From positions 10,175,303 through 10,239,302 of the forward strand of contig NC_092581.1 of assembly GCF_037975245.1 (NCBI RefSeq): DNA of 64,000 nt, written 5' to 3'. The notes under the pieces are model-generated. The model was not told the DNA's origin and ran no database searches. It was given only the letters and a program-made list of their open reading frames with translations. The DNA is from Apostichopus japonicus (Eukaryota > Echinodermata > Holothuroidea > Aspidochirotida > Stichopodidae). A program made the translations under genes and the position numbers. Of this stretch, positions 1 to 64,000 are shown piece by piece (within the stretch, counting starts at the first letter, position 1; each line of letters starts with the position of its first letter).

Positions 1-1354
1 GATAAACTACACTAAAACAGCAATATATTAAATTCTTAACTTAAGAATATTAATTTCTAAGCTGTCATTAGCAAAAATATTCAGCAATCCCTTTTACTTG
101 AATCTATATCCAGGACACAATTTGTACTTACGATGGATCAAATAAAACAATGGTGTTGTTAACATATACAGTAGAATGCAAAAATGAAACAAACCAAAAT
201 TAAAGTAAATTTCCTCCAAGGTGGTAATAAAACCAGTGTAAGAATTTTGACCAAAGGTGACCATATTTGAATTTCTGGCATATTTGGGGCAAATACAGCA
301 TACCTTTATGCTAGTTTTGCATGTAATATTGTACACACAATGCAAAATGTAACTGTTAAATTGTCACAAGGTAATTTCTAATAAAAAGTATGAACTCTTA
401 TTTACTGTGTTTTAAGGATTGCTAAAACAAGAATATAGATGAATGAGCTCTTGCATTATCTGATCATACAATACAGAAAGTGTTATACAGCCTACCCCTG
501 TCTCAAAGTGAAACAAGTTCTGAAACTTTTGTCTGGCTAACAATATTTCCACCATTCTGTCAAGGTTTTAGTCTAGTGAAGAAAAGAAAGTGCTCTCCAG
601 AGCAAGGTTGCTTAACCTCGAAAACTCAGCCTTCCACTGAAAGAATAAATATGAGAAATGTAGAAAACAATATTTAGTTAAGTTTGCCCCATGAAAAGAA
701 GATGGGCCCCCTTTGTCATGTAGCAATATTATAGAAAGCCATTACCAAGGTGAGAGTATAAAAGCAACTTGTAAGTGAATTTGTCGATGGTAATCAACTG
801 CCAATTGGAATCCTGGGTAAGACCATATATAATATACAGTTATAAACTAATTTTACAGGTATTTAGTGCAGATATTAGTGACAACAAAAATATTAGTAAT
901 GGTGACTGACATCCATGGGTTAAAAAATACATCTACCGGCTAATTACTGATCAGATCACCCTGCTGCACCATATTAGAGCACATACTTTGCATCTCTTTT
1001 TTTCTGTATTTTACCAAAATTTTATATATAAGAAATTAAACTTCTCATTAAACATCTAATCACCCACTGTGATTACATTTACTACTCATTATACACTGCA
1101 GCTACTATATCATGAAAAATACAAAACAAAATGTCCAATTTTAGTGAAGGAGACAGCACCCCCAGTTAGTTAATGAACAATTAAGGAACTTACTTCACTG
1201 GGAAGAAATAAGGCGGGCATCTTTCTACCATTTCGTTGACGGTTGGCACATTTAAGACCAGGTCCTGTCTACAGTATGCATAGGTCCTAATCATCATTTT
1301 TTAAATCTTGTTCATGTCCCTGTTTCTCTTTTGAACTTCTGTGCAAAAGTTTTC
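1..1354. other. Intergenic, no gene recognised
   Basis: AT-rich DNA with only short open frames that lack codon structure, homology I recognise or splice context. It lies 3' of the minus-strand PB1/SAMD3-like gene and could hold that gene's missing downstream exons or 3' UTR, but I see no convincing exon. Confidence 0.5.
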
Positions 1355-3300
1355 TCAATAAGACTCCATACTTGTTGCATCTTCTCCAATTGGAATGTCT
1401 GGTAAGTAATTCATTTCTGCTCTCTTTAGTTTTTTGTGTTTTGATGAAGACGTTCCAGGGTAGGAGCGCTTCCTTGAGTTAGCGTTTAGTTCCATGCAGT
1501 CCAACTTTTTCATTTTTGCTCTAAGATTACCCATCTTAAATTTGATTCTGTTAAGCATTTCATCATAGCCAGAGGAACTTCCCTTTTCAGCCAAACAAGG
1601 ATAGGTTCTCATGATTGCTTTTGCTACTTCAGTGTATTCCATGTGTGTTGGATAAGCTTTGTACTCCCAAATGCGGTTAGCAATCGCATCAAGGAACTGA
1701 CTTTTGTGATGTTTGCTTTTAAGTCAAGGTGCTTCTTTCCTTCTGACAGATACTTTCTATTACCATCTTCAAAAACCAGTTCCAGCTCTGGGCCTACTTT
1801 AGGTACCTGAAAGACCTCTGGCCAACACCCTTGTCTCAGTTTGGCTTCTGACTGTATGTCATCATTTGAACTAACACTCATAGTGTCATGTGAGCTTCCG
1901 AACGAACCGACAGATGAGAGTGAGGGTGTGCTACTCTGATAGCACTGACCTTCAGCAATTTCAGTGTATATCACTTGGACAGATGCACATGCCTCTGGTA
2001 AATCATTTGCATTAGTCAGATTCACCATCTCACCGCCACAGTCTGGATCAGCATATTGCAAAGTGAAAATGCCTTCAAGGCTTAACTTATCTTTCAAAGT
2101 TTCTATAAGGTTTTCAACAGACTCTGGACGTTGCTCAAGGGACACCTTCTGAATGTCCTTTGGTGACAACACTACCCTCAATTTGTACAGTGTATCAATT
2201 TCTGAGCAATCCTATGCATGAAAAGAGAACAATGTAAGTGAGTTAGCAGCTGGCTATATCGTTTCGTACACTCCCCTTAGAATTACAGTACTGTACCACA
2301 TAGTAATATTTTAGCAGTCAGTGCAACAACCCATTCAGCTGCAGTATACCAAGTGTACTGCATAAATATGCAGTATGGCAGCTGATCTACTGCATATCTA
2401 CTCTTGGCTACTTGCATGGGTAAAAATTTTGCATGTAACAGTCATCCAAGTACTGCTTCTTCAATGTTTAGTAAGGCTCATGCTTTATCACAGTCAACTC
2501 AACTTAGGGTAACTCCTATTGCTCTTCATGTATATCTACAAAGTGTTTCAACACAACCACTTTAGCTTCTCTGGTAGTGTAGGAAGTTAGAGGGTAGTCA
2601 TCTTTAAGATTACTTGGACAAACTACTTGATAGTTTTCAGTCTCTGTCAATTTGTATGCTCCAATGTGGCTTTGAAAAATAGATTTATGCAATTTTACTA
2701 CAAGCACAAGCCATCCATTGTTTTTATCAACAATAGTAGTTTGTATATTTGCTGGTACAGAATGACCACTATCACTGCCAATCACAACAAACATATATCT
2801 CTAAATTATACCTCATTCAAATTTGCTAATCAGTATCATGTATTAACCACATGAGCTCATGCTGATGAACCGAATGTTTTACTCCTTTGTCTCACACTGG
2901 GCAACTGTTAATGGTTAGGCCTATCTGTAAAGCTTTATAGCCTAACCTAATGCACAGCATACGTTCAACGTGAAATGGAGCTTAAAAATTTTGTAGGCTA
3001 GGCTGTTGAAATAGTAACTTTTCTCATCCAATTCAATCACGCATATAATTTCATGCTGCAAGTTTTAAACTCTGACTTGGGCTAATTTTAACAACATATT
3101 TCAGATTCAGTCGAATCTTTGCGAATTTCATTACTGTATTGAGCATTAATCATTCTAAATACGAACCGTAAATCTTCCAAGACTTGGAAAGGCTGGCCCT
3201 GATGTATGTTATCTACTTAGTCGATATACGCGCGCGAGCGATCACTTACCGGTAATTTTGTTGCAAATACGCATAGTCTTCTCTTTCCAGTCGTTTTCAT
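1355..3300 (-). pseudogene. PB1/SAMD3-like gene, frameshifted, probably truncated
   Basis: Two exons on the minus strand: 3250-3300 (17 codons from the ATG at 3300, donor CCG|GTAAGT) and 2211 down to 1355 (acceptor TTTTCATGCATAG). They join in phase 0. The start of exon 2 reads as a PB1/ubiquitin-like fold (RVVLSPKDIQKV, then FTLQYADPDCGGE), followed by a Ser-rich linker, the block CWPEVFQVPK, and later FKMGNLRAKM and NYLPDIPIGED. These blocks recall the multi-copy 'SAMD3-like' proteins of fishes and marine invertebrates; that name is from memory and only moderately sure. The frame breaks at 1702-1705: the minus strand has AAAA where AAAAA would continue the protein (AIANRIWEYKAYPTHME) without a gap. 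The product stops about where the longer family members go on, so the C-terminal part is missing or lies in unseen exons. It could be a pseudogene, or a live gene with a homopolymer assembly error. Confidence 0.55.
2516..2794 (-). pseudogene. Orphan C-terminal-like coding fragment inside the intron
   Basis: A 92-residue frame in the intron of the PB1/SAMD3-like gene, same strand. It reads FVVIGSDSGHSVPANIQ, then SHIGAYKLTETENYQVV, PLTSYTTREAKVVVLKHF and ends at a stop after VDIHEEQ. The composition is protein-like and it resembles C-terminal modules of uncharacterised multi-copy invertebrate and fish proteins, but I cannot name it. An in-frame stop lies three codons before the ATG; a weak acceptor (ATTTAG) sits next to it. 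It may be an exon of a second transcript or a relic. Confidence 0.35.
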
Positions 3301-4226
3301 GTAGAAATGTTTCGATACTCGACCAACACAAGTTGAAACAACGATATCTTCATACGTTGATCTACGTTTCCGCATAAAACTTAAGTAAATCATGTTGTAA
3401 CGCTTATTTTAACATTATTGAGTCATCCTGACTGTCATTACCCTTGTTCAGAAAGCTCATCTACCGGTTGGGTTTTACAGTGTATGGACTCACTTGAAAA
3501 GTTTATCATCGTCTTAAAACTCATATTTTTTTACACTAATGTTATTAGATGATTTCTTTTCTTTCTGTTTTGTCTTCACCTGCAAAAGCGGATTGAGCAC
3601 AATTTATTCGATTATGAGCTATGTAAGACTAATTATTATTACTATAATTATTATGATAATCCAATACAGTATTATTGCAGTCTGCGTGATACCAGTACAC
3701 GTCGATAGAGTCACAGTATTTTTTTTCTCTCACTTGTATGGAAAGAGGGCAGCATTGAGAAATATTTTCGTAAATATATTTACATTTAGCGCGGATGGTT
3801 CAAAATGGCGACTTTCGGAAACAGGAGAAGTCAAAACAAAGGTTCGCAAACTAAATTTAACCGTGATAATTTGTCCGTCGTCTTCGTTGACATTTGTAAA
3901 CAAAGGTGGGATTATGAACAAAAGTAATCGTTGATGAAACTACAAGTGAAATAGTCACAAGTTAAGGAAGGATAGCCCAAAGGGTAGCCTAAGTCAGGTC
4001 ATACGCCTGACAATGACATTGGCTAGCCTAGGCCCTTGGCAACTTTAGTACCGTCAGGAACCCCGGTCCACAGTTTAGGGCTACGAGTATAATGTAAGGC
4101 TAGGCCCATTTATAATTCGTGGGTAACCATTTTAAGAAGCCGGTATTTTGCCTTGGCTAAAAAGCGTAAAATCACAATCATCAGTAGCCTAGGCCCTAGG
4201 CTAACACTAACAGTAACACTTTAGTT
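3301..4226. other. Upstream region of the PB1/SAMD3-like gene; no gene seen
   Basis: Contains a short CpG-richer patch near 3225-3400 that could be the promoter of the minus-strand gene, and a stretch of 'GGCTAGCCTAGGCCC' words at 3965-4200. The 131-codon open frame at 3539-3934 has low-complexity Ile/Ser-rich content and I do not regard it as coding. Confidence 0.35.
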
Positions 4227-4234
4227 TGTACGAT

Positions 4235-4836
4235 GGGTGTTACTAAAACGAATGACAATTGCGTTACACATAACGAATGACAATATGTTGTACACACTAA
4301 AAAATTGCGTTGACTAAAACGAATGACAGTAATGACAGCACAGACATTTGCTTCAACCGGATATCACAGTTCAGACTTCGTGGGTATCTAGATCTAGTAA
4401 AGTACAGACATGATAAAAACGCACCTTATAGCAAGCGAAATTGTAAGTCTGATTTTAAGAAGTAAATTTAACGTCATTTTCCGATATTAATTGTAAGAGA
4501 CTAACAATACTATAAGCTTGAAACGGCTTCAGTTATCTTTCTATATATATCTACAGAGGTAAAAAGCACAGCACTCAAGCATCTTTCTCACACAAAAACT
4601 TTCCCTGTGGTTTCAGTAAATTACACCAAAACCCTGCAACCATGTAACATGGGATTTTCCTCAAATCATTTGTGAGCAGAAAACCAATAACCTCATTTAC
4701 TCCACTCCGTTAATCATTCTATCTCTTCTCAACACTGTCCTTCGTTGTCATTCGCTGTCATTCGCGAATGATAATTAACCCTGTATAAAGTCAATTGTCA
4801 TTCGGTCATTCGCTGTCATTCGTTTTAGTTTGTCCC
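4235..4836 (+). mobile_element. MITE with GAATGAC subterminal repeats, copy 1
   Basis: A 602-bp non-autonomous DNA transposon. It is flanked by an exact 8-bp target-site duplication TGTACGAT (4227-4234 and 4837-4844). The ends are GGGTGTTACTAAAACGAATG and, on the other strand, GGGACAAACTAAAACGAATG. Multiple GAATGAC/GTCATTC words lie inside each end. The same element occurs in the opposite orientation at 60193-60926. It has no coding capacity. The 8-bp duplication fits hAT, P or Merlin superfamilies; the GGG termini would suit Merlin better than hAT, but this is not settled. Confidence 0.85.
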
Positions 4837-4840
4837 TGTA

Positions 4841-5522
4841 CGATGTCTATCAAAGAAAAATCCAAATCACTCAACTGTATGCGTTTTTCATATATGTAGT
4901 TCCTCAGAAATGCAATGATCTCAAAACATTTATTGTTCTGTGCCTACGCAACGTACAGTTGAGCAGAATTTGACCACAAAATGTTAATTGATGCACTTAA
5001 AGGCATTAAAGACTCGCCCCAAACCGCGTGCCGCCGTCTGAAAAAGTTAACTTTCCGTTGCTTGCAAGTGAAATTTTCTTCGTGTCGCTAAAAAATGCAG
5101 ACAGTAATCAAAAGTGATACCTTGTTATCTTTTATTTAGACCTGAGATGTCCATCGCTGCTATGTACACTGTGTTGTGGGTATTGACCGTATCTGCATGT
5201 ATTGACTTTGCACTAGTGTCTAATTACCGACAGTAGCAAGCTGTGTGTGTATTTTCTGGGATTGATGGTGGTGTCTAACACTTCTGTTACACCTCATTCG
5301 AAACTAGGTCAGATTACCGGCATGAGACATTTCTTTGTGCGCGAGTCTTCAGTGCCTTTAAGGATTTGATTAACGATGTCTATCAAAGAAAAATCCAAAT
5401 CACTCAACTGTATGCGTTTTTCGTATGTGTACTGTAGTTCCTCAGAAAATCCAACGATTTCAAACTATTTATTGTTCTGTGCCTGCACAACGTACAATTG
5501 AGTAGAATTTGACCACAAAATG
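4841..5522. repeat. Direct repeat pair flanking a MITE
   Basis: About 145 bp beginning CGATGTCTATCAAAGAAAAA occurs at 4841-4983 and again at 5374-5522, offset 533 bp, same orientation. The two copies differ by substitutions and small indels. The TTAA MITE at 5001-5357 lies between them. The left copy starts at the edge of the target site of the 602-bp MITE. Confidence 0.85.
5001..5357 (+). mobile_element. TTAA-flanked MITE, copy 1
   Basis: A 357-bp non-coding element flanked by TTAA (4997-5000 and 5358-5361). Terminal inverted repeats are AGGCATTAAAGACTCGC and the complement of GCGAGTCTTCAGTGCCT. The TTAA target is typical of piggyBac and Kolobok superfamilies. A second copy sits at 57749-58202 and carries a nested insertion. 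Confidence 0.85.
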
Positions 5523-5523
5523 T

Positions 5524-6515
5524 CTGCCGTGTCAAGTTCTTTCACACCCCAAAATTCACACATTCGTCGAAAGCTAACTGTAATTTTTGTGTTTACATTT
5601 ATTGACTCTGGATGCTGTTTGCTATGCTCTGAGCCTCTAAGTTCAGACAGGTCAGGTCCCAGAGAGTAGTGGTATTAAATGGAGGTAATATTGGTTACTT
5701 TAAGGATTAAGATTTCCAAATGCCAAAAATACATGCAAAACTGGGGGGAGGGTGTTAAAAGCTTTAAAAAAAAAACACTATTTGGTCAGCATATACAGTA
5801 CCTGAAATGTATTCAAGCTCATGTAACACTGCTTCGCTGCAAAAAGTTGAGGTTGTGTGCTGTATCGTTGCTAGTAATAATTGATAGTGCGTCAGTTACG
5901 AAGGTTCATCAATTATGAAGCCTTAACTATACTATGAAGTAGGCCTACTACAGTTAGGCTTAGCATAACAACAGCTAGGCCTAGGGCGAAATCAACATAG
6001 CCTTGGCTACTTGTAGTTGTAGCCATGATTGTAACAGTTTGGAACTTGAACACTATTATTATCAATTATCATATTTACTTTTCCCACAAGTCAAAGCAAG
6101 ATGGTGCCCATCGTTCATAATGTAAATTTATACTGACTTTGATAAATAGCCTGGCAGCTTCATTGCATGTAGGCTAGCCTATGTGCTAACAACATCAGTA
6201 GTATTAGTATATACTGACTATACGTATACAGATGAACATGGAAGCTTGCAGCATAAGTCAGATGTTGTCATGTCAGATGAAAAGTACATGAGAAGGGGGG
6301 GCTCTCTTTGTAATTGTATGTGTAGGTACTAGGCCTGGTGAATCATTTCTATTAGCACTATTTGCATTCTCATACAGATTGAACAGACTTTAATATACGT
6401 TGTAAACACAAACAGTTATGTTACTGTAGTCCACTACCACAGTTGAAGTATCTAAGGCCTAACTCACTGTACTCGTACCTACTGTGAGACTCACAATAGG
6501 TACGAGCACAGGGTA
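5524..6515. other. Intergenic, no gene recognised
   Basis: AT-rich DNA upstream of CEP97 with no convincing exon. The only notable structure is the palindrome at 6469-6509. The 79-codon frame at 5679-5918 has no recognisable content. Confidence 0.4.
6469..6509. repeat. 41-nt near-perfect palindrome
   Basis: Arms 6469-6488 and 6490-6509 are reverse complements at 18 of 20 positions around a single central A (core CTGTGAG-A-CTCACA). On either strand it would fold to a hairpin with almost no loop. Confidence 0.85.
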
Positions 6516-6519
6516 GTAG

Positions 6520-6757
6520 TATGTATGTATTTTAGATCCTCCTGCAAGCAGGAACTTGCGAAGAAGCCTCATTGGCTTATCAAAGCCGAAAGCTGACCGA
6601 AGTCAGTCTCTTAGATTCATATTTTAACGTCCGTGATTATGAATTGTCAATTGTCAACAACTCTGTAACTGGATGACACACATTGGAGTGACTCAAACTC
6701 AGGACCTTATGATTGAAAGGCACCGGCGTTAACCACTGAGCTAACACTCCCTATAGT
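6520..6757 (-). mobile_element. tRNA-derived SINE
   Basis: Read on the minus strand it begins with a tRNA-like head: TTAGCTCAGTGGTTAACGCC matches an RNA polymerase III A box and GAGTTTGAGTC a degenerate B box. The tail includes CTGACTTCGGTCAGCTT and GCCAATGAGGCTTCTTCGC. The same tail recurs, head missing, at 38215-38310, which supports a dispersed family rather than a tRNA gene. Confidence 0.7.
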
Positions 6758-9010
6758 AGTCCCTAGTAGTAATACACAGTTACTTGTAGTGGAAAGTGAT
6801 CTATTGTATTGGAAAAGCAGATTTTGGACAAGAGATGTACTTTTTGTGTTGATTTTATGTTAAATAAATATAGACAATGAGTTAAACATCATGTTGCTTC
6901 TTTCCTAGAGTCATTTTGGTGTGTGATGTGTGGTGTGGTGTACCTCCAATCTTAAACCACTTGAGGACATTTATAAATAGAAGAAATTTAGTGTGATGTG
7001 CCAACCTGGTCAGTGCCCTGTTATTTGTCAGTTTTTCAGCATTGACAGTGTTTCATCTTCTTGTTTGCTTATAACTCTATCTGCCATCTAGTAGTTTAAA
7101 TGCTTTTCTTGTTCATGATAATATATACTGTATGTACTTGAAGTTTACATAAAGTCTCTTTGATGTGGAATGGCTTGAATAATCCCCAGGCTCAAAGGAA
7201 TTTATATTGTAAAGAACTAGACTGCTAGCCTTTCAATATTATCAGAGGCTCAAAGCAATACTTGTAAGCAATTGGTGTATCAGTCCAAGTTTGTTTACAC
7301 AAGTTTGTGAAATGACCATTATTAAACTAACCTCACTTTACAGAGACAAGCTAAAACACAAATGACCTTTGATATAAAACTAGTATGTGGTAACTATCAC
7401 TGGACTAGTGGACTAGATTATTGTGTCAAAGAGAATGAGTTCAATTGCATTTTACCCATGGAATTAAATAGATATTTAATATTGCATATTTAAAAACAGT
7501 GATTTTTAAAATGTCCAAATATGAATGAAACAGGATAGCAATTTCTAAACAAAACAAAAATAGGTAGCAAACTGCTTATCCACTAAAGAGTCTCTGCTGT
7601 GTAAGAGAATGTGTAAAAGTAAGTGGGCGTGACGTTCGATCCTAGCAGGTTCTTCTTCAGAGGCTAAAAGCTTTTAGTGATGTCACTTATGAAATCAAGT
7701 GTCTGAAATCATGACTGATATTAACTGATTAATGGAAAACTACAGTGTTGTGTTTGTGTTCTACCATTGCTGAGATATGAAGCTAAATACGGTATTGTCA
7801 CAGCTTGTACCATTAGTTAGTGAACTTGAAGCAAACATGTACAGTATATTGTCATGGTTACACAGGGATTAAAATATCTTTACTTTGCTCCATTTTGCAC
7901 TGTTATCTTCATTCTGTTGGTTTGACCTTGAGTAGGATAACAGTCTAACCTTACTAGGAATGCCACTCCTGCATGAAAATACCGATAAATGTAATATATG
8001 TAAAATATACAAAATTTTGAAAAGGAAAACTAACCTGATTTAGCAATGTGTGTAAATGAAATCACACCTATATATGCTTTAATGTCACTATTCTATCACA
8101 TACAGAATATTGCAATTTATGGAAATTGACATACAGTGTATACCTGTACATAATATACTGCATTAATTAAATGAAAATTACTCCAGATTGCTGAAAGATT
8201 ATGTCCCTATTTTATCAATCAACAAAAAAAAAGACTCACCACCAAGTGAAGGACTTTCTAAGATTATATACTATTATAACTGACAAGGGGAATAGTTTAT
8301 GGAGGAAAGTATCAAACATTTTGTTTATCATATATCACGCAGCCTGCTATTGTTACGGTCTATGAGACAGTGGAAGGTAAAGAAAATGACAGTAAAGTTG
8401 ACCCTAATGCGTTGCTTCCTGTCAATGGCTTTTATCGGCTATTAATTTTACATACACCTAATTGGCAAATTCCCATCAGCGAGCTGACAGAGGAAAGACT
8501 ACTTACATGCAAGTCTTAACATGCAACTTACATTACAGTGACATATATCATACAATATCAACAGCACCGTTTGTGTGTGTACAGGGTTTTTTGTTGTTTG
8601 CAGAGCCTGTCACATAATTTCCTGAGTAACGAATCTGCAGTGAGAACAACCCTGTACTCTTATTCTAGCATCAGTACATGGGTACTCATACTCGCCCTAA
8701 TAGATTTGTACTCATTATAGTACTCTTTCTGGAGTCTACTATAGATACTAATGCAAGATTAAGTACTCATACTTGAGCTTACAGCTTGTAGTAGTCGTAC
8801 GAGTTTGTAGTTGATACAGATTTTACTTACGAGTACTTGTACTAATACTGTCGTACTCATTTTACCTATAAGTTCTGCCTCTTAATAAACTGAAGTATTA
8901 TAATCATCCAAGTTGTCTGTGCGCATAGAGACTGCTGTAAGATCTGAATGACTTGAAAATGTTGGGAGTTCACTCTACTGTCTTTAGTTGATGGTTTTAT
9001 TTTGTTGTAG
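6758..9010. other. Region upstream of the first CEP97 coding exon
   Basis: No coding exon seen. The first CEP97 coding exon starts with a splice acceptor at 9010, so a 5' UTR exon and the promoter should lie here or further left, but I cannot place them. Contents: a dispersed retroposon fragment at 7570-7680 and degenerate GTACTC-rich DNA at about 8650-8870. Confidence 0.4.
7570..7680 (-). repeat. Dispersed retroposon fragment (GATCCTGCTAGGATC family)
   Basis: Plus strand reads CAAACTGCTTATCCACTAAA, then GTAAAAGTAAGTGGGCGTGA and GATCCTAGCAGGTTCTTCTT. The same blocks recur near 19.1, 30.0, 51.1, 55.9 and 57.9 kb. The best-delimited copy (57855-57971) has a 16-bp target-site duplication, so the family moves by retroposition. 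Confidence 0.7.
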
Positions 9011-9018
9011 GACTGGTG

Positions 9019-12000
9019 ATGGCCTCAAAAGGTGAGTGTTTCCAAACTTTAATGTTGGTTTTTCATTAGCGCTGCATTTATGAAGCTGTTTTTGAACCTT
9101 TTTTGACTTTTCGCAAATGCTATTATTTTTAGTTGACGTATTGTATTCCATTCTACTCTTGCTGTTGCAGAAAATATGTTGATTATTGACAACTCTGGCA
9201 AAGGTCTGAAGAAACTTGATCGGCCGGAAGTGAACGAGTCAACGGCACAATGCACTACCCTGATATTAGACAAGAATGGTTTGTCCAAAGTGGACCATCT
9301 AGAGGTTTATCCTCACTTACAGCAGGTAAGGTTTCCTTCTTTCAACATTTGTTCTTTGTAAATTATTGTAAGCTGTCAGAGACATAAAGTAGGCCAAAAG
9401 AGAGAGCTTCTGTTGAGTATATGATGTAACATGCAATAGCATGTGCATTATATAATATGTTTATATTGTACAACTTTTAATGTCAGATTTGTGTTTTTCA
9501 TTTCCATTTTTATTTTCCATTTCATCCTAACACTGGAAGTAAATCTAATATCTTCTAATTCCTTTTGTGAATAAATGGATAACGTTAGATAGGATCATAG
9601 CTTTATTGCTTGACCAGACCAAACAACCTTTGCGGATATTAATAGTTCTGCTTTCATTGCATGGAATTCACTCTCAGAGGAAAATGTTATCGCTGTGAAG
9701 TGGATCTAGTAATACCCCCCTTTTTTTTTGGCAATATTGTCATGAATTTTGCTTTGCTTAGATCAGAACATATATTAAGGTTACTGAGAGGTGTCTTTTA
9801 ATAAGGTTGTGGATTTTAGTATTTAGATCAAGAAATTATTTTTCAATTTACCTTATAAATTTGTTTCATAATACCTTTAGTACTATCAAAATCTTATTTT
9901 AACTTCACTGAAATTTTATCACCTCAGATATATTAAACATACAGTTTTAATTTTCTGCATTCCTACCTTACACATCTTCATAGTTATCAATAGCCAACAA
10001 CAGGCTCGTTCGGATGAACGGTGTCTCTAAACTGAGGACATTGAGGGTCTTGAACATGCCAAACAACAGTATCCAGTCCATAGAGGGACTCAGAGAACTT
10101 CTGGAGTTAGAATGGTTGAATTTATCTGGAAACAGTCTAAAGGTATCTAGCAAATCTTAGCTATGGGAGTGTTTGTGTATGTAGAAAATAGCAGTGCATA
10201 TAAATAGGAATAATAGCATACCATACCATAGCATATCATAGTATAAAGTAATATGAGATGCATGCTTATAGTCATCACAAAAATAGAATCTTGAGAATGT
10301 TTCTGACATATAGTATTGATAGAGGGAATTCTGAGAAGTTCTAGAGTTAGAATGGTTGAATTTATCTGGAAACAGTCTAAAGGTATCTAGCAAATCTTAG
10401 TTATTGCAGTTTATGTGTATGTAGAAAATAGCAGTGCATAAATAGGAATAATAGCATAACATAACATAATGTAGCTTAAATCATAGTATGAAGTAAGAGA
10501 GGCACGCTTATAGTCATCAGAGAAATAGAATCTTGAGAATATTTCTGACAAATGAGAAGTATGCATTGAGGGACTCAGAAAACTTCTGGAGTTAGAATGG
10601 TTGAATTAATCTGGAAACAATCTTAAGGTATCTAGCAAATCTTAGTTACTGTATATGGCAGTGTATGTGTATGTAGAAAATAGCAGTGCATAAATAGGAA
10701 TAACGGTTTTGAAGTAGGTTCCCTTTTATTTCACAAAATAACTAGTTTTGGATTTTTGTTTTTTAATTTGTAGCCCGTAGTAAATTGTGTGATTACAAAA
10801 CTGTCAACAACAACGTTTTGACACTTTATATTTTTGCAGAAAAATGCCCCAGTGCCCTGCAAAATGTGGCAATAAGATGCTGCAATGCTATTTTGCTGGT
10901 CACAGCCTGTGACCTTAATATTTAATACTCAAAAGTCAGAAATGAAGCCTCTGGACTTTTTGCCTAAATAATGTTATTATGTTATTAAACAATATCTTAG
11001 ATCCTGTGAAATTGACTTTGATTTATCTATTAGTCTGATTGAACTCTCGTGGATAAATTTCCTCTCTCTCACAGAATGTTGAACATCTTGCCACGAACCT
11101 GAAGTTACGTTATTTGGATTTATCTGACAACAGCATATCCATTATTTCAGACGTCTCTATGCTGAAACAGTTGAAGGTGAGTGAGTAAAACCATAGTGTA
11201 AACTTAGAGATGCAAGTTTATAGTCATCACAGAAATATAATCTTGAGATTGTTTCTGACATTTGAGAAGTATAATCATGATCTCTTTCTCCAAGTCCTAT
11301 TTTAATCATGCTGTCTGTCCCACGTTTGTTTTAGTTTACTACAAAAAAACCCCCCCAAAAACCAACAAAACAATATTATCCATAGATGAAGGGACAAGAT
11401 GTTGGCTAGATATGAATAATAATTAACAAAGTGTCTTGCTACATTCTTAACCAGATGAAAATTGTTCTGTTTCCATGGTTACAGACTTTACTACTTCACG
11501 GTAACATCCTGACAACGTTACGAAGTTTTCCTGCTTACATTCCAACGTCGCTGGAGATACTCTCCTTAGCTGAAAATGAAATATCAGACCTAGCAGAGGT
11601 AAGACATGCAAGAAATTAGTAGTGATCATAGGATTTACCAGGGCAAATTTGTTATTTGCTGGTTTTTTCTCGGACAACCAGGTCTTACTTTTCAGTTGTC
11701 GGGACTAAAAATTATGTTGTCTAAAGAAACGGTAGCAAAACTAAGATAATGTACACTGTAAGAGATGTGTTTAGGTTTGGTGATTAGCAAAGCCAGCTTG
11801 GTGCCATTAAAACTTCTCTTTGGAGGGTGATACCAATTTGTAAATTTATTGTTTTACCATTTTTGGGGGGGTGGGGGGTATGCCTATTAAGTTACGATAC
11901 AATCTGAACCTGATGATTTATGTAACTAGACTTCCAACGGAAGACCTCCAAAGCTGATTTTGGTCGTCCAAAATTAAACTTTGATTGTATCAGACGATCA

Positions 12001-15000
12001 TATTTGCCATAAAAAATTTGCCCTTTATTCAGGCACCTTCCTTCAGATCATCATTTTCATTCCATGTAAATAATGAAAATGCATGTGTGCGAGTCGTATT
12101 TCGAAAGTAAAATGATGTTAGATAGGCCATCATCTTCAAGTTTTGTTGACATCTAAACTTTTCCATTGCTACATTCCTTGGTTAAGGTGATCAATGAATG
12201 GGTTAAAATGTACCTTGTCATGATTGTGCAACTGTTGACTGTATAGAAATACCAAAAAAAAAGATGATTTAGGCTCTCAAGATATGTATTGTTTTGTCCT
12301 GTTTGTATTAGAATGCACTGTATGGCTTTTATGGGATTTAGCATTCTTCCTTGGTTGATTAGTTCTAAGAGTCCCTTATAAAGTACTGGGGTTGGTTGGA
12401 ATTACAGCACACATTCTGCTGGCTTCACTTGTATTTGATTCCATTTGATAGTGCGAGTGTCCCCATGGTGCATTTGTGGCACTAAGTGAATACATTTCAC
12501 TGGATTCACTCGTTTTGCACTCATGTCGTACATCACATCTGAATCTGTTGTAGTCTTAACATCTGGAATGAAAATGTTTATCATCAACCTTCAAAACAAC
12601 CATGTACTAACATGGTGTACTATGAGTATATTAGATATAGGTACCTTGCCTGGCTGTTTTATTTGGTTTTCTTTTTCATTTCTTCACATCAGGTGTCTTA
12701 CTTATCTTGTCTTTCACAATTGAAGCAGTTATCTGTGATGAATAACCCTTGTGTCATGTTTGCTGCCTCGTCAATGTCAAGGTGAGTGGTAAATCCAGAA
12801 GATACAATTGAGCCAGTACTCTTAGGACTGGTACAACAGCATTCTGCTTTGTACTGCTTTGTACTGCTTTGTACTGTACCTATTTAAGTTAAACTTGTGT
12901 TTGCAGATTTACAAGTGCACTACTAAAGATGATTTGATGGGTTTTAATGAAGCAGACTGCCACCGATTAACAATTGGAAGATATATGAAATTACTTCACT
13001 CCTCTCTTACCTGTCTCCTACAACACTAACGCACATTTCCTAGTCTACCTAGATGCCACTGGTATAATTTTAGCACTGTGCCACCGGTGACCTCTCCCAC
13101 AGGTCACTGCGCACTCTCTCTTCCTTCCGATTTACCATTCCGAAGGAAAACGTGTGTTTTACGAGCTCCGTTTTCACTTACGCCAAACTGAGTTTTCTTG
13201 CTGGAATTCTGCTTCTCACAAACAACGAAGGTTCTTAACAGAGTTTATGATAGGATTCTCCAAGTTTCTGCTTAGTTTTCTTTTTGTTTTCGGCGGTTTT
13301 TCTGCCTTGTTTAACAACTAGGATCTCGCCTCGTTTTACATTACGGTACCTCACACGTGTATGTGAGTTTTGGGGTTTCACAAAACATGTCATTTTGAAA
13401 TTCTATGGTCATAGTCAATGGTCATAGTCTGAAGTTATTTTTATATAGTTTAGCATACTATGTTGTAAGGTGCATAACTGGGATTTAATGAACCAAGCAC
13501 TTTTTATTCTTTCCATTGAATACAAACACTTAACCGTTGAGCTGATAGCTAACATGAAACAGTATTACTGGATAGTAAGGATTTAAGTTACATCATCTTA
13601 TGACTTCACTTTAGTGACAGCACGCTGAGAGTCAGGCTAGCACACTTCATGTTCGATTTACTTTCCTTTGCTACATGGTGAAATCATGAAAATTTTCAAA
13701 ATATATATAAGAAATATGAAAACATTCAAATTGTCATAATGATGCCATAATATTTCAAATGCCAAATTGCCCAAAATATGCAAAATGTAAAATGCAAAAT
13801 GCAAAAATGCAAAATGCATAATGATGCCATAATGATGCCATAATGATGCCATATTATGATGCCATAATATGTCTCTGGTAAATTGGGGTCTACTAGGACC
13901 TACTTATGCCAGTCTTTGTAGAATGTCTTACTTTAAAAAGAAACTACTCAAGAAGCTGTCTACTTTCTCCTGCATATTGTATAAAGTATCCAAAAAGATG
14001 GTATCAAGTAGTAAAGGAGAGCTTCATTAAGCAAAATAGTTTCCAGGAATATCAAAGTAGTCATTTTGTATCATTTAAAAATGGAAAAAGCAGTCAGTAA
14101 CTGTAGATGGCTCTACAAATGTTTGCTTAAAATACCAGACTGGGCATTGTAATTATTAGCTCAGTTTACTCAATTAATGATCAGGAAGCCAGTCGTTGAC
14201 TCATTATGCATTCAACTTGCCTATAATTATGCCTGTGGTTGTTGCCTATTAATGTTAAAACTTTGGGGGACCACAGGGGATTGTGAGTTGTAATCCAAAT
14301 ACTGTACTGATAGACCATGCATAATCTGTTCACTGACAATAATGATGTTCTGTGGCTAGTGCTGCCATATGCCTGCAGCCTTACTAATGTTGGGCAGTTT
14401 TGTGGGGTTTGCTTATACTTTAGCAAAATTATTGAATATTCATATGCTCTTCATGGTTTCAGGTAATGACCCAGAAGTAGGTCAATGTTGTTTAAATATG
14501 TTCAGTGTCTACTTACCTTATTAATTCAACACTTTCTAGGTCCTAGTATTTTTTTTTTTTTCGTTGGCAGAGGAATATTTTAGTAGCTTAAGAAGGTCTT
14601 TGAAAAAGTTGTCAATTACAGCGGTACATGCTACAAATGCTGGCAGGAGATTAATGTATTGTCAGTACATAGTGTTACTATGGTGCTGTGTCGGAATGGT
14701 GAGGGGGGTGTGGCTAAGAAGGAAGGAAACCCAGTATCTGGGAGGTTGTGGGTTCGATCCCTGGCTGGCCCAATATAAGTTGGGTCCAAGATAAATCCAT
14801 GGTTTGTCCATTTGAAGTGGTCTTCCAAATGGTCAAATGTCCAATATGAGCTAAAACTGTAAACTGGATTGCAAATTGCAGAAAAGCCATTCAGTTTTAA
14901 CACTATACACATATGACTGGATTAGTGTGTTAAAATAACTGCCCTCCAAGGCTGATAATGTACTTTGCATGAGTGTGTATCTATAAATGGATAGTTCCAA

Positions 15001-18000
15001 CTACCAGGGAAATAATTTGTAACAATATCACAAGGCAAATTGCTATGCAAAATGGACAAATGGCTATGCAAAATGGTCAATGGCTATGCAAAGTGGTCAA
15101 TGGCTATGCAAAATGGTCAATGGCTATGCAAAATGGTCAATGGCTATGCTAAATGGACAAATGGCTATACTAAATGGACAAATGGCTATGCAAAATGGTC
15201 AATGGCTATGCTAAATGGACACATGGCTATGCTAAATGGACAAATTGATATGGAAAATGGACAAATGGCTATGCAAAATGGACAAATTGCTATGCAAATG
15301 TAAATATATACTTACAGTTTTGGTGCACAGAACCATTTACAGTACTGTAATAGAAACAAAGTACATAGAATTCAAATTTACTTTGTTTTATGATAATCAC
15401 AAGATGAGTTAAAAGTTCATTAATTTGCAATTTACAGTAATTGTGTTTATAAAGTTATTAATTTGCATTTATAGTAATTATGTTCATGGCTGCTTCTGTC
15501 TTTCTAGTCATGGAGGGTTCGACTACAGACCGTTTGTCGTCAACTGGTGTCTGACGTTAGAAATCCTTGACGGGAATGCAATCACACAGAAAGAAAGGTC
15601 AGAGAGGCTGTCATAACTCACAACTTCAGCATTCAAGGTGTAAAAGATAAAATAAACAACATATATATTGGTGGATTACTATCACTTGTTGTCTAAGAAG
15701 CAATTTAGAGGATGTCTAATGCAGGTCCTGAAATGGGACTGTAGGTCAAAAGGATTCCAACCTTTAAACATGCTATGATTGATGAGAGATTTGTAGCAAA
15801 CTGTAATAAATGGATAAGTTAGGGTTTCTGTATCAAAACATAGATGCTTACAATCTCAAGGTTAAATTTCAGCCAATCGTGGCAACTTGCTTGAAAAGTC
15901 TTCATCCTTAAAACAAAATTTTTTCTAGATCAGATCGGATTTGACGTCTTGTAGAGGTTGAAAATTTATCTAATGGGATGCTTCTTAAAAACTATTACAT
16001 CCCTAGCTATTTTGTAAGATATTCATAATATTTTGAAACAGACCCAAATAAAATACAGACTGAACAACCAAAATAATACTATTTACAAAATGAAAAACGA
16101 ATTCTTTCAATTTCTTCAAAACAATTCTTGCAGCTTTCATTTCATTATTTTTCCTTCTACAGCTTAAGAGCAGAATGGTTGTACAGCCAGGGTAAAGGAC
16201 GTAAATTTTATCCCGGCCAGCACTTTCAGTTGGCTGAATACCTCAGTCAAACCTGCCCTTTGACCACCGCCTCAGAGGTGAGCAAGGACTGAATACATCA
16301 TTTAACTCAAGGTGTTTCATGTTTTAGTCAGAAATTCTAGAATTATGGGTCTGAAAGTGAAGATCGACTTGGGAGAGGAGAAAGATTTCTATATTTCCCA
16401 TTGCATAACTTTCTCTAATTTTGCAGGTTTGAGAATAATTTGTGGCCACACTGTTCACTGGAAAATATTTGGACAAGCAAATGACCATGTTCGTGCTGTC
16501 TCAAAGTTTATTGGGAGGTGGGGTGGTAAGAAGGTCCCTCTTGATCCTACCAAGAGCCCCCCTCTCTGTTCTCCCTTCCTTTCACCTACTAATGCTTATC
16601 ATCATTATTATTGATGATGTCAATCAATTATTTAAAAATCTGTTGCCAGGACGATTTGATCATATCCGAATGCTATTTGCACCAAAACCCAAAAGGAAGA
16701 CCCAATTTCAAAAAAATTCAGATTCCTGGTTTTTAACAAAATGAGACTTTTGCTACTGAGGGGACATTACTATTTAACCAGTCCTTCAGAGTCAATATAA
16801 AAGGCTCCTTAATGAAGTTAAGGATTTGTCAAGCCTGCTAATGGATGGGGCGTTTTTGACAAGGTGCAGCTGGCTAAACCAGAACTACCGATCACCGTGG
16901 CAACGTGGTAGTAATCTGTGATGTTTTTGTATGATCATTTCTTTTTGCAGTTTCTCGTTCTGTTACTACTGTAACAGTAATTGGTCACTGCGTAAAGATT
17001 CTGGTATTTATGAAATCCCAATTCATCAAAACACATCCAGATTTTCTTACTTTTATTCATTTGTAATTTTTTTTTCTTTTTTTTTCTCAGTTACAGAGTA
17101 AAGATGATGAAAGACTTCTGAAGGTTTTAAAACAGCAAAAGAAACATCGGCATGATTTACACACCGGTCACACCCCTAGACAGACCCCAACCACCCCTCA
17201 GCCCACTCCATCACCGTCCTCCCCCAGCAGACCAGAATCCACCCGCCCATCTTCCAGTCGCAAGCCTGTCAAGTCGCCTGGAGTGAGTAAACCTAGACAA
17301 GGGGCTACTACCCCCTTAAGATCTCCTGCTGTCAACAGTCCACCTTCCCCACCCTATACTGACACCAGCCCTCAGAAAGCACCTTCTAAAGCTTGGCATT
17401 CTTCGAGTGGAGGCAGAAAGGAGCCTGTATTGCACAAGAACTTTCAACCTGGAGGAAAAAGTTCGACTACCGCCGTGGATCTGTTGCTCCAGGATGTTGA
17501 CGGTAAGCTGTTCTGTTTTCATTTGTTAGTAGTAATTATCAGGGCATAAAGTTTATAGGTTTGAATCTTTAAGGTGACTTTCCAGGCTTACTTTATTAGA
17601 TATATCATAAAACACAAAAAAACAAAAAAAGATTTAGAACCTGCAATACATCTTTCCTTTAGTTTCTATCGGGGTTTGTCTAATTTTGATACTCTTTGAT
17701 TTCACCCCTGTGTTATTGCTCAGTTTATGATTTGACAGAACCCAGGTATTTTCATAAGGAAAATATATGAAATCTTTTCACATTGTCTGCCACAGGAAAA
17801 TCCCATTAAATACAATGTTAATAAACTTTAACAGTGGAAATAATCTTTGCTCAGAATTCTTGATATGTACGAAAGACAGTAGGAGCCTTGCCTTCAGGAT
17901 CCATGGTCACTATCTTATATTTTGTCGATATTTTTTCTTCTTTATGCACCAGAATCAGTGACAGAGAATGTCTTGGATTCTATTTCTGTCCACTTACCCA

Positions 18001-21000
18001 TTGATTCCAGTGGTAAACCCGATCAGCTGATACTACCTAGGATATCATCGCCTGGATCCAGAGTCAGGGCACACACTTATGACGGTACGACAGTTGCCAC
18101 GGATACATCTCATCTTCCTTCCTTTGGGATGGAAGATGTGGAAGAGGACAGCGACAGCCAGTCATCTTCCTCGTTCTCGCAGTACGATATGTACGAGAAC
18201 CGGCCTCTAAAACCCCCTCAACAGGTCAAGAGTTACCTGGAACAGCTCTCAGTCGACGGCGACTCCCACGGCGAGAGAGACACTCCTACTTTGGACACAG
18301 ACAGACAAGAACGTTACGAGAGAACGGATAAAGGCACGTTCGCTAACCAAAGAGCTAACCAAAAGCAGAAACCAAAACCAAAGCACAGAGGGGGGTCCAA
18401 GAATCATGAAGATGAATTGAGACACATCAAAGATGTTGCTAAGACTAAGAAGAGATTGAAAAGAGCAGTTACTCCTGATGCGGGCAGAACTGAGGCCAAA
18501 GGCCATGAGGCCAAACAGAGAGCTCGGAAACTGTCCGTTCCGGATGACCCTGGAAGGTAAATATATATATATGTCTCGTTTGATACGCAGCAAGATTTCA
18601 GGCTATTTCTCTGATAGACTAGTAATGTCAGTATTCTATCTACAATCATAACTTCAGCATTGAACATTTGAAACTATAAGGAAAGGCAGACACGTATAGG
18701 ATTGTAAATGTAGCTCCATCTGGTGGCTGAGGAAGGGGTTAAACTTCCATGCATCCATTTGGGGAGAAGTATTGAGAGTCTTTTGCCTATTGTGATTCTA
18801 AAGAAATGCGAAGACGAGCATCATGTGACATCCCCTTATAACGTATCTCTGCATTGGTAACCTAAGGATCCTTTTCATATTCGTTTCTTAAACCAGTGCC
18901 TTCGAAAAAGACCATGCCGCCACTAAAATACAGGCCCTCTGGCGAGGACTCCATGCAAGAGAGAAAGATGAATCCATTTTAAATATTCATGAGACTTTAA
19001 AATCACAGAGAATGGATGATCATGTTCAATTTCTCACCATGGAACTTGAGAGGTAAATATTTTTACTTGTGTTCCTTCTCTTTTACGTAAGTTGGCCTGA
19101 CGTTTCGATCCTAACAGGATCTTCTTCAAAGATCGTTTTTTTTTTTTAACCTTTGAAGAAGATCCTGCTAGGATCGAAATGTCAGGCCAACTTACTTTTA
19201 CACATTCTCCTACACAGGCTCTCTAGTGGATAAGCAGTTTGCTAACAGTTTTATTTTATTTTGCCTTCTCTTTTACGACGGTAGAATCTGTTTAATTTTT
19301 CGGTGGCCAACACCCGAATTTCACAATTATTGCAACTTGCTAAAAAGTACCAGTGCTTTAAAAAAAGTCTACTTGCTAAAAAATCCTGTTCTCACCGGCA
19401 TTTCACTGATAATATACTCTTTATATTTATTCACATCCCAGTTGCTATCTATGGGGTAGTGTTGAACGAACAATGAAACTTGAGATTCCTTTTTCTCTGT
19501 AGGAAGATAAGATTTATTTAAATTTTTGGTAGACTCGCCGAATCTTCTCTGCCAGGTGAGAGCCTACTGTTAACAGTCCTAATGATTCATAATGTCTTTT
19601 CTTTTCGTATTGAAGGACCAGACAACTCTATGAACAAGAGAAACATCTTAGGGTGCTACAAATGGAGGCCTTGAAACTTCTCTGGAATCAGGTGAGAGAC
19701 CAACAGAAATCAAATCTCTTACTGTCCTTTAGGATAACTTTATAAATAAGTGCTAACTTTTTGAGAAATGTGATGAAGAGTAAAATAAGGACAAAAGTTC
19801 TTTTTCACTCTTTTCCATTGTTTATAATATTTCCCAGTCAGTTTTTCCATTGTTCCTTTGTTACCTATTTATTTGTATATAAACCGTAAAAAAGCCTATA
19901 GTTTTATCTTGAAATCCATTCCCTGCTGCTTTCTGGGTTGTATCAATCAAAACTGGCTTGATGCCTGGTTATACACAGTATGAAAGGTGACGCCTGAATG
20001 GGCTCCCCCGGCATAGAAATGGTAAATGTAGAGGTCCCCCACAGACTAAGAGGCTGGATAACTCAGTTGGTAGAGTGCAGGTCATTGGGCTGATATTTAA
20101 CCCTACATGTATTGAACAGTGAAGAGGCTAACCCTTGTAGACCAATGTGAAAACATTTGGTATCTTCTCATCGTTTCTGCAGGTCAAAACACTGCAAGAG
20201 TGGAAACATAGCGTAGATTCAGCTAATAACAAAGAAACTAGCCGTATTCATCAAGATGAGGAATCATCTCCAGAAATGGAAACTGAAGAACATAGTGACT
20301 TGTCACAAGAGCACCATGGTCTGTCGCAAGAGCACCTTGGTGTGTCACAAGAGCACCACCGTGATCTGGCTAGGCAAAGAGAGCAACAGCTTGAACAGAC
20401 ATGTGACCACCTGCAGAAACAGGTAATATGAGCGATCGGTTGAGCTTTACAATTCTATCAAGTGTCATCTTTCTTTCCTCACAGTTTATGTGACCGCATG
20501 TTGTCGTTTGATTCATTCATACATAAATATGTATGCTCTCTTACTCTGTGAGTGCATTTATTCGAGCTTTCCCATACCCAATTTCCCTCTTCCTGACTGC
20601 ATGCAACATTGGGAAGTCGCGATATTCATTGAGTTTATTAGTGACTTCCTTTTCCCCTCCGGCGATTTGAAGTGAGAAGCTTTATACATCAAGCTTTAGG
20701 TCAAGGTGAATGCAGTTTGCTGGTTGGCCACGCTACAGCTGCACATGTACTTTGTTGGTTATATAAATCTTGTGACAGACGTGCATAATCTCCCAAGTAA
20801 ACATCTACGCCTTAGATCCCCTGGGCCTTCCACACTTTTATAGCTGTTGAATACACTGGCTTATGCTTCTTTCATTACATTCGTAGAGAACATTATATGA
20901 ATTCAATGCTTGTTTTGTGAACCACATAGGAAGTGAAAAGGCATGCAAGCCAGTCTGTTTCCAAGATGAAGTGTATGTATATATTGCTGACAGTTTGTGG

Positions 21001-24000
21001 TCTTAACGAGACATATTGTGTATTTTGGTTTCTCTGGATTGTGCAAATCTGTATTCTTGTGGTAGCAACATATTTTTTTTTAAAAGTCAGAGTCTGTACT
21101 AATCATTTCTTGGTTAATAATTTCTTTCAGGTCTCTCGTCTGCAAGAATCCTTAGATCAGATCTCCAGTTACATTGCCACCTCTCAGATTCCTTCCAGTA
21201 CGCCACTTCTTAGTTCTCAGAGTAACGAGCAAGAAATTAAACCATCGTCGGAAATAGTCTCACATCTTGAAACAGAAACAAATACCACAGAGGTGAGGTT
21301 TGTCTAAAGATAAGGCCAAAGATAAGGTCATATTGATCTCCAAATCAGTGCCCTGCTCTGCCATTTCCTCCATCCTCCCTTCTCCCTCTCTCCCTTTTAC
21401 TCCTCCTTCCTTTCTCCCCTCCCTCCCTCCCTCTCCGTCTTCTTTCCTTGCCCCTTCTCCCTACCCTCTTCTTTCTCCCTTCCTTATCCTTCTTATGTTA
21501 CTTCCCTCTGCTACCTTCCCTCCCATTACCCCACCCTCTCCTCCCTACCTTCCCTTCACTCCTCTCTTCCCATCCCCACTCCCTTCCCTCTCCTAGTCTC
21601 TTCTCTCTCCTACTCCACCCCACTACCTTTTCTACCCCACTCCCTTTTTTCACCTTCCTAACCTTGGATCACCCTCTTCCCTTCCCCTTCCCTCTCCTCC
21701 CTTTCTACCCCTCCTTCCTATTCTCCTCCTCCTCCTCCTTTCCTCCCAACTCCCTCCCTCCTTCCTCCCAACTGCCAATACAACAGCTGGTTATCAACTT
21801 TTCTTCTTACAATCCCTTAAACTTGGCTGTTTACATCTGCAGTATAACTTCTCACACCATTTAACACCCTTGCACCAAAAAACTATAAATTACTAGATTG
21901 TTGCATCATTTTATAGCAAATGTGTGAATTCTCAATAAAGGCAGTTACATTGATGACACATTTCTGACAGAAACCTAATATTGTCTAGGCTGTAGAACTA
22001 CCACACTTTCATATTAACAGATTCATATAGCCTAGCCTATTTTGAATAGAATTATCAAGGTTGTTGGTGTATTTGATGTACTGTTTACACTAATGAATAC
22101 TAACATATGACATCTGTATGTTCACATAGCATAAACTAGTGACGTTGGTGAATTTTGGGTAAAAGAAATTTATGAAACAGTTCTAGCTATTTTAACTTTT
22201 CTTGGTTTATGTATATGTAAGTAGCAGTAATCCAAGTTTTGTTGATCACCGAGTGACATAGTGCCAGATATTTTAATGTTAGATATATTTTGTTATATCA
22301 TATTATTTTGTCAGGAATCCAAGAGTGTTTCCATAACGACCCCTAAGAACGTCGCGGTGTCCTGCCGTTCCTCTACCAGCGTCAGCATAAAATGGGAGCC
22401 GTCCCATTTGGTCGATGAAAATGGGTCTGCTGTAGGTGACACTGTATCTGGATACAGACTCCATATTGACCTCAGGGGTAATAAGTGGATCATGGAGGTA
22501 CCTGGGACACAGACCAGTCTGGGTGGATTGGTACCTGGCACTTACAAGTAAGAACCTCTCATGCACAAAGTGGGTTTTTGTATCCAAGTTTTGTATTAAC
22601 CATGAGTTTGGTATGGAATTGAATGTATTGATTTGTACAACTGCTAAAATAGAACATACAACTGGGGATATACAAGAGAATAAATAGAAATTGAATAAAT
22701 TAAATAAATAGTAAACAACTACCCAGCATTTTTGCAGACCGTTATAGAAGAATATTTTACTAAAGTGGAGGAGACTTGTGAGATGTGATGGTTAAGATCA
22801 AAAGGTCAATCCAACTAAAGAAAGAGATGGAGCAGAAACCAACCACACACCCCACCCCACCCCCTCCCCACCCCAGAAAAAAGAGAAGCTTGATAGGTGT
22901 AATAATTATGCAATTAGTCAGTCTTAAACCTGCATTTAAATGGATTTAGTAATGAAGAAACCTAAATATGATTGTCCAGGGAATTCCAGTAGTTGTCTAG
23001 AGATAAGGCCAAATTGTTCTCCAAAATCATTGCCCCACTCCTCCCTTCCATCTCCCCCTCCCATCCACTCTTGTTTTCTTTTATCACCTCCATCCTTCCC
23101 AATTTTCTTCTTTCATCCCCACCCTCCTACCCATCTTCTTTCCTTTCTTCCCCTCCCTCCCTCCTTTCCTTCTTCACTCACCCTCTTACCATACCTTCCT
23201 CTTACCCACAAAGCAATAAAGTGGTATTTATAGTTCTAGAGAAAGAAACAACTACTTTACAGAAAAAAATTGTTGCATGTATTGAGAATTGATCAAACTT
23301 TAATATTTTTCTTACTGATCTTAGAAATCTTGTCTGATTCATTCTTGCTTTAAAAATTCAAATTTGTAGGTTAACTCAAATGTTGGGGAGAAAAGGAACA
23401 ATATGGTCAGACCTTATTTCTGGAATTCATGACAAAGTCATATATATGGCAGTGACTGGGTTTAGAATGTTGCCCGTCTCATTTGATGGGGTTTTAGTTA
23501 ATTCAAGCTCAGTTGAATCAAGTTAAAGTGGGTTTTTAGGGCGGGATGGTATGGAAGATCATCAAAAGTACAACAGAAAATGCAAGAAAGTTTTAAATCT
23601 TGGTAAAACAAGTTAAGTGATGTGTGTATATTTGTGGGTGGGGAGGGAGTGGGAAGGGAGGGAGGGATGTAACCAAAAATATGTCTATTGGGTAACTTCA
23701 GTCCCACTGCTTGAGGTCACATATAATCAAATGAACAGATTAGGAAGTTATCATTGTAGCAGGAGCTTCGGCTATTAAATATCTTCCATCTTTTATCAAC
23801 TTATTTGATGCATTTCCCCTTGTCCGTGTGTTAATAGGTAGATTTGGATTCTGGCAATGAAGATTGCAGATGAGATTAAATTACCCAGAAATGAGTTGGT
23901 TCCTTGTATTATTGTAGTGGATGTCCCACTTATTGTGCCAAGGGATATTTTCCAGTGTGTTGATTTTTCTTGGCAAACAATGCACAAACAATTCACATGC

Positions 24001-27000
24001 AAGGTGTTAGTGATAATTCCTCATTTTACTGTGACAGAAATTCACCCAAACTTGAATTTATTCTTCATAATTAAGTGGTCCATCCCATCCCACTTGTAAA
24101 TTGTCACACCAATGTAATTTTTTTTCAAACTGTTAATATTTGAAAAACAATTGATCTGTCAAAAAAACCAGAACAAGTGACAGTCTCTTGTTGGTCAAAT
24201 GTGACAGGTTGCACTTTTGGTAGCCTAACATCCACACTATAAATTCATTACGAAGGTTACAGGAACCTTTAGAGTCCTTGGAGATCAGTGACAACCTGAA
24301 AGAACAAATCTCTATGGTGTCACAGTTCAAGGATGAATCAAGTAAGGTGTTGTTAAGTGATGTTAGAAAAAAGCATCAGAAAATAAAAAGCAACCTTCAA
24401 TACTTCACAGGCCATGTTCTTAGGCAGTGTCCACAGGAAGTTGTTTATGGCAAATTGTGACCTATTTCTTAGTGGTCAGTTGGAAGTTAGTAACAAAATT
24501 TGGAGAGTATGTTAGTAACATTAGTAAGACAAATAATAAATTAAGAAACCATCAATACTTCACAGGCCATGATGTGAGACCGTGTCCACAGGAAATAGTT
24601 TATGGCAAATTGTGACCTATTTCTTAGTGGTCAATTGGAAGTTAGAAACAAAATTCAGAGAGTATGTTAGCAAAATTAGTGAAACGAAAAATAAAATAAG
24701 AAACCATCAATACTTCACAGGTCATGTTCTTAGACCGTGTCCACAGGAAGTAGATTTTGGCAAATTGTGACCTATTTCTTTAGTGGTCAATTGGAAGTTA
24801 GTAACAAACTTCAGAGAGTATGTTAGCAACATTAGTGAAATGAATGTTTGTCTTGATCTTTACTATCTCATAATATGGCCATTAGAAGAAGACATACAAC
24901 AAAGACCTCAAATAGGCAAGGGGATGGAACCCGTATAATTTCCTTTTGTCCATCGTTACTCCTTACAGGCACTCTACATTGCAATTAATTTGTGTTTTGT
25001 CACTTAGAATGTGTGAGATTAAACAGTGACTAAAATGCTCCAGAAAACTTCTAGAAAGTTCGCAGGCTAAAATATGTCTGATCTTAGGTACTTAAGTAAC
25101 AAACCCAGACAAGTTTTCATATGCTGTGGTTATTTACACTGGTAATAGTTTTTAAACAGTTTGCTCAAATCTAAGGAAACGAGGCCAAACATAAAGTTTT
25201 TGCTTTTCTGTAATAATTTATAACTGTTCATAGAAAATGTAAACGGCTATTTTCAAATTTAATCTTTAATGTCCTTAGGATGGGATGGAAACAACGTATG
25301 AAGTGGGGATCTCACAAACCTAGTGTAACATTTTTGGATGTTTGGCAAAATGAGTGTTCTAATCGTTGTCCTTGGACGTTCCCTTTAATTATCTTTGAAT
25401 AGATTATATCCCACAAACATTCTACTTTTTTCCTCTCTTTGGTCGCCAGTATTTGGTGTATATAAGTGTTCACACACTGTTGTGCGTCATTGACAGCTGT
25501 GGATTAAGTTCACTGCTTTCAAGGTCTTCGATATCAGATGGAATTGTTGATTTGAACAATCTGAAGGCCAAATTGGACAAAAATAACCAAAAAGAAATTA
25601 AAATAATTCTGTCCCCTTGCTTCCCAGATTTGGTGGGGCACGGAAATGTTTTCCAAATAGTTATTTGTGCTTCTATGATTGGGTAGTAATTAATGGATGA
25701 AATGTGATCAAAATTATTTTGCTGAATTACCATGTTGCTATTCTAGAAGTCGACGGATTAAATCTTAAGTTTTAATAAATAGCACGCTCATGTGTTAGCA
25801 AATGGTCTGCATGTTAAAATTTGTGAAAAAATATTGCTTGTCTTCGTTGTTGCATCATAGAGTGGTCATTACTGTCCATGCCGGATATAAATGCAAAGGT
25901 TGTTGTACTTATCAGTGTGAAAAGGGTCAACAGTGTAATGTTGTAGGAAATCATCCATTTCAAATCATATAGAAAATGAAGAATATAAAAAAAATCTTTT
26001 TGGTATATCACTCAGCTTCATAGATTGTACCATATCTCGGAAATGAAATATTCTTCTTTTTTCATTTTATTTGGGAAAATTTATTACACATTGACAAATT
26101 TGTTTAATTTCTGATTTAAACAGGTATGGTTATTATCATGATTTGTGGAGTGGGGTTGGTTGGGAAAGTTGTGGTGAGGTGGGGAGGAAGGGAATTAAGG
26201 TGGTGAGTTATATTTTTTTTCAAGTATCTATGATTTAGAAGATGGCTTGAGTAATAACTAGGTGATATGGTGTGTTCCCTTTGCTGGTCAGTTGTATCGG
26301 TCATTTAATTATAACCTCTTCTTTCATCATCCTCCTTTGTTTTTATTAATCCTTTCAAAGGTTTGCTGTATCTGCCTTCACATCAGAGCTTGCCTCAAGT
26401 CTATCCCCATGGGTCGAAATCAACTTGCCCCAATCACCTGCTGACGACAGCGATCAAACTTTACATAACCCAGAAAGAGAAAGTCCTCAAAGTGACGATG
26501 TTTCTGAAGCCGAATCCAAATCCAGAAGTGTCGCTTCTCATCGAAACGATACCAACGCAAGACTACACCCAGAGGAGTTTAATGTAGGGGATAATATGCA
26601 GAGGTCAAAGGTTACTGACGACAGGTCATCAAAGTCTTCTGAAGATGGTAACGGTGTTGCTACGGCAGAAGACCAGCAACAGAGACAGGATGGGAGGCGT
26701 GAGGTTGTAAGCAACATTGCAAGAGAAATGAGTTTGGAGATTATCGAGAGTCTCTTGAATAGCGTACTCACGGAAAGCCAGCAAGGTAAAAACATGTATA
26801 AAAAATTATTTCAGATCTATATATAACTCAACCCCTCCCCCTCCTCCCCTCCCCCGCCCCATTTGCTTTCAGCTTTCCTTTCTCCTCACCCCTAGTGCTA
26901 ATACATGGTATTATTTGGCTGTATTAGTTTCACAACAGGTGGTCAACAGTCCAAAAAATGTGGTTACTTTGCAAATCTGATATGAACCTTGATAGGCTAG

Positions 27001-30000
27001 GTCAACAATACTACCATCTATGTCAATACAAGCCTAGCCCTAACTTACATATAAAAGTGTTGCCTGAAATCTACGGTTGCTGACAATTAATTGGGCTAAA
27101 TTTCAACTAAAACTGTATCATTTTGTGGGCGAGAAGGAATACTTCAAAAGTGCTTTGTATCCCCTTTGTACAATAGTGGTGCTCTGACAGAAAGGGCAGA
27201 GAGTTCCAAGACTCTGATGGAATAGTTGAGGGTTCCAAGACTCTGATGGAAGGGCTGAGGGTTCCAAGATTCTGCGGAATAGTTGAGGGTTCCAAGATTC
27301 TGCAGAAAGGTTGAGGGTTCCAAGATTCTGATGGAAGGGTTGAGGGTTCCAAGATTCTGATGGAAGGGTTGAGGGTTCCAAGATTCTGATGGAATGGTTG
27401 AGGTTTTCACGTTTTGACGGAAGAGTTGAGGGTTCCAAGATTCTGCCGAAGGGTTGAGGGTTCCAACATTCTGATGGAAGGGTTGAGGGTTCCAAGATTC
27501 TGATGGAATGGTTGAGGTTTTCAAAACTTCTTGGTGGGAATGCTAACAGAGCTGCTTTAATTTATTTGATCAGTTCTGTGTTCCATTCCTCTCTTAGAAC
27601 ATTTCATACATGTCTAGTCTTTTGCGCAAGTCCAGCTCATGCAGCTGCGTAATTACTTTGAGACCCATTTTTACCGGCAGGCCATTTTTGTTTTAGTCGC
27701 AGAGGTATTTATCACTGTGTAAACAGACTTGTAATGTAACATGGTATAACTCCATTCCTTCTGTGCATCATCTTTAAATAACGGATGAGAGAAGGAAACA
27801 AAATGAATTTTGATGTTACAGGCGATGCAAAGGAACTACTATCAATCCTTGGTACAGTACCATTTCAGGACCACGTTTAGCTTTCTTTTGATTAGTAATA
27901 ATTACTCCCATTTTTTTAATGTGTCTTTCATGACTTGTCTGCATTCTGCACCCTCACATGACACCAATTTTCTTTTTTGCCTTGGCACCATTTTCTTGCA
28001 CCCACGTTGCTGTGATTGTTCCTCCGGTTGGTTCCTTTCACAGGCCTGTCTGTCTCTTCACAGAGCAGTCCTCTCGAGGAAAGTAGACTCAAGGGACCGA
28101 TTCCAATGTTAACTATCAATCAAGATAGCGAATCCATTCAGTTGAAGCAAAACTCTTCTACCGAAAGCGAAAACTCTCTGCTTCAGAGTGTCGTCCTTGA
28201 TTCCGATAGCGATGAAAATGGGGACCGGTTTCAGACCAAAAAGCTTTTTAACAACGCCGGAGGGAATTTACCCGAAGCGAACCACGAGGAATCATCAGTG
28301 AGATGCGAATCAAGAAGAATAGATAGCCGAGGTAAGGGGTTGATGACGACGGCGATGGCACAGAAGAAGTCTAACCAAACTAAAATTGCTGCAACGTTTA
28401 ACCTGAGTGACTCTTATAATGAAAGTGAAGGTTCTGAGGATATAACTGAAATATGTAAAAAGGTTGTCCCTCTGAATGCCCAAGGAACTTCCAAGTCCAA
28501 GACGGACGATTATCAGGGATGGTCGAGAGGTGGAGTAACGGATGGTACATTTGGTACGTTGTTACCAATCGAGAAACTTATCCAGAGTGAAACGTCTTAC
28601 CAAGAGAAAGAGGTCGACGATGTATTTGGAGGCTCCAAGGAGGAGGAGGAGGAGGAGGTAGGCTCTGGGAGGCTGGACCCAGATCAGACCCAACTGAGAC
28701 GGAATCAACCGAAGAAAGGAGTCATCCCAGCCGCGAAACAAAAGACGAAAAGTGGTGAAGACAAGGTGAGGAGTGTTAAAATTATATCTTTTCTGAATAA
28801 GAATGGCAAACTTTTCCCGGCAGGGTTGACAAAGAATTTTTATTTTCAACCATCTCCAGGGAGATAGTATTGTTCACTTCTCTGTATTTAACCAAGTTTT
28901 CAAATGAAATTTGTCCATGGAACTGTCTGTGATAGAAAAAATTCAGGCAAGAGTACCGCCAAACAAGGTGCATGAATCATTTGACTACAACACATGAGAA
29001 AGAAAAAAACATTGAAACAGCTTGCTTGGAGGATTATTGAATGTTTTACAGTTATATATTTTCTCTTATACTTACTTTGTGCTATGTCACATCCAATTAT
29101 TGCAAGAAACAATTAATTTGAAAAATGTATATCTTTTCCCATTATATTAACTTACCAAAAAAAAAAGAAAAAACCCACCATCCCTTCCTTTCCACAGCTT
29201 GAGAACAAATAATAGATCAAAACTAAATATGGAATAGTATAGTTATTAATTCGAAATCAAATCAAATTCAAATGAAATATTAGCGCATGTAATGCAACGT
29301 TAAATGACAAGCTAAAGTGAATAGTACTTGAATAGACTTTATGAGCATTCAAGTATGAATATTCATTAGATTCAAAGGAGATTAATCTACAATAATTCTC
29401 ACTGGCTTTAATAATATAGTACATTATGATGGAAGAAGACTTCATGGTTCAACTTTCCAAAGCAGCAAGAGCAAATTTTTTTGAAGGATTTTCTTTTGGT
29501 TGCCCCTCAGACAACCAGGTGTTGTATTTGTTTGTCTTTGGATGTCCAAAAGAAATGTAGCGAAATGAAAGTGACCAGTATGTCACATTGTAGGAGAGAT
29601 GTGTAGATTTGATGAATGAAGCACCCACTGTATGTACCCATGAGAGTTCTGTAAATACAAGTATTAAGCATACTTTACTTGCATTGGTATCACCCACCTA
29701 CTGGATGTACCCATTAGAGTTCTGTAAATTATACAAGTACTAAGCATGCTTGCATTGGTATCACCCACCTACTGTAACCCCAAAACTACAAAGTGTAGTC
29801 ACAGTTATGTGTGAATAGTTGGAAGAATTACGACGATTTATTACTGAAAGTAGCCTTCTGTGTTTCATGAACAACTTTACCCAACTTATTTAGTAGTAAT
29901 CAAATTAACATGGCAATTAATCAAGTTACGGCATACTTCCTCAGAGACTCTTTTCCCCCAAGTTTGCAAACTTATTAAAAAGTCCGTACTTAATTAAAGA

Positions 30001-33000
30001 GCAAAAAAACACAGTTAACAAACTGCTTATCTACTGCAAAATGGCCTGTGTAGGGTAGATATGTTAAAGGGAGAGATCCCTATGTTTCTACCCTCGCAGG
30101 ATTCTTCTTGGAAGCAGGCATGAGCTTTTCCGCGGATTCGCGGAATATCCCGTGATTTCTCTTCTACCTTGGGGACAAAAACTATTATCCTAACACACTG
30201 TAGCATAAGCAAACTGGAGCCTATACCGCAATTTTTGCAAAGTTCTGTGATATATTTTTTACAAAGGGCTCATCCCTGTTGTACAGTAAGAAGCAATTGG
30301 ATCTTTCAATTCAATTAATGAGTTTGGATTTGAATTTCTCAACTTTGCCATCACCAAGACACTCTCCATTACTAACAAGAATTCACCACATGCAAACTAA
30401 TAAATTGGAAAGTTTCCAATTATGTTTTATTCTTAACTTCAACTTTTAACTTCACTAGTCAAGTTAACTAACAACACTTGTTATTTATTTGTATGTAGTA
30501 ACATCAACAATTTATCCAAAATATCAACAACTCAAAAATTTTGATTGAAAGCAACAGTGTCTTAAAACTGTAAAAAGGGGAGTTAATTCCTTTAAGCTAT
30601 AGAGGATTAAGTGAGATCCTGGTACTGACGATACCGTACAGCTTGATCTATCTACTTCCACCCGGTGGTGGTGTTGTTGGAGCTACGGTAGTACCGGCCA
30701 CCTCGGCTGCAGTGCCAGCCACCTCGTCAGCAGTGATGAGATAAGCTGCACAGCTCTCTACTTTTATGAAGGATTCCTGAACCGGTGCGTTAGGATCTTG
30801 TAGGTCGACCACCATCGCTGGGACCTCCCGAAATCGTATCCTGCATTCCACGTTACCCTGGGCGGGGGAGAGAGCGTAGAGGCATTTCTCCTCCTGGAAC
30901 CATTGTTGTTGGCCGTATTCTGGGAACTAAAATTTCAAAGGAAATGGATTTTGAACGACGACTCGTGAACCGGATGGCTTAAACAATCCCATCGATTGAT
31001 CGATAAATCAATCGCTAAATGACAACGTACAAAATTGGGAATCTTTGGGTCGCTGTGCAACACTAGGATGTATTGCATTTAGAGAAAGCTTGACACAAGG
31101 TCCCACATGGCAAGCACAACATGTACAACATGTAACATACATTGACCTGGGGGGATTCAGGCTCTGATAGTAAGCTGGTGTTACAGTATGTTTAGCATAT
31201 ATTTGTAGCTGAAGATAACATTCAGTGACAAGAGGCCTCCTACTGTACGTTAAAAGTAGCTTTTATCAATTTGGTGAGGTCAGCAATGTTTCATAACCTA
31301 TTGAGTAAGTTTTCATTTGAATAAGATTGCACTGAAGTTACTGAACCCATTGAGATTCAGTTCTCTAGTATAACTAGTTTTTTGTGCTTTTTGATTTTTT
31401 TTTTGTACACCAAATAAGGAAGCAATAATTGAGATAAAAATTAATGAAATTGAGTGAATCATCAAGAGATTGTCAGTACAATTTACTTCATTCCAAACAT
31501 GGAATGATTATATAAGGTAATAGTGTCCATACAGTGTTTATTGAGGTTCAAGTTTTTTGTTACAAATTAAACTGGCCAAAAGTGGTCTAACCTTTTGTGG
31601 ATTGTACCATTTACCAAAGAACTCCTCAACCCCCCCCCTCCCCCAAGAAAAGAGTTTCCCTTACCTGAGTGACTTGGACCAAATTTCCACTTTCATCATA
31701 TCCTAATACCATGGCCGTCCAAAACTTTGAAGTAGGACAAAGCTCTAAGGACTCGGCCGGCTTTGGGTCTTCTCTCTTCTGTCTGTCGACGTTCCTCCTG
31801 TTTCTCGACATCTCTGTCATCTTCTCCACGCTGGTTTCGATTGCTTGAAGGTATCGCTGGTAGAGTCTCTCTTGGAAGGAATCGTCCGATGATTCGTCGT
31901 ACTTTATACTCGAAGATTCTTTGCGGAGGAAAGGATTCGTCCTCCTCCTTCCAACATTAGATCTAAAGAAGTCTTTGGTTCTATGGGTCAAGTTTTTCTT
32001 GGGGTCCTGGCTTGCCATTCCTCCTCTGTTCCTTACCAATTTTCTTTCCATACCTGGCCTTGACTGATGGGGACGATAAGACTTCACCCATCGTCTTCTC
32101 CTCCGCCTTGACTCACTTCCGGGACTTGAACTCTGGCTGCTTGGACTTGAACTCTGGCTGCTTGAACTTGAACTCTCCCCCAGTGGGAAGTGAACTGTAA
32201 AGGATTTGAGGCTGTCTTCAATTTCACGGTAAGCCAGCCATCTCTCCATGAACTCCTCTTCGAGGGCCTGGAGTTCGTCCGAGCTGTAGTTACTCTCCGG
32301 TTTGATGTCATTGATCTGTTGCTCTCGCGGTAGGTGCGACCTCTGGTGAAAGTAACCTCTGTTGCCGACCAGAAGTTGCTTGACCTGTTCGTCGGTAAAC
32401 TTGACCATCTCCATCGCCCGGAGGTCCTCGTAAGTGTTCATCATCTCGGGAGTGTCCTCCAAGGCATTGATGAACTGCTTACATCCCTTCAGATGCTGTA
32501 TCTGTTGCTTGTTCAGGTAGACCTCCGAAATGTTAGACGTGCTGTTGTCGCAGAAGTAGTAACAGACAGCATCCAATTGTAAATCCTCATCGTTGCTCAA
32601 TGCGTCATAGCTAAAAGTCATAAGGATTAGGAGAGAAATAGTCGCTGGAGAAAATAGATTTGCCATGGAGGATTTCGGAGATACAGGGACACCGCTTAGA
32701 TAAGATCAACCGTCAGTTGGGTGTTTTTGGTAGAGCTGGAACTCATCGTCATCTCTATGGTTAGTTTAGTCTGTTCTGGTGGTGGTCGTCTTTGATATCT
32801 TAAATGAGATAAATACAGAAAGTATCTGATCATTTTCTTCAATTCCTTGGCGTAGGGCAAATGGAATGTTATAGATGTGATGGTGATGGTATGTGTGAGT
32901 GAGTGTATCTACTGTTTGTGTGATACCCAAACATGTAAACACGATCAGTAAACAAAAAATCACTTCTTGGTTCTTAATACTTGGTATCTAAAGTACAGCA

Positions 33001-36000
33001 GACCCACTTAGGGAGTACAAGAACTATTTCAAAACTGGTGGAGTTTCTAAGGTCATTGGAGGTCAACAAAGGGCAGAATCTGAAGAAAACCCTTGTAAAA
33101 CACAATAACTGCAAAATGAGAGCTTAGGTTGAACTTCATAAATAGTATGCAGACCCTCCCTTGATGGAGCATGTATTGGGATTGGAGGACTTCAAGTATG
33201 GTAGAAGGTCTTTATAGGTCAACAGAGGGATAAGCTTACTGCATTTGCAAAGCAGGGATGAAGTTACTTCATGCCTGGTAATCATATATCTACCCTAGTA
33301 AGTACAAGTACTTGATGACTCGAAAAATAAACGGCCAACAGTTGACGACAAAGTTTGGGTGCAGTGTTTATACTGTTGAATGTTCTCATACAAACTGTGG
33401 CAATGAATCACTATTGACAGAACTTGGCTTTCTGGTCTCATCTTCTTAGTTTCTGTTTATACATGGGATGGAAAGAAAAATACTGCAAAGGGAGTACATT
33501 TTTTTTGGCCGACAAAGGTTAGGAAATATTGAAACGGTTTTGTGAAGGTTTAGACTTCAATGGTTTTTCTTGAAATAATCTTTGACTAGTCTTGAGCAGT
33601 AGGCTAACTACTTACATTTCAAGAAAATACAAATGCTAGGGTTCAAAGGTCATCAGTATATTGAACCTTAAAGTTTTAGCAAGATGAAAAGAACTAGGGA
33701 TTTTCAAGAGTACTTTTGAAGTCCTGGTGCTCCATATTATCACCAGACAGTGAGGAGTATTAAACTAGGTAATTACATGTCTCATTATGGGTTGGCATTT
33801 TTAAGGTGGGCAGAAAAAAATCATAAATGCATGTTCAAATTTTTTGGTGGCCATTATCTGACTTTCTAGCATATTGGGACTAATACTGATGACCTTTAAG
33901 TAAGCATCCCCACCCCCTTCCTCCACCCCCTCCCCGCCCTCAGTGAAGTCAGCTCCCTTTTCTCTGGCTGGTTCTTATTTGATATTAAATATGTTGAGAA
34001 AACATTTGGAGGAAATATATAAACAAAACAAAATTGAGCTCAATAATCTTAGTTTTAAACAATTTCCCCACTTCAGAACAGATCACGAAGGAAACATTTC
34101 ATAATTGCAGTCGATCGATTTATCAATCGCCAATAAGTGAGGTTATGGTCGAGAAAAGTCTTTCAGAATATGAAATTTAAAGAAAGCCCAAATCCAGCAC
34201 TTGGAGAAAACAATGTATTTATAAAGAAATGCATCTCTACCTGTCTTTCAAAAAAGCACTGCAAATAATGTAGGCTACATAAAGGTAATTGTCACGCTAG
34301 TGTTATAGCTGTAGAACGCAGTGGCATGAAGCAATCTATGGAATTTTTGCCCCAAAACGAAGTGGATTTTCTCCACGTTCCAATACATTTTAGAGGGAAA
34401 AAAGACGCATTTTGTCTTTTATGTACATTAGCTGGTTTAACCATTCCTATAATAAACCAATCCGGTTATAACGGCTAATGAATGTACATCATTGGTGGTG
34501 CTATGATGGAGCATTCCATTCCTGTTAGGGGATATCATCAAACCCTGCATAATGAGTTGAATTTACCACATTCTGGTCGTAGAGTAATTAGACTTTAAAT
34601 ACTGTTAAACAAAACATTAAATTCAGATCACTCTATAGTCCACTGAAATTAAGCCACTGTCTAGTTGGTACTTTAAAAAAAACTTGAAAATTTTTTTTTT
34701 AAAAATTGAATCGTTAAAACGTACATTTTAAAGCTTCTGTATTTGGACTCCCTTATATTCATTAGCAGACAAAATTATTTTTAATAAAATCATTACTGAT
34801 TATTGTGCTTTATTTTTCCGGACTTCATTTGGTGATAAAAATCTGGGAAGGTTTCTTAGTTTGATCAATTGCCAGCTCGTATTAAGTTAGCACCTGTTGG
34901 TAATTGCTTGATTATATTGCCAGAAACTCATGAATGATCAGTTTCAACCTTCCCCCTCCCCTCCCCCTGCAAAGTTGTTTTCAGATGATCCTTAGACACG
35001 TTCTGTAATCCGGGAGTACTTAAAACTTATTTAAAGCAACAAGTGATTATTATTATTATTAAACATAATTGCCTGGAAATTTGCAGACTGTGTGGAAGAA
35101 GATGACTTTCAAACTGCCACAGACCAACACCTTTTATTGTTCATAAAATTACTCATACCCTTTGTTTTCATATGTATAACTTTTTATTGAGGTCAGAAAT
35201 TCCTGTGATAATCAATCAACATTTGTGGATGTAAAGTCTAATTGACCTTAAGAACTGTAGCATCTGTTGCCATTTCCTCTGACTTGTATGAAATGGTGTA
35301 AACTAAGTGCATTGCACCCTGTAATTGAAGAGGAAATGGCTCTATGGTACTTGTGTTTTTTTTAAATCACCATGGTAATCAATCATGTGATAATGTAATA
35401 GGTGTTTGTTACATAAATATTCAATTTTAGTTCTATTTAGCCAGCTTCTCAGTGTTCAAATTCTAAAGTGATTTGCTTGAAATTTTCCAGACTTATTCAG
35501 ATTATTATTGTTAAAATAAAATAGATTAGACGGTGTAAAAAACAAATTTTTATGTTTGCTGAAAATGGTCTCAAAGTTTAACAAAAGAAACTTTGTATAA
35601 AAAGCACTTTTGAAGCATAAATTTGTTCTATGTAAGTTACTGTAGGTTAAAGAGGCGTAATTTATATGCCAGGTTATATATTTACTACAACAGTACTGGG
35701 GCTGTATGATAAATGTTGATATAAATATATTTAAATAATTAACTGATAAATCAGTGTTTAATACAAGTACAGTACACCAAGATTCACACTAACAGGCATA
35801 TGAAAGTCAGTATTTTCAGTTGGTGAAATAGTGAAAAAAACAAATTTTTATGTTTGCTGAAAATGGTCTCAAAGTTTAACAAAAGAAACTTTGTATAAAA
35901 AGCACTTTTGAAGCATAAATTTGTTCTACTGTATGTAAGTTACTGTAGGTTAAAGAGGCGTAATTTTTATGCCAGGTTATATATTTACTACAACAGTACT

Positions 36001-39000
36001 GGGGCTGTATGATAAATGTTGATATAAATATATTTAAATAATTAACTTATAAATCAGTGTTTAATACAAGTACAGTACACCAAGATTCACACTAACAGGC
36101 ATATGAAAGTCAGTATTTTCAGTTGGTGAAATAGTTTGCAAAATATGTGAAAATTTTGGAAGAAAGTTAGTGTTACTTCCATAACGTTAGAAATTGACAA
36201 TTCAACCTGATTCCCCAAATTCGCAAGATTCTATATTCTACTCATTTGCATGGCAGGAAAATTGAAAATGTTGCATGGTAACAACTCATCGAATGTCATC
36301 CCGTCCAATAAACATGTAAACATGTTCCTCCTAGACGGTGGTACTGCCACCAAAGATCAGGAACATATTCCTCTGAATCTGGCAATTGATGAGGCAGTTA
36401 CTAATATTCAGACAGAGTATTAGGAGTGGGAACGTTATCACTTCAATGAATCCATGTACCTTTTTGTCTGAGTGAACCGGTAAAAAACCAAAAAGTAAAA
36501 AAAAAAAATTAAACAAACTGATATTCAAGTTACAAAAATAGACAAAGAAAAGGAATAAATTAAAGTCCTCTCCCTGACAAATTGTAAATAGAATTAAGTA
36601 ATACTATTCTTACTGATGATAACTGAAAATATGGATTTATTAAGATGTGTTAGCTTTTTAGGTGAAAGTAGGAATGTTTGATAATGATAAACACTATAAA
36701 AAACATCTTACTATATACAGTATATTAGCATGCATAATGTAATACAAAACAATATAGTAACTTGATATTTGAACATAATGCATGGCCTGATTTATAGGCC
36801 CTATCATCATAATCTGTTTTCCTTGCATGTATGGAGGACGATACAGTAAATGTCGTGTCCAAGTAGACGTGTCTTACCTGAGGTCAGCTAATTATTTAAT
36901 CCTCGCTCTCTGGATATCCCGGTCTCTTGACTCGTATAAGTCCAGAATTAGTCACATGTAAAAATTTACAGCAGATAGTGATTAAAAGCCTCGATACAAG
37001 CTATAAGTGATCCCTGAATACGTTTTGCTTTCACTCCCCTGTTTTTCTCCCCCCTCTTCAAGTCAAACACTCCTGTACAGTAGCAGCTGTCGTCGTTTTT
37101 TTGGCGAAATAACGGGGCATTCATAGATAATGGAAAACGTGAGAGATTATTGATGTATCTGTTGATGCAAAATAATTCACAGTGATCTTTGTTTAAAGGG
37201 GTGTAGAAGGGGGCATTAAATTATATATATCAAACAGGTTAGTGATCTACAGTACTGTATGTTTATATATGTATGTGTGTGTTATGCCCCAGCTCATCAA
37301 CATAAAACTATGTCAAAACAGGGGGGTCGGGGGGGGGGCAAGGAGTGGACTTTGTCACTTTAATTCATCCATACCTTTTAGTCTCAGTGAATCTGGTACA
37401 AAACCGAAAAGTTAAAAAAAAATTAAACAAAACTATTTGGAAAGTTTTCAGAAATCTAAAACCTGGTCAGTGCTTCGTTTTACCTTGTACTTACTTACTG
37501 CCCATTATGCCTCCTGGCACATAGGGCAGCAACAACCTTCCATAATTCTTTGCCAAGTGTTTTTTGGACGTCCCCTCTTTCGTTTGCCTTCTGGTGTTCC
37601 AGTGGAGGGCTGTTCATGTGATGTCATCTATGTTCTTTCTCATTACATGTCCGATCAATCTCCACCTTCTTCTCATGATACGATATATATACAAATTAGA
37701 GTCAATGCGCTCTTAAGAATCCCGCAAGGCGAGACATGCCTTGTAGGCGAGATACTCGAGCGCTAAATAAACGGACCCTTCATCGGGTTCGACTGGATTT
37801 GCCGACAGTATTTCCACAGACATGGAACTTCTGTGCGATTATCCAGTACATACCACCAAATCTGCCTCGCAGATCTGTGTAGGCTGAGGAACCTTTGCAA
37901 ATTTGGTTGAAAAGGAAATTTTTGTCACACATTTAAGTCTTACTACAGTATATCATGAGAGATGTTTCATTTTTTTCCACAAAGTAACACATTTTTGCAG
38001 ATAAAGTTCTGTAAATTGTTATTAGGTACTTAGGTACTGAACTGCAATGGTTTAAATTACTTTGTACATGTAACTGTAATCACATGAGTTCACACAGGCT
38101 ATGGCATGCAAGATTACACAGTAATACCATCTAATATCCCTTATACTATTTTATCTACACATGTTTCTAAATGCCTAAACTTTACCTACCAGCTGATGCA
38201 ACATGTATGTATGAATGTATTTTAGATCTCGCGAAGAAGCCATCATTGGCTTATCAAAGCCGCAAGCTGACCGAAGTCAGTCTCTTACATTCATATTTAA
38301 CATTGGAAATTTGATGGGATGGTCGTCTTCTTTTGGGAACAATGAAAATCTCATAAATTAAGCTTTGTGCTACAAAGCAATATTTTGTGATGAGAAACAT
38401 GACTCTGTGGTCGAGTTTGTTGGAGAGGGGAGAAACCAATTATATTTGTGATTACTGCAGAAACAAGTTTCTTTGATAGTTGCAGAAGAGGGGCTTAGGA
38501 GAGGGGCAAATGTTCCATTACCCTGTGAATTAAGTACAGTACTGTGTCTTTGAATAAACAGTATCAAGGCAGTGGAGGTAAAGCAAGTTAATATCAACAC
38601 ATTTCGTCTACTTTATAATAGAAATATAGCTATGAAAGTATGCAACCTTGATAACACATTCTCATATTTTAATTTTCCAGGTACAACGCCCCACACCTAG
38701 TTGGTTATATTAAAGCTGACACCAAGAATGTTGGGAACTTGAATCCAACATTCATGGAATGGCCTTGCATAATTTTCTTTAATTAATGTTTCCTTCAATA
38801 GAGAACCTTGTCCTCAACTTATTTTCAGGCACCTGCACTTGTCCCCTAACAACGTTAATTTCTGTGACACTTTATCGTAGGAAACTTTTCTAAAGTTTTA
38901 AATGTTCATCTTTGTACAATTTGCATAAAATATTTTTAAGGAAATCACACATTTTGCATTATCAGTGATAGTTCAAGCACAGGCAAATTTCAAGTATTTA

Positions 39001-40036
39001 CTTCTTTTCTCTCTTACCTGTCTCCACTCTTCAGTTGCACTTTCCCCATCTACCTTAGAAGCTAAATGACTGGAAACGGTTTAGCACTGCTATCCTCTAT
39101 TCCTAATTCCTGGGCACCGCCCTCTTTCTCCACCTCCTTCCCAATCTACCATTCAGTAAGTAAAGCAACTTTTAGGTTGTCTGTAAATTTGATATTTAAC
39201 TAAACAGCTACAAAGTTTCAGTCAGATCAACAGTACTCTTATAAAAGTTGACTTTACTGTTTCTCTTTCCTCGGTAGAGAACATTGCCTGCACCCCATCC
39301 ATCAAACCTGCAGTCACCTCAACACTACAGCCGGACCAGAGCTAAAAGCAACAGCTCCGCGAAGACGGAATCCACATCAGAGGCAGCCACCTGTAAGGGG
39401 AAGATATCCAGAGGAAAATACCACCAGCCAAGGAAAGGAGCAGGACTTAGAAACTTTGGAGTCCGAAGAAGCGGATCTGAACCAAACCTGTCTCTGATGC
39501 AGGATCGTCACTCCGGATCGAAACAGATCTTGTCTCCCAACGGTAGAAGTGAGAACGACCCGCAAAGGAGCAATCTACGTAGAAGTTCGGGCGGAGCTTC
39601 TGGTCTCAAGAAATCAGGGATTGCGAGGAACAATACGGAGCAAACGAGCGGACTGAAAAGAGAAAATAAGGAGCAACATCCGGTCAAAGGTCAGACGTCG
39701 TTCGGGAAGTTCAAAACTAAGAGGTCACCAGGGTCCATCATCCCAGCGTTGATTAGTCCCGGATTCCATTACCCAAGCAATTCCTCAAAGTTACCAGTGA
39801 AACATTTGAAAAACAGGGGTGCAGGAACAGGAAAATTCCAGGGAAAGTCGTCCGAGAAACCCGTCCTCCACAGAGGAAAGAACAGTGCAACGGGCACCAG
39901 GACCGGGGTGGATGGGGCGGTGGATGTGAACATGAACGAAAACGGTAACAACTGTAATCCAGCAGCGAACGAAGTCACGGGGAGTTGGGAGACGGTGAGC
40001 AGTGGCGAAGCAGACAGAGATGTGAATGGAGTTTGA
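9019..40036 (+). CDS. CEP97: Centrosomal protein of 97 kDa (CEP97) with FN3 domain
   Basis: In animals CEP97 binds CP110 through its leucine-rich repeats, localises to the distal centriole and restrains cilium formation. Coding exons read here: 9019-9031 (exon from 9011), 9171-9325, 9984-10142, 11075-11176, 11485-11598, 12693-12781, 15508-15597, 16163-16277, 17091-17502, 17953-18556, 18897-19052, 19616-19691, 20183-20422, 21131-21292, 22315-22547, 26361-26785, 28044-28765, 39278-40036. All junctions are GT-AG, phases match throughout, and the total is 4,626 nt (1,541 residues plus stop). Orthology rests on hallmark strings such as [32 protein letters not shown] and LSLAENEI. Order: LRRs about 15-210, cap to 279, linker to 617, IQ about 625-641, coiled coil to about 830, FN3 about 838-930, basic tail. 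Human CEP97 is about 865 residues, so this one is nearly twice as long. A 5' UTR exon is not located. Confidence 0.9.
9171..16277 (+). CDS. CEP97: CEP97 exons 2-8: leucine-rich repeats and cap
   Basis: Residues 5-279. Successive LRR signatures are visible: [120 protein letters not shown]. They end in the cap containing [12 protein letters not shown] and [18 protein letters not shown]. Most introns fall at repeat boundaries. Intron 3 (10143-11074) carries two decayed copies of the end of exon 3; intron 6 (12782-15507) carries a 20-bp minisatellite and a SINE. Confidence 0.9.
10077..11280 (+). repeat. Tandem repeat made of partial CEP97 exon 3 plus intron
   Basis: A unit of about 240 bp spans the last ~65 nt of exon 3, its donor and downstream intron. 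Copies start near 10077 (functional exon end), 10319 and 10564; a fragment of the unit's far end recurs at about 11190-11280 after exon 4. In the second copy one inserted base shifts the frame. In the third an in-frame TAA follows WLN. All three keep the donor-like AAGGTATCT. These are pseudo-exons. Confidence 0.85.
13700..13870. repeat. Low-complexity AT-rich tandem words in intron 6
   Basis: Arrays of GCAAAAT and of AATGATGCCAT sit side by side, giving a short simple-sequence block with no coding meaning. Confidence 0.75.
14690..14960 (+). mobile_element. Probable tRNA-derived SINE in CEP97 intron 6
   Basis: TGTGGCTAAGAAGG resembles an A box; 40-50 nt later GGTTCGATCCC is a perfect B-box core. 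The tail (CCAATATAAGTTGGGTCC onward) is unrelated to any tRNA. There is no acceptor stem, so this is not a tRNA gene. Boundaries are approximate. Confidence 0.55.
15037..15300 (+). repeat. 20-21 bp minisatellite in CEP97 intron 6
   Basis: About 12 units of ATGGCTATGCAAAATGGTCA with variants (GGACAA, CTAAATGG). A long frame with repeated NGYAKW and AMQNGQ results only from the periodicity. Confidence 0.9.
17091..18556 (+). CDS. CEP97: CEP97 exons 9-10: basic and Pro/Ser-rich linker
   Basis: Residues 280-617. Exon 9 opens with a Lys/Gln/His-rich helix ([16 protein letters not shown]), then a Pro/Thr/Ser-rich stretch ([15 protein letters not shown]) and ends in a conserved-looking block [14 protein letters not shown]. 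Exon 10 has an acidic/Ser patch ([18 protein letters not shown]) and a Lys/Arg-rich end ([19 protein letters not shown]). The region looks disordered and phosphorylatable. Acceptor and donor consensus sequences are good at both exons. Confidence 0.85.
18897..21292 (+). CDS. CEP97: CEP97 exons 11-14: IQ motif and coiled coil
   Basis: Residues 618-829. Exon 11 encodes the IQ motif [16 protein letters not shown], a calmodulin-binding pattern also present in vertebrate CEP97. Exon 12 ([19 protein letters not shown]) and exons 13-14 continue as helices with heptad character. Exon 13 holds a short internal repeat of the form LSQEHHG (three to four times) before [16 protein letters not shown]. Confidence 0.85.
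19087..19195. repeat. Inverted pair of dispersed retroposon fragments
   Basis: Arms 19087-19131 and 19151-19195 are reverse complements with few mismatches (GTAAGTTGGCCTGACGTTTC against its complement), separated by a T-rich 19-nt loop. Sequence of the same family continues to the right to about 19245 (GGATAAGCAGTTTGCTAAC). Two copies of the GATCCTGCTAGGATC family thus lie head to head in CEP97 intron 11. Confidence 0.85.
20048..20112 (+). repeat. tRNA-like fragment in intron 12
   Basis: GGATAACTCAGTTGGTAGAG is an excellent A-box/D-arm match and is followed by an anticodon-arm-like stretch. No B box or acceptor stem follows, so it is most likely a truncated SINE head or tRNA relic, not a functional tRNA gene. 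Confidence 0.5.
21300..21780 (+). repeat. Long polypyrimidine tract in CEP97 intron 14
   Basis: From about 21360 to 21775 the plus strand is almost pure C/T (CCCTCC, CTTCC words). It is preceded by a leader GATAAGGCCAAAGATAAGG then CTCCAAATCAGTGCCC. A related leader and shorter tract occur at 22995-23210. Confidence 0.85.
22315..26785 (+). CDS. CEP97: CEP97 exons 15-16: fibronectin type III domain
   Basis: Residues 830-1048. Exon 15 reads [20 protein letters not shown], then GYRLHID, and ends at VPGTYK; the split lysine codon (AA|G) is completed in exon 16, which continues [20 protein letters not shown]. This is a complete FN3 pattern: W in strand B, Y-x-L in C, a final A-x-x/S block and a G strand. 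The domain spans a 3.8-kb intron with matching phase 2, which argues for one transcript. After it, exon 16 is acidic/Ser-rich and ends in a helix [15 protein letters not shown]. Human CEP97, as I recall it, has no annotated FN3. Confidence 0.8.
22990..23212 (+). repeat. Second polypyrimidine tract with shared leader
   Basis: Leader TCTAGAGATAAGGCCAAATT and CTCCAAAATCATTGCCC is followed by about 180 nt of C/T-rich sequence. It parallels the tract at 21300-21780, so both are probably copies of one repeat that ends in a polypyrimidine tail. Confidence 0.75.
24390..24838 (+). repeat. 155-bp tandem repeat, three units, intron 15
   Basis: GTGTCCACAGGAA recurs at 24427, 24582 and 24737, an exact 155-bp spacing. 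Each unit also contains CAATACTTCACAGG and AAATTGTGACCTATTTCTT. The third unit is incomplete at its right end. Open frames here repeat with the unit and are not genes. Confidence 0.9.
27180..27530. repeat. 29-bp minisatellite, about 12 units, intron 16
   Basis: Unit GGTTGAGGGTTCCAAGATTC plus TGATGGAAG. Since 29 is not a multiple of 3, each minus-strand frame passes through all unit phases, and the lack of stops in the unit leaves three long overlapping frames ([12 protein letters not shown]). These are artefacts of the repeat. Confidence 0.9.
28044..40036 (+). CDS. CEP97: CEP97 exons 17-18: long basic/Ser-rich C-terminal tail
   Basis: Exon 17 (28044-28765) and exon 18 (39278-40036) encode residues 1049-1541. 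The acceptor of exon 17 completes GGC (G|GC) in frame after exon 16. Exon 17 is Ser/Asp/Glu-rich, with a six-Glu run near its end ([10 protein letters not shown]). Exon 18 is Lys/Arg/Ser-rich ([20 protein letters not shown]) and ends [19 protein letters not shown] before TGA. I recognise no domain. The intron between them is 10,512 bp and holds another gene on the opposite strand. Exon 18 could belong to a neighbouring transcript, but phase 0 matches and it has no upstream start. Confidence 0.7.
29620..29770. repeat. 73-bp tandem duplication
   Basis: ATGTACCCAT ... GAGTTCTGTAAAT ... GCATTGGTATCACCCACC occurs twice with an offset of 73 bp (29632 and 29705). Confidence 0.8.
30010..30112 (-). 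repeat. Dispersed retroposon fragment
   Basis: AACAAACTGCTTATCTACTG followed by CCTCGCAGGATTCTTCTTGG on the plus strand places this degenerate copy in the same family as the inserts at 19.1, 51.1 and 57.9 kb. Confidence 0.55.
30117..30255 (+). repeat. Dispersed repeat with CG-rich palindrome, copy 1
   Basis: About 140 bp, containing TTCCGCGGATTCGCGGAA at 30128-30145 and AAACTGGAGCCTATACCGCA. It matches, in reverse orientation, the block at 50373-50520 in FAAH2 intron 4. Confidence 0.8.
30648..32666 (-). CDS. Secreted neurotrophin/Spaetzle-like cystine-knot precursor
   Basis: Two exons: 31665-32666 (334 codons) and 30648-30926 (92 codons plus stop), joined in phase 0 at CAG|GTAAGG and a TTTTAG acceptor; 426 residues. 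An N-terminal signal peptide ([17 protein letters not shown]) starts a pro-region with a Ser-rich stretch (165-185) and six Arg at 187-192. A furin-type site RQKR ends at 298. The mature part begins [20 protein letters not shown], continues [10 protein letters not shown] and ends [11 protein letters not shown] plus a Thr/Pro tail. The spacing of C310, C349, C362 and C393 fits Cys 1, 2, 4 and 5 of NGF. Cys 3 and 6, which bond to each other in NGF, are absent. Family assignment is by pattern; Spaetzle-like is equally possible. The whole gene lies in the last CEP97 intron on the opposite strand. Function in signalling is inferred only. Confidence 0.75.
35535..36134. repeat. 298-bp tandem duplication, nearly identical
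   Basis: Copies 35535-35832 and 35833-36134, starting AACAAATTTTTATGTTTGC and ending GTTGGTGAAATAGT. Differences are a handful of indels (e.g. TTCTATG/TTCTACTGTATG), so the duplication is recent. No coding content. It sits in the last CEP97 intron, upstream of the nested ligand gene. Confidence 0.95.
36425..37440 (+). repeat. Pair of ~100-bp dispersed repeats
   Basis: Similar blocks at 36425-36527 and 37335-37438: TCACTT(C/T)AAT(G/T)AATCCAT, then TCAGTGAA(T/C)C(T/C)GGTA, AAAACC(A/G)AAAAGT and a poly-A/T-rich end ATTAAACAAA. The A-rich end suggests retroposition. Confidence 0.7.
37490..37750 (-). mobile_element. Probable LINE/SINE 3' fragment
   Basis: CCCATTATGCCTCCTGGCAC and GGGCAGCAACAACCTTCCA resemble, from memory, conserved 3' segments of dispersed L2/CR1-like elements in marine invertebrates. 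The 109-codon open frame across it has no recognisable domain. Boundaries are approximate. Confidence 0.4.
38215..38310 (-). mobile_element. SINE tail fragment
   Basis: GCGAAGAAGCCATCATTGGC and GCTGACCGAAGTCAGTCTC match the tail of the tRNA-derived SINE at 6520-6757, with the tRNA-like head missing. Confidence 0.75.
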
Positions 40037-40524
40037 AAGAGTCGGATTGGAATAGGTCAAAAAATTGAAATGAAGTTTGTGCAATTGTTTAAGATCTATG
40101 GTAATGAAAGAGCCGAGTGGTAAGTGGGGGGGGGGGGGGGAGGGAATGAGGGTGATTAGAAGTAAATATGGTTAGAAATATAAAAATCCAGACAACTTTG
40201 AAGTATCGTTGCTATGAACCCTGTATGGTCCATTCAGTTTGCCAGTGTGGTTTAACATTTCTGAATTTTGCATTCTGAAACCAAATCAATTATTCTTGGC
40301 CCAATTGATATTGAAATGATGGTAAAAACATGTGCAAACGGTTGCAAATGTAAACATTGAAAATGCCTCGAGCACCGTAGAAGTTAGGGGTAATGGTTCA
40401 TGGGTTGTTCAATTGCAAATACGTGATTTATTGGAAGAAGGGGGGGGGGCCAGGGGATACATTCAGAAATGACCACTGCGATAACTAGGTTGAAATATTC
40501 AAAGTGGATCAAAAGTAGAGAACG

Positions 40525-40872
40525 GACAGTCGGCACTCTGATGGCTGTTCATAATTTAAATAGACTGTAAAAATTGCTATTGCTAAGAAAATGAAATGAG
40601 ATTGGTTCAAGTCCTTGATCTTCACAGCTTGATTTGTTACATATGCAGCAGCTGGGGCTGCTCCACCAAATGTATGTTTCATTGTTTTGGAATCGAGTAT
40701 AGAGGGCATGGTTGGCACTCTGATGGCTATTTATCATTCAAATAGACTGTACAATTACTATTGCTAAGAAACTGAAAAGAGATTGGTTCAACTCCTTGAT
40801 CTTCATAGCTTGATTTGTTGCATATGCAGCTGGGGCTACATGAATGTATGAGTCATTGTTTTAAAGTACATG
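40525..40872. repeat. ~180-bp tandem duplication 3' of CEP97
   Basis: GGCACTCTGATGGCT, AAATAGACTGTA, GATTGGTTCAA, CCTTGATCTTCA and GCAGCTGGGGCT recur in order at about 40532 and 40713. The two copies differ by point changes. Confidence 0.85.
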
Positions 40873-41489
40873 TCTGTACATGTACTTGTACAGTACATGT
40901 CTGTAATACATGTCTGAAGTACATGTCTGAAATAGAGTGCCTGTGTACAGTTGTGTATTAATGTTAGCATGGTTCTTCAACCATTTCTGTCTTCAAAGCA
41001 ATCAATATCTGTTGCTTCAACTAGCCCTTAGTACGATGTCATGTAGATTATTGTGCAAACTACTGTGTCATTTTAAAACAAATTTAATTTCAAGCGTTGA
41101 AGATGGGGCATCAGAACCACACATTTTTGGTTACCCTTAATTGTAGTTTATACTGCATGTTCTTAGCCTGAGTATGGACAGAGTCTTTCTTTCTAAATGC
41201 ACTGGATATTTTCTTGTTTGGTATCACATGATTAGTGTATGAATGCATACAAAACATCAATCAATGCTTTATTAATGGCAAAAATGTATTGGTTCGGTTA
41301 AGTCAGTTTAAGTGTAACCGCTGCTCAAGATGAATGTAAATACTCAACGTAATTAAAACTGTGCCTTAAAGCTTAAAGCAATATGTAAATTTTGTTATGT
41401 GGTTCATGTATGCAGTATATCTATTTCAAAATATGATGGCACAGAGATGGGGCTATGAGTGGAATAACAGCAAAGTAGGAAAGGTTAGT

Positions 41490-41990
41490 TTCTGTCCCTG
41501 GAGTAATAGCCCAAAGGGGGGGGGGGAGGGGAGTAGGGTCAGGTCAGTATCTATCCTTGGAGTAATAACACAGAGGGGGAGTAGAGGAGGGTCAGTTTCT
41601 ATCCTTGAGTAATGACACAGAGGGGGGGGGAGGGTCAGAATCTATCCCTGGAGTAATAGCCCAGAGGGGGAGTAGGGGAAGGTCAGTTTCTATCCTTGGA
41701 GTTATAACACAGAGAGGGGTAGTGGGGAGGGTCAGTATCTATCCCTAGAGTTTAACAGCTTTAGAAGGGGTAGTTGGGGGTCAGTATCTAGCCCTGGAGT
41801 AATAGCTAAGCTGGAGGTAGTAGGGAGGGTTGGTGTCCCATCTTCTAATCTGTCTAATCTTCATATGAGGGGGTCGCAGGGAGGTTCAATTTCCCACCCT
41901 GGAGTAGTAACATGCAGTAGATGGGGTAGTTGGGAGGTCAGTCTCCCATCCTGGAATAATAGCATCAAGAGGGTGGTAGGGAGAGTCATT
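41490..41990 (+). repeat. G-rich ~48-bp minisatellite, about nine units
   Basis: Unit: GGTCAGTATCTATCCCTGGA, GTAATAGCACAGA, then a G-run and GTAGGGGA. Units diverge toward the right end. Runs of up to 11 G are present. It lies 1.5 kb downstream of the CEP97 stop. Confidence 0.8.
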
Positions 41991-43208
41991 TCTTCTCGCC
42001 AGATGTGGCACCATCTGGGGAATGATAAAGGAGCACATAGCACAATGTGAAAGAGAAAAACATGTTTCAAAAGAGAAACAATTACTTGACTGGATCTTAG
42101 ATCAATTGCAAGAAGTCCTTGTTTTGGAAAGATTTATTTTTGTGGTCTCATTGGCACAGACTTGAATTTCTCAGAGTACAATGCAGTGGTCACTAGGCTT
42201 CATGATAAACTGCTAGTCTGCAAATATAGGGTTGGTGGGATTGTGGGAGGGGGGGGGGGTGGCGGTAGCTACAATATGCATGTTATTTGAACATTAAAGT
42301 GGGCCGGAAAATCCAACAATGGCACCTTAGACGAACCTAAATTGTCTTTATCCTCGGTATGGACGACATTCTGTTCCAATGATCACAGGTATTTTAGAAA
42401 AAGACAGTTTCAAGTAAAGATAAGGATGTCAACAGAAGGGGGTGTGGGAGTTGGAGACGGTAGTGGCAATTGAGGTGTCAATGCACATGTTTGATATTTA
42501 TTGTATATATCTTCATAGCTATTAAGTTTGTAGATAAGAGAATTTAATATTTGTGAGACTGAATTATCTATTGTCAAGATGAACTCTCAGAGAGGAATAA
42601 GAATCCTAAGATTTATTCTAAATAAACATGTTTTCTTACATTTTACAGCCTATTTCTTTGTTTTATATCTATTCCCTATTTAGTTATACATGAGTGTAAT
42701 ATTAAATACATTTGCTGTTTTGAGTTTAAACTAATCTACAAGTTTGATGCACTTTCAATACAAAGGTAATAGAGTAATAAGTGCGGAATCCCTCAAATTG
42801 GTTTGACTTTATGGTTTGGTGAGTAAACATTAAATGTGAAATCATCCCCAGTATACAGTAACTGTTAGTAACCATGCTGTGTTGAAGAAAACTAGCATTC
42901 CAAGATTGGTATGTCACTCATTTTAGTAAATACCATTTAACGACTGTCTGGATAAGCCAGGTCCACACAGTGAACCTTCGGAAACCATTTCTCTAGTAGT
43001 CCATTGGAGGATTAGATTCGCCATCTCTTTTTCTGATAGAAGAAAAGGATGAAATCGTTAAGGCAACCAAAAACACTTGGAAGTACTAAAGAGCCCTTAA
43101 TATACAGTTTTGTTAAAAAAGTGAAAGAACCTCTTACAAACAACAAGATTGGTTGGGTCCTTTCAAAAACTATTAAGGCTCATTCTCTCTCATTGGTCAA
43201 ATTTTCAC

Positions 43209-43780
<572 letters not shown>

Positions 43781-45383
43781 GATTCAACTTTTTTGCTAAT
43801 CACAAATGTTTGGAAGTTTGGAAAATGTGAGATAGAAGTGAAACATTGTGTTTGTCAGTGACCCACAAGCATTGGCATTTGAATTCCATAAATTTTAGAA
43901 GCACAGGTTGAGGTTAACCAATGGACGCTGTGAGGTCATCTTCCATGCAAATTATGTATCCTAATTGCTTTGCAATACTAAACCAGAGTACAGTCGTTGT
44001 GTGCGCTCATCAGTCGTTCAGGGTGATGTGATTAACTACTCTAATGAATGTATGAGATCAACACAAGGAAACAAAAAAGATTATTTCTGATTTTTTTTAC
44101 ATTACTTTTATTTCAGGTAAATCTAATCATCATTATCATCTAATCAATAAGCATCTGATAAAATCATAGATTTTAACCTTCATCATTTGAAACATGTTTA
44201 TTTAAATAGCAGCACTGAGGTTATCAAAAGCATCACATTGTTGAATAAATATGATTGCATATTAGAATTGATCCCAAAAAATACCAAAAACAAATCAAAC
44301 TATAATTTTTTTACAAAAAAAAAATTAATTCCGAAATCAAAAAGTAATTCAAAATTTACATCCATATGAATTATATTTTAAATTGCACAATTGCCATCTG
44401 CTTCTGTCAGCTGGTCATGAAGGACACTTTGCATGCTTTATAATTTTATAAAATAATGGTGAATAATTGAAAAAAGTTTGAATATAGTACATGATAGTAG
44501 TTTAAAAAATTATGACATTCGTTAACTGTGACATTCGTTAACTGATTATTTAGAAATTCAATATTTCAATACACGAGCAATTAACAATACGATCAGCATA
44601 ACAACCCACATAGCTATAAAACATATTTCACAATGCAACATAAATGTCTATTTCAGAGGTTCAACCTGTTAGTTGTTAACAAGTCACATGACGCATCTTT
44701 GAATGCAACAATTTGTCATCATTGTCACCGTGGAAATAAATATTAAAATTAATGCCTTTTATACTAGCAACATGCAAGCAGCTGAGGGTTTTAAAAGAGT
44801 TCAAACTTACTGTACAACCAAGGAGTATAGAAACCCCAGATAAAATCACTGTTGGTACTTTTTAGGTCCAATGGAAATACAAAATTCATGCCTCGTCTTG
44901 TTGCACTTGTTACATTTATTTTCAAAATGTTACGAATTTAACTACAACATTAATTCTACACATTGCACAATGATTACCTTGTGTAACTTTACCAGTAGTA
45001 TGTTAAACGGACAATAGTACTAAAATAGAGGTAGATTAAAAAATAATACTTATTGGATGTTTTAATTACCTTTAACAGCCAAGTTTATACTCCGCCTTTT
45101 TAGTGCATTTTTGATAATTTATTCAGAAAACCTGACAAATCAATCTGATAGGCTTAATCTCACCAGTATGACATAAAGTTACCAAAAAAAACAACTTTAC
45201 TTCATCGATTTACACTTGTTTTCGTGTCCAAAGATGGTGCAATTAAGTTGCAAACTTGAGCCATGAGTTTACATTCAACTTTAATATTAAGCTTGGACTG
45301 GAAACATCTGTTGAAGTGTTACAACCCTAGGCTTAGTTACTGATGTGTTTTCTTGTTTTAAGGTAACTTAATACCGTCTTGAT

Positions 45384-48300
45384 TGTAGCCTTAATGCAAC
45401 AGATGAGCCATATATTTTTTCTTGGTCTTTCCTAAGCATTAGGAAGAAGCACCTGATACATTTTCTCAATGGGTTGCTCTTGGAAACCCTGTTAGCTACT
45501 TTCCAAGGATGCACAAACATTCCTGAAGTTTAAGAGCATGCAAAAATCTACATTTTACTAAACGCTGGATATTTATTACTCAGCACCATCACTGTCTCAA
45601 CGGTGGTGGTTAAGGAATAAACAATCAGAGACTATTTCACATAACTGCTGTATATATGGATAGCTGTGAGTTGTGTTGACAGGTCAGAAATATTTTGGTG
45701 ACAGTTCTAATATTTGGAAAGGGTCCGAGTGAAGCTGATTTCTAGTGGACAAAAGACGGTAACGAATTACACTATTTTATGTACACAGCTCTACCGGTCA
45801 CACAGACCAAAATGTTGTGTTAAATTGAAAGGCCAAAATCCATGATGGTCAACTCTATTCACAGACTGTGTTACTTCAAAACAATAGTCCATTAGCAGAG
45901 GCCAGTTTGAGTTTACTTTACGAGGCTTGCTTCGTTGATTGGACTTTGCTAAGATTGATTAAAGAATGATTACAATTGCAATAGATTGCAGTAACTATGT
46001 ACACACTTTGGTTTCCAGCAAGACTGACCATAATCTTGTTTCTTGTCAAATATTTGAAAGTCCGGTTTCTGCAAGAGAGTAATACGATCTGCAGCACACT
46101 TGGTCTAGGTATGTTTCCCTGCAGTGAATTATTCTGTGGTTTTTAATTTAATATATATCTTACTGATTGAAAAGATGATGAAAAGACGAAAAGCACAATA
46201 ACTTAAAAACTTTCAAAATAATAAACTGATAAAATAATGAAATATGGAAAAAAAAATATTCACAGACAGTTGAAATTAAATAGGTTTAAATATTGAGAGA
46301 TAGCTACTTATTCAAGCTTGGCCATTATTTTAACAAGTGCAAGGAAGAACGATTATCGTCCTGTTCAAATATTTCACATTGCTTCCTATATGGTTCACTG
46401 CTGTGTACACAAAATGTTAAGCAAGAACAAAGGGAACTGGATAAGGTATTGAACACCAAAGGATCGATGCATCTGTGATGTCACGGATGAAGATCCTAGC
46501 TGGTCAAAACTAAACATTTTTCATAACAAGTATAATCCTCTCCTTGACCAAAATATGTGTCAAAATTTAAAACCGTTACAATAAATAATTCCCAGTTTTT
46601 ATGAGAAAAATCTGGTGATCAGTAGTAGCCGTATGATAAGTTACAGTGAAAGAGCCAACTGCTTAGAGGTAAATAATTCCAACTCTTGTCAAAATTTCTA
46701 ACGATATTCAAAGATCAATTTTATGGCGGCACCTTTTCTGTTAAGCATTTTCTGGACTGATTGTGGCCTTGAGAGAACATGAAACAGGCAAGAAGAGAAA
46801 AGAGAATAAACACTGGAATGTAATGGTTGCCCAGATACAGCCCCTGAAAACTCTTCACATCTACTAAATAGCAACCCAAAACATACCATCCGGGCTAACA
46901 GAAATAAAAACTGGGCCACCGTCAGTCATCCACAGATTTGTTTCCGTCGTTTTCGTCTGTCCCCAGACGATCGCCTACCAACGAACCGCTCAATTCCGTC
47001 ACCCATCCCCCGAATCCCTTTTCTAGTTGCCGGGCAACGGCTAGGGTCAGGTGATCGTTGTAAGGTGTGGTCACCAGCTGAACGCCTAACGGCAGCCCTT
47101 GTGTGCTCAGTCCCAATGGCACTTGAGTCACGGGGAATCCGAGAGCGTTGAAGATCCCGGTGTACGCAAAGTTGGTGGGATGTACGATCGGCGAGTTATG
47201 GAAAGGCGCTATCTTTGGATGGGAGGGGTAGAGAAGGACACCGTTGTCGCCGAGCAATTCTTTCAGCTGATCACGCAGCTTGGTGCAGGACGAGAGGAGA
47301 CGGTCTGTTTTATCTGGCATGAGTCGATCGAAATCTTCAAAGAGGGCAAGAAGTATGGCGGGTAGGGTGTGGTTGGAGAGATTGAAAATGCGTTTCACGA
47401 GTTCAAGGCTCGGGAGGACCTGGGTGCCGTGGTCTCCCATGAGAGAGGTAAAGGTGTCTCCACCGCTCTTCTGCATGCGTGCAGACCAGATAGCTACTGA
47501 GTACTTGAAGCGATGAAGTAACTTGTGTTCGACTTTTACGCCGAGGGTTTCTTCGAGGTATTTAGCGGCCTGTAGAGAATAAGAAAAATATGAACGTAGA
47601 AACGACAAATCAATCGCATTTTTACTTTGACCGAAAAAAAAGCCATATTCTTTAATGAATATCAATTAATGAATTGCACAACATGTTAAACATTAAATAT
47701 TCAGCTTAACTCTGCACGAATGTTTTTCGTGTTTATTTAATAGAAAAAATGGTTGAAGGACAAAGATGATCTAATACCCGGGAGACACTTCTCACCAAGT
47801 TTTGACTGGATTGAATGCCTACTTACAATATCTATTGCCTAAAACTATTACAGTCAAAATAACATACATTGACTCATATAACAAATATTTATACTTTTTT
47901 TTTTAATCACAGACAGTTTCCTGCAGCTCCAGAACTTAAAAAGGCTTGTCAAAAGAGAATATTGATAATTAATGCTGCAAAAGAGAATCAGAGGAAACAA
48001 ATATAACACTTGAAAGATGACGTATTTGTGGATTCGTTACAAGCCAACTCGGGATGGTGTAATGATTAATTACCAAAGGCAGGTACTTAATAGCAAAGTT
48101 TTTGCTTTTTCTGTGCCAGGCAAAGAGATAGTACTATAAAATTCACAGACCTGTGTCAACAAGACTCAGGGGTTTGAAATGAATCATTTATCAACTGTAC
48201 CCTTCTTCTGTACATATTAATGATCACGAAGCAACAATGTTTAACACATATGATTTATTTTGGCGGTTCTTTTGTTTGTTTTTCTTTACTATTAAAACAA

Positions 48301-48395
48301 TTTGTCTGAGAATGGTTGATGGGCTGGTCTTTGGTAAGCATTAGGAAAAAACTCCTGATACATTTTCTCAAGGATCCATGGGTTGCTCTTTGGCA
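45384..48395. repeat. Pair of ~75-bp dispersed repeats
   Basis: Blocks at about 45420-45485 and 48328-48395 share GGTCTTT, AAGCATTAGGAA, CCTGATACATTTTCTCAA and GGGTTGCTCTT. The second lies in FAAH2 intron 5, the first downstream of the gene. Confidence 0.75.
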
Positions 48396-51300
48396 AGTTA
48401 TGGGGGGAGGGGCCTATTCTTCCCTGTTTTATTTTCACCCTGGCTTCCAACCAATCACAGAGCTACTTTGATCCTCACTTTGTATGGATCTATCTTTGCT
48501 TTTATCAGCTGTCTTTAAAATCGATGGGCAAAACATATCTGCATAAAAACATACACTTGATGCACGATACAAGTGATTTGAATCAAAATGCTGTGCATCC
48601 CCTCCTTAGTCAAGTGTTTGACTTTGTCCAAATTCTTAAAAAATCTGCCCTGGTTGCCAATATATTCCATTGAACTGCGGATAGTCCTTCTGAGATCCTC
48701 CTCCCAAATTGCGTGAATCTTTGTTCAGCTGTCACAGTTCCAAAGATTTGGACCAAACTAACATCGCATCTTCGTACTGTACCTGCACTTGTCTTGAGTT
48801 GCATTTGTTATCACTATCATTTAGCTCTATCATATGTTGAGGGGTGTAAATACTTTCTTGAGGTTACTTTCAACCATATCATATAAGATCTGGGTGATTA
48901 TGAAAATTAATCTACCATTAAAAATTAATCTACCATAATCTACCATCCGTCACACACATACAAAATACACTAGAGCAGATAGGAATAATGTCACTCACTC
49001 TAAACTGTGCATCCCTGAGTTCTGGATCTAAAGGTGACAGCAACATCTTCTTCATATCAGTGCCTGCACTGAAGTACTTTAGAGATTTGAGATCGACAGG
49101 AGCATCTAGCTTTATCTTTGAGATCCCTTCGGGTCCAGCCATGACTCTCAGTAGAGGGTCCAGGTCCACCGCATATCTACATAGTGGACCCGTAGACATC
49201 ATCTCATCCTGGTCTCCTTTAGCGCTGGGGAACTGCCCATCGTTGTCTACGACTCCTGCAGAATATAAAAAAAAAAATACTGTGACTGCTGGGAAACTGG
49301 ATAAACCTCCAATGGAAGATGCCACGGTCGGGTATATTCAATATGCATAGCTTTGGTTTTAGGGGCCCCGGTTCAAAAGTAAGGGTCCCTTCACTCTCAC
49401 CTCATATAAACGGCACTTGACACAAAAGCCATCGATGTATTAAACAACTGTACATTTCTGTTTGCTTATCTGTCTTGACTGTCAATTGTGATCCTCTAGA
49501 CGACCAAATGTTGGAGGCACCTGGACATTGGAGGCCATCAGAGAGGGGGGGGGGGGGCCTGGTTCACTGAACCACTTGAACCAACTATTGCTACGACTCT
49601 GGGTTTATTTCATGATAAGACACTTTAAGATAAAGGAAATTTCATTAACGTCTAAATAGCTGTTCGAGATAAGAGCATTATTTATTCTTTTGAGTGTTTA
49701 CGTTGTGCAGGGTGTATCAGGATTCAATACAGTAGTTACACAGGTAACTGAGCTCAGATGTAATTTCAGTTGGCCTTACTTTTATCTTAAGTTGCATATG
49801 AAGGCTTGCTGGATGTACTTTTCTTTCAGAATTTTGGGGTTAAAATTGCAGAACTTCTGTTCATTTTGACCAGTGATGAGGGTATGTTACACATGGCTTA
49901 AATACAATGGAAGGCATTATCCAGAAGGACACATGAATGTAAATTGTAACATTCATGTGTATGAAGACAAGACTATGCTAAGCCATTGTGTAAATTTCAC
50001 AATCCTCTTTACCGTTTGTCACAGATTTATTAAATAGTTGCAAAACCTATGTTTGGGCCTGAGATCGAGCGAATAAAAAATCAAACCCAAACAAATGCGT
50101 CCGGTTCTTTGTTATTGTATTAGTCGACATGGAAACATTAATGGGATGCATGTATTTATCTCGACCAAACACTAACAAACGAAGGGATGCTCTTGTTTTG
50201 GTTTGAATTGATTTATCTGCTGGATGAGCCTGGATCTCTGCCAAATGGGACAAAATTGTTTGGGAAAGAAATAAGTAAATAGTAATGATTGTGTGATTAT
50301 GAACCACACAATAGTACTGATAAAATTACTTAAACCATCGAGATTGAATGCATTATGCAGGGATGAGCCTGGGGTAAAAAAAAAAACACGGAACTTTGCA
50401 AAAATTGCGGTATAGGCCCCAGTTTGCGTATGCTATAGTGTGTTAGGATAATAGTTGTTGTCCCCGAGGTAGAAAAGAAATCATGGATATTCCGCGAATT
50501 CGCGGAAAAAGCTCATGCCTGATTATGGGGCGTTAATGAACATGGCACTACTTATGTGAATGAATCTCATAAAATTATGATATTATGACATGCCAGGTCA
50601 TGTCAGGTCATGATTATGTGATTATTTACAATGCAATAGTACCAGAAACACCTGTAGAATGAGGGATCTGTTCGTTCGTTCGTGTTTATAACGGAATGCA
50701 TGATGGTGCCCTTAACAATGCAATGAATCACTTGTTGACTTAGCAGGTTCATAAAGCATTTCCTATTAATGAAAACACAAAATAATGCCTTGGTTATTGA
50801 CATGCTGCAAAACTTGCCCAGATCTTTGGGAATTAGATATTAAAGTATTCTAGACTACTGTTTGCTTGTCAAAAATAGCAGACTTTTCTTTCTAAAACAT
50901 CTGTTGTTTTATTATTGTGAAAAAAAAGATCACTTTACCAGGACTGGGTTTGTGACCAAAGACGCCATTGAAGAAAGCTGGCATACGAATGCTGCCACCA
51001 ATGTCAGCACCGATACCGATCACCGAGGCAGCGGCAGATAAAATACATCCTTCTCCACCTGCGAGGAGAAAGTAAGAACAAAGTACTAATATTATGATTG
51101 TAAAATTGGTGAAGTCTTTAAAAGTGTGTAAAAGTAAGTAGGCCTGACGTTTCAGTCCTAGCAGGATCTTCTTCAAAGGCTGAATGACAAGTAACAGTAA
51201 CAGAAGGGACAAATACACACACAGAATACAGACAGGCTAATGAGCATGGTGAACACAAAGAGATAGATGTAAGAGGATTAGTAGCTTTGTTTATTTCTGT

Positions 51301-54300
51301 GAATAATTTTGTAATGAAACTTGTGAAATATTTCATAAAATTTTGAGAACAAGGATCGGCTGTAACTAATCATTTAGTATTAGAAACTGGTCACAAGGAT
51401 TTATAAACATAACATTAAAAGTGGAAAGCTTATTCAACAGAATGGAGATTGCTTTAATACACTGCAGAATTCATGGTGTCACTTTCATATTAACTTTTAT
51501 TAGTTGCAGCTATTTAAGCTAAAATGCATACTGTATCAACAGGCAAACTTCAAAATGTTTCGGTATTCTGGGTGTTATTCTTGTGTGGATGTTGTTGTTT
51601 ACATTTCCTTCATTTGCATTTTGCCATTCAACAAAGTCTCATTTGCATATTAAATTATTTAAATGTGTATAACTCATGCTGCTTAACTATGGCAAATGGT
51701 AAAGTATTCTGAATTCTCTTCCTCTTCACGTCATGAATCAATTGTAACATCAATAATAACTTTCGACTAAATACAGCTAGCTAAATGGTTACAGGTTCGA
51801 CCATTTTACCGGAGCTAATAATATCAAATAAATAAGTAACTGCCTTACAGATGTAATGAACTCATGAAACAGCAACCCTAAAACTACGCTAATAACTTTA
51901 GGCTAGCACCAATAAATATCATGTTGATAACCCACCTGAACTTCCACCAACTATTCTTCTAATGTCGTAGGCGTTGTTTGTCCTTCCGTAGACAAAATTT
52001 GCCGATTCGTACCACATGCAAAGCTCGCTACAGTTTGTCACCCCTAAGACGATGCAACCGGCTTTCTTCATGTTTCCCACAGGTGGGGCGTCGTCCTCTG
52101 CAATGACTCCCTTTCGACTCACCAGTCCGCTCGTGTTTGGCATTCCTGAAAGGTTGAAATGTCGAGTAACACAGGAATTATTTTTATCTGGTATCGCATC
52201 GCAAAATGGGAAAATGCTATGGATCCATAGCTTTTAATATGAGACAGAATTCCAAGCCTTCAAAACGTCTAAACAAAACTCAGACATTGAATTATTCCCT
52301 GTATTAAATGCAAAGAAGATTTAACATCATAACAGGATGGCTGCTGAAGCCTTTTCAACTGGACACTTAAAGCGTGAATAGCATGATTCTATGACAAACC
52401 ACTGCAGTATTTTTTCAATGCAGTTTGAACTCATTCAAGATAATTCTTATTTTACCTTTACAGGAAAAGGCTTCCTTCACGGAGACCGGTACTCCCAGGA
52501 AAGGAGCATTCTTTTTGTTGTATCGCTCGGGAATATCTATAGACTCTAATATTTTATCGACCTCCTTGGCTTCTCTGATGGCATCTTCGAAGCAGTCAAC
52601 TACCAAACAGTTGAGAAGTCCATTGACCTCCTTAATCCTGTCAATGTATGCTCTGACCACAACCTCACTTGTGAGCTGAAAAGAGAAACAAACTAAACAT
52701 ATTTAATCACACTTGTTAATAGACTCCCAGTTGAGTTTATCGATAGAGTTTTAACAATAGTTCTTTTAGCAGTAAATTACCATTTTTTCCCTGGATATTT
52801 CATCACACAGAAAGGCCAAACAGTCATTATAATTCAATTCACACTAGTCTGAGAAACCAAAATTAACATCTGAAATTCTGATTCATGAAATTTTGGCTTT
52901 ATAATAACATTTAAAAATTAACCCCCTGCATGGACTGTGCTGCATTAACCCACAGGAAACATTTTTTTTGGATTTTAAATCAATAGTATATTGTTGTGGA
53001 ACATTTACTAGATGAGAAGGTTAAAACAAGCTTTATTATTTTGCCTCCATAATATGCAACAGTGTGAAGAAACAATCCTAAGATTGTCCTCATTTCAACT
53101 TGAAAAATTTCTCCAAATTGTACTAAAACCAAAAAAATTAAATATGAATACTGTACAGTTTTTGTTTGCTTTGTTGCTATTTTCCTTTGTTAAGGGCTTA
53201 GAAACTTTTGTATTAGGCGCTATATAAATATTATTTATGATTATTATTATTATTATTAAAAAAAAAAAAAAAAATTGGGGTAGTACTTACCAATCCAGTT
53301 CACACAAGTACTTGATACTATTGATTAATTGTATGTGAACTTCAGACTTTGTGCTGATTAATGAAACAAGTTACTGTAGGTGTATTAATTAATATGTTGT
53401 CTGTATATAACTCTATTCTTTTGCATCCATAATACACAACAGTTTGTAGATACAATCCTAAGATGTCCTCATTTCAACTTCAAAAGGATAACAATTTCTA
53501 TCAAAATTGTACTAAAACATAAACAATTAAATGTGAATACTGTACATTATTTAAAGGCTTAAGAAACACCACACAGTCATGTAGTAACTCCAATTTTCAC
53601 TAGAATTAGATACTGAAGAAGTTTTTGTTTAATTGTATGTGAACTTCAGACTGTGTGCTGATTAATAAAATGCAAAAGATAGGAGTTAATTAACATAGTG
53701 TCTGTAAATAAATTTAAGGTTATTTTTGTCTACTCAATATGTAATCTACAGAATTTCCCAGTGCATAACTTCTACAATAGTTAAGAGCAACTGTGTCAGC
53801 TTGAAGGTTTCTGAAACTAACAAAATTCTGGGGAAGAAAAAGGAATGGTTGAATATGGTTCTGTGTACAAAAACTTCTATACAACTCAGTCTGCTGTTGT
53901 GTAGAACTGTGCCTTAATATAAATTTTGATTAGTATTTTAGACTTTCTGGTACTTACTACATAACATTTCTTTGACTGAAAAGTGGGACAATGTATCTGT
54001 CCCTTCATTTTGAAGAAAATTTCATATTTTGAAGAGGGCTACATAGTTTTTCCCGCCAAGCTTGCAGGGCTAATATGTGGCCATCGATCATATTTGTGTG
54101 TTGAAGGTATCATAAATGCTTCTAATTGGTCATGTATCTACTGTAAGCCTTTATAGTTAGTGTGTACAACATACATGTTTACTTTTGTTAAGTACTGTAT
54201 ACTTACATCTGTATTGTAAACACAGCGATAAATTTTATTTTACTCAGTACAATGGATACTTATAAACATATATTGATGTAACTGTAAGGTCAACCGTCAA

Positions 54301-56450
54301 CACAAAGAGCAAAGATGGGTAGACTATATAGTGGTTGTTCTCAACTGAATAACAAAACCACAGGCAAAAGTTTAAAAGTTAGTACAGTCCGATAAATCTG
54401 TTTTGACTAATGAAAAATATACTGTATACCCATTATAATGAATAACCTAGGGAAATTTACATGCAATTCTTATGTTGTGTTTGATAACTCAGTAGATAAA
54501 GTCACATTTCAGTAAACTTGAAGCAAACAAGGTGTGATGTCATAGTTGATGTCAATGATAACAAACAGTTTTTGTTGTTGTAAAATAGACTGAGAGCCTA
54601 CATGAGGTTGTTTACATGCAGAGGGAAATATTTTGACAAGTTAACAGTCATCTGGTATAAATCACAAAACAAATTGCCAATTGGAGACCAATTGAGGTAA
54701 CCTTTTGATGCCTTGAGCCAATTTTTCCACCATTTGAGATAACCTGTTGACGTCTTGAAGAAGCTCAGAGGATGCAAAGTTAACAGCCGTTAACAGCCAC
54801 TAGAGTGTACAGTACTTCAAAGGTCAATACCATATATATGAAACTTTCCTTGAACTTTCCTGGATGACTGTTTTTTTTTTTACAAGCTTATAGATCTAGC
54901 TCTTTCACAAAACTGAACTGAACTGAATCTGACCAAGCTATGTTCATCAAAAGAAAATCGTACAGTGGAAAATTGACAGATTTATGGTAGCTCCATAATT
55001 TTGGAGTTATCAGGTTTAAATGGTTTTCAGACTTTGACACCTATTGACCTCTTTTGACCTCTACCAATTTCAATTGTGTAGCATCTATCTACCAAGAACG
55101 ACATTGATTCAACAATTGGTTGATGAAATATCGTGTTTACAAGCTATTTTTGACTATTTCTCATGAAACCCAACCAACTCATGAATATTAATGAGGTGAG
55201 CATATGTAGTTACATCCCCATACCAAATATGAATTAAATCAGACATACTGTTGAAGAGATATGACATTTTAAGTATTTTATGTTAAAAGCCAGGTCAATC
55301 ATTAATATTCATGAGATGGGAACCACAAACAATATAGGGCAAATCTGCACATCATGGGGAATCTACCTAACCAGTATGACATCAATTCAACTTGCTGGTC
55401 TTGAGATATCATGTTTACAAACATTTCACTGTGATAAAACTCTAGTGATGACCATTCAGGAATAATAATGAGAATGAATTTCTTGATAAATATGACCATG
55501 TACCTATCATCAACTGATATCACCATACCAAGTATGAACTAACTCGGACGTATATGGTTCAAGAGATATTGACATTACGAGAATTTGACTTTCAAATTTT
55601 CACCTGGAACAAACTTTACAAGACAATGTTGATGACCATGACAAAGGTAATTATTCAGTGCTCACTGTTACCAGGTTAGTTTTTATGTTAATTCTTATAA
55701 TCCTGTTGAATTTTTTTTCTTAATAAAGTACAGAACAACAGCTGAGCACCACAGAGTGAAATGAATCCTGTCCTCTCACATGGACCTAAATTTTTGTATA
55801 TCTATCAATAACACTGTAGATTTTAATATTCCTTCTAACATTTGATTTAATTTGTGCTTCCCAAATGGTGACTGACTGGCAGTGTTGAAATGGTTCACCT
55901 CTCGGAAAAAAAAAACGGTATATCAAACTAAACCAAAACTGTTAGCAAACTGCTTATCCACTAAAGAGCCTGTGTAAGAGAAGGTGTATAAGTACTGTAA
56001 GTAGGCCTAACGTTTCTATCCTAGCAGGATCTTCTTCTGAAGCTGAATAAATTATAAAACTAATGGTGACAGAAAATGTAACCCATATTCTACTACAGGA
56101 ACCTTGCATGTCACATGGTGTACCATATTACCAATCTTAAGACTTACCAAAATTAAGACTTTACATTTCAGTCATCCTCTAAACCTGTTAAAAGTCTCTC
56201 TTCCGGAGTATTCAGACGAAAGAAAAAAGGAGAAAAATTGTACAGCACTTACTCTTCTACTTCTGATTCCTTTGGCTAAACTAACAGCACTTTCAAGAAG
56301 TAGGACATTCTGCACAGATGGTATTTTCTGCTTTGGACGATCCCCATTGATTACCAACGATATTACGCTCACCAGAAAGTCAGCAACTTTGCTAAGAACC
56401 CAAAGCAAAGGACTCAAAATGACCAGAACAGTTGAAAGGACTGCAGCCAT
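46922..56450 (-). CDS. FAAH2: Fatty-acid amide hydrolase 2 (amidase signature enzyme)
   Basis: Hydrolyses fatty-acid primary amides and N-acyl ethanolamines to fatty acid and amine; a membrane-anchored enzyme of the amidase signature family. Exons: 56253-56450, 52456-52675, 51936-52145, 50939-51058, 48999-49255, 46922-47569. Phases match and the total is 1,653 nt (550 residues; human FAAH2 is about 532). A hydrophobic N-terminal segment (VLSTVLVILSPLLWVL) is the membrane anchor. The catalytic triad is visible: Lys133 in PVSVKEAF, cis-Ser208 in VGGSSGGEG and nucleophile Ser232 in DIGGSIRMP. This is an exact +2 offset from human K131, S206 and S230 as I recall them. Other hallmarks are ITNCSELCMWYES-like (VTNCSELCMWYES), FNGVFGHKPSPG and FNALGFPVTQVPLG. 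An acceptor-like CAG at 56455 just before the ATG suggests a 5' UTR exon further right. The gene is head to head with BDH2. Confidence 0.95.
50373..50520 (-). repeat. Dispersed repeat with CG-rich palindrome, copy 2
   Basis: Reverse-oriented partner of 30117-30255, in FAAH2 intron 4. It contains the perfect 18-bp palindrome TTCCGCGAATTCGCGGAA at 50490-50507 and ends in an A-run (50376-50387). Confidence 0.85.
51115..51245 (-). mobile_element. Retroposon of the GATCCTGCTAGGATC family, FAAH2 intron 3
   Basis: The reverse complement runs GCTCATTAGCCTGTCTGTAT, TTTGTCCCTTCTGTTACTG, ACTTGTCATTCAGCCTTTGA, GTCAGGCCTACTTACTTTTA. It matches the delimited insert at 57855-57971 over its whole length. 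Confidence 0.8.
53010..53710. repeat. Tandem duplication interrupted by a retroposon tail
   Basis: AATCCTAAGAT...CCTCATTTCAACTT occurs at 53074 and 53454 (offset 380), while TTGTATGTGAACTTCAGAC occurs at 53327 and 53633 (offset 306). The first copy is longer because of an insert around 53190-53290 that reads TTAGGCGCTATATAAATATT followed by (ATT)n and poly-A, a typical LINE/SINE 3' end. Confidence 0.7.
55100..55590. repeat. Degenerate ~130-155 bp repeats in FAAH2 intron 1
   Basis: Variants of 'GTTGAAGAGATATGACATT' or 'GATGAAATATCGTGTTTACA' recur near 55123, 55250, 55397 and 55553. Each is preceded by a CC(A/T)ACCA(A/G)TATGA(A/C)-like block and in two cases by a TTAATATTCATGA-like word. The similarity is weak and the units are old. 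Confidence 0.5.
55937..56050 (-). repeat. Dispersed retroposon fragment, FAAH2 intron 1
   Basis: GTTAGCAAACTGCTTATCCA, AAGTAGGCCTAACGTTTC and ATCCTAGCAGGATCTTCTTC identify another copy of the family seen at 7.6, 19.1, 51.1 and 57.9 kb. Confidence 0.75.
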
Positions 56451-57748
56451 GGTACTGGAACAAATGAATCATTAATTAGGAGTGACTGATACATTTCTAA
56501 GGTAACAAACTTTTGACATCATTTTTATTATTAAAGTTCTGTCACTTTAAACTGTTCTGATGTATATCTTTGTAGATATGAGCAAAAATTTATTACATAG
56601 TATCCTGTTCATATTCAGAAGCATGGAAAATAAAGATATTACATTAATTGCTCACATACATATAGGCCAAACAGATTTATATTTACAAAGAATGAAAGCT
56701 GAAAAAAACTTACATCAAAATGTCAAACTCCTTACTTGATATAGTAGTGATGATCTATCACATCAGTTTTATAGAGTTCCTTGGCTACTTCCTGGATCAG
56801 AGATAGACCTAAAGTTGGAGATGAATGAAAGACTGCTATTGCAAATGTTTCCTAAAAGAAATTCCCAATTCAACACTAAGAAAACGAGACTAGGACTTTG
56901 GTTCCTCGATCAAATTAAAAAGTTACTCTTTGACCAGCTTTGCAAAGAATACTCCTTATAGCACATGGCAGCGTTAGCCCTGTTTAAGGCTGTTTTTCAA
57001 CACTGTTAGCTAGCGTAGTCTGTGTTAGTTGTCAATCATTACCCAACAATATTGAGATTCTAGTGACGAAGTTAGACTAATCTCCACAGAATTTGGCCCA
57101 GGCCTAGTTAATCAGTTAATTCATCAATAGTCACTTTTTTGGTATGGATGTTTACATAGTGAGCGATGCCACCTTGGGAGAGACACAATCTTTGTGTGAA
57201 GTAAACAATCTTCTGTGTGTATTTGCAGGGACTTAATAGATTCGATACCTCAGTATACATCGAATTGTAATAGTGGTTTGTAACACATGATATACAAGAC
57301 AGTGATAAGGGCATACTCTACCACAAAACGTACAAAATAGCCTAACGTTAATACATGTTAGCTTGACTACAGACAAGGGTTACGCAATGTTTGATCAAAG
57401 TATGCAAGCGCAAGTTAGACTATGGGGTTAAACAAACAGATAACAAACTTGACATAATCAGTGACAAGGACTGAAAATTACTGACCGCTGTTTGCTCAGC
57501 TTCGTTCATTGTCTGATACGAGTCCCTTACCAGTGTAGAAAATAACGTTAGGTATTTGCCTGCCTTTGAAATGTCGAAAACCCAAGTGCGGTTCAGTGAA
57601 GCACGGGTTGCATGCTGAATTAAATATGACGGAAGTGTGGAAGAGCCATAGGTAGACGAATAACAGCAAAAGGTTAGAGTAGCATATACAGCTCCTTCGA
57701 AACAAACTCAAATTGAACCAATTTAGATATAAGTTGCTCGGTGGTTAA

Positions 57749-58202
57749 AGGCATTGAAGACTCGCCCCAAACCGCGTGCGGCCTTCTGTAAAAGTTAAAT
57801 TTCTGTTGCTTGCAAGTGACGTTTTATACAAAATGCAGACAGTAATGAAACGTGCTCATTAACCTGTCTGTATTTTGTGCGTGTTTTTGTCCCTTCTGTT
57901 ACTTTTACTTGTCATTTAGCCTTTGAAGAAGATCCTGCCGGGATCGAAACGTCAGACCAACTTAATTTTACACAGTAATGAAACGTGATTGTTATCTTTA
58001 GCTGGACCTGAGATGTCCATCGCTGTATCGTGTTGGCACTGTGCTGTGGGTATTGACCGCAGCTGTATGTACTGACTGTACACTAGTGTATAATTACCGA
58101 CCGTAGCAAGCTGTGTGTGTGTAACACTTTTGTTACACCTCATTCGAAACTAGGTCATATTACCGGCATTAGACGTTTCTTTTTGCGCGAGTCTTCACAC
58201 CT
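57749..58202 (+). mobile_element. TTAA-flanked MITE, copy 2, with nested insertion
   Basis: Flanked by TTAA (57745-57748 and 58203-58206). Ends AGGCATTGAAGACTCGCCCC and GCGCGAGTCTTCACACCT match copy 1 at 5001-5357. The interior aligns along its length (CAAACCGCGTGC, GACCTGAGATGTCCATCGCT, GTAGCAAGCTGTGTGTG) apart from the insert at 57855-57971. Confidence 0.85.
57855..57971 (+). mobile_element. Nested retroposon with 16-bp target-site duplication
   Basis: 117 bp inserted in the TTAA MITE. The 16-nt word ACAGTAATGAAACGTG stands on both sides (57839-57854 and 57972-57987) but only once, diverged, in the uninterrupted MITE copy. The insert reads CTCATTAACCTGTCTGTATT through GAAGATCCTGCCGGGATCGA to TTAATTTTAC. 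A duplication of this length indicates target-primed reverse transcription, so this defines one full-length copy of the dispersed family. Confidence 0.85.
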
Positions 58203-58925
58203 TTAATCATATTTAATGTTCAGTCTTGGTGACATTCCGAGATTTTAAACGAAAAACCTCACAACCAAAAGAAGGTAATAGATGAAAGAATCATGTATTA
58301 AAATTTAATTGTGCTAATAAAACATACATAGTTCCTTAGTGCTACTACTGCATGGACCAGGAGGAGCAATTGAGTCACCTACAAGTACCCTGCTTTACTC
58401 AGTATTTACGCCGTGTTCTGTACATTGGGCACGTGACTATACACAAGTAAAACTAAAGATAATTCACCTTACTTTGTTAAAACCATATGCCATATTTTCA
58501 GCTGACTAAAGACTCGAGATATTTCATTAACCCAGGTGCTGACACAAATGAGGAAGGTAAAGAAACTATCGGAAATCATTGCGCTGCAACAACTCCAGTA
58601 CGATTTTAGGCATTACACAGTTATAATATAAGAAGGATACCCAACAACACGTAATTCCACGGTGTAGCCGGCTACTGATCGTCACACATACTCACAATGC
58701 CCACACTGTACAACGAAGATTAACCCGTTTTTTTCCTGGCGTTTATCAGCTACGGTACATGTCAGATGTTTTACCGGATCAGCTGTTTCCGTAGTGCTGC
58801 TGTGGTTAAAGTTGGGCCTTGGTTCTTTGAACCTGTAATAATAGTATAGGCTTATGCCAAATGTACCTATACGCTAGGTCTTCACTTACCATTGTTCGTC
58901 CACTCGTCCTCATATTAAACTAAAG

Positions 58926-61900
58926 ATGGGTCGCTTAGATGGAAAAGTTGCTTTTTGCACCGCCTCAGCCCAAGGAATCGGACGTGCTGCAGCAGAGGTG
59001 AGTATTGACATACGATAAACCAGGGAGCTGCACCTTTCAGTTGAAGTATCAGACCCCTGGCTAAACATAATCAATAACCTAGCCTAGATGTAATTTGTAA
59101 ACATCTAGATCTACTCATGGCCTAGCCTAGAATCCTAGCACAGGAATGTATTTATACGGACCGTAACGATGTTAGTTAGTGTCACATGCACAAACTTGCC
59201 ATTCATGTCATCAGACCTGTCAACCTGTTGGACCCCAAATTAGGGAGAATAACATTTTTCAGGGCCAAAAAACCGGGAGAATAAGGGGAAAATAGGGAGG
59301 TTGGTAATTTTCAACTGAAATTATATAGATACTCCAAAATAAATAGTCTACAGTACCCCTCATGTATAAGTACTGGACATGTGTACGCGCACAGGATTGT
59401 GTAAAGACGTATAAACAAGTACAATCGCGTATAAAATCGTTGACAAACAAATTGCCGCGTAGACACCTCGTATAATCCCTGTACGAGTTAATACGCAGGT
59501 TATGCTATTGTGCTCAATGAATAGGGATTAAAGTCGCCGAAAGAATTAGTGAGATGTTTGAAACAGCCGTTTCTTAAATCAAAGTTTAAGACGTGATATT
59601 CACCAAGCATAGAAGAGGACGCAGGTAAAGTGTGTGCCGGCATAGAACTTAACAGTTTTTTGTCATATACAAGTAGCCAGCATGCGAACTGCACACATTC
59701 GGTATGCCACATTTACAAACAAGTGACAACTTGTGTTTATTAAACTTGTGCACCATGGCATATGCACAGTGCACGCCGTACTACTGTACTGTATTCAGGA
59801 CTCTACCAAGGACAACGTGCAATAACGACATTGGGCTAAGTCTGAGAACTGACAAAGCAGCCTGCTATTGGTTGAGAGGCCCTCACAGCACTGTGTCAGT
59901 TGTAACGTGTTTGTAAACAATCAGTCTATTTTAGATTACGCGAATAAGCATAGGACTAAGTGTTGGCCATTTTCAGAAATTTCGCAAGTGATGAAACATT
60001 AAAAAACCGGGAGAATAGAATATGAAACTGGGAGGCCGGGAGATTCGGGTAAAACCGGGAGTCTCCCCGTAAAACTGGGAGAGTTGACAGGTCTGTATCA
60101 TGATCAATTTTCCATATTTTCATGACCATGTAGATTTTAAGCTTTAGAGATGCACATTTCTGTCATTCACCTGTATAAACAGGCCCTTTGCTAGGACAAA
60201 CTAAAACGAATGACAGCGAATGACCGAATGACAATTGACTTTGTACGGTTAATTATCATTCGCGAATGACAGCGAATGACAACGAAGGATGGTGGTGAGA
60301 AGAGATAAAATGATTAACGGAGAGGAGTAAATGCAGTTATTGGTTTTCTGCGTGAAAACAGGGTCACAGTCGCAAAATGTCAACTCGGATTTTTCCGATT
60401 TTAACCCAGATTTTCCAATTTTTGGGGGAAAAGTTCCGCCCCCTTCCCCCCCTTCCCTACGCCACTGTTAAAGAGTAGCTCCATAACTGGCTCAAATTTT
60501 CTCCTTTTCCAGTCCCTTTTGCACCCCCCCTACAATAAAAAAATCTTTTTTTTTTCCAATATAAGGACTCTTCCTGAAATTTTTAGCCGTTTCAAGACTA
60601 TAGTATTGTTAGTTTCTAACAATTAATATCGGAAAAATGACGTTAAATTTACTTTTTAAAATCAGACTTACAATTTCGCTTACTATAAGGTGCGTTTGTA
60701 TCTTGTCCGTACTTTACTAGATCTGTAAGCCACGCACTTCGGGTCCACTCGGTTTGCGTGGCTTTAATATACCCACGAAGTCTGAACTGTGATATCCGGT
60801 TGAAGCAAATGTCTGGACATGCTGTCATTCCCTGTCATTCGTTTTAGTCAACGCAATTTTTTAGTGTGTACAACATATTGTCATTCGTTATGTGTAACGC
60901 AATTGTCATTCGTTTTAGTAACACCCCCTTTGCTCACTGGTAAAAATATCCTACATGTTGCTCTTTGAAGACCTGTCTGAACTGAGTGATTTTTAAATTC
61001 ATTCCATACTTGTGAAAGACAACATGGCTTTAGACATGGTAGATCATATTGAAACCCAACTGGCTAGACAACCATGGTCAGGTAGAGTTGTGTAAACTAT
61101 GGACTTAAGCAAGGCATTCAATGTTGTTCCACATCGCTGACTTGTGAAGTTGAAGTTGGATCTCAGCAGGGATAAATTAGAAATACGTAGACCTGACCAA
61201 AGCTTGACGCATCACCTTACATGTACAAAGAAACTCATGTCAGTACGCCTCGTAACGTTCTTCATCTTGTAGCTGACCACATCGCACCAGCAACTCATAC
61301 TATCTCAATATTTGAAAGATAAAACTCTGAGAGCCGAAAAGGACTCATAAATATTCGCTCTATCCACACACCATCCCTCTATAGAATAAACAACCACCAG
61401 AGCTCAAATCTGCCTCTAGTGTAGTCTCCTTCAGGCATCTTCTGGAAAACCTCATCTAATTCAGGCAAAGAAGGACCACATGTCAACTATCCTTTGGGCG
61501 ATTTGTGTGGACATCTATCAAGATCAAGATTGCTTCAATTGCATCTATAGGATGTACTTCCATTCATGCTCTCTAACATTTAAGTCACACACATACTACT
61601 TGATAACATATCTAAAAAAAATTTAAAATGCTATCCTATTCCATATTGCTTTTTTTCTGGGGTGGGAACAGAGAGATGTAATAATATAGAATAAACAGGT
61701 ATGGAACCCTGAAAGGGTCACCATTAGTCCCTGTCAACTCATAACAGTAGTCGTTGACGGAACATAATAACCTTGGATTCACACAGCAGAAACTGACCAT
61801 TCAGGGAAGTCAACAGCATCTGTGACAAGGCTTTGCCTTCGTTTCTGATTTTAAAGTGCCAGCTAGTGCACCACCTAAGACAGTAAATATACTAGTATAA

Positions 61901-63182
61901 TTAATAGCAATTTAAAAAAGCTACTGTCAACATGTGAGACAAATGTAGGACATGAATTGTTAGTTTTCACTTGTTCACAAGGTCCCAGGTGTGAGATCCT
62001 TATAAGTTTAAGTATACTGCCCTCTAATATTGTGAACTGCATCATCAAATCACTGATCTGTACACTAACTAGGGATGCACCGGATATCCGGTCCGGCCGG
62101 ACTATCCGGCCGGATAGTGAGCAATTATCCGGTTCCGGCCGGATATTTTTCAAAATCCGGCCGGATCTTTTGCAAAATCTGGCCGGATCTTTTTCAAAAT
62201 CTGGCCTGAATTATTCCTTAAAAAGGTAGGTAGTACTGTATGCAGTATTTTTCCAGCAAACAAATTTTCATACTGTATCAAGCTTGTCAACAATTATATT
62301 GTAGTTAAATTTTATTAAAGAATGTAGATTACACCACTTCAAGTCATATTTAATCTCATAAATGGGGTCTTAATTTCACCTTCTTTATAATATGCGTATA
62401 CCTCACCTAAGATTTGCTACTTGTTTCATACTTCTACTTCTTATTAATGATTTTCTGAAAAAATCCGGTTCCGGCCAGATTTTATCCGGCCGAATTTCAT
62501 GTACTATCCGGCAAAATCCGGTTCCGGCCGGATCCAAAATTTGGATCCGGTGCATCCCTAACACTAACAGTGCAACAGTGTACAGATCAGTGCATCAAAT
62601 AGATCCTCTCTTTCTGTAGCTACTTAGCTAAGAGTAATATGCAGTGTCTTCTCTCAAGTCCATGTGTTCAGTAAAGTATACAGCAGATATTCCACAGCAG
62701 GGACTGTAATACTGTAGTGTTTTTAACAATATTTTGATTTTGGTGATATATATTAATATATCGATATGCTGTGAGATTTGCTTCCGACAACATTCTCAAA
62801 CGAGCCAAAGCTGTGCAAAGATATTTTAATCTGATGAACAGGACCACAAAACATGACTTTTAACAGATAAAATGATTTTTTTTTAATAATCAAACAAAAT
62901 GGAAGTAGTAGGCTACAATTTGTATTGCAAGCGCAGGCATTCTAGAGATGGCATTTTTTGTAATGTGGTTTGTACACCTTGTGGTGTTTTTTTTTTTTTT
63001 TAAGTGAAGTGTTGCTTTATCAGATGCTATTAAATTTTGAGACTTTCTACATGGTGTTGTACATAATGATATTTTTTCATGTTTGTTTTAATCTCTCCTG
63101 AAGGCCTTTGCTAGAGAAGGAGCAAAGGTTTTTGCTACAGATATCAACTTAGAAAAGTTGAAAGAGTTAGAAGGAATAAATG
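58926..63182 (+). CDS. BDH2: BDH2/DHRS6 short-chain dehydrogenase, first two exons (partial)
   Basis: NAD-dependent cytosolic short-chain dehydrogenase/reductase; in mammals it is linked to (R)-3-hydroxybutyrate oxidation and siderophore-like 2,5-dihydroxybenzoate or 4-oxoproline metabolism. Exon 1 (58926-58997) reads MGRLDGKVAFCTASAQGIGR and exon 2 (63104-63182) reads AFAREGAKVFATDINLEKLK, ending in GELEGIN-like LEGIN before G|GTAAGTG. The T-A-S-A-Q-G-I-G string is the nucleotide-binding loop as in human BDH2, and Asp37 in ATDIN is the NAD-selecting acid. Only about 50 of an expected ~245 residues are in the window; the catalytic Ser-Tyr-Lys exons lie to the right. Intron 1 is 4.1 kb and dense in transposons. 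The ATG has the same start context as the human protein (MGRLDGKV). Confidence 0.93.
59212..60095. mobile_element. Inverted-repeat element, CAGACCTGTCAAC ends
   Basis: Terminal inverted repeats CAGACCTGTCAAC (59212) and GTTGACAGGTCTG (ending 60095) enclose 884 bp. Subterminal G/A-rich words (CCGGGAGAATA, AAACTGGGAG) occur at both ends. No coding capacity is seen. The CAG start resembles hAT elements, but flanking 8-mers do not match cleanly, so the target duplication is not established. Confidence 0.6.
60193..60926 (-). mobile_element. MITE with GAATGAC subterminal repeats, copy 2
   Basis: 734 bp, inverted relative to copy 1 (4235-4836), with an exact 8-bp target duplication CCTTTGCT (60185-60192 and 60927-60934). 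It is longer than copy 1: it has a hairpin segment near 60725-60768 (AAGCCACGCA ... TGCGTGGCTT) and a pyrimidine-rich stretch near 60430-60560 that copy 1 lacks or has in another form. Confidence 0.85.
61000..61570 (+). mobile_element. Decayed LINE reverse-transcriptase fragment
   Basis: Around 61110-61140 a frame reads MDLSKAFNVVPHR, the reverse-transcriptase motif usually D-F-S-K-A-F-D. Upstream, 61015-61045 in a shifted frame reads RQHGFRHGRS, as in LINE fingers. Further right, 61395-61450 reads QPPELKSASSVVSFRHLLEN, typical of LINE C-terminal ends. Stops and frameshifts separate the blocks, so the element is dead. Confidence 0.7.
62070..62560. mobile_element. hAT-type MITE with CCGGCCGG subrepeats
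   Basis: 491 bp flanked by an exact 8-bp target duplication ACACTAAC (62062-62069 and 62561-62568). Inverted ends are TAGGGATGCACCGGAT and ATCCGGTGCATCCCTA. Many copies of ATCCGGCCGG or ATCCGGTTCCGGCC fill both subterminal regions. End sequence and 8-bp duplication are classical for hAT. Confidence 0.92.
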
Positions 63183-63674
63183 GTAAGTGATTAGTTTTCT
63201 TTTCAATTGATTAAAATGTCTTTATCATATTTGAATAGTTAAATTAAATGGCTTTACTCTTCCTGGCCTTTGCTTGATCCCAAACAATCCAATGTATGAT
63301 TGGGCTAGTCACCTACCTACTGTATCACCCAAACGATTTCCAAGATTGACTGCTTGATACTGTATGTGTAACCAAATCTAATTTTGCATTTTGCAGAAAG
63401 TAAATTTAAGTAAAGTTAATTTCTTTATCCTTTATACAGGAGCCAATACCATCACTTTATTGATTTTGAACCTTGATATTAGATATCCATGCCCTGAATG
63501 TTTCATCACTTAATCATTGACAAAAAACAACAAAGCTCTTGACACAGAAATTCTAAATCACTAAACAACATGAACACAATTCTACAAAAACATATCTGGA
63601 GTTGGTGATTCATTCTCCTGTTTGCCTGAAACAGATATTGGGAGGTTTGGGAAAGCATGAACGGAGGCGGAGGG

Positions 63675-63800
63675 TGAGGTGGGGGGGGGGGGGTTTAGGA
63701 GGGTGTGGGAAATTTAGGAGGGTGTGGGGGATTTAGGAGGGTGTGGGGGATTTAGGAGGGTGTGGGGGATTAAGGAGGGTGTGGGGGATTTAGGTCGGGG
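63675..63800 (+). repeat. 20-bp G-rich minisatellite in BDH2 intron 2
   Basis: About six units of GGAGGGTGTGGGGGATTTAG, preceded by a run of 12 or more G. No coding meaning. Confidence 0.9.
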
Positions 63801-64000
63801 ACACTGCAAAGTTGGAGAGGTTAAAAAGTATTTTAGTCCAAGGAGTTACAGTAACGTACTTCATTGACAAGTTATGTTGAAAGAGAAAGTTTTTATTTGT
63901 TTGTGAAAATATAATTGCAATATGGAATGTTCAGTATTGTCTTGATCAACTCCAATTCAAATATTGCCATTTTTTTTTTTTGTTGGTTAAATTGAATCAA

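Follow-up and report, generated by a model that had tools for sequence, protein, structure and literature searches.

A four-cysteine gene family of Apostichopus japonicus points to a neurotrophin-like domain that probably lacks a closed cystine ring

In the growth-factor cystine knot the closed ring is treated as a hallmark, and NGF carries the bonds 15-80, 58-108 and 68-110. Can a domain of this kind lack both partners of one bond and keep the other four cysteines, and is such a state the property of one decayed gene or of a family? The question is raised by a gene of the sea cucumber Apostichopus japonicus found in the window, the whole stretch of 64,000 nucleotides analysed here (C21:10175303-10239302), for which a preliminary description had proposed a neurotrophin/Spaetzle-like ligand without bond 68-110.

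The gene lies on the minus strand and comprises two exons (32666..30648) that, upon splicing and translation, yield a precursor of 426 residues. Exon 1 (31665..32666) contains the start, the hydrophobic N-terminus, the prodomain, an RQKR motif and Cys310 and extends up to VTQ334; it matches the exon-1 profile of the family described below with an E-value of 1.3e-18, the gene itself being a member of that profile. Exon 2 (30648..30926) runs to the stop and carries C349, C362 and C393 together with both positions of the missing cysteines, and the exons are separated by a phase-0 GT-AG intron of 738 bases (30927..31664) that occupies the same place in the paralogues. Inspection of the translation revealed the layout of a neurotrophin, namely signal peptide, prodomain and basic cleavage site: a signal-like hydrophobic stretch covers approximately residues 1-24 and a likely furin-type cleavage site, RQKR at 295-298 (31773..31784), stands ahead of the mature domain, both recognised by eye, as was the Thr/Pro-rich tail that ends the protein. 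The precursor contains seven cysteines, three in the prodomain (positions 35, 39 and 62) and four after RQKR (310, 349, 362 and 393). In a six-frame scan of the window, which took in 3473 segments of at least 12 residues each, only the two known exons were strongly matched by the profiles of the family, of NGF and of Spaetzle, with no extra exon that would supply the missing cysteines, and the remaining matches (E 0.034 to 0.89) look like chance. Since both missing positions are inside exon 2, an extra exon would have to replace exon 2 as a whole.

As for the surroundings of the gene, a fibronectin III/RIMBP2-like domain on the plus strand at 22246-22548 (PF00041, E 4.9e-5; PF25523, E 5.3e-4; both below cut-off) is followed by long disordered plus-strand frames at 28016-28867 and 39278-40036, so that an intron of that gene may contain the ligand gene in antisense orientation; scanning for motifs revealed no SH3 domain. 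The minus strand holds amidase exons at 46925-52702 (PF01425, E 4.7e-7 and 3.2e-10), which we take to be like fatty-acid amide hydrolase, a PB1 domain at 1627-2211 (E 9e-4, below cut-off) and a minisatellite-like repetition of frames of the 'ESWNPQPF' type at 27107-27524. About 600 bases of trinucleotide repeat at 43197-43799 leave several frames open (poly-His/Ile/Ser).

The cysteine count, spacings and coordinates given in the preliminary description proved exact when the gene was spliced and translated: the mature domain has C310 (31737..31739), C349 (30882..30884), C362 (30843..30845) and C393 (30750..30752) and no other cysteine, that is, four of the six knot cysteines of a neurotrophin. 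Alignments to coagulogen, NGF and the family profile place the first three at the equivalents of NGF Cys15, Cys58 and Cys80, respectively. HHalign against neurotrophins and Spaetzle matches C349 to Cys58 and C362 to Cys80 and leaves a gap at Cys68, and the NGF profile alignment and a joint alignment with the NT2 gene of the same genome put C393 on Cys108 and A395 (30744..30746) on Cys110; in one pairwise profile alignment C393 is shifted by one residue, to the extra cysteine that the NT2 gene has beside Cys108. The alignment with coagulogen is ungapped, C362 falling on the coagulogen cysteine that also stands 12 residues past the equivalent of C349, and an alanine in the loop of the window protein faces a coagulogen cysteine. 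These alignments bear out the assignment of C362 to Cys80. Its assignment to Cys68 was rejected, as the stretch from C362 to C393 (30 residues between, versus 27 in NGF) fits Cys80-Cys108 in spacing and pattern; in place of the terminal C-x-C stands C-A-A.

Two arguments that had been attached to this assignment fared less well. The loop between C349 and C362 (30846..30881) is indeed shorter than in NGF, 12 residues versus 21, and is without Cys68, but it had been held that the shortening took the cysteine with it, and coagulogen with the same 12-residue gap keeps Cys68: shortening of the loop alone need not cost the cysteine. It had further been argued that chance would rarely remove exactly one bonded pair. 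However, of the 15 ways to lose two of six cysteines, 3 remove a bonded pair, which makes the argument from rarity a weak one.

What is the evidence that the domain belongs to the neurotrophin superfamily at all? The full window protein matches no Pfam family at E-values up to 10. The best Pfam match of its mature part is Coagulin (PF02035) at E 0.086-0.14, with 12.5-13.2 bits against a cut-off of 25. Neither NGF (PF00243), which one of nine family members matches at E 0.27, nor Spaetzle (PF16077) is listed for the window gene, which ends in SC-A-A and not in SCC-x-C. When Pfam was searched with four family members the matches were Coagulin and NGF only, and with nine members six families were returned, four of them unrelated and two of these ranked above Coagulin and NGF. 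With an E-value limit of 10, HMMER listed 18 PDB sequences; 17 of them belong to neurotrophins or Spaetzle, with 0.014 as the best E-value, although these are near-copies of each other; an unrelated G-protein alpha chain stood second at E 0.015 and Aedes Spaetzle chains appeared at E 0.67-0.69.

No Pfam family reached its cut-off in these searches; the kinship was seen at the level of profile-profile comparison. The nine-member profile matched neurotrophins with E 3.5e-5 and coagulogen with E 0.003 (0/200 shuffles as good for each), the NT2-type gene of the same animal with E 0.013 (0/200), NT2 and neurotrophins together with E 1.2e-5 (0/200) and Spaetzle with E 0.021 (1/200), and the IL-17A control gave E 0.094 with 20/200 shuffles as good. 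A four-member profile scored 29.7 against NGF (E 7.8e-5) and 23.5 against coagulogen, in both cases with no shuffle as good among 200, nor among 200 in which the cysteine columns were held, and 15.8 against Spaetzle, with 8/200 and 6/200 shuffles as good, respectively. The neurotrophin side of the proposed kinship thus stands, as a remote one seen by profile. Membership of the IL-17 family was rejected for want of profile likeness, and the window gene ends in C-A-A. These results also bear on the reading that the family comprises secreted, cysteine-bearing proteins of a different fold, in which short motifs flanking the cysteines happen by chance to look like NGF. The single-sequence searches are below significance and AlphaFold gave no confident model of exon 2 alone (pLDDT 48.1, pTM 0.27), both of which speak for a different fold; but no shuffle did as well against NGF or coagulogen, even with the cysteine columns held, separate searches reached coagulogen and NGF, and the IL-17A control behaved otherwise, and we regard this reading as improbable.

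We searched the genome (671.6 Mb, 35 contigs) for relatives of the gene. With the mature domain as query, relatives were found on two other chromosomes, C18 and C13, and a C13 protein as query returned more, so that besides the window gene eight relatives with an intact last exon are present (C13a to C13c and C18a to C18e). These nine copies are a lower bound, and the family has at least nine paralogues. Queries with C18a and C13c returned no further member from the genome, and C18:8501000-8608999, when scanned, yielded no additional family copy. A match on C8 (L045) was inspected and is not a family member, and a match on C23 (L050) was weak (E 4.96). A tenth copy (L035/L026, C18 at about 8,587,500) carries a frame shift and is broken between two reading frames.

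A neighbouring exon with Cys15 was found for 8/9 copies; for C13c, C18c, C18e and C18d the exon-1 profile matches are weak (E 0.0073, 0.014, 0.12 and 0.56, respectively) and the calls draw on position, reading and donor site as well. No Cys15 exon was found in the region of C18b, which contains a long run of N; near C18b (L008, C18:6843300-6853200) this run is roughly 2.5 kb, and the exon may lie there. The intron acceptor AG is at the same codon boundary in all ten copies shown and the donor GT is present in 8/8. Residues 87-108 of the window protein (32343..32408) carry a prodomain motif (as in MVKFTDEQ...GYF) that recurs in the prodomains of all seven precursors given, C18e not being among them, the pattern having been written after the precursors were seen. 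A basic site at a like place was recognised by eye in three paralogues as R-x-K-R or R-K-K-R and in one as RRRR.

In the mature domains Cys15 is present in 8/8 members and Cys58, Cys80 and Cys108 each in 9/9, and Cys110 is found in none of the nine; no member has Cys68 in register, C18c having a loop cysteine approximately one column off. The claim that both partners of bond 68-110 are absent with the other four cysteines kept is seen, therefore, across nine paralogues, and the window gene shows all features of the set: Cys15/58/80/108 without Cys68/110, a phase-0 intron before Cys58 and the prodomain motif. The mean identity is 31% over 36 pairs, and the window gene is 22-32% identical to the others.

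This distribution bears on whether the gene descends from a six-cysteine neurotrophin or NT2 gene and is decaying as a pseudogene. Two cysteines are gone and the C18 cluster does contain one broken copy; against this, the 426-codon reading is open, the splice sites are intact and the same two cysteines are absent from eight other members at such low identity, which leaves the pseudogene reading with very little probability. The gene had been described as a derivative without one bonded pair, and with its four core cysteines this part is upheld, but the trait is that of a gene family and not of one decayed gene. Judged on the sequences, it is the shared state in nine diverged copies that carries weight.

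The history of the family is less clear. For the closest pair, C18d and C18e, dN was 0.067 and dS 0.047 over 285 bases with a variable stretch left out; since dN is not below dS, purifying selection is not shown for that pair, and the values fit with rapid divergence. When 14 rows were placed in a tree, with C18b left out, 8 of the 11 inner branches were open and the family was not one clade, its rows sitting between those of Spaetzle and the neurotrophins: the window gene and C18a joined the neurotrophins at 82/96 and C13c joined Spaetzle, on long branches. The tree does not prove a single origin, and the case for common descent comes from the shared intron, the motif in the prodomain and the arrangement of the cysteines.

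The same genome retains relatives with six cysteines. L001 (C1:6485324-6485629, plus strand) is a canonical six-cysteine neurotrophin (Pfam NGF, E 4e-27) whose precursor of 254 residues is one open frame. L038 (C1:295480-295740, minus strand) carries the full set of six knot cysteines, one additional cysteine and a PSCCSC end, with Spaetzle at 1.3e-5 and NGF at 5.5e-5 in Pfam, both just under cut-off, and near it L039 (C1:290365-290493, plus strand), which was read from Cys80 on only, ends in PSCCAC. From their sequences, L038 and L039 are neighbours of the NT2/Spaetzle type, both with an SCC-x-C end, and L001, L038 and L039 resemble the sea urchin NT and NT2 as these are described in an excerpt of PMC2772990. 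As the six-cysteine relatives are intact, the genes with four cysteines form a line of their own.

Compared with the neurotrophins (NGF, BDNF, NT3; PF00243), the family shares the prodomain, the basic cleavage site, core Cys15/58/80/108 and a domain-wide profile match, whereas Cys68 and Cys110 are absent, the mature domain is split by an intron and the match is far under the Pfam cut-off. L038 and family members have VC..., LV.LYQ and QWF stretches in common, but in L038 Cys15 to the end is one open frame with no intron ahead of Cys58, and all six knot cysteines are there. The likeness to Spaetzle lies in the hydrophobic core pattern and in the SCC end of 4/9 members, but the final C-x-C is missing from 9/9 and the profile match is weak. 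Horseshoe crab coagulogen (PF02035, PDB 1aoc) shares the 12-residue gap and the CP.S, GY..G, Q.P..G..Q and KC stretches with the window protein, but has kept a cysteine in that loop; it has many more cysteines in total. The NGF bond absent in IL-17 is 15-80, a different one from 68-110. That a knot fold can lose one bonded pair has a precedent in IL-17, as the relevant part of PMC4517768 gives the two cysteines of the third bond as serines in chordates, although IL-17 keeps the C-x-C end and the family does not.

The four core cysteines might also be paired otherwise within an NGF-like fold, with C15/C58/C80/C108 re-paired or with extra cysteines forming a substitute third bond or intersubunit bonds in some members. 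Extra cysteines do occur, N-terminal in three members, beside Cys80 in 3/9, before Cys108 in 4/9, in the loop in 1/9 and between Cys15 and Cys58 in 1/8. Those before Cys108 recall the NT2-type genes (Sp-NT2; here L038 and L039), and in the sections of PMC2772990 that treat sea urchin NT2 and some Spz an extra cysteine next to the fifth is tied to covalent dimers. The mature part of the window gene is without any such cysteine, so this member can form at most two intrachain bonds, and we consider other pairing unlikely, if somewhat less so than a different fold.

Our preferred reading, with a probability of about 0.7, is that the gene encodes a secreted ligand precursor of the neurotrophin/NT2/coagulogen superfamily, one of at least nine paralogues, from which furin would free an NGF-like domain with two bonds and no closed ring. 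The precursor layout, the conserved intron, the four core cysteines and the absence of Cys68 and Cys110 are observed. A furin-type protease would cut after RQKR298 and release a domain of approximately 128 residues, whose NGF-like beta fold would be held by bonds 15-80 and 58-108; without bond 68-110 there would be no closed cystine ring, and the molecular knot of the nine related proteins is probably open. More speculatively, the domain might form dimers that signal from outside the cell through a receptor with leucine-rich repeats, either Toll-like or Trk-like. The clustering of copies in tandem and the shifting set of extra cysteines suggest ligands that diversify, perhaps with an immune role.

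A bolder proposal, which we put forward only tentatively, is that this is a new expanded ligand family with a ring-less neurotrophin fold, in which bond 68-110 was lost once in a common ancestor whose descendants then spread in tandem and now supply a repertoire of endogenous ligands to leucine-rich-repeat receptors. The family would then be what Spaetzle is, but in a deuterostome, and its knot would be opened at a bond other than in IL-17. Searches of the open-licence PMC literature listed no title or abstract opening on a four-cysteine family of such kind. If the preferred reading is true, an NGF-like fold would be able to persist without ring closure, much as in IL-17 with another pair missing, and the animal would have, in addition to its canonical neurotrophin and NT2 genes, a set of candidate secreted ligands.
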